Assembly: GCA_019694595.1 (NCBI GenBank)
Contig: JAIBBQ010000022.1
Span: forward strand, 1 to 55,142
Source: Myxococcaceae bacterium
GTDB taxonomy: Bacteria; Myxococcota; Myxococcia; Myxococcales; Myxococcaceae
Direction: 5' to 3'
DNA length: 55,142 bases
In this document: positions 1 to 55,142 of the stretch, in pieces
Layout of the letters: the number at the start of each line of letters is the position of its first letter
Position numbering within the stretch: the stretch's first letter is position 1
Position numbers and translations under genes: made by a program
The notes under the pieces: generated by a model
Seen by the model: the letters and a program-made list of their open reading frames with translations, nothing else
Told to the model about the DNA's origin: nothing
Database searches by the model: none

Positions 1-1
1 G

Positions 2-244
2 CACGTGGGCCCGGCGCCCTTCGTGCTCGCCGGCGCGGCCGTGGTGGCGACTGCCGCGGGCGCGATCCTCGGCGCGCGCGCGAAGGCCGTGGCCTCCGAG
101 GCGAGCGCCGAGCCGCTCGACCTGCGCTCCGACCGCCTGGCGAGCTCGGCGCGGGGCCTCGCGATCGGCGCCAACGTCGGGTACGGCCTCGGCGCCGCGC
201 TCGCCGCCGCCGCCGTGGTGACCTTCGTGGTGCAGCTGCCATGA
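2..244 (+). CDS. C-terminal end of a two-helix membrane protein (5' truncated by the window)
   Basis: The reading frame is open from the first bases, so the true start probably lies upstream; the first in-window start codon is GTG at 5. What remains is about 80 residues with two hydrophobic alanine/glycine-rich segments (roughly residues 4-22 and 52-76) separated by a polar linker. This two-helix tail is common at the C-terminus of myxobacterial TPR or PEGA proteins, but the N-terminal part that would show the function is missing. The stop overlaps the ATG of the FHA-sigma54 activator gene (ATGA at 241-244), which suggests translational coupling and a shared transcript. The function cannot be told from this fragment. 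Confidence 0.6.
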   Translation, partial: HVGPAPFVLAGAAVVATAAGAILGARAKAVASEASAEPLDLRSDRLASSARGLAIGANVGYGLGAALAAAAVVTFVVQLP

Positions 245-1557
245 GCCGTCGCACCGAGCCAGTCGAGCCGCGCGGGCTGCTGCTGCGCACCGCCGAGGCG
301 GGCGGCCTCGCGCTGCGCCACTACCGTCTGGTGGTGGAGCGCGGCCCAGACGCCAAGCTGGCGGTGGTGGTCGAAGGCCCGACCACCGTCGGCACCTCCG
401 ACCAGGCCACGGTGCGCCTGAGCGACCCCACCATCTCGGGGCTCCACCTGGAGCTCATCCCCCGGGCGGACGGCGTCCGCGTGCGGGACCTGGGCTCCCG
501 CAACGGCGTCTTCCTCAACGGGACCCGGGTCAGCGAGCTCCTGGTCGACCGCACCGCCGTGCTCGAGCTGGGCCGCTCTTCCGTGCGCCTCACCGCCGTC
601 GACGAGGCGCTCGGCGCGGCCCCGGGCGCCCAGCGCTTCGAAGGCGCGGTGGGCCAGAGCTCCGGAATGCAGGCGCTCTTCGGGCTCCTCGAGCGCGCGG
701 CGCCGAGCAACTCCACCGTGCTCCTGCTGGGAGAGACCGGCACCGGCAAATCGGCGCTCGCCCGCGCGGTGCACCTGCGCTCGGCGCGGCGAGCGAAGCC
801 CTTCGTCACCCTGGACTGCGGCGCCGTCGCCCCGTCGCTCCTCGAGAGCGAGCTGTTCGGCCACGTGCGCGGCGCCTTCACCGGCGCGGTGAGCGACCGG
901 GCGGGCGCATTCCTCGCCGCCGACGGCGGCACGCTCTTCCTCGACGAGATCGCCGAGCTGCCCAGGGACCTGCAGCCCAAGCTCCTGCGTGCCGTGGAGT
1001 CGCTGGAGATCCAGCGGGTGGGCGACGAGCGGCTCCAGCAGGTCGACGTCCGGCTCATCGCCGCCACCAACCGAGACCTCCAGGCCGAGGTGAAGGCCGG
1101 CCGCTTCCGCGAAGACCTCTACTACCGGCTGGCGGTCATCGAGGCCCGGGTGCCTCCGCTGCGCGAGCGCCTCGACGACCTCCCGCTCCTGGCGAAGGCC
1201 TTCATGGAAGAGCTCGGCCACGGCGACGTCGACCTGTCGCCCGCGCTGCTCGCCCGGCTCACCGAGTACCCCTGGCCCGGCAACGTCCGCGAGCTGCGCA
1301 ACGTCGTCGAGCGCGTGCTCACCGGCGCGGTCGACCCGCTGCCCAGCGAGCGGGTGACGAAGCCCGACCAGGATCTGACCACCCTCCCCTTCATGGACGC
1401 CAAGGAGCGCATGACGCAGGCGTTCACCCGCGACTACCTCGAGGCGCTGCTGGCGCGGCACGGCGGCAACCTGTCCGCCGTGGCGCGCGCCGCGTCGCTG
1501 CCCCGCCCGTACCTCTACCGCCTCGCCGAGCGGTACGGCCTCAAGCTCAAGGGCTGA
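241..1557 (+). CDS. FHA-domain sigma54-dependent transcriptional activator
   Basis: This 438-residue enhancer-binding protein should activate RNA polymerase-sigma54 after its FHA domain senses a phosphothreonine ligand, probably made by a Ser/Thr kinase. The FHA domain (about residues 35-118) has the GSRNGVFLNG hallmark. The AAA+ domain (about 135-365) has Walker A GETGTGK (164-170), the sigma54-contact loop GAFTGA (211-216), and Walker B TLFLDE (231-236). A C-terminal Fis-type helix-turn-helix lies at about 395-438. There is no response-regulator receiver; the FHA replaces it, a design especially frequent in myxobacteria. Its ATG overlaps the upstream stop codon. The target genes are not visible here. 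Confidence 0.95.
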   Translation: MSRRTEPVEPRGLLLRTAEAGGLALRHYRLVVERGPDAKLAVVVEGPTTVGTSDQATVRLSDPTISGLHLELIPRADGVRVRDLGSRNGVFLNGTRVSELLVDRTAVLELGRSSVRLTAVDEALGAAPGAQRFEGAVGQSSGMQALFGLLERAAPSNSTVLLLGETGTGKSALARAVHLRSARRAKPFVTLDCGAVAPSLLESELFGHVRGAFTGAVSDRAGAFLAADGGTLFLDEIAELPRDLQPKLLRAVESLEIQRVGDERLQQVDVRLIAATNRDLQAEVKAGRFREDLYYRLAVIEARVPPLRERLDDLPLLAKAFMEELGHGDVDLSPALLARLTEYPWPGNVRELRNVVERVLTGAVDPLPSERVTKPDQDLTTLPFMDAKERMTQAFTRDYLEALLARHGGNLSAVARAASLPRPYLYRLAERYGLKLKG

Positions 1558-1567
1558 GACGTCTCGC

Positions 1568-2065
1568 TCAGCGCCCCGTGCGCCGCGGCTTGGCGGCGCG
1601 GCCCGCTTTCGCTGCTCCCCCGCGGTACGCGTCCTGGAGCTTCTTCACGTCGAGCTTGTTCATGCCCAGCATGGCTTCCATCGCCCGCTGCGAGCCGGCC
1701 CGATCCGGGCCGTTCAGGCACTCTCCGAGCGCGCGGGGGATCACCTGCCAGCTCAGGCCCCACTGGTCCTTGAGCCAGCCACACCGGCCGGGCGTGCCCC
1801 CCTTGCCCAGCGCCGCCCAGAAGTAGTCGACCTCCTTCTGGTCCTTGCAGTCGACGTAGAGCGAGAAGGCCTCGGTGAACTTGAACATCGGGCCCCCGTT
1901 CAGGGCGATGAACGGCTGGCCTTCGAGCTCGAAGGTCACCGACATGGGCGAAGCGCTGGTGATCTTCGAGCCCTTCTTGAAGACCGACACGTAGTAGCGC
2001 GCGGCGGCCTCTGCCGCTCCGTCGAACCAGAGGAAGGGCGTCACGCGGTTGGGGCGAATCGTCAT
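1568..2065 (-). CDS. VOC / PhnB-like (glyoxalase superfamily) protein
   Basis: The 165-residue product begins MTIRPNRVTPFLWFDG and follows the PhnB / 3-demethylubiquinone-methyltransferase-like branch of the vicinal oxygen chelate fold. Visible family features are the N-terminal TPFLWFDGAAEAA segment, the FIALNGG strand and the WGLSWQVIP C-terminal strand. Many such proteins are uncharacterised and have no proven enzyme activity. The C-terminus is a basic, Ala/Gly/Arg-rich tail. The start at 2065 was chosen over a longer frame because it overlaps the preceding stop (ATGA) and begins the conserved domain. It is the third gene of the ArsR-led unit, an association often seen for PhnB-like and SRPBCC proteins. 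Confidence 0.85.
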   Translation of the reverse strand: MTIRPNRVTPFLWFDGAAEAAARYYVSVFKKGSKITSASPMSVTFELEGQPFIALNGGPMFKFTEAFSLYVDCKDQKEVDYFWAALGKGGTPGRCGWLKDQWGLSWQVIPRALGECLNGPDRAGSQRAMEAMLGMNKLDVKKLQDAYRGGAAKAGRAAKPRRTGR

Positions 2066-2433
2066 GTGCGGGCTCCAGGGGTGAGGCGTGTTCCGGCGAG
2101 AGTCGCCGGAAAGGCGCTGACGAGCAGCGACAGGGGATACCAGTGGTGACCCAGGTTCCACTGGGCAGCGGCGCCCACGGCCGCGAGCAGCGTGCCCAGG
2201 GCGGCGAGCACGAGCCCGTGCCGCAGCGGTGCCGACGGCGCCAGCCGCGCGGTGACCCACCCGCCCAGCACGGTGAGCGCGAGGCGGTACCCGAAGGCGA
2301 GCGCCAGCGCGGCGTCGCTGAGCGGTTCTCCAGGCGCCGGGACGAGGCCTGCCGCCAGGAGCGCGAGGTCCACCGGAATGGCCAGCAGGTTCGCCCCCAC
2401 CCCCGCGGCGACCGCCCCCACGCTCTTCATCAT
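2062..2433 (-). CDS. Small four-helix membrane protein
   Basis: A 123-residue protein starting MMKSVGAVAAGVGANLLA, with four predicted hydrophobic helices (about residues 4-26, 38-57, 68-88 and 96-114) and short loops. No catalytic motif is visible. It is hypothetical and resembles DoxX-like or DUF-type membrane proteins found beside ArsR/SRPBCC genes, but I cannot assign a family firmly. It starts inside the ArsR stop codon (ATGA at 2430-2433) and its own stop overlaps the VOC start (2062-2065), so the three genes are almost certainly one translationally coupled operon. Confidence 0.75.
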   Translation of the reverse strand: MMKSVGAVAAGVGANLLAIPVDLALLAAGLVPAPGEPLSDAALALAFGYRLALTVLGGWVTARLAPSAPLRHGLVLAALGTLLAAVGAAAQWNLGHHWYPLSLLVSAFPATLAGTRLTPGART

Positions 2434-2810
2434 CGGGTGCTCCCGGGCCGGCGAACGCTCGACGGCGCGCGTGTGGCGGACCGCCCCGAGAAGGCGTTCA
2501 AGCGAGCGGCCCAGATGCGGGCGTACGCCTCCATCCACTCCGCGGCCGCCTCGAACGGGCGCAGCTCCAGCCGGCGCGGGCCCAGCCGGCTCCCCGGGAC
2601 CTGTGACACCAGCCCTGCTGCCTCCAGCACCTTGATGTGCTTCGAGATCGCCGGCTGGCTCATGTCGTACGGCCGCGCCAGCTCGGCCACCGAGGCGGGC
2701 CGAAGGCTCAGCTGCTCGAGGATCGACCGACGCGTCGGGTCGGCGAGCGCCGCCAGCGTGCGACTCAGCTGATCTTCGGGCACCCGCGCCGGGCCACGCC
2801 TCATAACCAT
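2430..2810 (-). CDS. ArsR-family winged-helix transcriptional regulator
   Basis: A 126-residue regulator with the typical ArsR winged helix: ALADPTRRSILEQL (helix 1-2), PYDMSQPAISKHIKVL (recognition helix) and a wing around VSQVPGSRLGPRRLEL. No metal-binding Cys pair (CxC in the recognition helix) is present, so it is unlikely to be a metal sensor; it fits the group that controls SRPBCC/PhnB-like genes. The start codon at 2810 lies inside a perfect inverted repeat (2801-2820), so the protein probably represses itself by covering its own start region. A second in-frame ATG at 2804 is an alternative start. The C-terminal 20 residues are low-complexity and basic. Confidence 0.9.
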   Translation of the reverse strand: MVMRRGPARVPEDQLSRTLAALADPTRRSILEQLSLRPASVAELARPYDMSQPAISKHIKVLEAAGLVSQVPGSRLGPRRLELRPFEAAAEWMEAYARIWAARLNAFSGRSATRAPSSVRRPGSTR

Positions 2811-2820
2811 TTAGTTATGA
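2801..2820. promoter_or_regulatory. Probable ArsR operator overlapping the arsR-like start codon
   Basis: Perfect 7-bp inverted repeat TCATAAC / GTTATGA with a 6-base A/T-rich spacer, an AT-rich island in 70% GC DNA. The centre matches the TAAC-N-GTTA type of site used by ArsR repressors. The gene's ATG (2810-2808) is inside the left half and spacer, so bound repressor would block both initiation of transcription and the region around the start codon. Confidence 0.6.
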
Positions 2821-2870
2821 GCTTGTCGCGAGGCTGTCAAGGCGGAGCGAGCGGCCACGGCCCGCGGGCG

Positions 2871-3758
2871 TCAGGGTGCGGCGCTGGAAGTGCGGCGGGC
2901 CAGCCAGGCGCCACCGCCTTCGCCCACCACCACGCCCAGCACGATGAGGCCGCCGCCGGTGAGCTCGGGCGCGCCCAGCGACTCGCGCCCCAGGAGCCAC
3001 GACAGCCCGGCGGCCCACACCGGCTCGAGGGCGAAGAGGAGCGCCGCCCGCACCGCGGTGGTGCGCGCCTGCCCCCACGTCTGCACGGCGATCGCCACCG
3101 CGTTGGCCACCACGCCACAGATGACCACCGTGCCCGCGAACCGCCAGGTGGCGTGGAGCCGCACCTCGCTGAACGGCAGCACCAGCAGGACCAGCCCCGC
3201 CACCACGGTGAGCTGCACGAAGACCAGCTCGGGCGCCGAGACGCCCTGGCTCAACCGGCTGGTGAGCGCGATGTGCAATGCGTACGCGACCGCGCAGGCC
3301 AGCGTCAGCAGCTCACCCGGGCCCAGCGCTGCGCCCCCCTGCCCCGAGAGAAAGTACGTGCCCGCCACGGCGAGCGCGGCACCGACGAGCGCGGCGCCCC
3401 CCGGCCGGCGTTGATCGAGGAACCAGCTCACGAACGGCACCAGCAGCACCGACAGCCCGGTGAAGAACGCCGAGCGCGCCGGGGTGGTCAGCTCCAGCCC
3501 CCAGGTCTGGGTGAGGTACCCGAGCGCGAGGAGCACGCCCAGCAGCAGCCCCCGCTTCCACACCACGGGCGAGGTGGGGACCCGGCGCAGCCAGACGAGC
3601 AGCGCGGCGGCACCGACGGGGAAGCGGAGCGCGAGGAACACCACTGGCGAAGCGTCGTCGAGGGCGTCCTTCACCACCACGAAGGTGCTGCCCCAGAGCA
3701 GCCCCAGGCCGAGCAGCGCGAGATCGGCCGCGCGACGCCCGGGCGGCGGCGAGGTCAC
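2871..3758 (-). CDS. EamA/DMT-family transporter
   Basis: A 295-residue inner-membrane protein with about ten hydrophobic helices arranged as two repeated EamA halves. The first half contains LLGLGLLWGSTFVVVK and the second AVAYALHIALTSRL, both typical of drug/metabolite exporters such as RhaT/YdcZ relatives. Substrate cannot be predicted; family members export amino acids, metabolites or small drugs. The GTG start at 3758 overlaps the stop of the CAX gene (GTGA), so the two are translationally coupled. The gene ends 60 bases before the ArsR operator. Confidence 0.9.
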   Translation of the reverse strand: MTSPPPGRRAADLALLGLGLLWGSTFVVVKDALDDASPVVFLALRFPVGAAALLVWLRRVPTSPVVWKRGLLLGVLLALGYLTQTWGLELTTPARSAFFTGLSVLLVPFVSWFLDQRRPGGAALVGAALAVAGTYFLSGQGGAALGPGELLTLACAVAYALHIALTSRLSQGVSAPELVFVQLTVVAGLVLLVLPFSEVRLHATWRFAGTVVICGVVANAVAIAVQTWGQARTTAVRAALLFALEPVWAAGLSWLLGRESLGAPELTGGGLIVLGVVVGEGGGAWLARRTSSAAP

Positions 3759-4849
3759 GGAATGAAGAAGAACGCCACCGCGAGAATGGCGTACAGCCCG
3801 AGCAGCATCGCGCCTTCGAGCCAGTTGGACTCGCCGTCGATGGCGATCAGCGCCGCGCCGCCCACGCCGACCGCCATGCCCATCACTTCCATGTGGCTGA
3901 ACTCGAGCGTGAGCGGGTGCCCCAGGGGGTAGGACGCCAGCACCAGCACCGGCGCCACGAAGAGCGCGATCTGCTTCGAGCTCTCGAACGCGATGTTGAA
4001 CGCCAGGTCCATCTTGTTCTTGAGCGCCATGATCACCGCGGTGCTGTGCTCGGCGGCGTTCCCGATGATGGCGATGATGATCACACCCACGAAGGTGTGG
4101 GTGAAGCCGAAGCTGGCGATGGCGGGCTCGAGCGCATGCACCAGGAGCTCGGCGGTGATCACCACCCCCACGGTGCTGCCCAGCAACACCGCGACCGCCT
4201 TCTTCTGCGACCAGGGCGGCAGCTCTTCCTCGGTGCCCTCGTCCTCGCTCGCGTACAGGTGCTTGTGGGTGCGCAGCGCGAAGATGAGCGACAGCACGTA
4301 GATGACCAGCAGCACCAGCGAGATGCCGACCGACAGCTTGCCCATCACCGGCAGCCCGGCGTCGCCCCGGGTGAGGTGGAAGAGGTCGGGCACGCTCATC
4401 GCGGTGACTGCGAGGAACATCATCGCCGCGCCGGAGAGCGCCGCCGTGGTGTTGAAGGTCTGCTTCTCGCGCGTGAGCCCACCGGTGATGATCGCCGCGC
4501 CCAGCACCAGCAAGATGTTGCCGAGGATCGCGCCGGTGATGCTCGCCTTGACCACCTCGGTCTGCCCTTCGCGCAGCGCTGCCACCGCGATGATCAGCTC
4601 GGCGGCGTTGCCGAAGCTGGCGTTCATCAGGCCACCGAGGCCCGAGCCCAGCTTGTGGGCGATGACCTCGGTCGCGGTGCCCATGAGCCTCGCCAGGGGC
4701 ACCAGCGCCAGCGCGCAGAGCACGAAGGTCGGCGTGCCGGGGAAGAAGAAGTGCGAGGCCACCGCCGCGGGGAACGCCACCGCCAGCAGGGTGACGAAGA
4801 TGCGGTCGGCGGTGGACCAGACGCGGTCGGTCGGGGGCGCGGCGCTCAC
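3755..4849 (-). CDS. CAX-type calcium (cation)/proton antiporter
   Basis: A 364-residue transporter of the Ca2+/cation antiporter superfamily. It has two inverted repeats, each carrying the cation-binding alpha motif: GNAAELIIAVAAL in the first half and GNAAEHSTAVIMALKNK in the second, followed by a conserved SSKQIALFVAPVLVL segment. The two Glu residues in the GNAAE motifs are the expected ion ligands. An acidic loop between the halves (about residues 198-208, DEGTEEE) is typical of the family. It should exchange Ca2+ for H+ across the inner membrane. Start is GTG at 4849, 24 bases after the S24/S26-like gene on the same strand, and the stop overlaps the EamA start. Confidence 0.93.
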   Translation of the reverse strand: MSAAPPTDRVWSTADRIFVTLLAVAFPAAVASHFFFPGTPTFVLCALALVPLARLMGTATEVIAHKLGSGLGGLMNASFGNAAELIIAVAALREGQTEVVKASITGAILGNILLVLGAAIITGGLTREKQTFNTTAALSGAAMMFLAVTAMSVPDLFHLTRGDAGLPVMGKLSVGISLVLLVIYVLSLIFALRTHKHLYASEDEGTEEELPPWSQKKAVAVLLGSTVGVVITAELLVHALEPAIASFGFTHTFVGVIIIAIIGNAAEHSTAVIMALKNKMDLAFNIAFESSKQIALFVAPVLVLASYPLGHPLTLEFSHMEVMGMAVGVGGAALIAIDGESNWLEGAMLLGLYAILAVAFFFIP

Positions 4850-4873
4850 GAGGCGCCGGGCTTTACCAGAGCC

Positions 4874-5692
4874 TCACCGCTTGAGGGTGACGGTTCGCGG
4901 CGTGAAGTCGTGTTCCCGGAAGCCGTGTGCCCTGAGCGCTTCCACGAAGCCCACCTCGCGCGTCGGAACTTCGGCCGACGTCACCAGTTCCGGCACGTCG
5001 AGCGAGCCCACCAGCCGCTCCTCGAGGCCCAGGTGCCGCGCCCAAGCGGCCAGGTGGGCGTGGGCGAGCACTCCGCCTTCGGTCCGCACCAGGGTACCGG
5101 CGACGCCCAGGCGCGACTCCGCGAAGCTCACCCGGCCATGGGTGAGGAGCCGCTCGAGGTGGGCGGGGCTCAGCGTCTCGAAGTGCGAGAGACCGATGGC
5201 GAAGTGTTCCAGCTCGGTGCGATCGAGCGTGCGAACGCTGACGCCCAACGCCGGTCGGCGCAGGCTGCCGGTGCCCGGCCCGAAAAGCGTGCTCACCGCC
5301 ACGTGCCAGGCCGCGCGGGCGAGCGTCGAGCCTTGCGCAGCGGCGGCCGCCAGGTGCAGCGGCCAGACCAGCGCCCTGACGTACGGCGCCTCCACCGGTC
5401 CGCGGCGCACCCGACGCACGGCACCGAGCAGCTCGAGGCCCGGCGCATCTTCAGGGCCGAGGAACCCACAGGTCCTGAGTGGCTCGACCCCGGACACGAC
5501 ATGCGTCACCAGCGCGCCGTCACCCCGGAGCAGCACCGCCGCGTCGCCGGGCCCGACCGCCGCGCCCCGCTCGAACTGCACCTCGTCGCCGCTCACCAGG
5601 AGCGGCCACATCGAACTGCCCCGCACGCGCACCCAGCGCTTCACACCGGGCTGAAGCGCCCGGAGCAGCAGGCCGAGCGGCGGCACACTCAC
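4874..5692 (-). CDS. S24/S26 signal-peptidase-like protein with a C-terminal domain of unknown function
   Basis: A 272-residue protein. Residues about 18-75 resemble the signal peptidase/LexA fold: VRGSSMWPLL has the G-x-S-M-x-P nucleophile motif (Ser27), SGDEV and GPGDAAVLL follow, and His64 in VTHVV occupies the place of the catalytic His in Ser-His type signal peptidases (SipW/ER type) rather than a Lys. It lacks a clear N-terminal membrane anchor. The remaining 190 residues form an unrecognised domain. The GTG start overlaps the kinase stop (GTGA at 5689-5692), so the two proteins are probably made together. In this context it is a candidate leader-removing protease for the adjacent small peptide; that is inference. 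Confidence 0.72.
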   Translation of the reverse strand: MSVPPLGLLLRALQPGVKRWVRVRGSSMWPLLVSGDEVQFERGAAVGPGDAAVLLRGDGALVTHVVSGVEPLRTCGFLGPEDAPGLELLGAVRRVRRGPVEAPYVRALVWPLHLAAAAAQGSTLARAAWHVAVSTLFGPGTGSLRRPALGVSVRTLDRTELEHFAIGLSHFETLSPAHLERLLTHGRVSFAESRLGVAGTLVRTEGGVLAHAHLAAWARHLGLEERLVGSLDVPELVTSAEVPTREVGFVEALRAHGFREHDFTPRTVTLKR

Positions 5693-6417
5693 CGCGACGC
5701 CACCCAGTCCCGGAGGAACGCTCCGACCGCGACGTCCTTGCGGAAGGTGAGCCGGAAGACGCCGACGGAGGCAATCAGCGCCAGCACGCGGCGGCGCAAC
5801 TCGCTCACCGCCGGCGCCCCCGGGAACGGCACCCAGAAGAGCTGGGCGAAGAGCACAGCGCACGCCTCCTCGGTGCCCACGGGGGTCAGCGCCTCGCGGT
5901 TCCCCTTCTCGAGCAACAGCAGGCCGCGCAGCGCGACCGGACCGGGGGCGCCCACGTTCTCGTGGTTCGAGCGAAACGGCGAGCCGAACAGCGTCCCGTC
6001 GGGGAGCAGCTGGACGATCTCGTCGGTCAGCAGGGTCGCCCGCCCCGGTGGGTGCGCACACAGTGCGGCGAGCGTCGACTTTCCCGCCCCGCTCTGGCCG
6101 ATCGCTGCCACGCCTCCGGCACCGAACCCGACCGCGCTCCCATGCATCAACACCCCCCCCTGCTCGACGGTGAGCCTCTGCCACGCGAGCCGGAGCACGC
6201 TCTCTGCCGCCCACACGTCATCTGGGATGAGCGCGCGGAGTTCGCGGCCTTCGCAGGCCACGTATCCCCACGGCGCCTGCGACCCGCTGAGCGGCTGCGC
6301 CCGCTCTCCATGGAGTGCGCTGGCGCGCGTCACGTCGAGCTGGGTCGGAACTTCGTCGACCTCAAACGGCCCCAGGTGGACTCGGCCTCGCGAGAGCTGC
6401 GCGAGCACCGGATCCAC
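5689..6417 (-). CDS. HPr-kinase-like (HprK-related) serine kinase
   Basis: A 242-residue protein, if the GTG at 6417 is the start, with the C-terminal fold of HPr kinase/phosphorylase. HGSAV (residues 92-96) precedes the P-loop GQSGAGKST (107-115), and LLTDE (129-133) supplies the Walker-B-like acidic pair. The N-terminal 85 residues are a divergent beta-rich domain. Relatives include kinases that phosphorylate lasso precursor peptides (ThcoK type) and uncharacterised HprK-related proteins found with PqqD-like genes. A longer frame from 6549 exists but would run through the Cys-rich peptide gene; GTG at 6408, with GGTGGA upstream, is another possible start. It is coupled by GTGA to the signal-peptidase-like gene. 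Confidence 0.82.
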   Translation of the reverse strand: MDPVLAQLSRGRVHLGPFEVDEVPTQLDVTRASALHGERAQPLSGSQAPWGYVACEGRELRALIPDDVWAAESVLRLAWQRLTVEQGGVLMHGSAVGFGAGGVAAIGQSGAGKSTLAALCAHPPGRATLLTDEIVQLLPDGTLFGSPFRSNHENVGAPGPVALRGLLLLEKGNREALTPVGTEEACAVLFAQLFWVPFPGAPAVSELRRRVLALIASVGVFRLTFRKDVAVGAFLRDWVASR

Positions 6418-6440
6418 CGCAAGGGCCCCGCGGCCACACC

Positions 6441-6617
6441 TTACGGGCAGGAGAACTCGTCCGGAGCGCAGAACGAACCGTCGCCGAAGCAGTCGAACGG
6501 CGTCGGCCCGTTCGGGCTGCACACCATCAGGTTGGTCGGCACCGGGCACCCGTGCGTACGGATCACCGGCGGCACCCAGAGGGCCTTCTTCTTCGGGGTC
6601 TCAGTGTTCAGTGCCAC
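6441..6617 (-). CDS. Cys-rich small peptide, candidate RiPP-like precursor
   Basis: A 58-codon frame not noticed by ordinary length cut-offs. It starts with GTG at 6617, preceded by GGAAAGGTGAG as ribosome binding site, overlaps the last bases of the giant lipoprotein gene, and ends with TAA 23 bases before the kinase start. The N-terminal part is polar (NTETPKKK) and leads into W14-V-P-P17-V-I19-R-T-H-G23, which fits the YxxPxLxxxG leader motif recognised by PqqD-like RRE proteins, with W for Y and I for L. The remainder has five Cys (24, 33, 43, 50, 57), several Pro and Gly, and ends SCP. Almost all codons (53 of 58) end in G or C, like neighbouring genes. No secretion signal is seen. The precursor role is inferred. 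Confidence 0.7.
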   Translation of the reverse strand: MALNTETPKKKALWVPPVIRTHGCPVPTNLMVCSPNGPTPFDCFGDGSFCAPDEFSCP

Positions 6618-9600
6618 AGGCTCACCTTTCCGGGAGATGCATTGTTGTCGCTGATCGCGAGGTCGGGCTTCGAGTCACCGTCGAAGTCGCCGAAGACCAT
6701 GTCCACCAAGTTGGCGGTCGAGCTCTGGATCCGCGAGGTCCAATACCCGCCGCCGCACTGGGTATCGAAGCTCCCCTGGCGGGCGTAGAAGAGCCAGCCA
6801 GACGCGTTCGAGCCCAGCGTCTCGGTGATGGCGAGGTCGTTCTTGCCGTCGCCGTTGACGTCGGCCGAGCGGATCGCGTTGCCGAAGCCCGCCGCGCAGC
6901 TCACGGTCAGCGAGGGCGACGACGAGAAGCCGCCCGCGGTCGACGAGTCGTGCAGGTCGACGAAGCCGTCGAACACGTTGCCCACCGCGAGATCCGCCGC
7001 AGTCGACCCCAGCAGGTCGACCCCGCCGAGCGCCGACACCGAGTAGCCGTTGAACTGGCCCGCGCGGCCGTTCGAGCCGCTCGTCACGCGCGAGAGCGTC
7101 TGCAGCGCGTTGTTGGCGACCGGGCTGTCACCCGTGAGCAGCGGAGTGCCCGCCGACGAAGCGCTGATTGCTGCCGAGGTGAAGAGGAACATCTTGTTCA
7201 CCAGGTTGGAGACCCCCGGAATCGTGAGGTCGGCCCGCCCGTCCCCGTCGAAGTCGGTCACCGCGGCGAAGCCGTTTCGCGCGCGGCCGAAGTAGGCCAC
7301 GGTGGTCGCGGTCTGCACCGGACCTTCGATGATCCAGTTCGCCGCGCTGGTAGGGATCACCCCCCCGACCTTCGCCGCGTTCCAGTTCGCCTGCGACCGG
7401 CCCTTGTAGATGTAGATGCGGCCGCGGGGCGTGCTCTCGCTCGGCGCCGCCACCGCGATCTCACCGAGGCCGTCGCCGTCGAGGTCCTGGATCGCACGGA
7501 CCGCACGGCCGAACGAGGTGCCCGCCGCGCTACCGCGGAACTCGACCACCGACGCGGTGTCGATGCTGGTCGTCGAGCTACCGAAGAAGAGGAACGCGCG
7601 GCCGGTGGCCCCCGAGTACGTCGAGTCGCTCACCAGGAGGTCCGGCTTGTTCTCCGCCGCCACGTCACCCACCTGGCCGACCGACACGTCGGTGCCGAAG
7701 TTGTCGGTGGTGGCGCCGCCCGGAAGGTCGATCGCCTGGCATGCGGGCAGCGTGCAGGTGCTCGAGGCCGTGAAGAAGCTCGCGCTGCCGAAGTACACGT
7801 ACACGCGGTTGGCCGACTCCGCCGAGACCACCAGGTCGTCGAGCGTGTCGCCGTTGAGCTTGCCCACCGCCATCTGCCGGCCGTACGCCGCACCCGCGGC
7901 TCCCGGGTTGGTCAGCACGTCGAACAGCGCGTTGCCGAAGGTCGCCGACGGCCCGGAATACGCGGAGTAGTTCCCCACTTCGTCGATGGCCCGGACCCCC
8001 ACGTAGTAGGTATTGAGCGGCGGCAACGTCAGCACGCGGTCGATGGTGCTGGCGCTGTAGGCGGAGTTCGACTCCGCGTTGGCGCCGAGCCAGTCCGACT
8101 CCGCCACCAGCGCGTGCCCGTTGGTCACCGACGACGTGGTCCACCGCACCTCGTAGCCCTGGTGGGCGCGGGCGTTCCCCGCCCCGACGAGGTCGTCGAA
8201 GGTCGGCGCCCAGCTGAACTTCACCGTCGCCGCGCGACGATCGACCGCCGACGCGGTGACCGTGGGCGCACCGGGCGGTTCCACGTCGACCTGCGCGCTG
8301 GCGCTGGTGGGCGAGACGCTGTTGCCCGCCTCGTCGCTCACGCGGATCTCGAACGTGCCCGTGGTGTCGTGGGTGAGCTGTGCGGCGAAGCTCAGCGTCG
8401 TCTTGGGGTCGGCGTCGACCGCCACGGCGGCCCCCACCGGAGTGCCCTGGTAGTAGAGCTGCACCGCGCCGTTGAGCGCGCCGGTGATGCCGTTCACCGT
8501 CACGGTGAAGTTCGCGGGCGCCCCCACGGTGGAGTCGACCACCACCCCGGGGCTGCCGACGTTCTTGTTGGTCGCCGCCACGAAGGTGAGCGTGGTGCCC
8601 GCCGGCGTCGCGCTGGTGACCGACGGAGGCGTCAGGTCGACGATCACCGGCGTCAGGTCGACGTCGGTGGTCACCCCGGCGCCGTTGTCGATGCGCAGCC
8701 GCAGGGTGACCGGCGTCGCGCTCTCGGGCAGCGAACCGTTGACGGTGACGTCGCCGTTGCCGTCGGTGAGGCCGGTGCCCAGCGGGGTCCCGTTGCCGAC
8801 CTGGAAGAGCGACACGGTGAGGCCCGCGCCGCAGTTCGAGGTGTGCCCGGTGACCGCGAACTCGGCCGTAGTCGCGGTGCCGGGGTTGGTGTCGGCCGCG
8901 CGGTTGATGAAGACCTTGCCCCCGGCGCCCGCCGAAGGAGAGGTGAACGCCAGCGAGCAGCCCACCGCGTTGATGGAGATGCTCACCGGCGCCGTCGTGC
9001 AGCTGTTGCCGGCGAGGTCCGAGACCTTGGCGGTCACCGTCTGCGCCCCCGAGAACGGGTAGCTCAGCGTGCCGCTCGCGCTGCCGGCGTTCACCGTCAG
9101 CGTGCCCACCGTCTGCGGGGTGCCGGCGCCCTGCTGGCTGAGCACCGTCACCGGCTGGCCGTTCGCGCCGCCCACGGTGACCGTGGTGGGAATGGAGAAA
9201 CTCCCGTACGCAGGGGGCGAGGCGACCGGGGCCGTGATGGCGCAGGTCGGAGGATCGTTATCCACCACCACCCCGGTGACCGGCGTCGCGGTCGCCGTGT
9301 TGCCCGACTGGTCGGTGCACGTGGCCGCCAGGGCGTAGGTCAGGGTCCCGGTGGGCGAGACGGTGAAGTCGTTGGTGGCCGCGCTCTGCGCGACCGTCTT
9401 GGTGGCGGTCTGCGTTGCCGCGCCCGACAGGTCGAACTTCACCGAGGCCCCGTCGGCCGCGGTGGCGACCGAAGCGCGCAGCTGGTAGCCGGCCGTCGCG
9501 CCGTCGGCGTCGTCCGCCACACCGAAGAGCTTGAGCGTCGGCGCGGTGAAGGCGCAGCTGGGCGCCTGCAGGTCGACCCGCACCCCGGCGATGATCGCCT

Positions 9601-11857
9601 CGGCGTCGAGCGGGTCGTCGGTGGTCGCCAGCGCGAGCACGTTGGAGTTGCCCGCGGTGTCGAGTACCTGCACCTCGAGGTCGTAGGTCTGCTCGGTGGT
9701 GGTGACCCCGTTGTTGAGCGTCACCGTACCGGTGGCACCGGTGAGCGAGACGCCTGCCTGGGTGTTGAGGATGCCGCCGCCGATGCGGTCCTTGACCACG
9801 ATCGACGCGATGTTCGCCGCCACGTCGCCGCGGCCCAGGGTCACCGAGAGCTTGGGGGCCTGGCCGCCGAGCTCGGCGATGTTGAGGCGCTTGTCGCCGT
9901 TGGTGTCACCCACCAGCGAGACCGCGCTGAAGTCGGGGCGCACGCCGTCGACGATCAGGTTCAGCACCGCGGAAGCGACCGTGGTCGCCCCCGAGACCAC
10001 CACCACCTTCACGCCGTAGCTGCCTTCGGGGAAGGTGAAGGCCGGGTCGCCCGCCACCTGGCTGCCCTTGAGCACCCAGAAGCCCAGCGTGCCGTCGGGG
10101 CACGCCACCGCGTTGCCCGGCGCCGGCGTCATGTCGGTGCACACGTCGACGCGGCCACCCACCGGCACGGTCGCGGTGTAGTTGAGCGCGCGCTGCACGC
10201 CGGCCACTGCGCGGTTCACGTCCTGGATCGCGTTGAGCACGGTCGGCTGCGGGCCGGTGACCGGGCTGGTGATCACCGGCGCGTTGGTGTCCACCGTGAC
10301 GTCGATCTCGTCGAACGACAGCGACGCCCCGCTGCCGATCTCCACGCGGAACTTGTAGGTCCCGTTGGTCACCGGGAAGGTCCAGCTCGCAAGTCCGCTC
10401 GCGTTGGTGGTGGCCGCGCGCGGGTTGGCGCCGTTGGTGAGCAGCGTCACCGCGGTGTTGTTGCAGTTGCTCGAGGCCTTGAAGGTCGCCGGGCTGGCGC
10501 TGATCAGCGCCGGGCGGGTGTTGGGCTGGGTGAAGACCACGGTGCAGCCGCTCGAGTTCACCGTGAAGGTCTCGGTCACCGGCGCCGAGTCGTTGCCCGC
10601 GAGGTCGGTCGCCACCGCGGTCAGCACGTACGTGCCGTTGAGGAAGTTCGCCGAGGTGGTCGCCTTGCCGGCCGCCACCGTCACCGTACCCAGGTCGCGG
10701 ACCACCGGGCTCTGCGTGGCGGTGTAGTGCACCGTGCCGCCCTCGTTCACGTTCGCGCTCACCGAGATGGTCGACGTCGTGTACGGGCTGCCCGCGGCGG
10801 TCGGCGAGGTGATGGTCACCGTCGGCGGCTTGAAGTCCGCGGTCACCATCTTGGTCGCGGTGCACTTGTTGCCGAGCTCGTCGAGCGCCTCGACCTGCAC
10901 CGTGTACGCCGTCTCACCGGTCGCATCGACGTCGAAGTCGAACGACAGGCCGCCGGCCACCGGGGTCTTCATGCCCGACGTCGCGCCCGCGCCGCCGATG
11001 AGCTTGAGTTCCACCGTCTTGGTGCTGCTGCCCACCGTGGCCGCGGTGCGCAGCTGGAACTTGGCCTTCGCCGGGTCGGCGTCGTCGGCCGGCCCCAGCA
11101 CCGCCTTGGTGGGCGCGATGACCGCGCAGGTCGGCATGGTGCGCTTGACGGTGATCGACGCGCTCGCTTCGGGGTTGGTCGCCGCGTCGTTGCTCAGGGT
11201 CCCCTTGGTGACCTTGGCGAAGAGCGCGTACGTCTTGTCGGTGATGGTGCCCAGGTCGAGGTCGAGCGAGGCGCTGTTGGCGCCGACCGACTGCAACCCC
11301 ACCACCGTGGTGCCGTCGAGCACCTGCACCTGACCGCCCGCCACGCCCTGGAAGGTGAGGTCGACGCGGATCTTCGCCGACGTCGGCAGCTCGGGGCCGG
11401 CGAGCACGCCGTCGCCGTTCAGATCCTGCGGGAACTTGAAGGTCAGCACCTTGGGGGGCGTCGCCTCGTCCACGGTGACGGTGATGGTCTTGCCGCCCAC
11501 GCAGGCGGTGCCCTTCTTCTTCACCGTCGCCTTGAGCAGGTTGGTGCCCGATTCGAGGTGCACGGCGCTGAAGGTGGCCTTGCCCGTCTCGACCGTGCCG
11601 TCGACGGGCGTCGAGAACTCGGTGGAGGTCGACAGGCGGGTGACCAGGGTCGCGGTGTCGAGGTCGATCTTGTTCCCCGCGGTGTCCTCGACCGTGATGT
11701 TGACGTCGGTGGTCGCCGGCGAGGTCTGCCCGTCGGTGGGGTTGGTGAACGTCACCACCAGATCGCCGCACTCATCGGGAGGCGTGCCACAGCTGCAGCC
11801 GTGGAGTGCCGCCACCGACAACGCCGCCATCGCCACCCGGAATGAGAAACGCTTCAT
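6608..11857 (-). CDS. Giant surface lipoprotein with Ig-like repeats, FN3 domain and FG-GAP beta-propeller
   Basis: A 1,749-residue protein starting MKRFSFRVAMAALSVAAL, with a lipobox LHGC at residues 18-21 for lipidation and export. After a Cys-rich start it carries a long series of bacterial Ig-like domains, each about 90-100 residues with recurrent Cys pairs, DxxGN turns and VDxxxP linkers. A fibronectin type III domain (SWAPTF...YVGVRAIDEVGN) follows at roughly 1,285-1,385. The C-terminal third holds FG-GAP repeats with Ca2+-binding loops such as DLDGDGLGE, DFDGDGRAD, DVNGDGKND and DFDGDSKPD, as in integrin-alpha propellers. It probably acts in adhesion or as a scaffold at the surface. 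It lies 95 bases after the PqqD-like gene, and its 3' end overlaps the Cys-rich peptide gene. Confidence 0.9.
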   Translation of the reverse strand: MKRFSFRVAMAALSVAALHGCSCGTPPDECGDLVVTFTNPTDGQTSPATTDVNITVEDTAGNKIDLDTATLVTRLSTSTEFSTPVDGTVETGKATFSAVHLESGTNLLKATVKKKGTACVGGKTITVTVDEATPPKVLTFKFPQDLNGDGVLAGPELPTSAKIRVDLTFQGVAGGQVQVLDGTTVVGLQSVGANSASLDLDLGTITDKTYALFAKVTKGTLSNDAATNPEASASITVKRTMPTCAVIAPTKAVLGPADDADPAKAKFQLRTAATVGSSTKTVELKLIGGAGATSGMKTPVAGGLSFDFDVDATGETAYTVQVEALDELGNKCTATKMVTADFKPPTVTITSPTAAGSPYTTSTISVSANVNEGGTVHYTATQSPVVRDLGTVTVAAGKATTSANFLNGTYVLTAVATDLAGNDSAPVTETFTVNSSGCTVVFTQPNTRPALISASPATFKASSNCNNTAVTLLTNGANPRAATTNASGLASWTFPVTNGTYKFRVEIGSGASLSFDEIDVTVDTNAPVITSPVTGPQPTVLNAIQDVNRAVAGVQRALNYTATVPVGGRVDVCTDMTPAPGNAVACPDGTLGFWVLKGSQVAGDPAFTFPEGSYGVKVVVVSGATTVASAVLNLIVDGVRPDFSAVSLVGDTNGDKRLNIAELGGQAPKLSVTLGRGDVAANIASIVVKDRIGGGILNTQAGVSLTGATGTVTLNNGVTTTEQTYDLEVQVLDTAGNSNVLALATTDDPLDAEAIIAGVRVDLQAPSCAFTAPTLKLFGVADDADGATAGYQLRASVATAADGASVKFDLSGAATQTATKTVAQSAATNDFTVSPTGTLTYALAATCTDQSGNTATATPVTGVVVDNDPPTCAITAPVASPPAYGSFSIPTTVTVGGANGQPVTVLSQQGAGTPQTVGTLTVNAGSASGTLSYPFSGAQTVTAKVSDLAGNSCTTAPVSISINAVGCSLAFTSPSAGAGGKVFINRAADTNPGTATTAEFAVTGHTSNCGAGLTVSLFQVGNGTPLGTGLTDGNGDVTVNGSLPESATPVTLRLRIDNGAGVTTDVDLTPVIVDLTPPSVTSATPAGTTLTFVAATNKNVGSPGVVVDSTVGAPANFTVTVNGITGALNGAVQLYYQGTPVGAAVAVDADPKTTLSFAAQLTHDTTGTFEIRVSDEAGNSVSPTSASAQVDVEPPGAPTVTASAVDRRAATVKFSWAPTFDDLVGAGNARAHQGYEVRWTTSSVTNGHALVAESDWLGANAESNSAYSASTIDRVLTLPPLNTYYVGVRAIDEVGNYSAYSGPSATFGNALFDVLTNPGAAGAAYGRQMAVGKLNGDTLDDLVVSAESANRVYVYFGSASFFTASSTCTLPACQAIDLPGGATTDNFGTDVSVGQVGDVAAENKPDLLVSDSTYSGATGRAFLFFGSSTTSIDTASVVEFRGSAAGTSFGRAVRAIQDLDGDGLGEIAVAAPSESTPRGRIYIYKGRSQANWNAAKVGGVIPTSAANWIIEGPVQTATTVAYFGRARNGFAAVTDFDGDGRADLTIPGVSNLVNKMFLFTSAAISASSAGTPLLTGDSPVANNALQTLSRVTSGSNGRAGQFNGYSVSALGGVDLLGSTAADLAVGNVFDGFVDLHDSSTAGGFSSSPSLTVSCAAGFGNAIRSADVNGDGKNDLAITETLGSNASGWLFYARQGSFDTQCGGGYWTSRIQSSTANLVDMVFGDFDGDSKPDLAISDNNASPGKVSLWH

Positions 11858-11918
11858 GGTCCGCCCTCGAATCGGCGGGAGCTTGGCCACGCCCCGCCCG
11901 AAAGTCCCTGTGTCGCCG

Positions 11919-11936
11919 CTCCGGATTCATCCGGAG
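11919..11936. repeat. Perfect 8-bp inverted repeat between the PqqD-like gene and the giant lipoprotein gene
   Basis: Arms CTCCGGAT and ATCCGGAG around a 2-base loop. On the plus strand the stem is followed by GTGTCTTTTTCTG, which resembles a terminator, but no plus-strand gene ends here. On the minus strand it lies in the leader of the giant gene, about 60 bases before its ATG, and could be an intercistronic hairpin. Confidence 0.4.
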
Positions 11937-11952
11937 GTGTCTTTTTCTGCGG

Positions 11953-12273
11953 TTACCGCACCAGTACTTTTTTCTGCACCAACATCGACACGAACGCCGC
12001 CGTCTCCTCAGCACAGCGCCGCGGCTCGACTTCGAACTCCTCGCACAGCACCGAGGCGATGTCCCCCACCGACCGCTTCCCGTCGACCAGCTCGACGATC
12101 CGTGCAGCCACCGGGTTCGGCGCGCCCGATGCGTCATCCAGCGAGTGCAACCCCTGATCGGCCGTCGCCGCCCACACCGTCCCCTGCACCGCCTGAATCC
12201 CCGCCTCCGGGTGCAACCTCGGCACCCAGCTGAGCCGCTCGTCCACCGTGGTCACGAAATCGCCTTGTTTCAA
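11953..12273 (-). CDS. PqqD-family RRE (peptide-binding) protein
   Basis: A 106-residue protein of the PqqD winged-helix fold that, in known systems, binds leader peptides of ribosomally made peptides and presents them to modifying enzymes. Typical features are the N-terminal beta strands (SWVPRLHPEAG, VQGTVWAAT), the helix region ARIVELVDGKRSVGDIASVL, the second helix EEFEVEPRRCAEETAAFVSML, and the terminal strand KKVLVR. The start is TTG at 12273 with a GGCAAGGCG ribosome site; GTG at residue 7, preceded by AAGGCGA, is an alternative. No radical SAM gene is nearby. It is the first gene of the unit that contains the Cys-rich peptide, HPrK-like kinase and signal-peptidase-like protein. Confidence 0.85.
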   Translation of the reverse strand: MKQGDFVTTVDERLSWVPRLHPEAGIQAVQGTVWAATADQGLHSLDDASGAPNPVAARIVELVDGKRSVGDIASVLCEEFEVEPRRCAEETAAFVSMLVQKKVLVR

Positions 12274-12369
12274 CGCCTTGCCCGCACACCCACCCGCCTC
12301 AGAAGCGTCGCGGACTTAGCCCGAGGGTCGCGCACGACACAAGGGCCGAGGGGAGCGAAGACGCGCGGG

Positions 12370-13272
12370 CTACCGGGGCCCGCCATCGACGCCCAGGGCC
12401 ACGAACAGCCCCATCACGTACAGGAGTGAAGTGCCGAACAGCCCGCGCGCCCAGCGGGCCCCCAGGCCCTGCACCGCCCCGCGGACCGCCTGGGCGAGAA
12501 ACCCGAGGCCCAGCGCCACCGCGGCCGCCAGGTACCAGGGCCCCGCCACCTTCGCGAAGTACGGCAGCACCGAGACGCCCAGCAGCGCGACCACGTACGC
12601 CACCGCCTGCACCCGCGCCGCGCGATCGCCCCGCGCCAGCGGCACGCTGGTGAGCCCCGCCGCCCGGTACTCGTCCTTGCGGAAGAGCGCGATGGCGAGG
12701 AAGTGCGGCAGCTGCCAGAGGAACATGATGGCGAAGAGCAAGAGCCCCGGCGTCTCCACCTGCCCGGTGATGGCAGTCCACCCCATGAGCGGCGGCAGCG
12801 CGCCCGGCAGCGCCCCGACCAGCATCGCGTGCTCGGTGCGCCGCTTGAGCGGCGTGTACGCCAGCACGTAGGACAGGAGCGCCAGGGCGCCCAGCGCCCC
12901 GGTGAGCGGGTTCGCCCACACCACCAGGAGCGGCAGCCCCACGGTGGCCATCAGCGCCGCGGCCACCAGCGCCACCACCGGCTCCATGCGCCCCTGCGGC
13001 AGCGGGCGCAGCGCGGTGCGCGCCATGAAGCGGTCGCTCGAGCGCTCGAGGTAGCAGTTGAAGGCGTTGGCCGCGCCGACCACCAGGAAGGTGGCGCCCA
13101 GCAGCAACACGGTGCGGCCCACGCCGAGCGACGCGCCGGTGAGCCACATGCCCCCGAAGGTGGTGAAGAGCACCAGCATCGACAGCCGCGGCTTGGTGAG
13201 CGACAGCAGGTCCGCCACCACCGCCCCCAGCGAGCGCACCGGGGCCTCCGACAGCTCCGCCGCTGGCCTCAC
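12370..13272 (-). CDS. ctaB: Protoheme IX farnesyltransferase (heme O synthase)
   Basis: A 300-residue UbiA-superfamily prenyltransferase with about eight to nine membrane helices that farnesylates heme B to heme O for terminal oxidases. The characteristic segment SLTKPRLSMLVLFTTFGG near the N-terminus, the polyprenyl-binding motif NCYLERSSDRFMARTALRPLP region (about residues 75-95) and YTPLKRRTEHAMLVGALPGALPP are all present. The GTG start overlaps the stop of the heme A synthase gene (GTGA at 13269-13272), so heme O and heme A synthesis are made as a coupled pair. Downstream, 97 bases separate it from the PqqD-like gene. Confidence 0.95.
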   Translation of the reverse strand: MRPAAELSEAPVRSLGAVVADLLSLTKPRLSMLVLFTTFGGMWLTGASLGVGRTVLLLGATFLVVGAANAFNCYLERSSDRFMARTALRPLPQGRMEPVVALVAAALMATVGLPLLVVWANPLTGALGALALLSYVLAYTPLKRRTEHAMLVGALPGALPPLMGWTAITGQVETPGLLLFAIMFLWQLPHFLAIALFRKDEYRAAGLTSVPLARGDRAARVQAVAYVVALLGVSVLPYFAKVAGPWYLAAAVALGLGFLAQAVRGAVQGLGARWARGLFGTSLLYVMGLFVALGVDGGPR

Positions 13273-14207
13273 GCCGCCACCTCGGTTCCCGACAGCGACG
13301 CCTCGGGTGCCGGGGCCGGCACCGCCACCGGGGCCGCGCTCGGCGACGCCACCCAGCCCATCGACACCACCAGCGCCCACAGCGCCAGCCCGAGCGACGA
13401 GTGAATCGTCATCGTCGGCAGCGGGCGGCTCCACAGCACAACCAGGATGCCCAGCGCGACCTGGCAGACCACCGCCACCGCCGCCAGCTGCGCCAGGCGC
13501 TTGAGCGCAGGGCTCGCCAGCGGCGAGCGCCACAGCGACGCCGAGAGCCAGAGCACCGCCAGGCCCACCGCCACCCCGAGCACGCGGTGGAGCATGTGCA
13601 CGTGCACCGCGCCGCCCTGGTCCATCGGCCAGAGCGCGCCGTTGCACAGCGGGAGGTCGAAGCCGCACGCCAGGCCCGCGTGGGTGTGCCGCATCACCGC
13701 GCCGGCGACCACCTGGGCGTAGACCAGACCCGCCACGGGAACGATGCGCTTGAGCAACGGCCGACCGGGCGCCTCGGCCCGCGGGGCCAGCCGCTGCCGG
13801 GTCCAGAACGCGAGCGTCACCGTGAGCGCGAAGAAGGCCGTGGCCGTCGCCAGGTGCGTCGACGACACCCACCACGGCAAGCGCAGCACCACGGTGAGCG
13901 CGCCGAGCAGCGCCTGCACCACCACCAGCACGCTCGCGCCCACCGCGGCGACGAGCAGCGGCCGGTCCTGCCGGCGGTACTTCACCACCAGCGCGGTGAG
14001 CGAGAAGGACATCGCCAGCACGAAGAGCGCCACCAGGCGGTGGGTGTGCTCGAACTCCTTGCCGTTCACCATCTTGGGGAACATCTGGCCTTCGCACAGC
14101 GGCCAGTCGGGGCACGCGAGGCCCGACGCCGTGGTGCTGACCAGCCCACCGAAGATGGTGAGGACGAAGGTGCTCACGACCAGGGCGATGGCGAAGCGAT
14201 GAACCAC
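13269..14207 (-). CDS. ctaA: Heme A synthase, COX15/CtaA family
   Basis: A 312-residue membrane protein with eight helices in two four-helix halves that oxidises heme O to heme A for cytochrome c oxidase. Conserved histidines occur in EHTHRLVAL, SSTHLATA, VHMLHRVLG and MTIHSSLG, and the cysteine pairs CPDWPLC and CGFDLPLC mark the two periplasmic loops, as in the Bacillus-type CtaA with disulfide. The start is GTG at 14207. The C-terminus has a short Ala/Pro-rich tail. Its stop overlaps ctaB. Confidence 0.95.
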   Translation of the reverse strand: MVHRFAIALVVSTFVLTIFGGLVSTTASGLACPDWPLCEGQMFPKMVNGKEFEHTHRLVALFVLAMSFSLTALVVKYRRQDRPLLVAAVGASVLVVVQALLGALTVVLRLPWWVSSTHLATATAFFALTVTLAFWTRQRLAPRAEAPGRPLLKRIVPVAGLVYAQVVAGAVMRHTHAGLACGFDLPLCNGALWPMDQGGAVHVHMLHRVLGVAVGLAVLWLSASLWRSPLASPALKRLAQLAAVAVVCQVALGILVVLWSRPLPTMTIHSSLGLALWALVVSMGWVASPSAAPVAVPAPAPEASLSGTEVAA

Positions 14208-14313
14208 GTCGAGGACCCTTCTGCCGCGAAGAACGCGCGCGCGGCGCAGCCTTAATCACCGACCGGGGCCCGGTTCAACTGCACCGGCCAAGCCGCCCTG
14301 ATGGGCGCGTACG

Positions 14314-15075
14314 TCAGCCCTTCTTGTCGGCGAAGACGAACTTCGGGTCGGCCACCTGCCCCGGCTCCACCTTGACCTCGGCGGTCAGCGCCCCGAACCG
14401 CTCGTGCCAGGCCTCGACGGTGTACGTCCCCGGCGGCACGGCCTTGATCTCGAAGCGCCCCTCGGCGTCGGACGCCGCGAAGAAGCCGTGCTCCGAGACG
14501 ATGACGTACGCCGTCATCCACGGGTGCACGTCGCACTTGAGCTTCACCACGTCGAGCGACTTGGGGTCCTTCTCCACCGCCTTGGCCCCCGGCGGCTGCG
14601 CGACGTTGAAGAGCGTCTTCGAGCCCTTCTCCGCCCCCTGGTACGCGTGGATGTTGTGCATCGTGCCGTCGGCGTTCTTCAGCTGGATCTTCTGCCCCTT
14701 CACCGCGCCCTGCACGAACGGCCGGTACAGGCACCCCTGCTGCTCGACGACCACGGGCCCTGCGGGCACCACCTCCGCCGCCGGCGCGTTGCGGGTGATG
14801 CGCACGAAGACGTTGCCCAGGGCCTTGCCGTCCTTGCTCACGAGCACCGACGGGTCGTCGACCGAGGCCGTGCCACAGCCAGGGTCCGAGACCTTGGTGT
14901 GCTCGACCTTCGGCGCGGCGCCCTTGAAGCCGATGACGCCCGCGATGCTCCCCGGCCCCGCCGCGTCGGGCTTCGGCTCGGCCGGCCTGGGGGCAGGAGC
15001 AGGAGCGGGCGGCGCCCCCGCGAAGGCCAGGGAGCCCCACAGCGTCACGGCGAGAGCGAGTGGCAGGCGGTGCAT
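14314..15075 (-). CDS. Periplasmic cupredoxin-like protein with carboxypeptidase-regulatory-like fold
   Basis: A 253-residue secreted protein with a signal peptide (LPLALAVTLWGSLAFAGA) and a Pro/Ala-rich linker. Possible type-1 copper ligands are in HNIHAY and in KCDVHPWM, giving a His, Cys, His, Met set with the C-x2-H-x2-M spacing of plastocyanin-like sites. The C-terminal DAEGRFEIKAVPPGTYTVEAWHE segment is a typical carboxypeptidase-regulatory-like beta sandwich. It resembles the 'methylamine utilisation-like' cupredoxins of Deltaproteobacteria. It lies just upstream of ctaA-ctaB on the same strand (about 105 bases), so a role in electron transfer or copper supply to the oxidase is plausible but inferred. 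Confidence 0.8.
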   Translation of the reverse strand: MHRLPLALAVTLWGSLAFAGAPPAPAPAPRPAEPKPDAAGPGSIAGVIGFKGAAPKVEHTKVSDPGCGTASVDDPSVLVSKDGKALGNVFVRITRNAPAAEVVPAGPVVVEQQGCLYRPFVQGAVKGQKIQLKNADGTMHNIHAYQGAEKGSKTLFNVAQPPGAKAVEKDPKSLDVVKLKCDVHPWMTAYVIVSEHGFFAASDAEGRFEIKAVPPGTYTVEAWHERFGALTAEVKVEPGQVADPKFVFADKKG

Positions 15076-15133
15076 GCGTGACCCTTGGCTGGGCGCGAGA
15101 GCGCGCCGGAGGAGGGCTGCCTTCTCTCACGAC

Positions 15134-15940
15134 TCACTTCCGAGTCAACGGCTGCACTTCGAAGAGCGCGAATCCGGCGACCGTCCACTTGGCGTAGCCC
15201 AGGTTTCGCCCCACGTACGCCGCCAGCGGCTCGTCGACCACCTTGCCGAAGGTGCGCGACGCGTGGCGCAGCATCGGCCCCTTGGGCCCGTGCACCAGGA
15301 AGCCGACGTGGCTGACCCGGGTGACCAGGTTGGGGCGGTCTGCCCGCACCACCACCACCACCGTGCCTTCGGGCGCCTTGCCGAGCAGCGCCACCGCCTG
15401 CTGCGGTGGGACGACGTCGAGGTGGTACTCGCCACGAGGCTGCGCGGCTTTCGGGAGCGCCAGCGCCGCGCCCGACGGCGAGGCCCACGCCCGGTCGTCG
15501 AGCCGCTTGGACACCTGCACCACGGCCGTGCCGCCGATCGCCCGGGTGACGTCTCTCAGGTGGCCACGCGCCAGGTTCCCCGGCAGCCACTGCGCTTCCA
15601 TCACGTGCTCGCGCGCCTCCCAGGCAGGCGCGGCGTGGTAGCGAATGTCGGACAGCGTGGGCAGCAGCTCGGCCGGGGTGGGCGTGGTGGCCAGCGCCAT
15701 CGTCTCCTCGACGAAGGTGAGGCAATCGACGGCGTCGAAGCGCAGCAGTGGGTCGGCGTCGCGCCCCTCGCCTTCTCCCAGCGGCGAGACCACGTACGGC
15801 GTGCCCAGGAAGTCCTTCGACGCGGTCAACAGCCGCGCCTGCAGCGGCTGTGCGGCGAGCGCGGCGATCTGCGCGTCGCGCCCCGCGTCGGGCAGCTCGC
15901 TCCAGGCCGAGAGCACCACCAGCGTGAGCGTGCCGATCAT
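15134..15940 (-). CDS. DUF1460 (N-acetylmuramoyl-L-alanine amidase-like) secreted protein
   Basis: A 268-residue protein with an N-terminal signal sequence (MIGTLTLVVLSAWSEL). It matches the DUF1460 family, which has an NlpC/P60-like papain fold; visible family marks are FLGTPYVVSPLGEGEGRD, the nucleophile region RFDAVDCLTFVEETMAL (Cys) and VTRVSHVGFLVH (His). It may act on peptidoglycan stem peptides or related amides in the periplasm. The ATG overlaps the stop of the HEAT-repeat gene (ATGA at 15937-15940), so these two are an operon. A 60-base gap separates it from the cupredoxin-like gene. Confidence 0.82.
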   Translation of the reverse strand: MIGTLTLVVLSAWSELPDAGRDAQIAALAAQPLQARLLTASKDFLGTPYVVSPLGEGEGRDADPLLRFDAVDCLTFVEETMALATTPTPAELLPTLSDIRYHAAPAWEAREHVMEAQWLPGNLARGHLRDVTRAIGGTAVVQVSKRLDDRAWASPSGAALALPKAAQPRGEYHLDVVPPQQAVALLGKAPEGTVVVVVRADRPNLVTRVSHVGFLVHGPKGPMLRHASRTFGKVVDEPLAAYVGRNLGYAKWTVAGFALFEVQPLTRK

Positions 15941-16908
15941 CGGACGATGCCCTTCTGCCGGAGAATCGCCGCCCGCTGCTCGTCGGTCAGCCGAAGGCGC
16001 TCCAGCACTTCCTCGTACGGCAGCCGTGCTTCGCCCTGCGCCTGGTAGCTCTGCAGCACCAGCCACTCGAGCTTGGTGCGATCGCCGCCGTCGTAGAGCA
16101 CCCGCGCGGCCTGGGCCGCGAGCCGCCGGTCGTCGTCGTCGAGCAGGGGCGCCACCAGCGGCGCGGCCGCCTTCGCTCCCACGCCCTCGAAGAGCGCCAG
16201 GGCCGCCAGGCGCTCGTAGCGGTCGCTCGAGGCGAGCCTGGCCTTCGCGTAGGCGAAGCCCTGCGAGGCACCGAGGAGCACCAGGCCTTGCGCCGCTGCC
16301 TGGCGCGCGCTTTCCGACGACTGCGCCAGGTACGCTTCCAGCGCGGGCACCTGCCGGCGGTCGCCGCACTGGCCGCAGGCCACCAGCATCACCGCGCGGA
16401 CCTCGGGGTCGCCTTCGGCAGCGGCCGCGCGCGCCAGCACCGCGCCGTACTTCGGCTGCCGCAGGAGCCCCAGGGCCCGGGCCGCTTCACGGCGCAGCCC
16501 CGGGCTGGTCTCGACCAGGAGCCCCGCGAGCGCGGGGCCCGCCGCCACCAGCCGCAGCCGCCCGGCGCCGGTCGCCGCCCAGAGTCGCACCGCGGTGTCG
16601 GGGTCGCCCACGCCGCTCAGCATCAGCGGGCCGCTCTCCGGGTCGCGCAGCTCGGCGAGCGCCTGCATCACGTCGCGCCGCCGCTCGATCGACGGCAGGG
16701 TCGCGAACGACTGGCCCAGGAGCACCGCGGCCACGTGCTCCTGTCCGAGGAAGTGAATGCGGTTGAGCGCCTGGTTGAGCGGCGCCCCGTCGGCGATGGA
16801 ACGCGCGAGCCGCTCGGCCTCGGCGCGCTGGTTGATGGTCCTGAGGGTGTCCGAGGTGCCCGCTCCGGCAGGCACGGCGACGAGCAGGACCAGCGCCAAC
16901 CAACGCAT
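15937..16908 (-). CDS. Secreted HEAT-repeat protein
   Basis: A 323-residue protein with a signal peptide (MRWLALVLLVAVPAGAG) followed by roughly seven HEAT/PBS-lyase-type helical repeats with the recurring pattern of DPD-x-AVR-x-xAAxALG (for example GVGDPDTAVRLWAATGAGRL and DRYERLAALALFEG). Such repeats form a protein-binding scaffold. The C-terminal tail (LRLTDEQRAAILRQKG) may be a separate helix. The start was set at the ATG beginning the signal peptide; the longer open frame upstream is antisense to the neighbouring gene. It is translationally coupled to the DUF1460 amidase-like gene. Confidence 0.8.
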   Translation of the reverse strand: MRWLALVLLVAVPAGAGTSDTLRTINQRAEAERLARSIADGAPLNQALNRIHFLGQEHVAAVLLGQSFATLPSIERRRDVMQALAELRDPESGPLMLSGVGDPDTAVRLWAATGAGRLRLVAAGPALAGLLVETSPGLRREAARALGLLRQPKYGAVLARAAAAEGDPEVRAVMLVACGQCGDRRQVPALEAYLAQSSESARQAAAQGLVLLGASQGFAYAKARLASSDRYERLAALALFEGVGAKAAAPLVAPLLDDDDRRLAAQAARVLYDGGDRTKLEWLVLQSYQAQGEARLPYEEVLERLRLTDEQRAAILRQKGIVR

Positions 16909-17017
16909 CGTGCCCGCACGGTACCACCTCGAGGCCGGGCAGGCCCGGCAGCTGCCGGGGGCGGAACGAGGCACTGGGTTCTTTGCGAAAGCCCCGATTC
17001 CAGCGAGCATCGGGACC

Positions 17018-17929
17018 ATGAGTCTCAAGCTCGCTGCGCTCCTGGAGCCGAAGGAACCCCGCCGCCGGGCGCTCGCCCAGGGCCTGGCGAAGGCCGGCCT
17101 CAAGCTGAGCCGCGCCGCGGACCCGGCCGAGCTCACCAACGAGGACCTGGTGGTGCTCGGCCCGACGGTGCCGTCGCCCCGCCGGGTGGCCCAGCTGGTG
17201 CGCGAGCAGCGCCCGGGCGCGCTGGTGGTGGGGGCGCTGTCCAAGGGCTTCAAGGCGCCCTGGGCCGACGCGGTGGTGCCGCTGCCCCTGTCCCCCAACG
17301 ATCTCAAGGTGCGGCTTCTGGAATGGGCGGCGGTCCGCAAGGCGAGCGCCGCGCCGCTGCCGCCCCCGCGGCCGGGCGACGGCATCCTCGACCCGCTCAC
17401 CAACTTCTACACGTTCAACCACTTCAAGGAAGTGCTCTTCGTCGAAGTGAAGCGGGCACGGCGCTACGGCTTTCCGCTCGCGCTGGCGCTGCTGGCGTTC
17501 GACCCGCTGACCGAGGCCGACGACAAGGAGCTCCAGCCGCAGCTGCTCGGCGGGCTGTCGCTCGCCATCCGTCGCTCGCTGCGCGACACCGACTACCCGG
17601 TCCAGCAGGGCTCGGACCGGGTGCTGTTGCTCATGCCGCACACCGACCTGGCCGGGGCGCTGATCGTCGCGCGGCGCATCTGCGAACGGGTGGCGCGGGC
17701 GACGCTGCAGCACGGTGACCAGGTGGTGAACCCCACCATCTCCATCGGCGTGGCCGCGGGCGACCCTGCGCGCGAGTACGCGTTCAGCGACCTGGTGCGC
17801 CAGGCGCAAGACGGCCTCGCCTCGGCGCAGACCCGCGGCGGCAACCGGGTCGAGTTCTTCGACACCGCAGCCGCCCAGGCCCAGGCCCAGATGACGCCCG
17901 CCGGCGGCGTCCCGGCCGTGAGACGCTGA
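17018..17929 (+). CDS. Pseudo-receiver plus degenerate GGDEF protein
   Basis: A 303-residue protein. The N-terminal 110 residues look like a response-regulator receiver but the phospho-acceptor site is replaced (DLVVLGPTVPSP, Gly in place of Asp). The C-terminal part has the outline of a GGDEF domain (DPLTNFYTFNHFKEVL, FDPL, PTISIGVAAGD, AQDGLASAQTRGGNRVEFF), but the GGDEF motif reads GSDRV. It should therefore be inactive as diguanylate cyclase and may be a c-di-GMP effector or a protein-interaction module. It is divergently transcribed from the HEAT operon and convergent with the FHA-GGDEF gene across a large palindrome. Confidence 0.82.
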   Translation: MSLKLAALLEPKEPRRRALAQGLAKAGLKLSRAADPAELTNEDLVVLGPTVPSPRRVAQLVREQRPGALVVGALSKGFKAPWADAVVPLPLSPNDLKVRLLEWAAVRKASAAPLPPPRPGDGILDPLTNFYTFNHFKEVLFVEVKRARRYGFPLALALLAFDPLTEADDKELQPQLLGGLSLAIRRSLRDTDYPVQQGSDRVLLLMPHTDLAGALIVARRICERVARATLQHGDQVVNPTISIGVAAGDPAREYAFSDLVRQAQDGLASAQTRGGNRVEFFDTAAAQAQAQMTPAGGVPAVRR

Positions 17930-17933
17930 CTGA

Positions 17934-18149
17934 TTCTCGCCGGCTCCCGCCGCTCGAATCGGCGAGGCTGACGCCTCGTCCCACGGAGAGCGTTCGAATC
18001 GAACAACCGAACTCCTGGGCGTGAGGTGACGAGGCCGGGCGTTCCCGGTGAGTTCTTGGAGCGGTCGGTCTCTCGATCCGAACGCTCACCGTTGGACGAG
18101 GCGAGCCCCGGCGAGCCTCGCCGTTTCGAGCGGCGGGAGCCGGCGAGAA
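17934..18149. repeat. 216-bp nested palindrome between convergent genes (possible MITE or REP-like element)
   Basis: Two outer 36-bp arms (17934-17969 and 18114-18149) are inverted copies with one mismatch. Inside them lie inner 20-bp arms (17983-18002 and 18073-18092), inverted with two mismatches. The whole stretch fills the gap between the stop codons of the two GGDEF-type genes. No open frame is credible within it. It could fold as a cruciform and may stop transcription from both sides; its size and terminal inverted repeats also fit a small non-autonomous mobile element. Confidence 0.75.
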
Positions 18150-18156
18150 ACAGGAA

Positions 18157-19071
18157 TCAGCCTCCGCTGATGGAGAAGGCGTCGACCCGGTTCCGGCCGC
18201 CCTTCTTCGCGCGGTACAGGTACTTGTCGGCGGCCACGATCAGATCTTCGGGCTGCGACAGGTCGGTCTCGAAGAGCGTCGCGCTGCCGAGGCTGATGGT
18301 CACCCGGATCGGCGTGCCCGCGAAGGTGAACTCGGTGGTGTCGATGGCGCGGCGGCAGCGCTCTGCGCAGCGCACGGCCTTCTCGGAGTTCGACTCTCGC
18401 AGCAGCAGCGCGAACTCCTCGCCGCCGTAGCGCGCGAACAGGTCTTCCTGCCGCACCGTCTCGCTGATGCGCTGCGCGACCCGCTGCAGCACGTGGTCAC
18501 CCGCCGGGTGGCCGTAGGTGTCGTTGATCTTCTTGAAGTGGTCGATGTCGAACATCACCAGGCTCAACGCGACCTGGTGGCGCACGCAGTACGCGAATTC
18601 CTTGCGGAGCGTGTCGAGGAAGTACTTCTTGTTGAAGATCTTGGTCAGGCCGTCGCGGGTCGCCGACTCGTACAGCTTGCGCTGGTATTCCTCTTCCAGC
18701 TGGTCCTGCATCTGGAACTTGAGGACCGTCATCTCCCCGATCTGGATCTTGTCCCCGTCCTGCATCGTGCCCACCGACACCTTGGTGCCGTTGAGGAACG
18801 TGCCGTTGGTCGACCCGAGATCGATGAGCTGGAATTGCCCGTTCGGCGCCTGCATCACCTTGCAGTGCTTGCGCGAGATGCCGTTGTCCTCGACCTGCAT
18901 GTTGCACTCGGTGCTGCGCCCCATCACCATCTCGCTGCGGCTGAGCTTGACCATCTTGCCCACCAGCGCCTGCGAGCGGGCCGCGATCACGATGAGGTAC
19001 GCGGTGGACGCCTGCTTCGCCTGACCCAGGAGATCGGCGATCGAATGGACTGACGTCTTGTCCTCAGACAT
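18157..19071 (-). CDS. FHA-GGDEF diguanylate cyclase
   Basis: A 304-residue cytosolic protein. The FHA domain (about residues 45-120) has the GRSTECNMQVEDNGISRKHC and LGSTNGTFLNG signatures for phosphothreonine binding. The GGDEF domain (about 140-300) has DGLTKIFNKKYF, FDIDHFKKINDTYGHPAGD and the active-site motif YGGEEFALLL, so it should make c-di-GMP from two GTP. There is no typical RxxD inhibitory site right before the GGEEF motif (the segment reads RQEDLFARYGGEEF, where RQED could serve). It links Ser/Thr phosphorylation to c-di-GMP signalling, an arrangement common in myxobacteria. Confidence 0.95.
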   Translation of the reverse strand: MSEDKTSVHSIADLLGQAKQASTAYLIVIAARSQALVGKMVKLSRSEMVMGRSTECNMQVEDNGISRKHCKVMQAPNGQFQLIDLGSTNGTFLNGTKVSVGTMQDGDKIQIGEMTVLKFQMQDQLEEEYQRKLYESATRDGLTKIFNKKYFLDTLRKEFAYCVRHQVALSLVMFDIDHFKKINDTYGHPAGDHVLQRVAQRISETVRQEDLFARYGGEEFALLLRESNSEKAVRCAERCRRAIDTTEFTFAGTPIRVTISLGSATLFETDLSQPEDLIVAADKYLYRAKKGGRNRVDAFSISGG

Positions 19072-19215
19072 TCCACGACCATCTTAGGGACCGGGCCAAC
19101 CCAGCGGCAACAATTGATGCCCTGCGGCAAGCCCGGGCCCAACCATGCCTTCCCCATGCCCGACGCCGCTGCCGCGCGTGGGCGCGTGAAGGTGTGGGTC
19201 AGACAGCGGCCCTGA

Positions 19216-20037
19216 TCAGGGCTTCGACTTGGGGCGCGGGTAGACCAGACAGGCCGACGCGAACACGACCTTCTCGCTCGCGAGCCAGTTCGACGCCACC
19301 GCGCGCGCCACGTGCTCGAGCGTGGTTCCGAAGCTGGGCACGAAGCACACATCGGGCGCGTCATGGAACCGGCTCTTCACCCGGTCCAGACCGCGCTGCA
19401 GCGTGGCGAGGTCGAGCTGGCCGCCGCGCACCGGCACCGACGGGCCGTTGGGGTCGACCCCCGCCAGCTTCCCCAGGTTGGTCTGCAGCTCGAAGCCATC
19501 GGCGCGCTGGATCACCCGCAGCTTCCCGGGCACCGGCTCCTCGATCCACGCCTGGAACTTCGGCTCGTCGCGCAGCACCACCGGGTACGCCAGCGGGCCC
19601 AGCGGGTGCTTGAGCCACACCTGCGCGTGCGCATCGTCGAGCGCGGCCAGGATCGGCTGGATCTGCGCCAGGTAGGTCTCCTCGTCGGGCACCAGCAACA
19701 CCGGGGCGTCCTTCGGCCACAGCGCGCCGTAGCGGGCCGCGTCCTTCGCGACCGAGTAGTGCTCACCCTTGATCAGCACCTGCTCGCCCTGGAGCTCCAC
19801 GACCAGGCCGGTCTCGGGCGCCGAGGGCCCCGCCGGACTGAAGGGCGCCGGCGTGAAGACCGCGTCCACCGCTTCCACGTCGCCGCCATCGGCAGCCGCG
19901 GGCTTCAACATCGGCGCCGGCGCCGGGCGGGGCGCCGCGGCGATCGGCTTCGGCTTCTCCGCCGGAGGCGTCGGCTTGCAGCCCACCAGCGCCGCTGTTG
20001 CAAAAAGCACCACCACCCCCGTCCGCGTCGCAGCCAT
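19216..20037 (-). CDS. Lipoprotein with an ExbD/TolR-like periplasmic domain
   Basis: A 273-residue lipoprotein with signal peptide and lipobox (ALVGC, Cys20) and a Pro/Ala-rich linker to about residue 65. The segment VVELQGEQVLIKGEHYSV, followed by APVLLVPDEETYLAQIQPILAALDDAHAQVWL, follows the fold pattern of the ExbD/TolR periplasmic domain, but the membrane anchor with its catalytic Asp is replaced by a lipid anchor. The C-terminal 120 residues include two further such strand-helix units and a C-terminal half with two Cys. The ATG overlaps the stop of the App1-like gene (TGATG). Function unknown; a non-energised partner or decoy is a possibility. Confidence 0.7.
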   Translation of the reverse strand: MAATRTGVVVLFATAALVGCKPTPPAEKPKPIAAAPRPAPAPMLKPAAADGGDVEAVDAVFTPAPFSPAGPSAPETGLVVELQGEQVLIKGEHYSVAKDAARYGALWPKDAPVLLVPDEETYLAQIQPILAALDDAHAQVWLKHPLGPLAYPVVLRDEPKFQAWIEEPVPGKLRVIQRADGFELQTNLGKLAGVDPNGPSVPVRGGQLDLATLQRGLDRVKSRFHDAPDVCFVPSFGTTLEHVARAVASNWLASEKVVFASACLVYPRPKSKP

Positions 20038-20993
20038 CACTCGCCTCCCTCGCGCTCCAGCGCGCAGTCCTTCGGGGCCAGCCCCTTGGCGATGGCGTCG
20101 GCCAGCGCCTCCGCGGGGTCGTGGAACAGCATCGCCGGGCCGAGCCGCTCGGCCGACACGTCGCCGCCGGCATCGCGGATGTAGATGGCCTTCACCCGGC
20201 CGGGGAACTCCGCCGCCATCTGCCGGTACACCTCGGGGTCGTGCTCGCCGCTGTCGCCCACCAGCACCACCGGCTGGGTCAGCTGCCCGAGCAGCGCGCG
20301 GATCATCGGCTGCTTGTAGTCGTGCAGGGTCGACGGCCCCAGCTCGCGCAGGTACAGGCCGAACGACGGGAAGCGGTTGCGCGAGAGGAAGCTCGCCACC
20401 CGGCTCGCGTATTGAATGGGTGAGCCGCTCACCAGGGCGAAGGCGGGCGGCGCCTCCGAGCTCGCGCGCGCCAGGCAGCGGTAGAAGCCGCTCATGCCCG
20501 GCACCGCGGGCTGGGTGGCCTCGTCCTGCAGCAGCGCCGCCTTGAGCAGGCCGCGCTTGCTGCGCACGTTGGTGATCGCCAGCGTGTCGTCGAAGTCGCT
20601 CACCACGAAGTACGGCGCCGCGGCCGCGAGCACCTGCACGCCTGCCGCTGCCGCCGGCGCGCCCGGGACCTTCGCCTCCGCGCGCAACAGGCCGGTGGAG
20701 AAGCCGCCCTTCGCAGGGTGCAGCGAGACCTCGAACGCACCGTCGGCGTCGCTCACCGCGGTGGCCGACGCCCCCTCGAGGCGCACCTCGACGCTGACGC
20801 CCTTGAGCGGCGGTGCGGTCAACCGGCGCAGGTTGCGCGAGAGCGTCGAGCTGCCGGGCGACGGCGAGGCGGCCAGCACCCGGCCCGAGAGCACCACGGC
20901 GTCGGGGGTGCCCACCGCGGGCCAGAGGATCATCTGCGGGCTCGCGCCCAGGGCGAGCAGCGGGACCGCCACGGCCAGCGTCGAGAACCCCAT
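20037..20993 (-). CDS. App1-family (DUF2183) phosphatase, secreted
   Basis: A 318-residue protein with an N-terminal hydrophobic signal segment, a beta-sandwich of carboxypeptidase-regulatory type (VSDADGAFEVSLHPAKGG, about residues 75-115) and a HAD-like DUF2183 domain. The catalytic motif is SDFDDTLAITN (DxDxT), and SGSPIQYASRVASFL and VLVGDSGEHDPEVY supply later HAD motifs. Yeast App1 dephosphorylates phosphatidate, and a lipid or phosphate-ester substrate is plausible here. The start ATG at 20993 lies 126 bases from the divergent kinase gene. Confidence 0.88.
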   Translation of the reverse strand: MGFSTLAVAVPLLALGASPQMILWPAVGTPDAVVLSGRVLAASPSPGSSTLSRNLRRLTAPPLKGVSVEVRLEGASATAVSDADGAFEVSLHPAKGGFSTGLLRAEAKVPGAPAAAAGVQVLAAAAPYFVVSDFDDTLAITNVRSKRGLLKAALLQDEATQPAVPGMSGFYRCLARASSEAPPAFALVSGSPIQYASRVASFLSRNRFPSFGLYLRELGPSTLHDYKQPMIRALLGQLTQPVVLVGDSGEHDPEVYRQMAAEFPGRVKAIYIRDAGGDVSAERLGPAMLFHDPAEALADAIAKGLAPKDCALEREGGE

Positions 20994-21119
20994 GGCGCCG
21001 TTCCATACCTCGCCCGCGCGCGCTTGGCTCGCCTTCCCCGAGGCGGCCGCGCCGCCCCTTTGGTACCGTCGCGAGAGCCGCACCGGGCAGCGCAAGGCAC
21101 CAGAAACGTTCGCACGCGC

Positions 21120-23390
21120 GTGAGCGACGACCAGCACACTCCGTTCGGGAAGTACGAGCTCGGCCCGAGGCTCGCTGCGGGCGGCATGGCCGAGATCTTC
21201 CGTGCCCGCTACCAGCCGGCCCCGGGCGTCTCCAAGCAGGTGGTGATCAAGCGGATCCTCCCCCACTACGCCGCGAACCAGGCCTTCGTCGCCATGTTCA
21301 CCAACGAGGCCCGCATCGCCATGGGCCTCAGCCACGGAAACATCGCCCAGGTCTTCGACTTCGGAGAGATCGACGGCGACTGGTTCATCGCCATGGAGCT
21401 GGTCGACGGCCAGCCGCTCTCGCGCATCATGAAGCGCGCGCGAGAGAAAGGCCTCGCGGTGATGCCCATGCCGCTCGCGATGCTGGTCACCGCGGAGATG
21501 CTCAAGGGCCTGCACTACGCCCACACCCGGCTCGACGACCAGGGTCGCCCGCTGCGCATCGTGCACCGCGACGTCAGCCCCCAGAACGTGCTGGTGAGCT
21601 TCGAAGGCCAGGTGAAGCTGGTCGACTTCGGCATCGCCAAGGCGCGCACCGCCGGGCGGCAGGAGACCGAGGCGGGCGCGGTGAAGGGCAAGTACTCGTA
21701 CTTCTCGCCCGAGCAGGCGCGCGGCAAGGAGCTCGACGCGCGGGCCGACGTCTTCGCCGCGGGCATCGTGCTCTACGAGCTGGTGTGCGGGCAGCTGCCC
21801 TTTCAAGGCAAGCTGATCGACGCGCTCGCCGCGGTGGTGAAGGGCCGCTTCCCCCCGCCGCGCGAGCTCAACCCCGACGTCAGCCCGGCGCTGGAGAAGA
21901 TCATCCTCACCGCGATGGCCCACGAGAAGGACCAGCGCTACGAGTCGGCGGAGGCCTTCCAGGTCGCGCTCACCAGCACCCTGTACCAGACGGCGCCGTC
22001 CTTCTCGCCCAGCCGGCTCGCCCACTTCATGGGCTACCTCTTCGAGTCCGAACTGGTGGCCGAAGGGCGCCCGCAGAAGCTGCCCCGCGAGTTCTTCGAG
22101 CAGCTGGAAGTCTGGAAGAAGCCGCTGCCGGTGACCGCCCCCCAGAGCACGCTGGTGGAGACGTCGGCCGGCCGGGGGCGCCCGGCGGTGCGCACCTCGA
22201 AGGCCGGGCTCGAGGTGGCCGCCTCGCCGCGCACCAGCGAGGTGGTCCGCGCGGAGCACGGCGCGCCCACGAGGCGGTGGCTCCTGCTGATTCCCGTGGC
22301 GGCGATGGTGCTCACCGGCGTCGGGGTGACGCTCTACGGCCGCTACGCCACCTTCACCGTGCAGCTGTCGTCGCAGCCACCGGGGGCCAGCGTGCGCGTC
22401 GACGGCCGGCCCGCCGAGCCGACCCCGGTGACGCTCTCGGGCCTGTCGGTGAGCGCCCCTCACCGCATCGACGTCACCTCGGTCGGGCTCGCCCCCTGGA
22501 GCCAGACGGTGACGCCGCGGCCCGGCGCGGTGCTGGCGCTCCACGCCGAGCTGCAGCCGCTCGAGCCGCCGGCCCCCGAGCCCACCGCCGACGCCGGCCT
22601 GACCGAGCCCGCGCCCATCGAGGTGCCGCCGGTGGCGATGGAAGCGGCGTACCCCACCGCCCCCTTCGCGCTCGACGCCCAGGTGCACGTGCTGCCCACC
22701 TCCGGCGGGGTGCGGGTGCCGCTCGAGCCGGGCCATGCGTACCGGGTGTGGACCGAAGGGCGCGTGTCGCTGGGCGGGCTGCTCAACAACCTCTTCGTCG
22801 ACGAGTGCGTCTACGTGCTCGAGCAGGACGACGCCGCGCTCGCCCGCGACGGCTTCGGGCTCGCGGGCCGCAAGCCGGTCACCGTGCACCACGCGCGGGC
22901 GCTGACCGCCTTCATCACCGACCTCAAGAGCGGCGACAACTCTGGGGCGCTCAAGCTGCGCGTGCAGGACCTGGCGACCAAGGCGGTGCGCACCGCGGTG
23001 GTCGACGCCCGCGCCGCCTCCGTCGGGCCCGAACCCGGCCAGCGCTTCACCCTCTCGGGCCTGCGGCCGGCGGCGCTGTACGACGTGCAGGTGCGCCCAG
23101 GCGCGAACCCCGCGCGCACCCACGGCGAGCGCGGTGGCCAGACCGGGCGGGTGCTCTTCGGGACCCAGGCCGGCGCCTCGACGCTCGGCAGGAAGCCCAG
23201 CGCCGACGACTCGCAGCGGGTCCTCGAGGTCGGCAAGCCTCAGCGCTTCGGCGGCACCAGCTGGGCGTGGTTCGCCTTCCCCGACGCCGACCGCGGCGAC
23301 AACACGGGCACCCTGGAAGTCACCGTGACCGAGGTCGCCGGCACCGGCCAGGGCCTGCTCCAGCGCCTCGCGCAGCCGGCGCACCCGTAG
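21120..23390 (+). CDS. Transmembrane Ser/Thr protein kinase with PEGA domain
   Basis: A 756-residue Hanks-type kinase. The N-terminal kinase domain (about 10-275) has the glycine loop LAAGGMAEIF, catalytic Lys44 (VIKRI), the loop HRDVSPQNVL (149-158) and DFGIAK (169-174), so it should be active. A single membrane helix (about 386-405) leads to a PEGA domain (VQLSSQPPGASVRVDG) and a long extracytoplasmic region (490-756) with two similar beta-rich units that I do not recognise. FHA proteins in the same window are possible readers of its phosphorylation. The start is GTG at 21120 without a strong ribosome site. It is divergent from the App1 gene. Confidence 0.92.
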   Translation: MSDDQHTPFGKYELGPRLAAGGMAEIFRARYQPAPGVSKQVVIKRILPHYAANQAFVAMFTNEARIAMGLSHGNIAQVFDFGEIDGDWFIAMELVDGQPLSRIMKRAREKGLAVMPMPLAMLVTAEMLKGLHYAHTRLDDQGRPLRIVHRDVSPQNVLVSFEGQVKLVDFGIAKARTAGRQETEAGAVKGKYSYFSPEQARGKELDARADVFAAGIVLYELVCGQLPFQGKLIDALAAVVKGRFPPPRELNPDVSPALEKIILTAMAHEKDQRYESAEAFQVALTSTLYQTAPSFSPSRLAHFMGYLFESELVAEGRPQKLPREFFEQLEVWKKPLPVTAPQSTLVETSAGRGRPAVRTSKAGLEVAASPRTSEVVRAEHGAPTRRWLLLIPVAAMVLTGVGVTLYGRYATFTVQLSSQPPGASVRVDGRPAEPTPVTLSGLSVSAPHRIDVTSVGLAPWSQTVTPRPGAVLALHAELQPLEPPAPEPTADAGLTEPAPIEVPPVAMEAAYPTAPFALDAQVHVLPTSGGVRVPLEPGHAYRVWTEGRVSLGGLLNNLFVDECVYVLEQDDAALARDGFGLAGRKPVTVHHARALTAFITDLKSGDNSGALKLRVQDLATKAVRTAVVDARAASVGPEPGQRFTLSGLRPAALYDVQVRPGANPARTHGERGGQTGRVLFGTQAGASTLGRKPSADDSQRVLEVGKPQRFGGTSWAWFAFPDADRGDNTGTLEVTVTEVAGTGQGLLQRLAQPAHP

Positions 23391-23393
23391 CGC

Positions 23394-23409
23394 CACGTGG
23401 CACCACGTG
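23394..23409. repeat. Perfect inverted repeat just after the kinase stop codon
   Basis: Arms CACGTGG and CCACGTG with a 2-base loop, four bases after the TAG/stop of the kinase gene. It may be a weak transcript end or a protein site; a run of A residues (GAAAAATTG) follows. Confidence 0.4.
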
Positions 23410-23493
23410 CCGAAAAATTGATCTGTGTCGCCACCTGCCTACCCTTGCCCACATCGAAGCCCCGTCGGCTTCGTCCCTGTCGAGGAGACGCAC

Positions 23494-23667
23494 ATGAACG
23501 GCAAGAAGCTGATGGCGGTGGTGGCGATGGTGATGGCGGTCGGCGGCTCGGTGGCCTTCGCCATGGGCAACACCGGCGAGGCGACGGACGAGGCGCGGGT
23601 GCAGGCGCAGATCGACGGCCGGCTCCACGACGTGCTGGTGAAGATGCGCCAGCACCAGGGCCGCTGA
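23494..23667 (+). CDS. Small secreted peptide of unknown function
   Basis: A 57-residue protein beginning MNGKKLMAVVAMVMAVGG with a typical Sec signal peptide cleavable after AFA (about residue 23), leaving a 34-residue charged helix (EATDEARVQAQIDGRLHDVLVKM). The GAGGAG ribosome site sits 6-7 bases before the ATG. Codon use is like the neighbours. There are no cysteines. It follows the kinase on the same strand after about 100 bases and converges with the POT transporter gene. Confidence 0.7.
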   Translation: MNGKKLMAVVAMVMAVGGSVAFAMGNTGEATDEARVQAQIDGRLHDVLVKMRQHQGR

Positions 23668-23680
23668 CGGTCTCGAGGCT

Positions 23681-25036
23681 TCAGCTCGCCGCGCGGTAGC
23701 GGTCGACCATCACGTAGCCGCGGGCGATGACCGAGAGCGCGAGCGCGCCCACGAAGGCGAGGGCCGCCCAGAAGAAGAAGAGCGGCGCGCCCTTGAACGG
23801 CAGCACGGTGGCGAGCTGGGAGACGCCCAGGTTGGCCACCGCGATGGTCAGGTTCCAGAACGACATCAAGGTGCCCTTCATCGAGGCGGGCGCCTGGCTG
23901 TAGGCGAACTCGAGCCCGGTGGTCGCCACCAGCACTTCCCCCAGCGTCAGCAGCACGTACGGCCCGAGCTGGGCACCGATGTTCACCGTCTCGTGCGCGT
24001 CGAGCCGCGTCTGCACCGCGCCCGCCAGCACCCACGACAGCACCGCGAGGAACATACCGGCCGCCATGCGCTTGGGCGGCTCGTGCGGAATGCCCAGGCG
24101 CTTGAGCCACGGGTAGAGCACGCCGGTGGTGAGGGGAATGAGCAGCATCACCAGCGCCGGGTTGAAGAACTGCATCTGCGACGGCGCGAAGGTGAAGCCG
24201 AGGAAGTGGGGGTCCATCGCCTTGGCCTGCAGTACCCAGGTGCTCGCCTTCTGGTCGAAGAGCGCGAAGAACAGCGGCACCGGCGCGAACACCAGCAGCA
24301 CCTTGAGCACCGCGCGCACCGCTTCCACCCCCGCCGCGCCGTGCTCCCGCTCCGCCGCGCCCCACCCCTGCCCCACCGCCTGGACGAGCACCTTCCAGAA
24401 CGAGCTGCGCTGCGGGCCCGTCGGCGGCACCTGCACGTAGTAGCGCTGGCCCGCCCAGAAGATGACGGTGGCCAGCACCATCAGCACGCCGGGCAGCCCG
24501 AACGCCTCCGCCGGGCCGTAGTAGCGCAGCAGCAGCGGAATGCAGAGCGACGCGAAGAGCGAGCCCAGATTGATGCTCCAGTAGAAGGCGGCGAAGACCT
24601 TGGCCGCCTGGGCCTTCGACGACTCGTCGAACTGGTCGCCCACCATCGCCGAGACGCACGGCTTGATGCCGCCGCTGCCCAGGGAGATGAGGAAGAGCCC
24701 GAAGAAGAACCCGGGCACGCTGCGGTCGAAGAGCGCCAGGCACGCGTGGCCGGCCGAGTAGACGAGCGACAGCCAGAGAATGGTCTTGAACTTCCCCAGG
24801 TACCGGTCGGCGAGCCAGCCGCCCAGCAAGGGGAAGACGTAGACGCCGACCATGAACTCGTGGAAGCGCGCGGTCGCCAAGCTCGCCCGCGCCTCGCCGT
24901 CGGGCACCGCTTCGCGCAGCAGGTAGTCGGCGAGGAACACCGTCAGCACGTTGCGCATGCCGTAGAAGCTGAAGCGCTCGCAGGCCTCGTTCCCGATGAT
25001 GAACGGCACCTGGCGCGGCACGCGGAAGAAGGCCAT
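23681..25036 (-). CDS. POT-family proton-dependent oligopeptide transporter
   Basis: A 451-residue major-facilitator protein of the PTR2/POT family importing di- and tripeptides with protons. The ExxERFxYY-type motif is seen as GNEACERFSFYGMRN on helix 1, and GGWLADRYLGKFKTIL, DQFDESSKAQAAKVFAAFYWSINLGS and AFWNLTIAVANL-like segments are typical. About 12-14 helices are predicted with a loop of about 40 residues between helices 6 and 7. It is distinct from the larger POT at 45566-47614. It starts at ATG 25036 and its 3' end converges with the small secreted peptide gene. Confidence 0.93.
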   Translation of the reverse strand: MAFFRVPRQVPFIIGNEACERFSFYGMRNVLTVFLADYLLREAVPDGEARASLATARFHEFMVGVYVFPLLGGWLADRYLGKFKTILWLSLVYSAGHACLALFDRSVPGFFFGLFLISLGSGGIKPCVSAMVGDQFDESSKAQAAKVFAAFYWSINLGSLFASLCIPLLLRYYGPAEAFGLPGVLMVLATVIFWAGQRYYVQVPPTGPQRSSFWKVLVQAVGQGWGAAEREHGAAGVEAVRAVLKVLLVFAPVPLFFALFDQKASTWVLQAKAMDPHFLGFTFAPSQMQFFNPALVMLLIPLTTGVLYPWLKRLGIPHEPPKRMAAGMFLAVLSWVLAGAVQTRLDAHETVNIGAQLGPYVLLTLGEVLVATTGLEFAYSQAPASMKGTLMSFWNLTIAVANLGVSQLATVLPFKGAPLFFFWAALAFVGALALSVIARGYVMVDRYRAAS

Positions 25037-25060
25037 CGAGGCCCTCTACCTCACAACGGG

Positions 25061-25528
25061 CTACGCGGGAGGCAGTCCCTGCGCGGGGATCATCGCCGCG
25101 TGCAGCACGTGGCGGACCTCCGGGCTCGAGAGCAGGAAGTCGAGCGAGCGCAGCGCGTCGATGGCGGTGAAGATGCCGCACACCTTTCCGTTCTCCATCA
25201 CCACCGCCGACCCGTAGCGGTGCCGCGCCATCTGACTCGCCACCTCGGCCAGCGGGGTGCCGCGCTCCACCGCGTAGACCTCGGAGGTCATCGCGTCGTC
25301 GACCTGCACCTCGTCGAGGCTCACCGAGGGCAGCGTCTCGACGATCGCCAGGTCGCGCTCGCTGATGAGCCCCACCAGTCGGCCGCCTTCCAGCACGGGC
25401 AGGTGGCGAATGCGGAACTTGCCCATGAGCGCATGGGCCTCGCGCAAGGGCCGATCGGAGCCGATGGTGTGCACCGCGGGAGTCATGAAGTGGTCGATGG
25501 AGTCGTCGCGCATGATGACCATCGACAT
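25061..25528 (-). CDS. Two-CBS-domain protein
   Basis: A 155-residue cytosolic protein consisting of two CBS domains (about residues 12-70 and 77-138). Landmarks are DHFMTPAVHTIGSDRPLREAH, RHLPVLEGGRLVGLISERDL, DDAMTSEVYAVERGTPLAEVA and SAVVMENGKVCGIFTAIDAL. CBS pairs usually bind adenine nucleotides and regulate a partner, but no partner is fused here. It is 25 bases upstream of the POT gene on the same strand, so the two may be co-transcribed. An ATG two codons later is also possible as start. Confidence 0.9.
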   Translation of the reverse strand: MSMVIMRDDSIDHFMTPAVHTIGSDRPLREAHALMGKFRIRHLPVLEGGRLVGLISERDLAIVETLPSVSLDEVQVDDAMTSEVYAVERGTPLAEVASQMARHRYGSAVVMENGKVCGIFTAIDALRSLDFLLSSPEVRHVLHAAMIPAQGLPPA

Positions 25529-25679
25529 TGCATCGCATGGACCAGCCACCGGGCCGCGGGGGCCGGAACTCGGCGCCGCGCAGGGTCTGCGCGCCCTCCC
25601 GGGCCCTCCGCAAGGGCTGCGGCGCGCGCCGCCACCGTCCCCCGCCGGGCCTGGCGACGCCCTTGCAGTTCACCGCTTC

Positions 25680-26153
25680 ATGCTCAAGCGACTGCTCCTG
25701 GCCTTCGACGGTTCCCCCTCTTCCCGCCGCGCCGCCCGCTTCGCGCTGAGCCTGGCCGCCCAGACGCAGGCGGAGGTCACGGTGCTCACGGTGCTCCCCC
25801 AGCCGGAGGTGCTGCCGCTCGGTCCCCTGTCGGGCTACGTGCCACTGGGCCCGCCCATCTCGGAGGTGGCCCGCGGGCAGGTGATGGAGCACCTCAAGGC
25901 GCTCACCTCGGAGTTCCCCCAGGTGAAGGCGACCCACCAGGTCGAGGTCGGCCCGGTGGCGGACACCATTCTCGCGGCGGTGAACCACCTGGGGCCCGAC
26001 CTGCTGGTGGTCGGCTCGCGCGGCCTGGGCGCTGGCGGGCGCTTCCTGCTCGGCTCGGTGAGCGACAAGCTGGTGCGCACCTCGACGTGCCCGGTGACGG
26101 TGTGGCACGCCCCGCCGCCGAGCGACGCGCCCGAGGAACGAACCGGCCGCTGA
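25680..26153 (+). CDS. Universal stress protein (UspA family)
   Basis: A 157-residue protein of the Usp fold: MLKRLLLAFDGSPSSRRAARF at the N-terminus, a variable loop, and the ATP-binding motif GSRGLGAGGRFLLGSVSDKLV (G-2x-G-9x-GS type) at about residues 116-136. It should bind ATP and support stress survival. The start is ATG at 25680, 150 bases from the divergent CBS-domain gene, a common pairing in bacteria. A short polar tail (PPPSDAPEERTGR) ends the protein. Confidence 0.92.
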   Translation: MLKRLLLAFDGSPSSRRAARFALSLAAQTQAEVTVLTVLPQPEVLPLGPLSGYVPLGPPISEVARGQVMEHLKALTSEFPQVKATHQVEVGPVADTILAAVNHLGPDLLVVGSRGLGAGGRFLLGSVSDKLVRTSTCPVTVWHAPPPSDAPEERTGR

Positions 26154-26201
26154 CGGACCGCAGCAGGCCCGGAGGTGCGCAACCGCCGGGAAACCGCCCC
26201 C

Positions 26202-26672
26202 TCACTCCGAGGCGGGGTGGTCCTGCAGGAAGGCGGAGTGGCAGGCCACGCAGGTCTCGGTCAGGCGGCCGAAGCTCTGCGCCAGCGCCTGGTCGTCGCC
26301 CTTGGCCGCCGCCTGGGACACCGCCTGCGCGCGGGAGCGCAGCTCGTCCTGGAGCACGAAGAACTTCTCCGGGAGCAGGCGGTTGAGCGTGTCCTCGTCA
26401 CCCGGGAGCGGGCGGGTGAGGCGCGGCTCGGCGGCGAGCTTCGCGGCGATGAACCGCGCATCGTCGCGCTGCAGCAGCGTCACGCTGAGCAGGAGGTCGG
26501 GGAGGTCCTCCGCGTGGTGGTGCATGCGGCGGCGCAGCAGGTCCCTCGCCATCTTGGGGAACGACGCCCGCGCCGACAGCGTGCCCGGCTCCTTCTTGGG
26601 CCGGGGCGAGTCCGGGGTGCCGCCGTCGACGTTGGTCAAGAGCCAGCAGGTCAGCAGGAGCGCAGTTCGCAT
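26202..26672 (-). CDS. Periplasmic c-type cytochrome (c'/c556-like)
   Basis: A 156-residue protein with a signal peptide (MRTALLLTCWLLTNVDGG) and a single heme-binding CVACH motif near the C-terminus (about residues 143-147), preceded by helices (EDTLNRLLPEKFFVLQDELRS). The placement of CxxCH at the C-terminus with four helices upstream matches the c556/c' class. Such proteins carry electrons or bind small gases. The start ATG was chosen at the signal peptide. It is transcribed away from the coiled-coil gene. Confidence 0.8.
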   Translation of the reverse strand: MRTALLLTCWLLTNVDGGTPDSPRPKKEPGTLSARASFPKMARDLLRRRMHHHAEDLPDLLLSVTLLQRDDARFIAAKLAAEPRLTRPLPGDEDTLNRLLPEKFFVLQDELRSRAQAVSQAAAKGDDQALAQSFGRLTETCVACHSAFLQDHPASE

Positions 26673-26862
26673 GCACGCACCAGTTGCACGGCACGTGCCC
26701 GACCGCGCGCCGGGTGCGCCGGTCCCGCTTCCGCACCGCTTGCACCCGCACTCCGTCGCCGACGCACCCGCTGCGGCCCTTTTCGTTCCAAGCCCCCGGG
26801 CCCTGGCAGCGGCCCGTCGCTTGCTCAGGGGAAGGTCGGACACCCAAGCCCGGGAGGGCACC

Positions 26863-27144
26863 ATGAAGGCCACCGTCGAATCCGCGCAGCAGCTGAAGCA
26901 GAACCTGGAACAGAGCCTCGCCCTGCTGCGCACCCTGCGCGACGAGCTCCGCGTCGAGGTGCACCTCGCCGGCATGGAAGCGAAGACCCGCTGGGAAGGC
27001 CTCGAGCGGCGCTTCACCAAGGCGGAAGCCATGGCCGCCAACGTCTCCAACGCCTCGCACACCATCGTGGACGAGGCCGTCACCGCGTTCCGCGCCTTCC
27101 GCGAGTGGCTCGCCGACCAGAAGAAGGCGGCGCGGCCGAACTGA
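26863..27144 (+). CDS. Coiled-coil protein of unknown function
   Basis: A 93-residue helical protein rich in Lys, Glu, Ala and Leu, beginning MKATVESAQQLKQNLEQSLALL. GGGAGGGCA-type ribosome site precedes the ATG. It has no membrane segment or Cys, and heptad-like leucines suggest a coiled coil; it resembles small helical DUF proteins often seen in myxobacteria. It precedes the lipoprotein gene by 83 bases on the same strand. Confidence 0.75.
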   Translation: MKATVESAQQLKQNLEQSLALLRTLRDELRVEVHLAGMEAKTRWEGLERRFTKAEAMAANVSNASHTIVDEAVTAFRAFREWLADQKKAARPN

Positions 27145-27227
27145 AGTTCCGTTCGTCACCTCGAGGGTGCGGCGGCGGCCTCGCCCCCGCGCCGAGGCGA
27201 CCGCGCCGTGGTACGAGCGGGCTCGCG

Positions 27228-27914
27228 ATGCGCTCGATGCTTCCGTTCCTGTTGGTACTCGCCGCGTGTGGACCGAGCCCGGTCCAGCCGGTCACCGGTG
27301 ACGATCTCGCCGAGGCGGCGACCGCCGCGGCGTGGTCCGTCAGCTCGGCGAGCGACGCGGTGCCGCTCGACAAGGCGGCGCCCTGCGCGGCCACCTTCGG
27401 CAGCGCGCTCACCAACGCCTTCGGCCGCTTCGACGGCGTCATCACCGCGGTGGTGACGCCCGCCGACGCGCAGTGCCCGATGCCGAACGGCGACCACCTC
27501 GTGGTCCAGGCGCGAATGAACGGCGCCATCTACCGCATGGTGGTGAACGTGCAGTCTTCGGGTCCCGACCCGCAGGTCCGGGTCTCGACCATCACCCACG
27601 CGCTCACCGGCGGCGCCTTCAGCGAGGGCTGGCACGAGAACGCCTCGCTCGACTACCCGGCCGACCTCGGCGTGCACGCCAACCAGAACGGCTTCGCGCC
27701 CCGGACGATGGCCGACCTGGTGCCGGCCCTGCGCGACGCCTTGCGCCTGGGGGCGAAGATCTCGGTGTTCGCCACCAGCTCCGGCGGCAGCTACGCGCAC
27801 AGCGCCCACCTGGTGCACCGCACCGGGAACCACACCGACGGCGCCCTGGTCATCGACCCCGCGGGCGCGTCACCGTCGTGGTGGTTGTTCCACTTCCCCG
27901 ACCAGAGCTTCTGA
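27228..27914 (+). CDS. Lipoprotein of unknown function
   Basis: A 228-residue lipoprotein with signal peptide and lipobox LAAC (MRSMLPFLLVLAACG). The mature part begins with a short linker and has two further Cys (in KAAPCAATF and DAQCPMPNG) that could form a disulfide, plus a beta-rich pattern (HLVVQARMNGAIYRMVVNV, AKISVFATSSGGSYAHSAH). No family is recognised. The 3' end converges with the DUF2378 gene, two bases apart. Confidence 0.78.
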   Translation: MRSMLPFLLVLAACGPSPVQPVTGDDLAEAATAAAWSVSSASDAVPLDKAAPCAATFGSALTNAFGRFDGVITAVVTPADAQCPMPNGDHLVVQARMNGAIYRMVVNVQSSGPDPQVRVSTITHALTGGAFSEGWHENASLDYPADLGVHANQNGFAPRTMADLVPALRDALRLGAKISVFATSSGGSYAHSAHLVHRTGNHTDGALVIDPAGASPSWWLFHFPDQSF

Positions 27915-27916
27915 CC

Positions 27917-28464
27917 TCACGGGGTCCAGCGGACCTCGAAGTCGGTGCCCTTCTCGTCGAAGCGGGCGATCTTCACCTCGAGGCCCTTGGCGCCCGTCAC
28001 CATCAGGCCTCGCTGCAACAGCCCCTGCGTCACCGGGCGGTAATCGTCGGTCTCGTTGAGCCAGAGCGTGTAGTGGCCGGGGCCGTGCTCGGTGAGCGTC
28101 GACTCCGAGTAGCTGTTGCCGGTGCGGAAGTTCTGCTTCATGCGCGCCAGCGTGCGCTTGGGGCCCATGATCTTCACCAGCCCGAGCAGCGCCTTGCCCA
28201 CCATGGTCGAGAAGTAGCCGTCGATGAGCTGCTCCCCGATGGTGAAGAGCGCCTGCGTCTTGGGCACGCCTGGGAAGAGTTCCTGCGTCGCAGCGTCGAG
28301 GAAGGTGCACCACTCCGCGTAGGTGTACGCGGGGCGGAGCTTCCCATCGAGGTCGAGCCCCAGCGCCTTGAGCCTCGCCTTCAGCGCGGGGTGCTGGTCG
28401 GCCTTGAGGCCGCGCACGAAGAGCCCTTCGGCGGTGTGCGAGAAGACGAGGCGCTGGTCGTCCA

Positions 28465-28465
<1 letters not shown>
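27917..28465 (-). CDS. DUF2378 (TIGR02265) family protein
   Basis: A 182-residue cytosolic protein of the paralogous family TIGR02265/DUF2378, expanded in Myxococcales. Typical segments are GLFVRGLK at the N-terminus, the helix region TIGEQLIDGYFSTMVGKALLGLVKIMG and the RTGNSYSESTLTE motif. No biochemical role is known. Its ATG overlaps the uvrA stop (TGATG at 28463-28467), so it is translationally tied to uvrA. Confidence 0.92.
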
Positions 28466-31317
<2,852 letters not shown>

Positions 31318-31394
31318 GGCGGCGAGCGATCTAGCGCCGAGCCGCCCCGCTTGCACGCCGAGACTGAACGGATGCTCAGGCCGCCGGCCGCCGC

Positions 31395-31439
31395 TTGACG
31401 TCTGCGCCAATTTGGCGATACAACTCGTATCACCAATAT
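31395..31439 (+). promoter_or_regulatory. Probable promoter and TetR operator of the phosphotransferase operon
   Basis: A candidate -35 (TTGACG, 31395-31400) and a -10-like GATACA (31417-31422) flank a nearly perfect inverted repeat, GGCGATAC / GTATCACC (31414-31421 and 31427-31434), separated by five bases. Binding of the TetR protein here would cover the -10 region. A 16-bp direct repeat, CTCGTATCACCAATAT at 31424-31439 and CTCGTCTCACCAATAC at 31444-31459 (14 of 16 identical, 20 bases apart), overlaps the operator and the first codons. Confidence 0.55.
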
Positions 31440-32096
31440 ATGGCTCGTCTCACCAATACCCAGAAGCGAAGAGGGACCCGGGGCTACGAGAGCGCGCTGC
31501 GCACCGAGCAGATGCAGCGGGTGCGTGAGCGGCTCCTCGACGCCGCGGTGCGGCTGCTGTCGGAAGGCCCCAGCGAGGATCTGAGCCTGCGCGCGGTGGC
31601 CGAGCGGGCCCAGGTGTCGGTGCCCACCGCGTACCGCTACTTCCCGTCGATGGAACCCCTGGTCGACGCCCTGTTCGAGCACATCAACGCTCGGCTGGGG
31701 TTCATCAAGTTCCCCGAGAACTTCGACGAGGCGCTGGCGCTCGTGCCGGTGCTGTACCGCGGCTTCGAGGCCAACGACGCGCTCGTCCGCGCGTACGTGC
31801 GCACACCGGTCGGTCAGAAGGTCCGTCGCCGGCACCAGACCGAGCGGTACGCGCTGATGCGGCGGTGCATCGACCTCAGCTACCCCCAGCTCGCCGAGGA
31901 GGCGCGCCAGCGGTTGAGCGCGCTGATGCAGTCGATGATGTCCGGCCAGACGTGGCTCGTCTTCAGCGAGAGCTGGGGACTCGATGCCAGCGGCGCGGCG
32001 GCGACGGCGCTCTTCGCGCTGCGCGCCTTTCGCGACGCGCTGGCGAAGAACACCCACGCACTCGACCCCACCCCGTTTCACCGAGGAGACGCCTGA
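31440..32096 (+). CDS. TetR-family transcriptional regulator
   Basis: A 218-residue regulator starting MARLTNTQKRRGTRGYESALR. The N-terminal helix-turn-helix is clear: ERLLDAAVRLLSEGPSEDLSLRAVAERAQVSVPTAYRYFPSMEPLVDALF. The C-terminal helical domain (about residues 85-210) should bind an unknown ligand and allow dimerisation. The preceding palindrome suggests autoregulation and control of the three genes that follow. The stop overlaps the next ATG (TGATG at 32094-32098). Confidence 0.93.
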   Translation: MARLTNTQKRRGTRGYESALRTEQMQRVRERLLDAAVRLLSEGPSEDLSLRAVAERAQVSVPTAYRYFPSMEPLVDALFEHINARLGFIKFPENFDEALALVPVLYRGFEANDALVRAYVRTPVGQKVRRRHQTERYALMRRCIDLSYPQLAEEARQRLSALMQSMMSGQTWLVFSESWGLDASGAAATALFALRAFRDALAKNTHALDPTPFHRGDA

Positions 32097-33772
32097 TGCC
32101 CACCCTGCCGCTCACCCCGCCCGGCAAGGGCGCCTGGCTGCTCGACACCGCCCACTTCTCGCAGCCGGTGCCCGCGCTCCACGCCGAGATCCTCCGGCGG
32201 CAGTTCACCCGTGGCTTCGGTGAAGGGACCAAGCTGCACGGGCTCTTCCTCGACACGCTCGACTACCGGCCCGTCGACGGCTTCCTCTATTTCCAGCCGC
32301 GCGGCGTCGGGGCGCCCGAAGGCGCCGGCCGGCCGCCGAAGGCCGTCTTCTGGCTCCTCTCCCGCCTGCTGCCGGCGATGCGGGAACGCACGGCGCTCTC
32401 GCGCACGCTCTCGGCGCGCCGGCCATGGGCGGCCGATGCCCGCGACTGGGAAACCACCGTGAAGCCCGCACGCATCGCGCGCTGCCTCGCGCTCCAGCGC
32501 ACCTCGCTCGCGGCGCTCGACGCCGACGCCCTGCGCGCCCACGTCGACGCCTGCGTGGAGAACCTGGAAGAGGCCGTGTTCCTGCACGGCCGCTACACCA
32601 TCTCGGCGTTCTACCCCGCGGGCGCGCTCATCTCGTACGGCGCGGAGTGGACCGGGCTGTCGCCTGGCGTGCTGCAGCAGCTGCTGCGGGGCTCGTCGCC
32701 CATCTCCGCCGGCAGCAGCGCCGAGCGCCGTGCGGTGGCGGCCGCGCTCCGTGAAGACCCGGTGCAGCGCGCGCGTGTGCTCGACCCGGCCTCGAACGCC
32801 GCCGACGTCATCGCCGCGCTGCAGGCCGGCGAGACTGCGGTCGCCCGTGCGACCCGGGCCTGGCTGGAACAGGTCGGCCACCGCGTGGTGTCGGGCTACG
32901 ACCTCGGCGCGCCCATCGCCCTCGAGGAGCCCCGCTTCCTCGTCGCGCAGCTGCGCGCCGCGCTCGAGGAGCGCCCGGTCGCCCCGGAACACGATCGCCT
33001 GGCTGCCTTGCGGGCGCAGGTGCCGGCCGAGCACCGCGCGACCTGGGACGCCCTGCTCGACGACGCGCGTCTGGTCAGCCCCCTGCGCGACGAGCGGATC
33101 CACTTCAACGATGCGTGGGCCTCGGGCCTGATGCGTCGGGCGCTGCTCCACACCGGCGAGCGCCTGGCCGGCCGTGGCGTGGTGCGCGAGCCGCAGCATC
33201 TGCTCGAGATCACCCGCGGCGAGCTGAGCGAGGTGCTGTCGGGGGGACAGGGCCCTGGCGCGGCGGCCCTCGCCGACCGGAGCAGCGAGCGCCGTGGCCG
33301 CACCATCAGCGCGGCGCCGCCCACCCTGGGTGGGACGCCCGACGACCCGCCGCCGCCCGAGTGGCTCCCCGCGGTGGCTCGCCACGGGCAGCGCATCACG
33401 CTCGCCTGCATCGGCGCCCTCTTCCAGGAGCCGGCCATCGCGCCCGAAGCCGCGATGGTGAAGGGGCTCGGCGTCAGCGCCGGCGTGGTGGAAGGTCCGG
33501 TGCGCGTGGTGTTCGGGCCCGGAGACTTCGAGCGGCTGCGCCCTGGCGACGTGCTGGTCACGCCCACCACGTCGCCGACCTACAACCAGGTGCTGCCGAT
33601 GCTCTCGGCCATCGTCACCGACCGCGGCGGCGCGCTGTCCCACGCGGCAATCGTCACCCGCGAGTTCGGCATCCCCGGCGTGGTGGGCTGCCGCGACGCC
33701 ACTGCCCGGCTGTCCGACGGCATGCGGGTGCGCGTCGACGGCGAGCGCGGCGAGATCCGGCCGCTCGCGTGA
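32096..33772 (+). CDS. PEP-utilising mobile (phosphohistidine) domain protein, Rph-like half
   Basis: A 558-residue protein. The first 450 residues are helical and unrecognised, with a distant likeness to the substrate-binding region of rifampin phosphotransferases; the C-terminal 100 residues are the swivelling phosphohistidine domain, with LGVSAGVVEGPVRVV, RPGDVLVTPTTSPTYNQVLP and the active-site TDRGGALSHAAIVTRE (His516). In Rph-type enzymes this His carries phosphate from ATP to a small molecule. The ATP-binding domain, normally at the N-terminus of the same chain, is encoded separately by the next gene. Between the two regions lies a Pro-rich linker (DDPPPPEWLPA). The GAGGAGA ribosome site precedes the ATG. 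Confidence 0.85.
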   Translation: MPTLPLTPPGKGAWLLDTAHFSQPVPALHAEILRRQFTRGFGEGTKLHGLFLDTLDYRPVDGFLYFQPRGVGAPEGAGRPPKAVFWLLSRLLPAMRERTALSRTLSARRPWAADARDWETTVKPARIARCLALQRTSLAALDADALRAHVDACVENLEEAVFLHGRYTISAFYPAGALISYGAEWTGLSPGVLQQLLRGSSPISAGSSAERRAVAAALREDPVQRARVLDPASNAADVIAALQAGETAVARATRAWLEQVGHRVVSGYDLGAPIALEEPRFLVAQLRAALEERPVAPEHDRLAALRAQVPAEHRATWDALLDDARLVSPLRDERIHFNDAWASGLMRRALLHTGERLAGRGVVREPQHLLEITRGELSEVLSGGQGPGAAALADRSSERRGRTISAAPPTLGGTPDDPPPPEWLPAVARHGQRITLACIGALFQEPAIAPEAAMVKGLGVSAGVVEGPVRVVFGPGDFERLRPGDVLVTPTTSPTYNQVLPMLSAIVTDRGGALSHAAIVTREFGIPGVVGCRDATARLSDGMRVRVDGERGEIRPLA

Positions 33773-34569
33773 GCCCGGTCCCCCTGAGCGAGGCGCATGC
33801 CCCCGGGCGCTTCGGGGGCAAGGCCGCGGCGCTGGCCAAGGCCCTCGGCCACGGGCTGCCCGTTCCACGGGGGCTGGCGCTCGACGTCGAGGCGGTGCGT
33901 GCGCTGGCCTGCGAGCCAGGAGGCGGGCTCGACCTGGTGCCGCTGCTCGAGGAGACCTTCGGGCGCGCCGCGGTGCTCGCGGTGCGCAGCGCGGCGGTCG
34001 GCGAAGACGGCGTCCGCGCGAGCTTCGCCGGGCAGCTGCTCAGCAAGCTCGGCTGCCGCATCTCGGAGGTCGCCGCCGCGGTGGCCGCGGTGCACGCATC
34101 GGCCGACGGCGCCGCGGCCTACGCCCGCCGCCGCGGCGAGCAGGTGCGCGGCGTGGTGGCGGTGGTGCAGCCGGTGGTCGCGGCCCGCGCCGCGGGCGTG
34201 CTCTTCACCAGGGACCCGGTGTCGGGCGCCCCCGGGGTGCTCGTCGAGGCCGCGCAGGGCCTCGGACCGGTGGTGGTCGACGGCAGCGTCATCCCCGACC
34301 GCTGGCGGCTGTCCGCCTCGGGAACGGTGCTGCACCACGAACCCGGTCTCAAGGACCTGCGCCTCGAGCTGCGCGGCGGCGGCGTCGAGGAGCTCCGCGG
34401 CCCGGCAGACCCACGGCCGGCCCTCACCGGGGACGACCTCGGCCGGCTCGCCGACCTCGCGGCCCGCTGCCAGGCGGTCTTCGGCGAGGCCATCGATCTC
34501 GAGTTCGCCTTCGACGACTCCACGCTGTGGCTGCTGCAGGCCCGGCCCATCACCACGGTGCCCACGTGA
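33769..34569 (+). CDS. PEP/pyruvate-binding (ATP-grasp) domain protein, Rph-like half
   Basis: A 266-residue protein equal to the N-terminal nucleotide-binding part of PEP synthase, pyruvate phosphate dikinase and rifampin phosphotransferase. Marks are GRFGGKAAALAKAL, VRSAAVGEDGVRASFAGQ and the C-terminal IDLEFAFDDSTLWLLQARPITT, which binds ATP and receives the swinging His domain. GTG start overlaps the stop of the previous gene (GTGA at 33769-33772). Together the two genes supply one complete, split and order-swapped phosphotransferase, lacking the PEP/pyruvate barrel. Confidence 0.88.
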   Translation: MSPVPLSEAHAPGRFGGKAAALAKALGHGLPVPRGLALDVEAVRALACEPGGGLDLVPLLEETFGRAAVLAVRSAAVGEDGVRASFAGQLLSKLGCRISEVAAAVAAVHASADGAAAYARRRGEQVRGVVAVVQPVVAARAAGVLFTRDPVSGAPGVLVEAAQGLGPVVVDGSVIPDRWRLSASGTVLHHEPGLKDLRLELRGGGVEELRGPADPRPALTGDDLGRLADLAARCQAVFGEAIDLEFAFDDSTLWLLQARPITTVPT

Positions 34570-35510
34570 ACCTGTCCATCGAGCTCGGGCTCGCACACGC
34601 CCTGTCCGCCGCGACCCGCACCGGACTCTTCCAGGCGCTCCTCGAGGCGCCCGGGACCGCCGAGGCGCTGGCCCACCGCGCCGCGCTGAGCCCGCGGGGC
34701 ACCGCACTGCTGCTCGATGCCATGGTCGCCGCGGACCTCGCCACCCGGAGCGACGGGGGCGAGTTCGCGCCCAGCGACCGCGCGCGGGTCTGGAGCGACG
34801 AGATCCCCCGCGGCGTCGCCGCCGAGCTCGCGCTCTGGCATCACCTGGAGACGTTCACCCGCACCGGAGAGCCGCTCCTCGACATGACCGGCACCAGCGC
34901 GGAGCGCGATGCCGCCTACCGGGGGGTGGTGACCAGCCTCAAGGCCCTGTGGGGCGACGCCGCCGAGGCGCTCGCCGCCCGGCTCCCACCGGCGGCCTCG
35001 GTGCTCGACGTGGGTTGCGGCTCCGGCGTCTGGAGCCTCGCGATGGCCGCCCGGGCGCCGGCCAGCCAGGTGACGGGGCTCGACCTCCCGGCGGTGCTCG
35101 ACGCCTTCCGGGCGGAGGCCCGGGCCCGCGGCCTGAGGGCCACCGCCCTGCCCGGCGACATGCACACCGCCGAGCTGGGCGGGCCTTACGCGCGGGTGGT
35201 GGTCGCCAACGTGCTGCGGCTGGAGGCACCGCACCGGGCCCGCGCCCTGCTGCAGCGGCTCGCGGGAGCCGTCGCCCCCGGTGGTGAGCTCATCGTGGTC
35301 GACGCGCTGGTGGGAGGCAGTCCGCAGCGCGAACAGGAGCGCACCGTCTATGCCCTGCACCTCGCGCTGCGCGCCCGGGGCGCCGAGGTCCACCGCGAGA
35401 GTTCCATTCGCGCGTGGCTCGCCGACGCGGCGTTCGCGCACGCGGAGTTCATCGAGCTCAGCGCGGCCTCCGGGGCCATCGGGGCGTTGAGGGCCCGACG
35501 GGAGGCCTGA
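34566..35510 (+). CDS. SAM-dependent O-methyltransferase-like protein
   Basis: A 314-residue protein with an N-terminal winged-helix dimerisation region (LGLAHALSAATRTGLFQALLEAPGTAEALAHRAALSPRG) and a Rossmann methyltransferase domain starting at VLDVGCGSGVWSLAMAA, then VTGLDLPAVLDAF and VVVANVLRLE. This architecture matches acetylserotonin/hydroxyindole and polyketide O-methyltransferases. GTG start at 34566 overlaps the stop before it (GTGA). As the last gene of the TetR operon, it likely modifies the same small molecule as the phosphotransferase pair. Confidence 0.9.
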   Translation: MNLSIELGLAHALSAATRTGLFQALLEAPGTAEALAHRAALSPRGTALLLDAMVAADLATRSDGGEFAPSDRARVWSDEIPRGVAAELALWHHLETFTRTGEPLLDMTGTSAERDAAYRGVVTSLKALWGDAAEALAARLPPAASVLDVGCGSGVWSLAMAARAPASQVTGLDLPAVLDAFRAEARARGLRATALPGDMHTAELGGPYARVVVANVLRLEAPHRARALLQRLAGAVAPGGELIVVDALVGGSPQREQERTVYALHLALRARGAEVHRESSIRAWLADAAFAHAEFIELSAASGAIGALRARREA

Positions 35511-35520
35511 CGGATACGGC

Positions 35521-36486
35521 TCAAGGCGTGCGACTCGGGGAGCCATCGCTCCGGCGACGGCGGCGCAGCGCGAGCAGCGCCACCAGGGCCCACGGCACCC
35601 CGGGGGCGACCGCGCAGCCCGTCTCGCCCACCACGTCCACGCGCTGCTTGAGCGCCTGGGCGCTCGAGAGCTCCACGTCGCACGGCACCGGCTGCTCGAC
35701 GCGCGGGTAGACGTCGCAGAAGCCCTTCGCGCTGCCGCGGTCGATGCGCCGCTTCGACGTCTCGCCGAAGTCGGCGCTGGCGAACATGGTCGAGGCCGGG
35801 TCTTCCACGTGGTCGAAGCCCAGCGCGTGGCCGATCTCGTGGGTCATGGTGTTCTGCACGTCGAACGCCACGCAGGCGGGCGTCGCCAGCGCCTCCATCG
35901 GGCAGACCGGGCCGTCGACGGTGGTGAACAGCCGGGGCTCGCCCACCGTGCCGTCGGGGAGCAGCCGCGCCGCCGCGTTGAGCTCGATGTCGGTGTCGGA
36001 GATGGCGCCCGTCGAGACCCGGTAGCTCACCAGCGTGATGCCGATGGTGGAGTCGGTCGCGTAGAGGCACTGGTACTTGTTGCCGCACTTCGCGTGGGCG
36101 GTCTCCTCGTCGGCCGCGCACTCGTCGCCGGCCGGCACCACGTCGCGGCAATTCACGTCGCGGAAGAGGATCTGGGTGCGCGCCCGGCCGTTCGGCTCGA
36201 GCCCCAGGCGTGACTCCACCACCGGCACGTCGTCGCCCCGGAGGAACGTGAAGCCGTTGCCGCAAGCGTCCGCTTCCTTCTGCCAGCTGGCGAACGCCGC
36301 CTCGATGGCCGCGTCCTCGGTGCGCTCCGGGGTGCGCGCGCTGCCCGCGGCGCCGATGTGGAAGGGCGCGCAGCGGTCGCGCAGGTAGAGCGGCAGCTCG
36401 GGGTGATTCTTGACCGTGCTGCGCACGTAGCCCTCACCCGCCAGGGCGGGCACCGCCAGTACCAGCACCAGCGCGGCCGCTCTCAT
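35521..36486 (-). CDS. Matrixin-like zinc metalloprotease with MYXO-CTERM-like tail
   Basis: A 321-residue secreted protein with a signal peptide (MRAAALVLVLAVPALAGEG) and the metzincin zinc motif HEIGHALGFDH (residues 216-226). Several Cys residues in the middle may form disulfides. The C-terminus has GCAVAPGVPWALVALLALRRRRR, which is a Cys, a short hydrophobic stretch and an Arg cluster, as in the MYXO-CTERM surface-sorting signal of Myxococcales. Its ATG overlaps the stop of the upstream gene (ATGA at 36483-36486). It probably digests extracellular proteins. Confidence 0.9.
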   Translation of the reverse strand: MRAAALVLVLAVPALAGEGYVRSTVKNHPELPLYLRDRCAPFHIGAAGSARTPERTEDAAIEAAFASWQKEADACGNGFTFLRGDDVPVVESRLGLEPNGRARTQILFRDVNCRDVVPAGDECAADEETAHAKCGNKYQCLYATDSTIGITLVSYRVSTGAISDTDIELNAAARLLPDGTVGEPRLFTTVDGPVCPMEALATPACVAFDVQNTMTHEIGHALGFDHVEDPASTMFASADFGETSKRRIDRGSAKGFCDVYPRVEQPVPCDVELSSAQALKQRVDVVGETGCAVAPGVPWALVALLALRRRRRSDGSPSRTP

Positions 36487-37004
36487 CGCGCCCCGCCCTT
36501 CGCCACGCGCTGCGACAGCGCCCGCAGCGTCGCCGGCGGAGGCGCCAGCGCCCGCTCACGCACCAGCGCGGCGTCGACCGGCATCGGCCGCACGGTGGGT
36601 TCGGGCCCGGTGCGCTCCACGGTAAAGACGCCCTGCGACCAGCCGGTCACCTCGAAGACGTCGCCCTTCACCCGCTGCAGAAAGACCACCACCTCGTCGC
36701 CCGGCCGCAGCTCGGCCGCGCCCGGCACGCGCTGGCCGACGCCGTCGAGTTCCCCGCCCGGCGTCACCACCCGCAGGGTGCTGCCCGGGTCGCCCTTGAG
36801 CGCCTGCACCAGCTCGCACTCCGCGACGGTGACCAGGTGGCGGCGGTCGGCCCAGCGGGTGCGGGTGGCGGTGACGCGCACCACGGCGACCGCGTCGGAG
36901 CGCGCGGTCAGCCCTTCGACGTCGCGGGCGACCAGGGTGGTGCTCAGCGCGGCCGCAGGGGCGAGCGCGAGCGCCACGAAGAGCAGAGACGGGAGGCGAG
37001 CCAT
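36483..37004 (-). CDS. Secreted protein of unknown function, partner of the metalloprotease gene
   Basis: A 173-residue protein with a signal peptide (MARLPSLLFVALALAPAAA). The mature part is a beta-rich domain with DAVAVVRVTATRTRW, VTVAECELVQALKG, TLRVVTPGGELDGVGQRVPG and LRPGDEVVVFLQRV, a pattern repeated in many myxobacterial hypothetical proteins next to matrixins. No Cys or catalytic motif is seen. It is the first gene of the two-gene operon. Confidence 0.8.
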   Translation of the reverse strand: MARLPSLLFVALALAPAAALSTTLVARDVEGLTARSDAVAVVRVTATRTRWADRRHLVTVAECELVQALKGDPGSTLRVVTPGGELDGVGQRVPGAAELRPGDEVVVFLQRVKGDVFEVTGWSQGVFTVERTGPEPTVRPMPVDAALVRERALAPPPATLRALSQRVAKGGAR

Positions 37005-37095
37005 CGGTTCGTTGACCTCTCGAGGACGAAAGACTCCGGCCCGGCCCTTTGTCGCATTCTTAGGGACTCGTCCCCCGCGGACACAAGTGGGCGTC

Positions 37096-37743
37096 TCAGT
37101 CCGGGTCACGGTGCACCACGAGGTGCCTGGCCTTCTCCGCCCGCTTGGCCGACAGCTCGACCCCCACCGCGTCCAGGCCGAGCTGGTTGGCCACCGCCAG
37201 CGCCGTGCCCAGCCCGCAGAACGGGTCCACCACCGTGCGGGCACCCTGCGACTGCACGAAGCGGCAGGCCGCCACGCAGGCCTCCACGCCCATCGCCCGG
37301 GCCCAGGGCATCTCTCCCAGCCGTGGAAGCACGTCGGGCGTCGACTGCCCCGGCTCGAGCCGCCGCTCCTTCGAGAACGCCAGGAGGTGCGCCCAGGCGG
37401 GGCGGCCGAAGGTGGTGATGCCCGGGCTCGCGCGGCAGACCACCTTGTGGAACAGCTGGTGAACGCCGGCGCGCTCGGCGCCGAGCTGCACCAGGAAGCC
37501 CTTGTCCACCCAGCGCCCGTCGCGCTTCACGTCGGTCTGGAAGAAGACGCTGACGCCGCCGTCTTCCACCGCGGCGGCACAGGCGGCCACCGCGTCGATG
37601 AACCACGCCTTCCACCCCTCGAAGCCCAGGCGGGGAATCTCCGACGAGTCGGGCAGCGAGGTGATGACCGCGTGGCCAGGTGGCAGCCGCTCCCGGCGAA
37701 TGAACGCCACTCCGTCCTCGCAGTGCACCACCCGGCTCGGCAT
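37096..37743 (-). CDS. SAM-dependent methyltransferase-like protein
   Basis: A 215-residue protein. The C-terminal half carries a DPFCGLGTALAVANQLGLDAVGVEL motif (residues about 174-198) typical of SAM binding in nucleic-acid or small-molecule methyltransferases; the N-terminal half (VVHCEDGVAFIRRERL, DVKRDGRWVDKGFL) resembles members annotated as DNA or rRNA methylases, but an (N/D)PP(Y/W) catalytic motif is not clear. ATG at 37743 was chosen; an upstream ATG at 37761 adds six residues. The substrate is unknown. It is divergent from the alpha/beta hydrolase gene. Confidence 0.72.
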   Translation of the reverse strand: MPSRVVHCEDGVAFIRRERLPPGHAVITSLPDSSEIPRLGFEGWKAWFIDAVAACAAAVEDGGVSVFFQTDVKRDGRWVDKGFLVQLGAERAGVHQLFHKVVCRASPGITTFGRPAWAHLLAFSKERRLEPGQSTPDVLPRLGEMPWARAMGVEACVAACRFVQSQGARTVVDPFCGLGTALAVANQLGLDAVGVELSAKRAEKARHLVVHRDPD

Positions 37744-37784
37744 GCGGCGGGCATACCGCATCCACCGCGGCGCGCCCTTCAGGT

Positions 37785-38672
37785 ATGTCGCTCCACGCGA
37801 TGAGCCAGGACTTCACCCTGACGGCGAAGGACGGCACCCCGCTGGCCGCCACCGTGTTCCGGCCCCAGGGCGACGGCGTGCCCGTCGTCATCCACTCGGC
37901 GACCGCAGTGCCGCGCGGCTACTACGCGAAGTTCGCCCGCCACCTCGCCGAGCACGGCTTCCTGGTGGTGACCTTCGACTACCGAGGCATCGGCGGCTCG
38001 CGGGGCCCCGGCAGCCTGCGACGCCTCGAGGGCGGCACCACCGCCTGGGCCCAGCTCGACGCCGGCGCGGCCCACGACTGGGTCCGCGAGGCGACCGGCC
38101 GGCCGCGCGCGCTGGTGGTGGGGCACAGCATCGGCGGGCAGATCGTCGGGCTGCTCCCGGAGCCCCAGCACGTCGCCGCGGTGCTCGGGGTCGCCGCGCA
38201 GAGCGGTTACTGGCGGCTGTGGACCGGCGCCCGCCGCGCCCAGATGTTCCTCTACATGCACGCCCTGCTGCCGCTGGTGGCCAACGTGGTCGGCCACGTC
38301 CCCGGGTGGATGGGCATCGGCGAGGACCTGCCCCGGTCCGCCGCGCTCGAGTGGGCACGCTGGTGCCGCACGCCCGGCTACCTGCTCGGCGACGACCCGC
38401 GCCGCCACGAGGCCTACGCCAAGGTCGTCTGCCCGGTGGTGGGCTACAGCTTCTCCGACGACGGCTTCGCCCCCGAGGCCAACGTCGCCACCTGGCTGCG
38501 CTTCTTCCCCAGCGCGAGCACCGAGCACCGGCACCTCGAGCCCGCCCAGCTCGGGGTCAAGGCCATCGGGCACTTCGGCTTCTTCCGGCCCGCCTTCGAG
38601 GCCACGCTTTGGGCCCAGGCGCGCGCCTGGCTCCAGCAGCACGCAGGGCGCACCGCGCGGCGCGACGCTTAG
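37785..38672 (+). CDS. Alpha/beta-fold hydrolase
   Basis: A 295-residue protein. The N-terminal strands (TLTAKDGTPLAATVFRP, LVVTFDYRGIGGSRG) lead to the nucleophile elbow VVGHSIGGQIVGL (Ser about 114), with a His candidate in VKAIGHFGFFRP near the C-terminus and an acidic residue in the middle region. Relatives annotated as dienelactone-hydrolase- or esterase-like act on small esters. An alternative start 15 bases downstream (37800) is possible. Confidence 0.87.
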   Translation: MSLHAMSQDFTLTAKDGTPLAATVFRPQGDGVPVVIHSATAVPRGYYAKFARHLAEHGFLVVTFDYRGIGGSRGPGSLRRLEGGTTAWAQLDAGAAHDWVREATGRPRALVVGHSIGGQIVGLLPEPQHVAAVLGVAAQSGYWRLWTGARRAQMFLYMHALLPLVANVVGHVPGWMGIGEDLPRSAALEWARWCRTPGYLLGDDPRRHEAYAKVVCPVVGYSFSDDGFAPEANVATWLRFFPSASTEHRHLEPAQLGVKAIGHFGFFRPAFEATLWAQARAWLQQHAGRTARRDA

Positions 38673-38692
38673 GGGCGCCCGCTCCGCCCGAT

Positions 38693-38734
38693 CTGGGGAG
38701 TCCCGTGCCAACAGGCCGGCTTTTCACTCCCCAG
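38693..38734. terminator. Candidate bidirectional terminator between convergent genes
   Basis: Perfect 9-bp inverted repeat CTGGGGAGT / ACTCCCCAG with a 24-base loop, located between the convergent ends of the hydrolase gene and the small lipoprotein gene. There is no clear T tract after the stem, but the loop has CTTTTC on the plus strand. Confidence 0.45.
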
Positions 38735-38744
38735 TTCGCACCGC

Positions 38745-38960
38745 TCAGCGGCCGTACTGCAGCTCGTGGCAGTGCGCCTCGTCGACGCCGAAGGTCTGGT
38801 TCAGCTCCTTGCACGAAGTGGTGCACAGCATGGTGCACTGCTCGGAGCCCGGGTCGGTGCCCAGCGCCGCGCAGCGCTCGCGGCACGCCTTCTCGTTGCG
38901 ACAGCCCGCGGCGAGCAGCACCAGGAACGAAAGCACCAGCACCAGCGTCCGCGTCGCCAT
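38745..38960 (-). CDS. Small Cys-rich lipoprotein
   Basis: A 71-residue lipoprotein with signal peptide and lipobox LAAGC (MATRTLVLVLSFLVLLAAGC). The mature 52 residues hold seven further Cys in the pattern C-x5-C..., including EKACRERC, EQCTMLC and TTSCKEL, which could form several disulfides. No family is known to me. It is convergent with the hydrolase gene and divergent from the alpha-2-macroglobulin gene. Confidence 0.82.
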   Translation of the reverse strand: MATRTLVLVLSFLVLLAAGCRNEKACRERCAALGTDPGSEQCTMLCTTSCKELNQTFGVDEAHCHELQYGR

Positions 38961-39051
38961 GGCACGCCACTCTACCGGCGCGGCGCAAGGTAGTCCGCAC
39001 GGCCCTGCGCAACGGGGCTAGAAACGCCCCAGCTTTTCGCGAAAGGTCACC

Positions 39052-42000
39052 ATGCTTCGCCTGCGCCTCGCCGCCCTCGCCTGCCTCGCCGTCGCCGCCT
39101 GCACCTGCGGCCAGAAGACCGCCACCGAAGGGGTCGGCCTGCCCGGTGAGCCCGGGAGCCTGAAGCTCAAGCCCCTGCCCACCTCGTCGTTCGACGTGCC
39201 GCTCGAGGCGCTGCCCGGCGCGAAGGACGAGCTCGCGGTCGTCGCGTCCCGCCCGCAAGGCGAGGTCAACGGCGAGGTGCGGCCCACCATCACCTTCGGC
39301 CGCCCGGTGAAGACGCTGGAGCAGGTCGAACCCGGCGTGAAGGTCGAGCCGGTGGCCACCATCGCCCCTCCGCTCGAAGGCGAGTGGCACTGGCTGGGCT
39401 CCGCGTCGGTGGAGTTCATTCCGTCGAAGCTGCCGCCCGCCTCGTCGACCTTCACCGTCACCGTGACCAAGGGCCTGCGCGCGCTCGACGGCGCCCAGCT
39501 CAAGGCCGACCACGTCTTCACCTTCGAGACCCCGACGCTCAAGCTGCAAGACGTCTCGCCCAGCCGCGGCGATCGCTGGCTCAAGCCCGACGACACCGTG
39601 AAGCTGCTCTTCAACCAGGGCGTGAAGGACGCCGATCTCGTCGCCGCCGCGCGCTTCGAGGTCGAAGGCGAGGCCGCGCCCTGGAAGGTGCAGCTCATGG
39701 GCAAGGTCAGCATCCAGGACGAGCGCCGCGCTGCGCGCGAGAAGGCCCGCGCCGAAGGCCGCCCGTACGAGATGCTCGATGACGACGCCCGCGGGTGGAA
39801 GAACCGCCAGGTCCGCTACACCCTGGCGCCGGAGAAGCCCTTCCCGCTCGACAAGGCAGTGAAGCTCACCTTCGCCCCCACGCTGAAGGGCGAGGAAGGG
39901 CCGCTGACGCCCAAGGCGCCCATCGCGCCGGTCGAGCTGCGCACCTACGGCCCCCTCAAGCTCGCCTCCGCGCGCCTGTGCGAAGGCGACTACCGCTGCC
40001 CGTACGGCCCGCTCATCCTCACCGCGACCAACGAGGTCGACCTGGAGACGCTCAAGGGCCACGTCACCGTCGCCCCCGCCGTGGAGCTCGACTGGGACGA
40101 GGCGCGCGCCTACCGCGACGGCCCGTCGTGGGCGGTGGCCCTGCCGGGCAAGTGGCGCCCGGGCACCCAGTACAAGGTGTCCATCGCCAAGGGCGTCGGC
40201 GACGTCTTCCACCAGGCGAGCGCCGAGGGGTTCGACGTCACCCTGCGCACCAGCGACCTGTCCCCCGCGCTCGTCACCGGCGGCTACCAGGCGCTCATCG
40301 AGGCCACGCCCGACGCCGCGCCCCGGCTGCCGGTTGAGGTCTCCAACCTCAAGACGCTCGACGTGAAGATGTGGAAGCTCTCGCTCCCCGAGCTCGCCGC
40401 TGCGGCTGCCCGCGCGCCGTACGACGAGAAGCCCATCGTCGACCGCGCCCCCGACTTCAGCGAGACGCAGACGCTCGGCTACCCGAAGAACCACGCCCGG
40501 GTGCACGGGCTCGAGCTGTCCAAGCTCTTCGGCGAGTCGAAGACCGGCGTCGCGCTGGTGAGCGTGAACAGCCCGCAGCTCGAGTACCGCCCGAAGGACG
40601 GCTTCCGCCAGCTCGCGCAGGTCACCGACCTCGCCGCGCACATCAAGATCGCCCCCAAGCAGTCGCTGGTCTGGGTGACTCGCCTGTCCAGCGGCGCGCC
40701 CGTGGCCCAGGCCGACGTGCAGGTGCTCGACGCCACCGGCGCGGTGAAGTGGTCCGGCCAGACCGACGCCCAGGGCCTCGCCGACGTGCCCGGCGCGGTC
40801 GCGCTCCAGCTCGCCACCAAGGGCTACGACTGGGAATACCCCTTCGCGCTGGTCACCGCCGCCAAGGACGGGGACTTCGGCTTCACCGCCAACACCTGGA
40901 CCAGCGGCGTCGAGCCGTACGAGTTCGGCCTCACCCAGGGCTGGGAAGCGCAGCGCCCGCAGCCCGCCGGCTTCGTGTTCGCCGACCGCGGCATCTACCG
41001 CCCCGGCGACACCGTGCACCTCAAGGGCGTCGCCCGCTACCGCACCGTTGGCGAGCTCAAGGCCCCCAGCGAAGGCAGCCTCTTCGCGGTGGAGATCCAC
41101 GACTCCAAGGGCACCGTGGCCAAGAAGGCCCAGGTGAAGACCAACGCCTACGGCACCTTCACCTTCGACCTCGCCGTGCCCAAGGACGCGCCGCTCGGCT
41201 ACTGGTCGGCCGAGGTGAAGGGCAAGGCGCCCGGTGGCGAGGTCTCGCTCTACGGCAACTTCCGCGTCGAGGAGTACCGCGCGCCCCAGTTCCGCGTCGA
41301 CGTCGCCACCCCGAAGAAGGACCTCATCGCCGGCGACGCCCTCACCGCCACCGTCTCCGCCCGCTACCTCTTCGGCGGCACCATGAGCGACGCCAAGGCG
41401 AAGTGGAGCGCGCACCGCAGCAGCGCGTCGTTCAGCTCCGAGGCCGCGCCCGACTTCAACTTCGCGCAGGAGACCTGGTGGTACGACGACCGCGAACCCG
41501 AGGCGATGGGTGGCTTCTTCGGCTCCGGCGACGGCCGCCTCGACGCCAAGGGCGAGCTCCAGGTCGCCGCCGGCCAGGTGGAAGCCCCGGGCGAGAAGAC
41601 CGCGAGCTACGTGCTCGAAGGCGAGGTCGAAGACGTCAACCGCCAGAGCGTCGCCGGCCGCGTCGAGGTCACCGTGCACCCCGCGGCCTTCTACGTGGGC
41701 CTGCGCGCGCCCAGCGGCTTCCTCCAGGCGGGCAAGGACGCCGCCGTCGACACCGTGGTCGCCGACGTCACCGGCAAGCGCGCCCCCGGCCGCGGGCTCA
41801 CCGTCTCGGTGCTCAGCCGCACCTGGAAGAGCGTGAAGAAGAAGGACGCCTCGGGCGGCTTCACCACCCTGAGCGAGCCCGTGGAGACCGAGGTCGCCAC
41901 CTGCGCCCTGAAGAGCGAGGACGCGCCGGTCCCCTGCAAGTTCACTCCCGCCCAGGGCGGCTTCTACGTGGTGAAGGCCAAGGTGAAGGACGACCAGGGC

Positions 42001-44988
42001 CGCCAGCACACCGCCTCGCTCGGCCTCTACGTCACCGGCGAGGACTTCGTCGCCTGGCAGCGCAACGACACCGACCGCATCGAGCTGGTGCCCGACAAGA
42101 CCACCTACGACGTGGGCGACGTGGCGCGCGTGCTGGTCAAGTCGCCGTACCCCACCGCGAGCGGCGTGCTCACCGTGGAACGCGAAGGCGTGCTCTCGCG
42201 GCGCGTGGTCACCTTCAAGGGCAGCGTCACCGCGGTGGAGATCCCCATCACCGAGGACATGGTGCCCAACGTGTTCGCCGGCGTGGTGCTGGTGCACCCG
42301 CGCTCGAGCACCGGTGGCCAGGAGACCGGCGACGACCCGGGCCGGCCCGCCGCCCGCATCGGGCTCGCCAAGCTCGGCGTGGAGCGCAAGTCGAAGCGCC
42401 TCGCGGTCAAGGTGACCACCGACAAGCCCAGCTACCACCCGGGCGACACCGTCACCGCCAACGTCGCCATCGCCGACGCCAAGGGCGGCGGCACCACCGC
42501 CGAGGTCACCTTCTGGGCGGTCGACGAGGCCGTGCTGCGCCTCACCAGCTACCAGACGCCCGACCCCATCGCTGCCATCTTCCCCGAGCGCCCGCTCTCG
42601 GTGCGCCTCGGCGAGCCCCTGCTCAACCTGGTGCGACGCCGCAGCTACGGCGAGAAAGGCGAGATCCAGGGCGGCGGCGGCGGCGGCAACGAAGGCAAGG
42701 GCTTCCGGTCCAACTTCAAGACCACCATCCTCTTCGAGACGGTGGAGGCGAAGGACGGCAAGGCCACCCTCACCTTCAAGCTGCCCGACAACCTCACCAC
42801 CTTCCGCCTGATGGCGGTCGCGGTCACCATGGCCGAGCGCTTCGGCTCCGGAGAGACGAGCGTCGAGGTGAACAAGCCGCTGCTCGCGCTCCCCGCCCTG
42901 CCCCGCTTCGCCCGCGTGGGCGATCGCTTCGAGGCCGGCGTGGTGGTGCACGCCCAGGAAGAAGGCAAGGGCGAGGCCACCGTCACCGCCCAGGTCGAAG
43001 GCGGCGCGGCGCTCGACGGCGCGGCGGAGCAGAAGGTCGCCGTCGCCCCCGGCGCCCCCAAGGAAGTGCGCTTCGCCTTCAAGGCGAACGCCCCCGGCAA
43101 GGCCACCTTCCGCTTCAGGGTGAAGAACGGCGCCTTCGAGGACGGCGTGCAGGAAGCGATTCCGCTCGAGGTCGCCGCCGCCGTCGAGGCGGTCGCGGTG
43201 GCCGGCGACACCACCGAGCAGCGCGTCGAAGGCCTCACCCCGCCCAAGGACGTGCTCGAAGGCGAAGGCGGCCTCACGGTGACGCTGGCGTCCACCTCGC
43301 TGGGCAACTTCGGCGACGGCTTCCGCCAGCTCGTCGAGTACCCCTACGGCTGCCTCGAGCAGCAGTCGTCACGCCTGGTGCCCTTCGTCGCCCTGCGGGA
43401 GATCGCCGGCCAGTTCAACGTGCCCTGGCCCACCGCCACGACCAAGAAGCAGGCGCAGGAGAACGAGCTCAACCACCTCTTCCGCACCTACCTGTTCGAC
43501 CCGCTCGACGTGAGCGAGGAGAAGGACCCCGACCAGGTCATCGCCAAGACGGTGCGCTCCATCCTCCAGCTGGAAGACGACGACGGCAGCTTCCGCTACT
43601 GGCCCACCGCCACCTGCAGCTCCAGCTGGGGGAGCGCCTGGGCCACCCTGTCGCTGTCCCGCGCGCGCGACGTGGGCTTCGACGTCAACCCGTCGGCGCT
43701 CGCCAAGGCCGAAGGCTACCTGGGCAAGGTGCTCGGCGGTCAGTGCCACGCCTGCGAGCACGGCTGCCCCGACGAGACGCGCGTCTTCGCCGCCTACGTG
43801 CTGGCGCGGCTCAAGAAGCCCAAGCCCAGCTTCTACCCGGAGCTCTACGGCAAGCGGAAAGACCTGAGCCTCTTCTCCCGCGCGCTGCTCGCCAACGCGA
43901 TGTTCGTGGGCGGCGGCGACCGCAAGCAGGCCAACGCCCTGCTCCAGGAGCTGCTCAACCAGGCCAAGGAATCGCCCCAGGGCCTGCACTTCGCCGAGGT
44001 CGACGAGGCCACCGGCAAGACCTTCTTCGCCTCCGACACCCGCACCACCGGCGCGGTGCTCCAGGCGCTCACCGACATCAGCCCCGACCACCCGTACGTC
44101 GGCAAGCTCGCCCACTACTTGACCAGCGTCCGCCAGGGCTCGGGCAGCTGGCGCACCACCCAGGAAGCCGCCTTCTCGCTCCTCGCGCTCACCCAGGTGC
44201 TGCGCACCAAGGAGAAGGACACCCCGAGCTACGTGGCCGACGTCGCGCTCGGCGCCAAGAGCCTGGTGAGCGAGAAGTTCGAAGGCCGCTCGCTCGCGGT
44301 GAAGGAGTCCAAGGTGACCATGAAGGACCTGCTCGCCGCTGCCGGCGGCCAGCAGCAGCCGCTCACCTTCAAGAAGAACGGCGCCGGCGTCCTCTACTAC
44401 TCGGCCACCATGCGCTACCTCCCGGCCAAGGCCCCCACCACCGCGGTGGACCAGGGCCTCTTCGTGCAGCGCTGGTTCGAGCCGTACGCCGGCGGCGGTC
44501 AGGCCACCGCGTTCCACGCCGGTGACCTGGTGCGGGTGCGGGTGCGCGTCGCCACCAACCAGGAACGGCACTACGCCGCCATCGCGGTGCCGCTGCCCGC
44601 GGGCCTCGAGCCGGTCGACACCTCGCTCGGCACCACCGCCAAGCTGGCTTCCAGCCCCAACTCCGAAGGGCCCGGCGAAGGCTACGACGCCGAAGGGGAA
44701 TACGAAGGCGAAGGCGGCGAGGCGGGCGAGGAAGCCGAGGTCCCGTACGGCTGGGGCTTCTGGTCGCCCTTCAACCACGTGGAGAAGCGCGACTCCAAGG
44801 TGGTGCTCTTCGCCGACCACCTGCCCGCGGGCGTGCACGTGTCGACGTTCGTCACCCGCGCCACCACCCCCGGCACCTACGTGCTCAGCCCCGCCCGCGG
44901 CGAGCTGATGTACGAGCCCGAGGTCTGGGGCCGCTCCGAAGGCGGCACCTTCGAGGTGAGCCTGCCCACGCCCGTCTCCGCGCGCTGA
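39052..44988 (+). CDS. Bacterial alpha-2-macroglobulin (lipoprotein)
   Basis: A 1,978-residue lipoprotein with lipobox (LACLAVAACTCG) that resembles the YfhM class of bacterial alpha-2-macroglobulins, periplasmic traps for foreign proteases. Macroglobulin-like domains run from residue 60 to about 1,400; the intact thioester motif YGCLEQQS (Cys1434 to Gln1437) is present, followed by an alpha/alpha toroid thioester domain and complement-like C-terminal parts. A bait region is expected near the middle. The segment about 1,865-1,895 is an acidic Glu/Gly stretch. There is no pbpC gene beside it, unlike E. coli. It could protect the cell during predation. Confidence 0.95.
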   Translation: MLRLRLAALACLAVAACTCGQKTATEGVGLPGEPGSLKLKPLPTSSFDVPLEALPGAKDELAVVASRPQGEVNGEVRPTITFGRPVKTLEQVEPGVKVEPVATIAPPLEGEWHWLGSASVEFIPSKLPPASSTFTVTVTKGLRALDGAQLKADHVFTFETPTLKLQDVSPSRGDRWLKPDDTVKLLFNQGVKDADLVAAARFEVEGEAAPWKVQLMGKVSIQDERRAAREKARAEGRPYEMLDDDARGWKNRQVRYTLAPEKPFPLDKAVKLTFAPTLKGEEGPLTPKAPIAPVELRTYGPLKLASARLCEGDYRCPYGPLILTATNEVDLETLKGHVTVAPAVELDWDEARAYRDGPSWAVALPGKWRPGTQYKVSIAKGVGDVFHQASAEGFDVTLRTSDLSPALVTGGYQALIEATPDAAPRLPVEVSNLKTLDVKMWKLSLPELAAAAARAPYDEKPIVDRAPDFSETQTLGYPKNHARVHGLELSKLFGESKTGVALVSVNSPQLEYRPKDGFRQLAQVTDLAAHIKIAPKQSLVWVTRLSSGAPVAQADVQVLDATGAVKWSGQTDAQGLADVPGAVALQLATKGYDWEYPFALVTAAKDGDFGFTANTWTSGVEPYEFGLTQGWEAQRPQPAGFVFADRGIYRPGDTVHLKGVARYRTVGELKAPSEGSLFAVEIHDSKGTVAKKAQVKTNAYGTFTFDLAVPKDAPLGYWSAEVKGKAPGGEVSLYGNFRVEEYRAPQFRVDVATPKKDLIAGDALTATVSARYLFGGTMSDAKAKWSAHRSSASFSSEAAPDFNFAQETWWYDDREPEAMGGFFGSGDGRLDAKGELQVAAGQVEAPGEKTASYVLEGEVEDVNRQSVAGRVEVTVHPAAFYVGLRAPSGFLQAGKDAAVDTVVADVTGKRAPGRGLTVSVLSRTWKSVKKKDASGGFTTLSEPVETEVATCALKSEDAPVPCKFTPAQGGFYVVKAKVKDDQGRQHTASLGLYVTGEDFVAWQRNDTDRIELVPDKTTYDVGDVARVLVKSPYPTASGVLTVEREGVLSRRVVTFKGSVTAVEIPITEDMVPNVFAGVVLVHPRSSTGGQETGDDPGRPAARIGLAKLGVERKSKRLAVKVTTDKPSYHPGDTVTANVAIADAKGGGTTAEVTFWAVDEAVLRLTSYQTPDPIAAIFPERPLSVRLGEPLLNLVRRRSYGEKGEIQGGGGGGNEGKGFRSNFKTTILFETVEAKDGKATLTFKLPDNLTTFRLMAVAVTMAERFGSGETSVEVNKPLLALPALPRFARVGDRFEAGVVVHAQEEGKGEATVTAQVEGGAALDGAAEQKVAVAPGAPKEVRFAFKANAPGKATFRFRVKNGAFEDGVQEAIPLEVAAAVEAVAVAGDTTEQRVEGLTPPKDVLEGEGGLTVTLASTSLGNFGDGFRQLVEYPYGCLEQQSSRLVPFVALREIAGQFNVPWPTATTKKQAQENELNHLFRTYLFDPLDVSEEKDPDQVIAKTVRSILQLEDDDGSFRYWPTATCSSSWGSAWATLSLSRARDVGFDVNPSALAKAEGYLGKVLGGQCHACEHGCPDETRVFAAYVLARLKKPKPSFYPELYGKRKDLSLFSRALLANAMFVGGGDRKQANALLQELLNQAKESPQGLHFAEVDEATGKTFFASDTRTTGAVLQALTDISPDHPYVGKLAHYLTSVRQGSGSWRTTQEAAFSLLALTQVLRTKEKDTPSYVADVALGAKSLVSEKFEGRSLAVKESKVTMKDLLAAAGGQQQPLTFKKNGAGVLYYSATMRYLPAKAPTTAVDQGLFVQRWFEPYAGGGQATAFHAGDLVRVRVRVATNQERHYAAIAVPLPAGLEPVDTSLGTTAKLASSPNSEGPGEGYDAEGEYEGEGGEAGEEAEVPYGWGFWSPFNHVEKRDSKVVLFADHLPAGVHVSTFVTRATTPGTYVLSPARGELMYEPEVWGRSEGGTFEVSLPTPVSAR

Positions 44989-45017
44989 CGCGGGGCCAGG
45001 CGCGCTGGCTAGGCTGG

Positions 45018-45473
45018 CTAGGCAGTGACGCCCAGGCCCAGCGACGCCAGGTAGGCCTTGGCCCGCTGCTCGAGCTTCCGCTGGCGGAACTGATGCCAGC
45101 CGTGGAGCGCGTCGGGCAGCCAGCCCAGCACCGAGCGGAAGCGCTTCTCCGGGCCCGGCGCCTGGAGCGCGAGCTGGAGCGACTCCTTGAGCGTCTCGTC
45201 GCGGCAGCTCTCGGCGTACGCCGACATGTCCTCGACGCTCTGGTGGGCCTCGGCGGGGGGAATGCGGCGAAAGCGCGCCTCGTCGCTTTCCAGCTGACGC
45301 GCCGTCACCCCGCCGTGTTCCTGGGGGTCGTACTCGGCGTTGAGCAGCAGCGTCTCGCCGGTGTGGAGGTCGATGTACCAGCGGTCGTGCGCGCCCTCGG
45401 GCGAGAGCGCGATGCACACGTCGCCCAGGTCGATGGGCAGCCACCGAAGGCTCTCGTCGCGTTTCGTTCCCAC
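45018..45473 (-). CDS. UPF0158 family protein
   Basis: A 151-residue cytosolic protein with the UPF0158 pattern: a short N-terminal IDLGDVCIALSP, then the WYIDLHTGETLLL segment typical of the family and a C-terminal helical region (GWLPDALHGWHQFRQRKLEQRAKAYLASLGL). Its function is unknown. GTG at 45473 was chosen because the domain begins here; the longer frame runs into the promoter region of the divergent POT gene. Confidence 0.72.
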   Translation of the reverse strand: MGTKRDESLRWLPIDLGDVCIALSPEGAHDRWYIDLHTGETLLLNAEYDPQEHGGVTARQLESDEARFRRIPPAEAHQSVEDMSAYAESCRDETLKESLQLALQAPGPEKRFRSVLGWLPDALHGWHQFRQRKLEQRAKAYLASLGLGVTA

Positions 45474-45565
45474 CCGAAACGGCGCCGTAGCCCAGGGCGA
45501 TCGACCCGCGCAAGGCCTCTTCAATCGGGTTGTCCTTTGTCGCGGGGTTCGTCTATGCGCCGGCA

Positions 45566-47614
45566 ATGTCCAACGCCGAAGCCGCGGTGCCGCAGGGCCA
45601 CCCGAAGGGCCTGTACGTCCTCTTCGCCACCGAGATGTGGGAACGCTTCAGCTACTACGGCATGCGCGCCCTGCTGGTGCTGTACCTCATCAGCTACCAG
45701 CAGTTCGCCCCTTCCGACGCCTCGAGCGTCTACAAGTGGTACACGTCGCTGGTCTACCTGACGCCGCTGCTCGGCGGCTTCCTGGCGGACCGCTACCTCG
45801 GCCTGCGCCGCAGCATCACCATGGGCGGCATCTTGATGGCCATCGGCCACTTCCTGATGGCCTTCGAGGCGCTGCCGTTCCTCTACGCCGCGCTCGGCTT
45901 CCTCATCCTCGGCAACGGGTTCTTCAAGCCCAACATCTCCACCATGGTCGGCAAGATGTACCGGCCGGGCGATTCCCGCCGCGACGGCGCCTTCAGCATC
46001 TTCTACATGGGCATCAACCTGGGCGCGGGCCTCTCGCCCCTGGTGTGCGGCTACCTGCGCCAGCACTACGGCTTCCACTACGGCTTCGCCGCTGCCGGCG
46101 TGGGCATGGTCATCGGGCTCGTCGTCTTCACCGTGATGCAGAAGCGCGTGCAGGCCGACATCGCCGCCGCCGGCAACTCCGACGCCCCCGGTGCCGCCCC
46201 CGCGGCCGCCGCGGGCCCCACGGGGAGCGACGCCGAGCAGCAACCGGGCGCCACCGGCTTCGCCGGGGTGCTGGCGTCGATCTTCCCCATCTTCCTGCTG
46301 GTGCTCGCGGTGGTGGTGCCCGCGCTCTACGTCTTCAACGCGCTGCAGGGGCAGACCAAGTGGGTCAACGTCATCATGCCCAGCGCCTTCGCGCTCGTCG
46401 GCGGAGCGATGGGGCTCACCCTGCGCACCATCCGCGGCGCGGCGAAGGACCAGAGCACCGTCATCTTCCTCTTCTTCGCCTTCGTGGTGCTCTTCTGGAT
46501 GGCGTTCGAGCAGGCCGGCAACGCGCTCAACATCTGGGCGGAGTTCAACACCAAGGCGCAGCTCGGCCCCATCACCACCACCGCCGAGTGGTACCAGTCG
46601 GTGAACGCCATCTTCATCGTGGCCCTGGCCCCGGTCTTCGGCATCGTGTGGGTCGCCTTCGCCAAGCGGGGCATGGAAGTGCCCACCGCGGTGAAGGTGC
46701 TGCTGGCGATGATCTTCACCACCCTGTCCTTCGTCTGCATGGTCTTCGCGGCCCGCAGCGAGAACGAGACCGTCACCCGCGTCGAGCTCGCGGAGATCCC
46801 CGCGCCGCTCTCGCTCGCAGACGCCACCAAGGAACAGCGTGACGGCCTCGCAGAGACCGCCAAGCTGGTGCAGCTGCGCCAGCCGGCCGAGGCGCCCAAG
46901 GCCGGCGAGGCGCCCGGGCCCGAGCGCGTCACCACCCTGCACGCCGGCCGCATGCTGTTCGACCCCGCGACGCACCAGCTCATCATCCGCGGCACCCTGC
47001 CGCCCTTCGCGGTGATGGACGCGCTCCGCCCGACGGTCGACGCCAAGTACGTGGGCGCCATCGACGCGCTCGAAGGCGCGGTGGCCTACGCCGACGAGAA
47101 GAAGCCCGGCACCGCCAAGCTCGAGGCCACGCCCCCCGACTTCCAGCTCCCCGCGCTCCCCGGCCTGAAGAGCTTCGACCCCGCCACCGGAGAGATCACC
47201 CTCACCCAGGCGCTCGGCCCCGTGGACAAGGCCGCGCTCATCGCCGCCGGCGCCCCCGCCGCCTGGCGCACCGCCATCGGCCAGGGCGCCACCGGCGCCG
47301 ACGCCGCGCGCGTGAGCGGCTGGTGGCTGGTGCTCCAGTACCTCTTCGCCACCCTCGCCGAGCTCTGCATCTCGCCGGTGGGCCTGTCGATGGTCACCAA
47401 GCTCGCGCCCGCGCGCTTCGCCTCGCTCTTCATGGGCGTCTTCTTCCTCGGCAGCTCGGTCGCCCAGTACGTCGGCGGCGCCCTCGGCGAGCTGTGGGGC
47501 ACCGTCCCCCCGGCCGAGTACTTCGTGCTCTTCGTCGTCACCTCGGCGGTGGGCGCGGTGGTGCTGCTGCCGCTCATCGCCCCCATCCGGAAGCTGATGC
47601 ACCAGGTGGTCTGA
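45566..47614 (+). CDS. POT-family peptide transporter with a large extra domain between helices 9 and 10
   Basis: A 682-residue proton-coupled oligopeptide transporter, about 230 residues longer than the POT at 23681-25036. The ERFSYYGMRALL helix-1 motif, GGFLADRYLGLRRSIT and the FYMGINLGAGLSPLVCGYL segment are typical. About 14 helices are seen (two extra after helix 6, HA/HB). An insertion of about 185 residues (397-580, polar, partly beta-rich, Lys/Pro/Glu-containing) separates the helix ending at AVKVLLAMIFTTLSFVCMVFAA (TM9) from SGWWLVLQYLFATLAELC (TM10). Mammalian PepT1/2 have their extracellular domain in the same place. The start is ATG at 45566. Confidence 0.9.
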   Translation: MSNAEAAVPQGHPKGLYVLFATEMWERFSYYGMRALLVLYLISYQQFAPSDASSVYKWYTSLVYLTPLLGGFLADRYLGLRRSITMGGILMAIGHFLMAFEALPFLYAALGFLILGNGFFKPNISTMVGKMYRPGDSRRDGAFSIFYMGINLGAGLSPLVCGYLRQHYGFHYGFAAAGVGMVIGLVVFTVMQKRVQADIAAAGNSDAPGAAPAAAAGPTGSDAEQQPGATGFAGVLASIFPIFLLVLAVVVPALYVFNALQGQTKWVNVIMPSAFALVGGAMGLTLRTIRGAAKDQSTVIFLFFAFVVLFWMAFEQAGNALNIWAEFNTKAQLGPITTTAEWYQSVNAIFIVALAPVFGIVWVAFAKRGMEVPTAVKVLLAMIFTTLSFVCMVFAARSENETVTRVELAEIPAPLSLADATKEQRDGLAETAKLVQLRQPAEAPKAGEAPGPERVTTLHAGRMLFDPATHQLIIRGTLPPFAVMDALRPTVDAKYVGAIDALEGAVAYADEKKPGTAKLEATPPDFQLPALPGLKSFDPATGEITLTQALGPVDKAALIAAGAPAAWRTAIGQGATGADAARVSGWWLVLQYLFATLAELCISPVGLSMVTKLAPARFASLFMGVFFLGSSVAQYVGGALGELWGTVPPAEYFVLFVVTSAVGAVVLLPLIAPIRKLMHQVV

Positions 47615-47648
47615 AGCCTCCGCCCAAGCGGCGCCGGGGCTCGGGCGC

Positions 47649-48134
47649 TCAGCGCCCCGCGTCGGTCTCGTCGCTGTCGGCGAGCATGCCGCCGCGCCCG
47701 AGCAGGCGGGCCTCGGCGAGGGCCATGCGGCGCGCTTCGGCCGGGCGCAGGTGATCGTGCCCCAGCAGGTGGAGCAGCCCGTGCGCCAGGTACCGGTCGA
47801 GCTCCCGCGAGAGCCGCTCGCCGTGCTCGGCGGCCGCGCGCTTCGCCGTCTCCAGCGAGATGACCAGGTCGCCCAGCGGCCACCGCTGCCCGCGCACCCG
47901 CACCGCCCCCGACGGAAACGAGAGCACGTCGGTCGCCCGGTCCTTGCCGCGCCAGTCACGGTTGAGCGCACGCATCCGGCGATCGCCCACCACGCTGAGC
48001 GACAGCTCGGTGCCCTGGAGCGAGAGCGCGCGCATCAGCTCGAGCGCCCGCCGTTTGAGCCGCCGCCCCGCGGCCTCGGCCGGAGCGCCGCGGAGCGCCA
48101 CGCTCAGCAGCACCCGGTTAGCGGCGGGGCCCAT
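47649..48134 (-). CDS. ybeY: rRNA maturation endoribonuclease YbeY
   Basis: A 161-residue protein with the zinc-binding motif HGLLHLLGHDH (three His), preceded by ATDVLSFP and LGDLVISLE, all hallmarks of YbeY, which is needed for 16S rRNA maturation and ribosome quality control. The start at 48134 overlaps the end of the 7TM-HD gene by 17 bases; a GTG at 48113, just after that gene's stop, is another possible start and would fit the short family N-terminus. It is the last gene of the infB cluster on this strand. Confidence 0.93.
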   Translation of the reverse strand: MGPAANRVLLSVALRGAPAEAAGRRLKRRALELMRALSLQGTELSLSVVGDRRMRALNRDWRGKDRATDVLSFPSGAVRVRGQRWPLGDLVISLETAKRAAAEHGERLSRELDRYLAHGLLHLLGHDHLRPAEARRMALAEARLLGRGGMLADSDETDAGR

Positions 48135-50619
48135 CGCTGCTCGCGAGCGACAACCCCTTCATCACCTCGGTCGACGGGGGCTTGCCGCCGCCCACCGCCC
48201 CCGGCGGGTAGGCAGGGCGCGCGTGGTAGATGCCTTCCAGCGTGCGCACGAAGGACTCGGCGATGAGGTGCAGATCCTTCAGCGTCAGGTCGCACTCGTC
48301 GAGCTGACCTTCGCTGAAGATCATGTTGATCATCTTCTGCACCAGCGCCGCCAGCTTCGGGCGCGTGGGCTCGGGCATCGACCGGCTCGCCGCTTCCACC
48401 GCGTCGGCGATCATCACCAGCGCCGCCTCGCGGAACTGCGGCTTGGGCCCCGGGTACCGGTAGAGGTTCTCGTCCACCGGCACCGGGTGCTCCTTCCCTT
48501 CCTGTTCCTTCTGCGCCTTGTGGAAGAAGTAGCCGACCAGCCGCGTGCCGTGGTGCTGCGGAATCGCGTCGGCCACCCGCCCCGGCAGCTTGTACTGCCG
48601 CGCCATCTCCAGGCCGTCGGTGACGTGCCGGCGAATGATCACCGCGCTCATCACGGGCGCCAGCTCGTCGTGCGCGTTGTGGCCTTTCTGGTTCTCGCCG
48701 AAGTAGGCCGGGTTCTTCCCCTTGCCGATGTCGTGGTAGTACGCGCAGCTGCGCGCGAGCAGCGGGTTGGCGCCGATCGACTCCGCCGCCGCCTCCACCA
48801 GGCTGCCCATGATGATGCTGTGGTGGTACGTGCCCGGCGCCTGCAGCACGAGCTCCTTGAGCGCCGGGTGGTTCAGGTTCGCCAGCTCGAGCAGCTTGAT
48901 GTCCGACGCGTAGCCGAAGAGCGCCTCGGTCAGGGGCGTCAGCGCCATCACCACCATCGGCGCGCCGAAGGCCGCCCCCAGCGCCGCGAACACCGCCGTC
49001 CACGCCACGTCGGCCGCGGCGCGGCCTTCGGCCATGCCCGAGGCGATGGTCACCACCACCGCCGCCGCCGCCGTCCACGCGCCGGCGCGGAAGATGCCGG
49101 CGCGGTCCTTGGCCCGGCCCACGCGCTCCGCCGCCACCAGCGACGTCACCAGCGCGAAGACCACCACCGACAGCGAGCCGCCGAGCTCCAGCCCCACCAG
49201 GCAGGAAAAGACGACCGCGAAGAAGAGCGCCACTTCGCCCGACACCAGGAAGCGCACCAGCATGGCGCCCGCCGCGATGGGGAAGCACAGGAGCAGCGCT
49301 TCCGCCGGCAGCTGCTCGTAGCGGTCGTGCACCGCGTCGGCCACCGACATCCACAGCTTGAGCGCGGTGAGCAGCCCGAGCCCCAGGAGCGCCATGAAGG
49401 CGGCGTCCTTGCGGCCCGGGCGGAAGCTGCGGAATGCGGACCGCGCGAAGACCCACGCCGCGGCGGCCAGCACCATCGCGAAGACCGCGCTCCCCAGCCG
49501 CACCTGCGCCAGGTCCAGCTCGTGGCTCTGGTCGCGCATCGCCTTGAGCAGCAGCAGGTGGGTGGGGGTGATGAGTTCCCCGTCACCGATGACGCGCTGT
49601 CCGCGCTTGAGCGAGAGGACCGCCGGCTTGGCCGCCTCGTAGGCGTGACGGCGCCGGGCCTCGGTCTCCGCTTTGTTGACGGTGAGGTTCGCGCGCAGCT
49701 GCCGCTTCGCCAGCCGCAGCACCGCCCGCCGCAGGCCCTGCGGGGCGTCGGGGAGCAGGTTGCCCGGCACCGAGGCCCACCGGTCGAGCTCGCCCTGGGC
49801 CTCGCGCACGTCGAGCACCTGGGGCGGCGCGGTGGCGAGCTCGTGCTCCGAGGTCCCGCCGAGGATGCGCACCGTGATGCCGCGCGCGTCGATGCGCGAG
49901 AGCTCTTCGCGGCTGCCCACCAGCCGCGCGCGGTAGGCGACTTCGAGGAGCGCCGACACCGCCTGCTCCGCGTCGCGCGAGAAGCGGTCGGCGACCAGCG
50001 CCTCGTAGTCTTCCACGTCGCTCACCGGCACCAGCGCCTCGAAGCGGGGCCGCGCCGAGAGCAGCCGCTCGGTGAGCTCGTCGGCCGCGGGCGCCTTGCC
50101 TTCCAGCACCGCCTTCTTCTTCTGCGCCACCGGGTCCTCGGGGGGCTTCTTCCCCGCGCGCTCCGCCTCGAACCTGGCGACCGCTTCCTGCATCTCGCCG
50201 AAGGCGCCCTGCACGCTCTTGAGCACGCCCGACTGCACCTGGGGGTCGTAGTCGAACACCGGCCGCACGCCGGCCCGCGCCTCGTCGCGCTGCGCCTGGG
50301 TGGTGACGTCGTCGACCACCTCGACGTCTCGCTCGGCCTTGAAGCCCGACGCCGACGCCGTGTGGAACACCCGGTTCACGTCGGCCTGGGTGAGGTCGGG
50401 GATCTTCTGCCCCGACAGCGCCGACGACGACAGCAGCGCCGTGCCCGAGCCGGTGATGGCCAGGATGAGCCCCAGCACCACCCGCCGCGCCCACACCGGG
50501 GTGACGTCGAGCCGGTGGGTCAGCGCGTCGAGCGCCCGGGGCGCCGGCGCGTCGCGCTCGGGCGCGGGCACCGCCGTCTCGCCCGACATGCCTTCTTCTG
50601 GCCGGCCCCGGTCCGCCAT
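48118..50619 (-). CDS. 7TM-HD family phosphodiesterase (PgpH-like)
   Basis: An 833-residue membrane protein with the 7TM-7TMR-HD architecture: a first membrane helix (about residues 45-65), a large extracellular domain (about 70-350) rich in helices, seven transmembrane helices (about 360-580) and a cytosolic HD domain with HHSIIMGSLVEAA and CAYYHDIGKGKNP (HDIG-type His/Asp pair). In Firmicutes PgpH degrades c-di-AMP; here the specificity is unknown because no diadenylate cyclase is in the window. Gene order PgpH-like then ybeY is conserved in many bacteria. The upstream gap of 92 bases before the MoaD-like gene holds a small hairpin. Confidence 0.93.
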   Translation of the reverse strand: MADRGRPEEGMSGETAVPAPERDAPAPRALDALTHRLDVTPVWARRVVLGLILAITGSGTALLSSSALSGQKIPDLTQADVNRVFHTASASGFKAERDVEVVDDVTTQAQRDEARAGVRPVFDYDPQVQSGVLKSVQGAFGEMQEAVARFEAERAGKKPPEDPVAQKKKAVLEGKAPAADELTERLLSARPRFEALVPVSDVEDYEALVADRFSRDAEQAVSALLEVAYRARLVGSREELSRIDARGITVRILGGTSEHELATAPPQVLDVREAQGELDRWASVPGNLLPDAPQGLRRAVLRLAKRQLRANLTVNKAETEARRRHAYEAAKPAVLSLKRGQRVIGDGELITPTHLLLLKAMRDQSHELDLAQVRLGSAVFAMVLAAAAWVFARSAFRSFRPGRKDAAFMALLGLGLLTALKLWMSVADAVHDRYEQLPAEALLLCFPIAAGAMLVRFLVSGEVALFFAVVFSCLVGLELGGSLSVVVFALVTSLVAAERVGRAKDRAGIFRAGAWTAAAAVVVTIASGMAEGRAAADVAWTAVFAALGAAFGAPMVVMALTPLTEALFGYASDIKLLELANLNHPALKELVLQAPGTYHHSIIMGSLVEAAAESIGANPLLARSCAYYHDIGKGKNPAYFGENQKGHNAHDELAPVMSAVIIRRHVTDGLEMARQYKLPGRVADAIPQHHGTRLVGYFFHKAQKEQEGKEHPVPVDENLYRYPGPKPQFREAALVMIADAVEAASRSMPEPTRPKLAALVQKMINMIFSEGQLDECDLTLKDLHLIAESFVRTLEGIYHARPAYPPGAVGGGKPPSTEVMKGLSLASSDGPRR

Positions 50620-50664
50620 CTCGGTCCGGCACTTAAGGGCCGCCTGCCCACGACTTCAAGCGCC

Positions 50665-50688
50665 CAAGGTGCGCGTCATCACACCTTG
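50665..50688. repeat. Small hairpin between the MoaD-like gene and the 7TM-HD gene
   Basis: Arms CAAGGTG and CACCTTG with a 10-base loop in the 92-base gap. No T tract follows on the minus strand, so it is not a typical terminator. Confidence 0.35.
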
Positions 50689-50711
50689 CGCCTTGACCTT
50701 TCGGCGCCGCT

Positions 50712-50954
50712 TCAGCTGCTCGCGCCCACCGTGTTGGTGAACAGGAAGACCGTGCGGCCCGACTGGGCGACGCCGAAGTGCTGCTTGAGCGGCCGCTTCT
50801 CGTTGGCCACGAAGGCGCGCAGCCCGGGGTACAGCGCCATCAGGGTCTGCACCACGTCGGCGACCGTCGAGGTGGGCGGCACTCCCAGCTCGATGCGCGC
50901 CCGGCCTTCACAGGCGGCCTGCAGCGGACGGGGAATCATGACCGTGATGTTCAT
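50712..50954 (-). CDS. MoaD/ThiS-like beta-grasp protein without a C-terminal Gly-Gly
   Basis: An 80-residue protein with a beta-grasp outline (MNITVMIPRPLQAAC, VADVVQTLMALYPGLRAF, VFLFTNTV). The C-terminus ends VGASS, not GG, so it cannot act as a sulfur carrier by the usual adenylation route unless processed. It starts 7 bases after the truB stop and shares its transcript. Function unknown. Confidence 0.65.
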   Translation of the reverse strand: MNITVMIPRPLQAACEGRARIELGVPPTSTVADVVQTLMALYPGLRAFVANEKRPLKQHFGVAQSGRTVFLFTNTVGASS

Positions 50955-50960
50955 GAACGA

Positions 50961-51836
50961 TTACGGGCGCAGCACCCGCAGGTACTTGAGCTTAGACCGC
51001 TCGAGCGCCGCGAGCGCCAGCAGCGCTCCCGAAGGGCCCTTGAGCCGGTACGGCCCCGGCGCGGAAAGCCCCGGCATCTCGAGCGGTACGCCGTGCCCGA
51101 CCTTCACCGCCTGCGCCGCGGTGAGCGACAGCTCCGGCAGCGAGGCCAGCGCCTCGTCGAGGCTCAAGAGCCGCCCTTCGGTGGCCTTGGGGCCCAGCGC
51201 TTCCACCTGCTCCAGCGTCACCGCGCGGTCGAGCCCCATCGCCCCCACCCGGGTGCGCCGCAGGCTCGACAGGTGGCCCACGGTGCCCAGCGCGCGCGCC
51301 AGGCCGTCGGCCAGCACCCGCACGAAGTACCCCTTGGAACACTCCACGTGCAGCGTGAGCGTGCTCGCCGTCTGGTCGAGCAGCGTGAGCGCGTGCACCG
51401 TCACCGGCCGCGCCGCGCGCTCCACCACCTCGCCGGCCCTCGCCAGCTCGTACAGCCGCTGCCCCTGCACCTTGACCGCCGAGACCATCGGCGGCACCTG
51501 CTCGGTCTGCGCGCGGAACGGGCCCAGCGCCGCTTCCACCTGCGCCGCGGTGAGCGTCGGCACGTCCGCCCGCTCCGTCACCTGCCCCTGCGCGTCGAGC
51601 GAGTCGGTCGCCGTGCCCAGCGTCAGCACCGCGTCGTAGGCCTTGTCCTGCGCGGTGAGGTACTGCGCCACCTTGGTCGCCTCGCCCAGGCAGATGGCGA
51701 GCACCCCCGAGGCCAGGGGGTCCAGCGTGCCGGTGTGGCCCGCCTTGCGCGCCCCGGTGGCCTTGCGCACCCGGTCCACCACCTGGAAGGAGGTCGGGCC
51801 GCTGGGCTTGTCCACCACCAGCACGCCGTCCACCAC
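50961..51836 (-). CDS. truB: tRNA pseudouridine(55) synthase
   Basis: A 291-residue enzyme making pseudouridine 55 in tRNA. The active-site motif GHTGTLDPLASGVL (catalytic Asp), the N-terminal GVLVVDKPSGPTSF and the segments VPPMVSAVKVQGQRLYELAR and SKGYFVRVLADGLARALG are diagnostic. GTG at 51836 was taken as start; GTG at 51848, overlapping the rbfA stop with AAGGAAGG just upstream, is also possible. It belongs to the infB-rbfA-truB translation cluster. Confidence 0.96.
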   Translation of the reverse strand: MVDGVLVVDKPSGPTSFQVVDRVRKATGARKAGHTGTLDPLASGVLAICLGEATKVAQYLTAQDKAYDAVLTLGTATDSLDAQGQVTERADVPTLTAAQVEAALGPFRAQTEQVPPMVSAVKVQGQRLYELARAGEVVERAARPVTVHALTLLDQTASTLTLHVECSKGYFVRVLADGLARALGTVGHLSSLRRTRVGAMGLDRAVTLEQVEALGPKATEGRLLSLDEALASLPELSLTAAQAVKVGHGVPLEMPGLSAPGPYRLKGPSGALLALAALERSKLKYLRVLRP

Positions 51837-51841
51837 GGGCG

Positions 51842-52195
51842 CTACCACCCTTCCTTGGTCTTCACTTCCTTGAGCAGCCGCTCGATCTTGTCGCCTTCCT
51901 CGAGCGAGCCGTCCCACGAGAAGATGATCTCCGGCGAGACGCGCAGCTTCACCCGGCTGGTCACCTCGCGCCGGAAGAAGGCCTGCGCCGCCTTGAGCCC
52001 CTCGGCGGTGCGCTGGCGGTCGGCCTCGCTGCCGATCTGCGAGTAGTACACCCGGGCCACCCGCAGGTCGGGCGACACCTTCACCCCGGTGATGGTGATG
52101 AAGCCGACCCGCGGGTCGCGCACCAGCCCGCGCGCCAGCACGTCGGTCACCGCCGCCTGGATCTCCTGGCCCACCCGCTCGGTGCGAATCGCCAT
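51842..52195 (-). CDS. rbfA: Ribosome-binding factor A
   Basis: A 117-residue 30S maturation factor. Typical RbfA parts are [41 protein letters not shown] and the C-terminal [25 protein letters not shown]. It starts three bases after the DUF503 stop and ends just before truB. Confidence 0.96.
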
Positions 52196-52198
52196 CGC

Positions 52199-52759
52199 CT
52201 ACCCATCCTTGGTGGTGCGTCGCGGTGGAGGCTGCTCCCAGTCGCGCGGCTTGCGCAAGGCACGCGCGCGGGCCCGGGCTTCCTCGAGCGACAGCGGCGG
52301 CCCGCCGGCCGACGGTCGAGGGGTCTGCGCCTGGCCACGGCCGGGCGCGGTGGGCTGCGGCGCCGACGGGCGGTGCTCCCAGGCCCCCAGGCCTTCCGCC
52401 TCGGCCAGGGTGCGCTCGCCCTTGGGAATGGCGAACCCCGGGTGCTCCCCCGAGTCCTCGCCGCCGTCGCCGAACTTGGTGATCTCGGTCACCACGTCGG
52501 TCACCGGCGCCACCGACATCTCTTCCACGAAGCGCAAGAGCCGGCTCATCGCTTCCTTCGCCTGGCTGTTCGAGGTCGCCAGCACCGCGAAGCCCACCGC
52601 GGCCCGGTCGCCTTCTTCCGGCAGCTCCGCCACCGCCACCGTGAAGCGGGCCTTCACCCGGTCCACCACGCGGCGCAGCAGCTGCTTCTTCGCGCGCACC
52701 GCCCCCAGGGCGGCCACGTCCAGCGTGAGACGGCAGGCGGCGATGAACACCAGGGACAC
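52199..52759 (-). CDS. DUF503 (YlxP-like) protein with a Pro-rich C-terminal extension
   Basis: A 186-residue protein. Residues 1-92 match DUF503: VFIAACRLTLDVAALGAVRAKK, VKARFTVAVAELPEEGD and VGFAVLATSNSQAKEAMSRLLRFVEEM. DUF503 proteins are short (about 95 residues); here a 94-residue extension rich in Pro, Gly, Arg follows, ending LEEARARARALRKPRDWEQPPPRR. The gene sits between infB and rbfA, the normal place of ylxP. GTG start at 52759. Confidence 0.9.
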   Translation of the reverse strand: MSLVFIAACRLTLDVAALGAVRAKKQLLRRVVDRVKARFTVAVAELPEEGDRAAVGFAVLATSNSQAKEAMSRLLRFVEEMSVAPVTDVVTEITKFGDGGEDSGEHPGFAIPKGERTLAEAEGLGAWEHRPSAPQPTAPGRGQAQTPRPSAGGPPLSLEEARARARALRKPRDWEQPPPRRTTKDG

Positions 52760-52849
52760 CTCGCGAGGTTGACGCTTCGTGCTGCTCGAGACGGACCACG
52801 AACGGGCGAGACGCTCGACGCGCCCGCCCCCGCAGCTCTGACGCGACCG

Positions 52850-55142
52850 CTAGGTGAGACTCGGCCGCGTCTCTTCGATCTCGAACGCCTCGATGATGTC
52901 GCCCGGCTTCAGCTCGCTGAAGTTCTCGATGCCGATGCCGCACTCGAAGCCCTGCGCCACCTCGCGCACGTCGTCCTTGAAGCGGCGCAGCGACGCCACC
53001 TTGCCCGAGAAGATCTGCTTGTTCTCGCGCCACAGCCGCAGGAACGCGTTGCGCTTGATGGTGCCTTCCAGCACCGACGAGCCGGCGATGGTGCCCAGCT
53101 TCGGCACGTTGAAGAGGTTGCGCACCTCGGCCCGACCGAGCTTCTTCTCGGTGCGAATGGGCTCGAGCAGGTCTTCCATCATCGTGCGCACGCCGTCGAG
53201 CAGCTCGTAGATGATGCCGAAGGTGTCGAAGCGCACCTCGAGCACCTTCGCCGCCGCCTCCGCGCCCGACTCGGGCCGCGAGTTGAAGCCGATGACCACC
53301 GCCTTGAGCGCCGCCGCGGTGTTCATGTCGGTCTCGGTCATCATGCCCACGCCCTTCTGGACGATGGTGCACTTGACCTTGGGGGTCGACAGCTTCTCGA
53401 GCGCCTGGGCCACCGCTTCCAGCGAGCCGGACACGTCGGCCTTGAGCACGACCTTGAGTTCCTTGGCCTCGCCCTGCTTCATGCGGCCGAGCAGCGCTTC
53501 CAGGGAGTCCTTCGAGGTGGTGCCTGCCGCCGCCTGGCGCTCCTTGAGCGCGCGGTGGTTGGCGATCTCGCGCGCGGCCTTCTCGTCTTCCACCGCGTTG
53601 ATGAGGTCGCCCGCGATGGGCACGCCCGACAGGCCGATGACCTCGGCGCTGTAGCCCGGGCCCACGCTCTCCACCTGGCCGCCGCGGTCGTCGATCATCA
53701 TGCGCACCCGGCCGTGCAGCGTGCCGGTGACCACCGCGTCGCCCTTGTTCAGGGTGCCTTCCTGCACCAGCACCGTCGCCACCGGGCCGCGACCCTTTTC
53801 CAGCCGCGCCTCGATGACCGTGCCCACCGCCGCCTTGCTCGGGTTGACCGACAGCTCCAGCACCTCGGCCTGCAGCGAGAGGTTCTCGAGCAGCAGGTCC
53901 AGGCCCTGGCGGGTCTTCGCCGAGACCGGCACCATGATCACCTCGCCGCCCCAGTCTTCCGCCAGCAGCCCGACGTCGGCGAGGTCCTTCTTCACGCGGT
54001 CGGGGTTGGCGCCCGCCACGTCCATCTTGTTGATCGCCACCACGATGGGCACTTCGGCCTTCTTGGCCTGGGCGATCGCTTCCTTGGTCTGGGGCATCAC
54101 GCCGTCGTCGGCCGCCACCACCAGCACCACCACGTCGGTGACGTTGGCGCCGCGGGCGCGCATCGCCGAGAAGGCCTCGTGGCCCGGGGTGTCGAGGAAG
54201 GTGATGTCGCCGTGGCTCGTCGTCACCGTGTAGGCGCCGATGTGCTGGGTGATGCCGCCGGCCTCGCCTTCGGCCACGTTGGCCTGGCGGATCGCGTCGA
54301 GCAGCGACGTCTTGCCGTGGTCGACGTGGCCCATGACCGTGACCACCGGCGGGCGCGCGGTGAGGTCCTCGGGCTTGTCGGTGACCTCGGGGAGGTAGTC
54401 TTCGACCTCGAAGCCGACCTTCTCGACCTTCCAGCCGTAGTCGCTGGCGATGATGGTGGCGGTGTCCACGTCGATCATCGCGTTGGCGGTGACCATCTTT
54501 CCGCCGCTCATCAGCTTCTTGATGATCTCCGTCGTCTTGACGCCCATGCGCTGCGAGAAGTCCGAGACGCTGATGCCTTCCTGGACCTTGATGACCTTCT
54601 TTTCCTCTGCCATCTCGGTGATCTGGGTCTTCTGCCCCTTCTTGGTGGGCTTGCGCTTCTTGCCGCGGATGGGGATCGCGACGCGGCCGAACATGATGTC
54701 GCGGATGTCCTGCTGACTGACGGTGGCGCCTTCCTTCTCGTTCGGCTTGGTGCCCTTGCCGCCGCGGCGCTCCCGCTCCTTCGCAGTGACGTTGACGAGC
54801 TCCTTGCCGCGCCCGAGGTGATCGGGAACGACCTTGAACTCCTTCACCTCGCCGATGGCCTTCTTGCCCGGCGCCATCGGGTACTGCTTCGCCGCCGACG
54901 ACAGCGGGGTGACGCGCTTCACCTGGATCAGCGGGCGAGAGATGACCACCGCCTGCGTCGCGGTGGGCTTGAGCCGCACCTCGGGCATCGGGGTCGCCGG
55001 GCGGTTGATGGCGCCCGGAGCACCGGCGCGCGGCGCCGAGGCGCGCGGCGGCATGCCGCCGACGCTGGGGCGCACCACCGCGGGAGGAACCGCCGCCACC
55101 GGCGCCGGACCAGCCGCCGCCGCCACGGGCTTGGGCGCAGAC
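52850..55142 (-). CDS. infB: Translation initiation factor IF-2 (5' end outside the window)
   Basis: The frame is open to the last base of the window, so the N-terminus is missing; at least 763 residues are present. The G domain has [11 protein letters not shown] (G1), DTPGHEAF (G3) and NKMD (G4), and the following domains (VLEAR..., [46 protein letters not shown]) are typical. The visible N-terminal part is a long Pro/Ala-rich, low-complexity stretch followed by an IF2_N domain ([19 protein letters not shown]). IF-2 brings initiator tRNA to the ribosome. It heads the translation cluster. Confidence 0.98.

Follow-up and report, generated by a model that had tools for sequence, protein, structure and literature searches.

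A hidden Cys-rich leader-peptide gene and the body of the FG-GAP lipoprotein gene beside it form a hypervariable, exchanged block in Myxococcaceae

A hidden frame of 58 codons in the analyzed window (the whole stretch of 55,142 nucleotides from a Myxococcaceae bacterium) is a real gene coding for a Cys-rich peptide. Together with the body of the large FG-GAP gene next to it, it makes up a hypervariable block, enclosed by conserved flanks, which has been exchanged across genus boundaries. About 40 myxobacterial species carry this propeller-peptide pair. We put at about one half (ca. 0.5) the probability that this is a polymorphic recognition locus at which the peptide, leader guided and probably disulfide bonded, is matched to the surface propeller as its partner. 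The genes follow one another in the order PqqD-like chaperone, FG-GAP lipoprotein, peptide, HPrK-like kinase, and S24/S26 protease fused to a GNAT acetyltransferase. In the window, the features are as follows.

4874..5689 (-), S24/S26-type protease, divergent in its C-terminal half (orthologue profile match, E 1.4e-37)
5689..6417 (-), HPrK-like kinase (AF2 pLDDT 94, PEPCK/HPrK fold)
6441..6617 (-), peptide precursor, 58 aa, GTG start (syntenic relatives, pN/pS)
6444..6521 (-), core of the peptide from C33 to P58, holding four of its five Cys (alignment, Cys parity)
6555..6593 (-), leader motif KKKALWVPPVIRT (residues 9-21), where the PqqD-like protein is presumed to bind
6608..11857 (-), surface lipoprotein with an FG-GAP beta-propeller and Ig-like domains (Pfam FG-GAP, E 7.7e-23; Big_13)
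11953..12273 (-), PqqD-like peptide chaperone (RRE) (PF05402, E 6.5e-12, above the Pfam cut-off)

The peptide gene and its cassette

The frame runs from a GTG at 6617 to the stop at 6441 on the (-) strand and translates as MALNTETPKKKALWVPPVIRTHGCPVPTNLMVCSPNGPTPFDCFGDGSFCAPDEFSCP, with 5 Cys and G/C-ending codons at 53 of its 58 positions, just as the initial annotation had described it. The bases preceding the GTG are GGAAAGGTGAGCCT, and GGAAAGGTGAG stands ahead of the start. The overlap with the upstream gene that had been reported is also there, and it amounts to 10 bp (6608-6617) shared with the FG-GAP gene. The gap of 23 bases to the kinase, on the other hand, requires a kinase start at the GTG at 6417. 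The match to the profile of the kinase family already begins at 6444, so that the peptide and kinase genes more likely touch or overlap, and the kinase may in truth start farther upstream, at about 6444 or past it.

Searching 98 relatives with the single peptide sequence gave mostly chance matches, from which the true ones were told apart by synteny; three were convincing, each immediately behind an FG-GAP lipoprotein gene. A profile made from four peptides recovered more of them within the same family; profile E-values in single genomes went down to 1e-20. The peptide gene was directly 3' of the FG-GAP gene in 15/15 loci of the first set, and it was present behind this gene in all 20 further loci (L140-L159), which come from other genera of the family, several of them as single-contig genomes. 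These have the same cassette, with a peptide of 45 to 53 aa placed between FG-GAP and kinase. Among the loci with organism names (MAGs labelled Archangium, Myxococcus, Myxococcaceae, Archangiaceae or Myxococcales), the peptide appears in every one whose contig runs past the FG-GAP gene, and the two genes adjoin in all complete loci. Five close pairs gave a pN/pS of 0.31 (Fisher p 1.1e-5), i.e., the peptide is under purifying selection. Pfam and NCBIfam searches with the peptide returned no match. Spurious long frames are common in GC-rich DNA, but a syntenic family spanning many genera, the profile E-values and the pN/pS leave a chance open frame with a negligible probability, and we discarded it on the grounds of conservation and pN/pS. 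The initial annotation had named the absence of a conserved frame or Cys pattern in relatives as the outcome that would speak against it; the peptide frame is conserved. It should be mentioned that the window also contains a 2650-codon open frame (3893-11845, +), which runs antisense along the full length of the cassette and is most probably an artefact arising from the high G+C at third codon positions.

The PqqD-like gene was found in 40/96 genomes of the family and a strong kinase in 37/96, all 37 being PqqD carriers; the presence of the cassette follows genera, so that the 40 carriers are not independent events. The three PqqD carriers without a strong kinase are fragmented MAGs. In most carriers the cassette is single and located at a fixed chromosomal site. 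A Cys-rich peptide with an RRE-type leader is conserved in relatives within a cassette of PqqD, HPrK and S24 genes, as had been proposed, with one correction to the expected setting: the PqqD-like gene has its conserved position upstream of the FG-GAP gene, not beside the peptide. The initial annotation had also missed the large surface propeller protein as a partner, the GNAT on the protease and the block-wise exchange of propeller and peptide.

PF05402 scored above the Pfam cut-off in 12/12 PqqD-like proteins tested. As for the kinase, the AF2 model compared with PEPCK gave a Z of about 12 and an rmsd of 4.6-5.5 over about 220 residues, and it matched HprK/P with Foldseek E-values of 2e-4 to 1e-3. 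His92, the P-loop and an Asp-Glu pair are invariant in 19 kinase sequences. The modeled fold and the P-loop, both shared with the HPrK/PEPCK-fold superfamily, place the protein there, while against the NCBIfam models TIGR04352 (HPr-rel-A) and TIGR04355 (HPr-rel-B) it reached 10.7 and 17.6 bits, for cut-offs of 200. In several MAG lineages (L060, L061, L065 and L160), an HPrK-like gene was found outside the block, some kilobases downstream among conserved housekeeping-type genes. The protease orthologues are protease-GNAT fusions (GNAT in L151, PF00583, E 5e-12). The C-terminal half of the window protease had no GNAT match in Pfam, and this divergent half, at the GNAT position, may be inactive. 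No dedicated exporter gene was seen in the cassette.

Block exchange and co-variation

The comparison of L117 and L118 illustrates the hypervariable block well. Both share about 92% DNA identity until some 850 bp inside the FG-GAP gene, after which nothing aligns before the EamA gene on the far side of the peptide, where identity is back at 90% and then reaches 97.6%. The same pattern was found in L110/L117 and L111/L113, i.e., flanks with 80-97% identity enclose an FG-GAP body and a peptide whose DNA cannot be aligned. The conserved kinase of L111/L113 is located outside this block, and the minimal unit of exchange therefore consists of FG-GAP body and peptide; elsewhere, in other genera, the kinase borders the block and is exchanged along with it. 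That the L111/L113 kinase is unlinked and conserved and the cores differ also weakens any general matching between kinase and core, an idea that we had considered.

Exchange between genera is best represented by L151 (genus g16). Compared with L148, L153 and L154, its identities are 92-94% for Etf, 82-87% for PqqD, 72-78% for the FG-GAP N-terminus and 77-80% for the protease-GNAT, but only 40-51% for the FG-GAP body, the peptide and the kinase. Its kinase is 63-66% identical to a set found in genus g8. FG-GAP body, peptide and kinase are of another genus's type within flanks of its own genus. In the PqqD and protease-GNAT trees, L151 groups with its own genus and the close kin g15. Another case is that of L146 and L149 (g8), with about 60-63% identity to L157 and L158 (g18) in FG-GAP body and kinase and an Etf closest to their own genus. 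AU tests rejected the monophyly of g16 and g8 both for the kinase (1.5e-6 and 2.4e-9) and for the FG-GAP C-terminus (7e-48 and 2e-74), and in the Etf tree, in which g8 is one clade, the two allele groups were rejected (2.3e-4 and 2.5e-4); since the allele groups had been seen before testing, these p values are optimistic. The polymorphism is not equally strong everywhere, as most species of g16 share a near-identical peptide.

The peptide core tracks the propeller, whereas the N-terminus of the propeller protein itself fails to do so. With Etf controlled for, partial Mantel correlations (16 loci) were 0.80 for FG-GAP C-terminus and core, 0.89 for FG-GAP C-terminus and kinase, and 0.84 for core and kinase, against 0.11 and 0.08 for the FG-GAP N-terminus with core and kinase, respectively; linkage contributes to these figures and is not fully separable from co-adaptation, and physical linkage alone could be enough for neighboring genes to co-vary. 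In the window's own set (14 loci), core and FG-GAP C-terminus correlated at 0.64 given PqqD (p 2e-4), and leader and FG-GAP C-terminus at -0.12.

Leader, core and the lasso question

The precursors are short, with a conserved leader and a variable core of 2-8 Cys, as is the case for RRE-dependent RiPPs. The leader follows the consensus [KR][KR]x[Y/W]xxPx[V/I/L]x[S/T]. Among 38 peptides, which are related by descent so that neither motif nor Cys counts are independent, [Y/W]xxP was present in 38/38 and S/T at Y+7 in 36/38, this residue being a candidate site for the kinase. The first part of the YxxPxLxxxG motif recognized in the initial annotation thus stands, but not its terminal G, which at Y+9 occurs in the window peptide only (1/38). 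The core has an even number of Cys (2, 4, 6 or 8) in 37 of these 38 related peptides, the sole exception (1/38) being the window peptide with its odd 5. Between lineages the number changes in even steps, as disulfide pairing would give, and the core is probably disulfide bonded.

AF2 gave no confident fold for the window peptide (pLDDT 72, pTM 0.27). The knottin order of six Cys, C-C-CC-C-C, fits about ten relatives; other genera have two Cys, and the window peptide has five and no CC pair. With a Cys number ranging from 2 to 8 and the window lacking the CC pair, a full knottin assignment was dropped, and so was the reading of the VLLAC stretch as a lipobox, as no hydrophobic signal region precedes it.

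The initial annotation had taken the motif as being of the lasso type, which did not survive. A YxxP leader, a PqqD-like protein and an HPrK-like kinase are indeed what phosphorylated lasso clusters contain (PMC8498205, PMC10368454), but the window's genome has no match to PF13471, the transglutaminase-like B2 leader peptidase, and lasso identity was rejected on this feature. Some relatives do have PF13471 matches, which lie at a distance from the cassette or on a different contig. By gene assignment, the cassette genes are all something other than an Asn-synthetase-like cyclase. The Gly at Y+9 restricted to the window and an even Cys number, better suited to disulfides than to a threaded ring, point in the same direction, and a lasso precursor appears very improbable. 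The paeninodin (PMC8498205) and bsf (PMC10368454) clusters resemble the cassette in the YxxP leader, the separate PqqD-like protein and the HPrK-like kinase gene beside a short precursor. They differ from it in that here the genome is without a B2 peptidase match, the protease is of the S24/S26 type (GNAT-fused in the orthologues), the cores are even-Cys, and the FG-GAP gene is invariably present and co-varying. The bsf cluster is also bordered by an FG-GAP gene, presumed by its authors to be uninvolved (PMC10368454). Albusnodin, an acetylated lasso peptide with a GNAT in its cluster (PMC8498205), is similar in using a GNAT acetyltransferase as the tailoring enzyme of a ribosomal peptide; in the present case the GNAT is fused to an S24/S26-type protease, without lasso machinery.

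Possible roles and related pairs

We propose that the frame gives the precursor of a leader-guided, RiPP-like peptide, whose leader would be held by the PqqD-like chaperone. The HPrK-like kinase may act on the peptide by phosphorylation, and the S24/S26 protease-GNAT, where present, would remove the leader and acetylate the new end or a lysine. The released core would be exported and, most likely, closed by disulfide bonds, and it could then serve the surface beta-propeller lipoprotein encoded with it as a matched ligand or subunit. Together, the peptide core and the body of the propeller would make a polymorphic pair that sets specificity and that lineages replace as one block, as would be anticipated for a cell-cell recognition or signalling type.

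Two other explanations start from the same genes. The peptide might assist the maturation of the lipoprotein or be built into it as a small structural subunit, with the lipoprotein varying as a surface antigen under phage or predator pressure and the peptide following by fit or linkage. The adjacency of both genes in all loci, the co-variation of the peptide with the FG-GAP C-terminus, much of it explicable by linkage, and the repetition of the pairing with other propeller types are all compatible with this. However, a leader, a chaperone, a kinase and a protease-GNAT exceed the needs of a simple subunit, and the correlation is carried by the core and not by the leader that lies between core and FG-GAP, a contrast tempered by the leader being short and constrained; on balance we find this explanation somewhat unlikely. 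A narrow-spectrum bacteriocin-like antagonist, with the surface lipoprotein as immunity partner, carrier or receptor and the polymorphism deriving from rivalry among relatives, is unlikely as well. It would account for a short, processed, Cys-rich peptide among RiPP-like genes and for the polymorphism with a linked partner gene, but it fits poorly with most carriers having a single cassette whose chromosomal position is fixed, with a cassette in which no dedicated exporter was seen, with a partner of 1800-2000 aa, unusual for immunity, and with the conserved cores of several g16 species.

Returning to the peptide as matched partner of the propeller, a similar logic is found in the comQXP and agr pherotype loci of Gram-positive bacteria, where a modified peptide and its receptor, a sensor kinase, co-vary in interchangeable groups that in some cases also include the processing enzyme. 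Here, by contrast, the partner is a surface propeller lipoprotein without a known signalling domain. By analogy, the nearest known systems in logic would be the HPrK-bearing lasso clusters and, for polymorphic self-recognition in the same order, TraA, a receptor of Myxococcales reported as a single recognition locus (PMC6372800). TraA is likewise a polymorphic surface protein with a conserved part beside a variable one and many allele types across species (PMC6372800), but it belongs to another protein family and has no processed peptide partner reported, and for the propeller a role in recognition is a proposal. A literature search, with few subscription journals covered, found no paper that links a peptide of this kind to FG-GAP and PqqD in myxobacteria, and for the cassette as we read it from the sequence no earlier description was found.

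It is tempting to go one step further and see here an undescribed myxobacterial recognition system, made up of a processed, disulfide-closed peptide and a surface propeller lipoprotein exchanged as one specificity cassette (propeller body and peptide core, plus the kinase in some genera), with Kelch- and PQQ-type sister versions, but we hold this only tentatively. At any rate, the results bring to light a family of leader-guided peptides that had been overlooked, as common annotation passes over genes of this length, and that occurs both in MAGs and in complete genomes. If the pairing is true, bacteria used as models of kin recognition and multicellularity would have another polymorphic recognition locus beside TraA, with its specificity sitting in a single swappable block of about 5 kb.

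Six-Cys peptides of the RRE-leader type were also found in L072 (2478-2681, -), L074 (near 8249-8490, -), L178 (7896-8090, -) and L179 (1585-1776, +), directly 3' of a large secreted protein (about 1000-1160 aa for the complete genes). At the C-terminus, the L072 protein has a PQQ/BamB-type propeller scoring above the cut-off and the L074 protein one scoring below it, and the large proteins of L178 and L179 have the C-terminal end common to these two. In 3/4 of these loci an S24-like gene points toward the peptide. In L066, a gene for a Kelch and IPT/TIG lipoprotein (5104-8853, -) lies beside a leader-type Cys-rich peptide (about 8885-9028, -). The pairing of a propeller protein with an even-Cys leader peptide thus recurs with different propeller families. 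Finally, in other families of the phylum (L101, L102 and L103) there were weak matches, peptides in which an E-x-F-x-R stretch and Cys come after a related YxxPxI leader; these possibly belong to another leader-peptide family.
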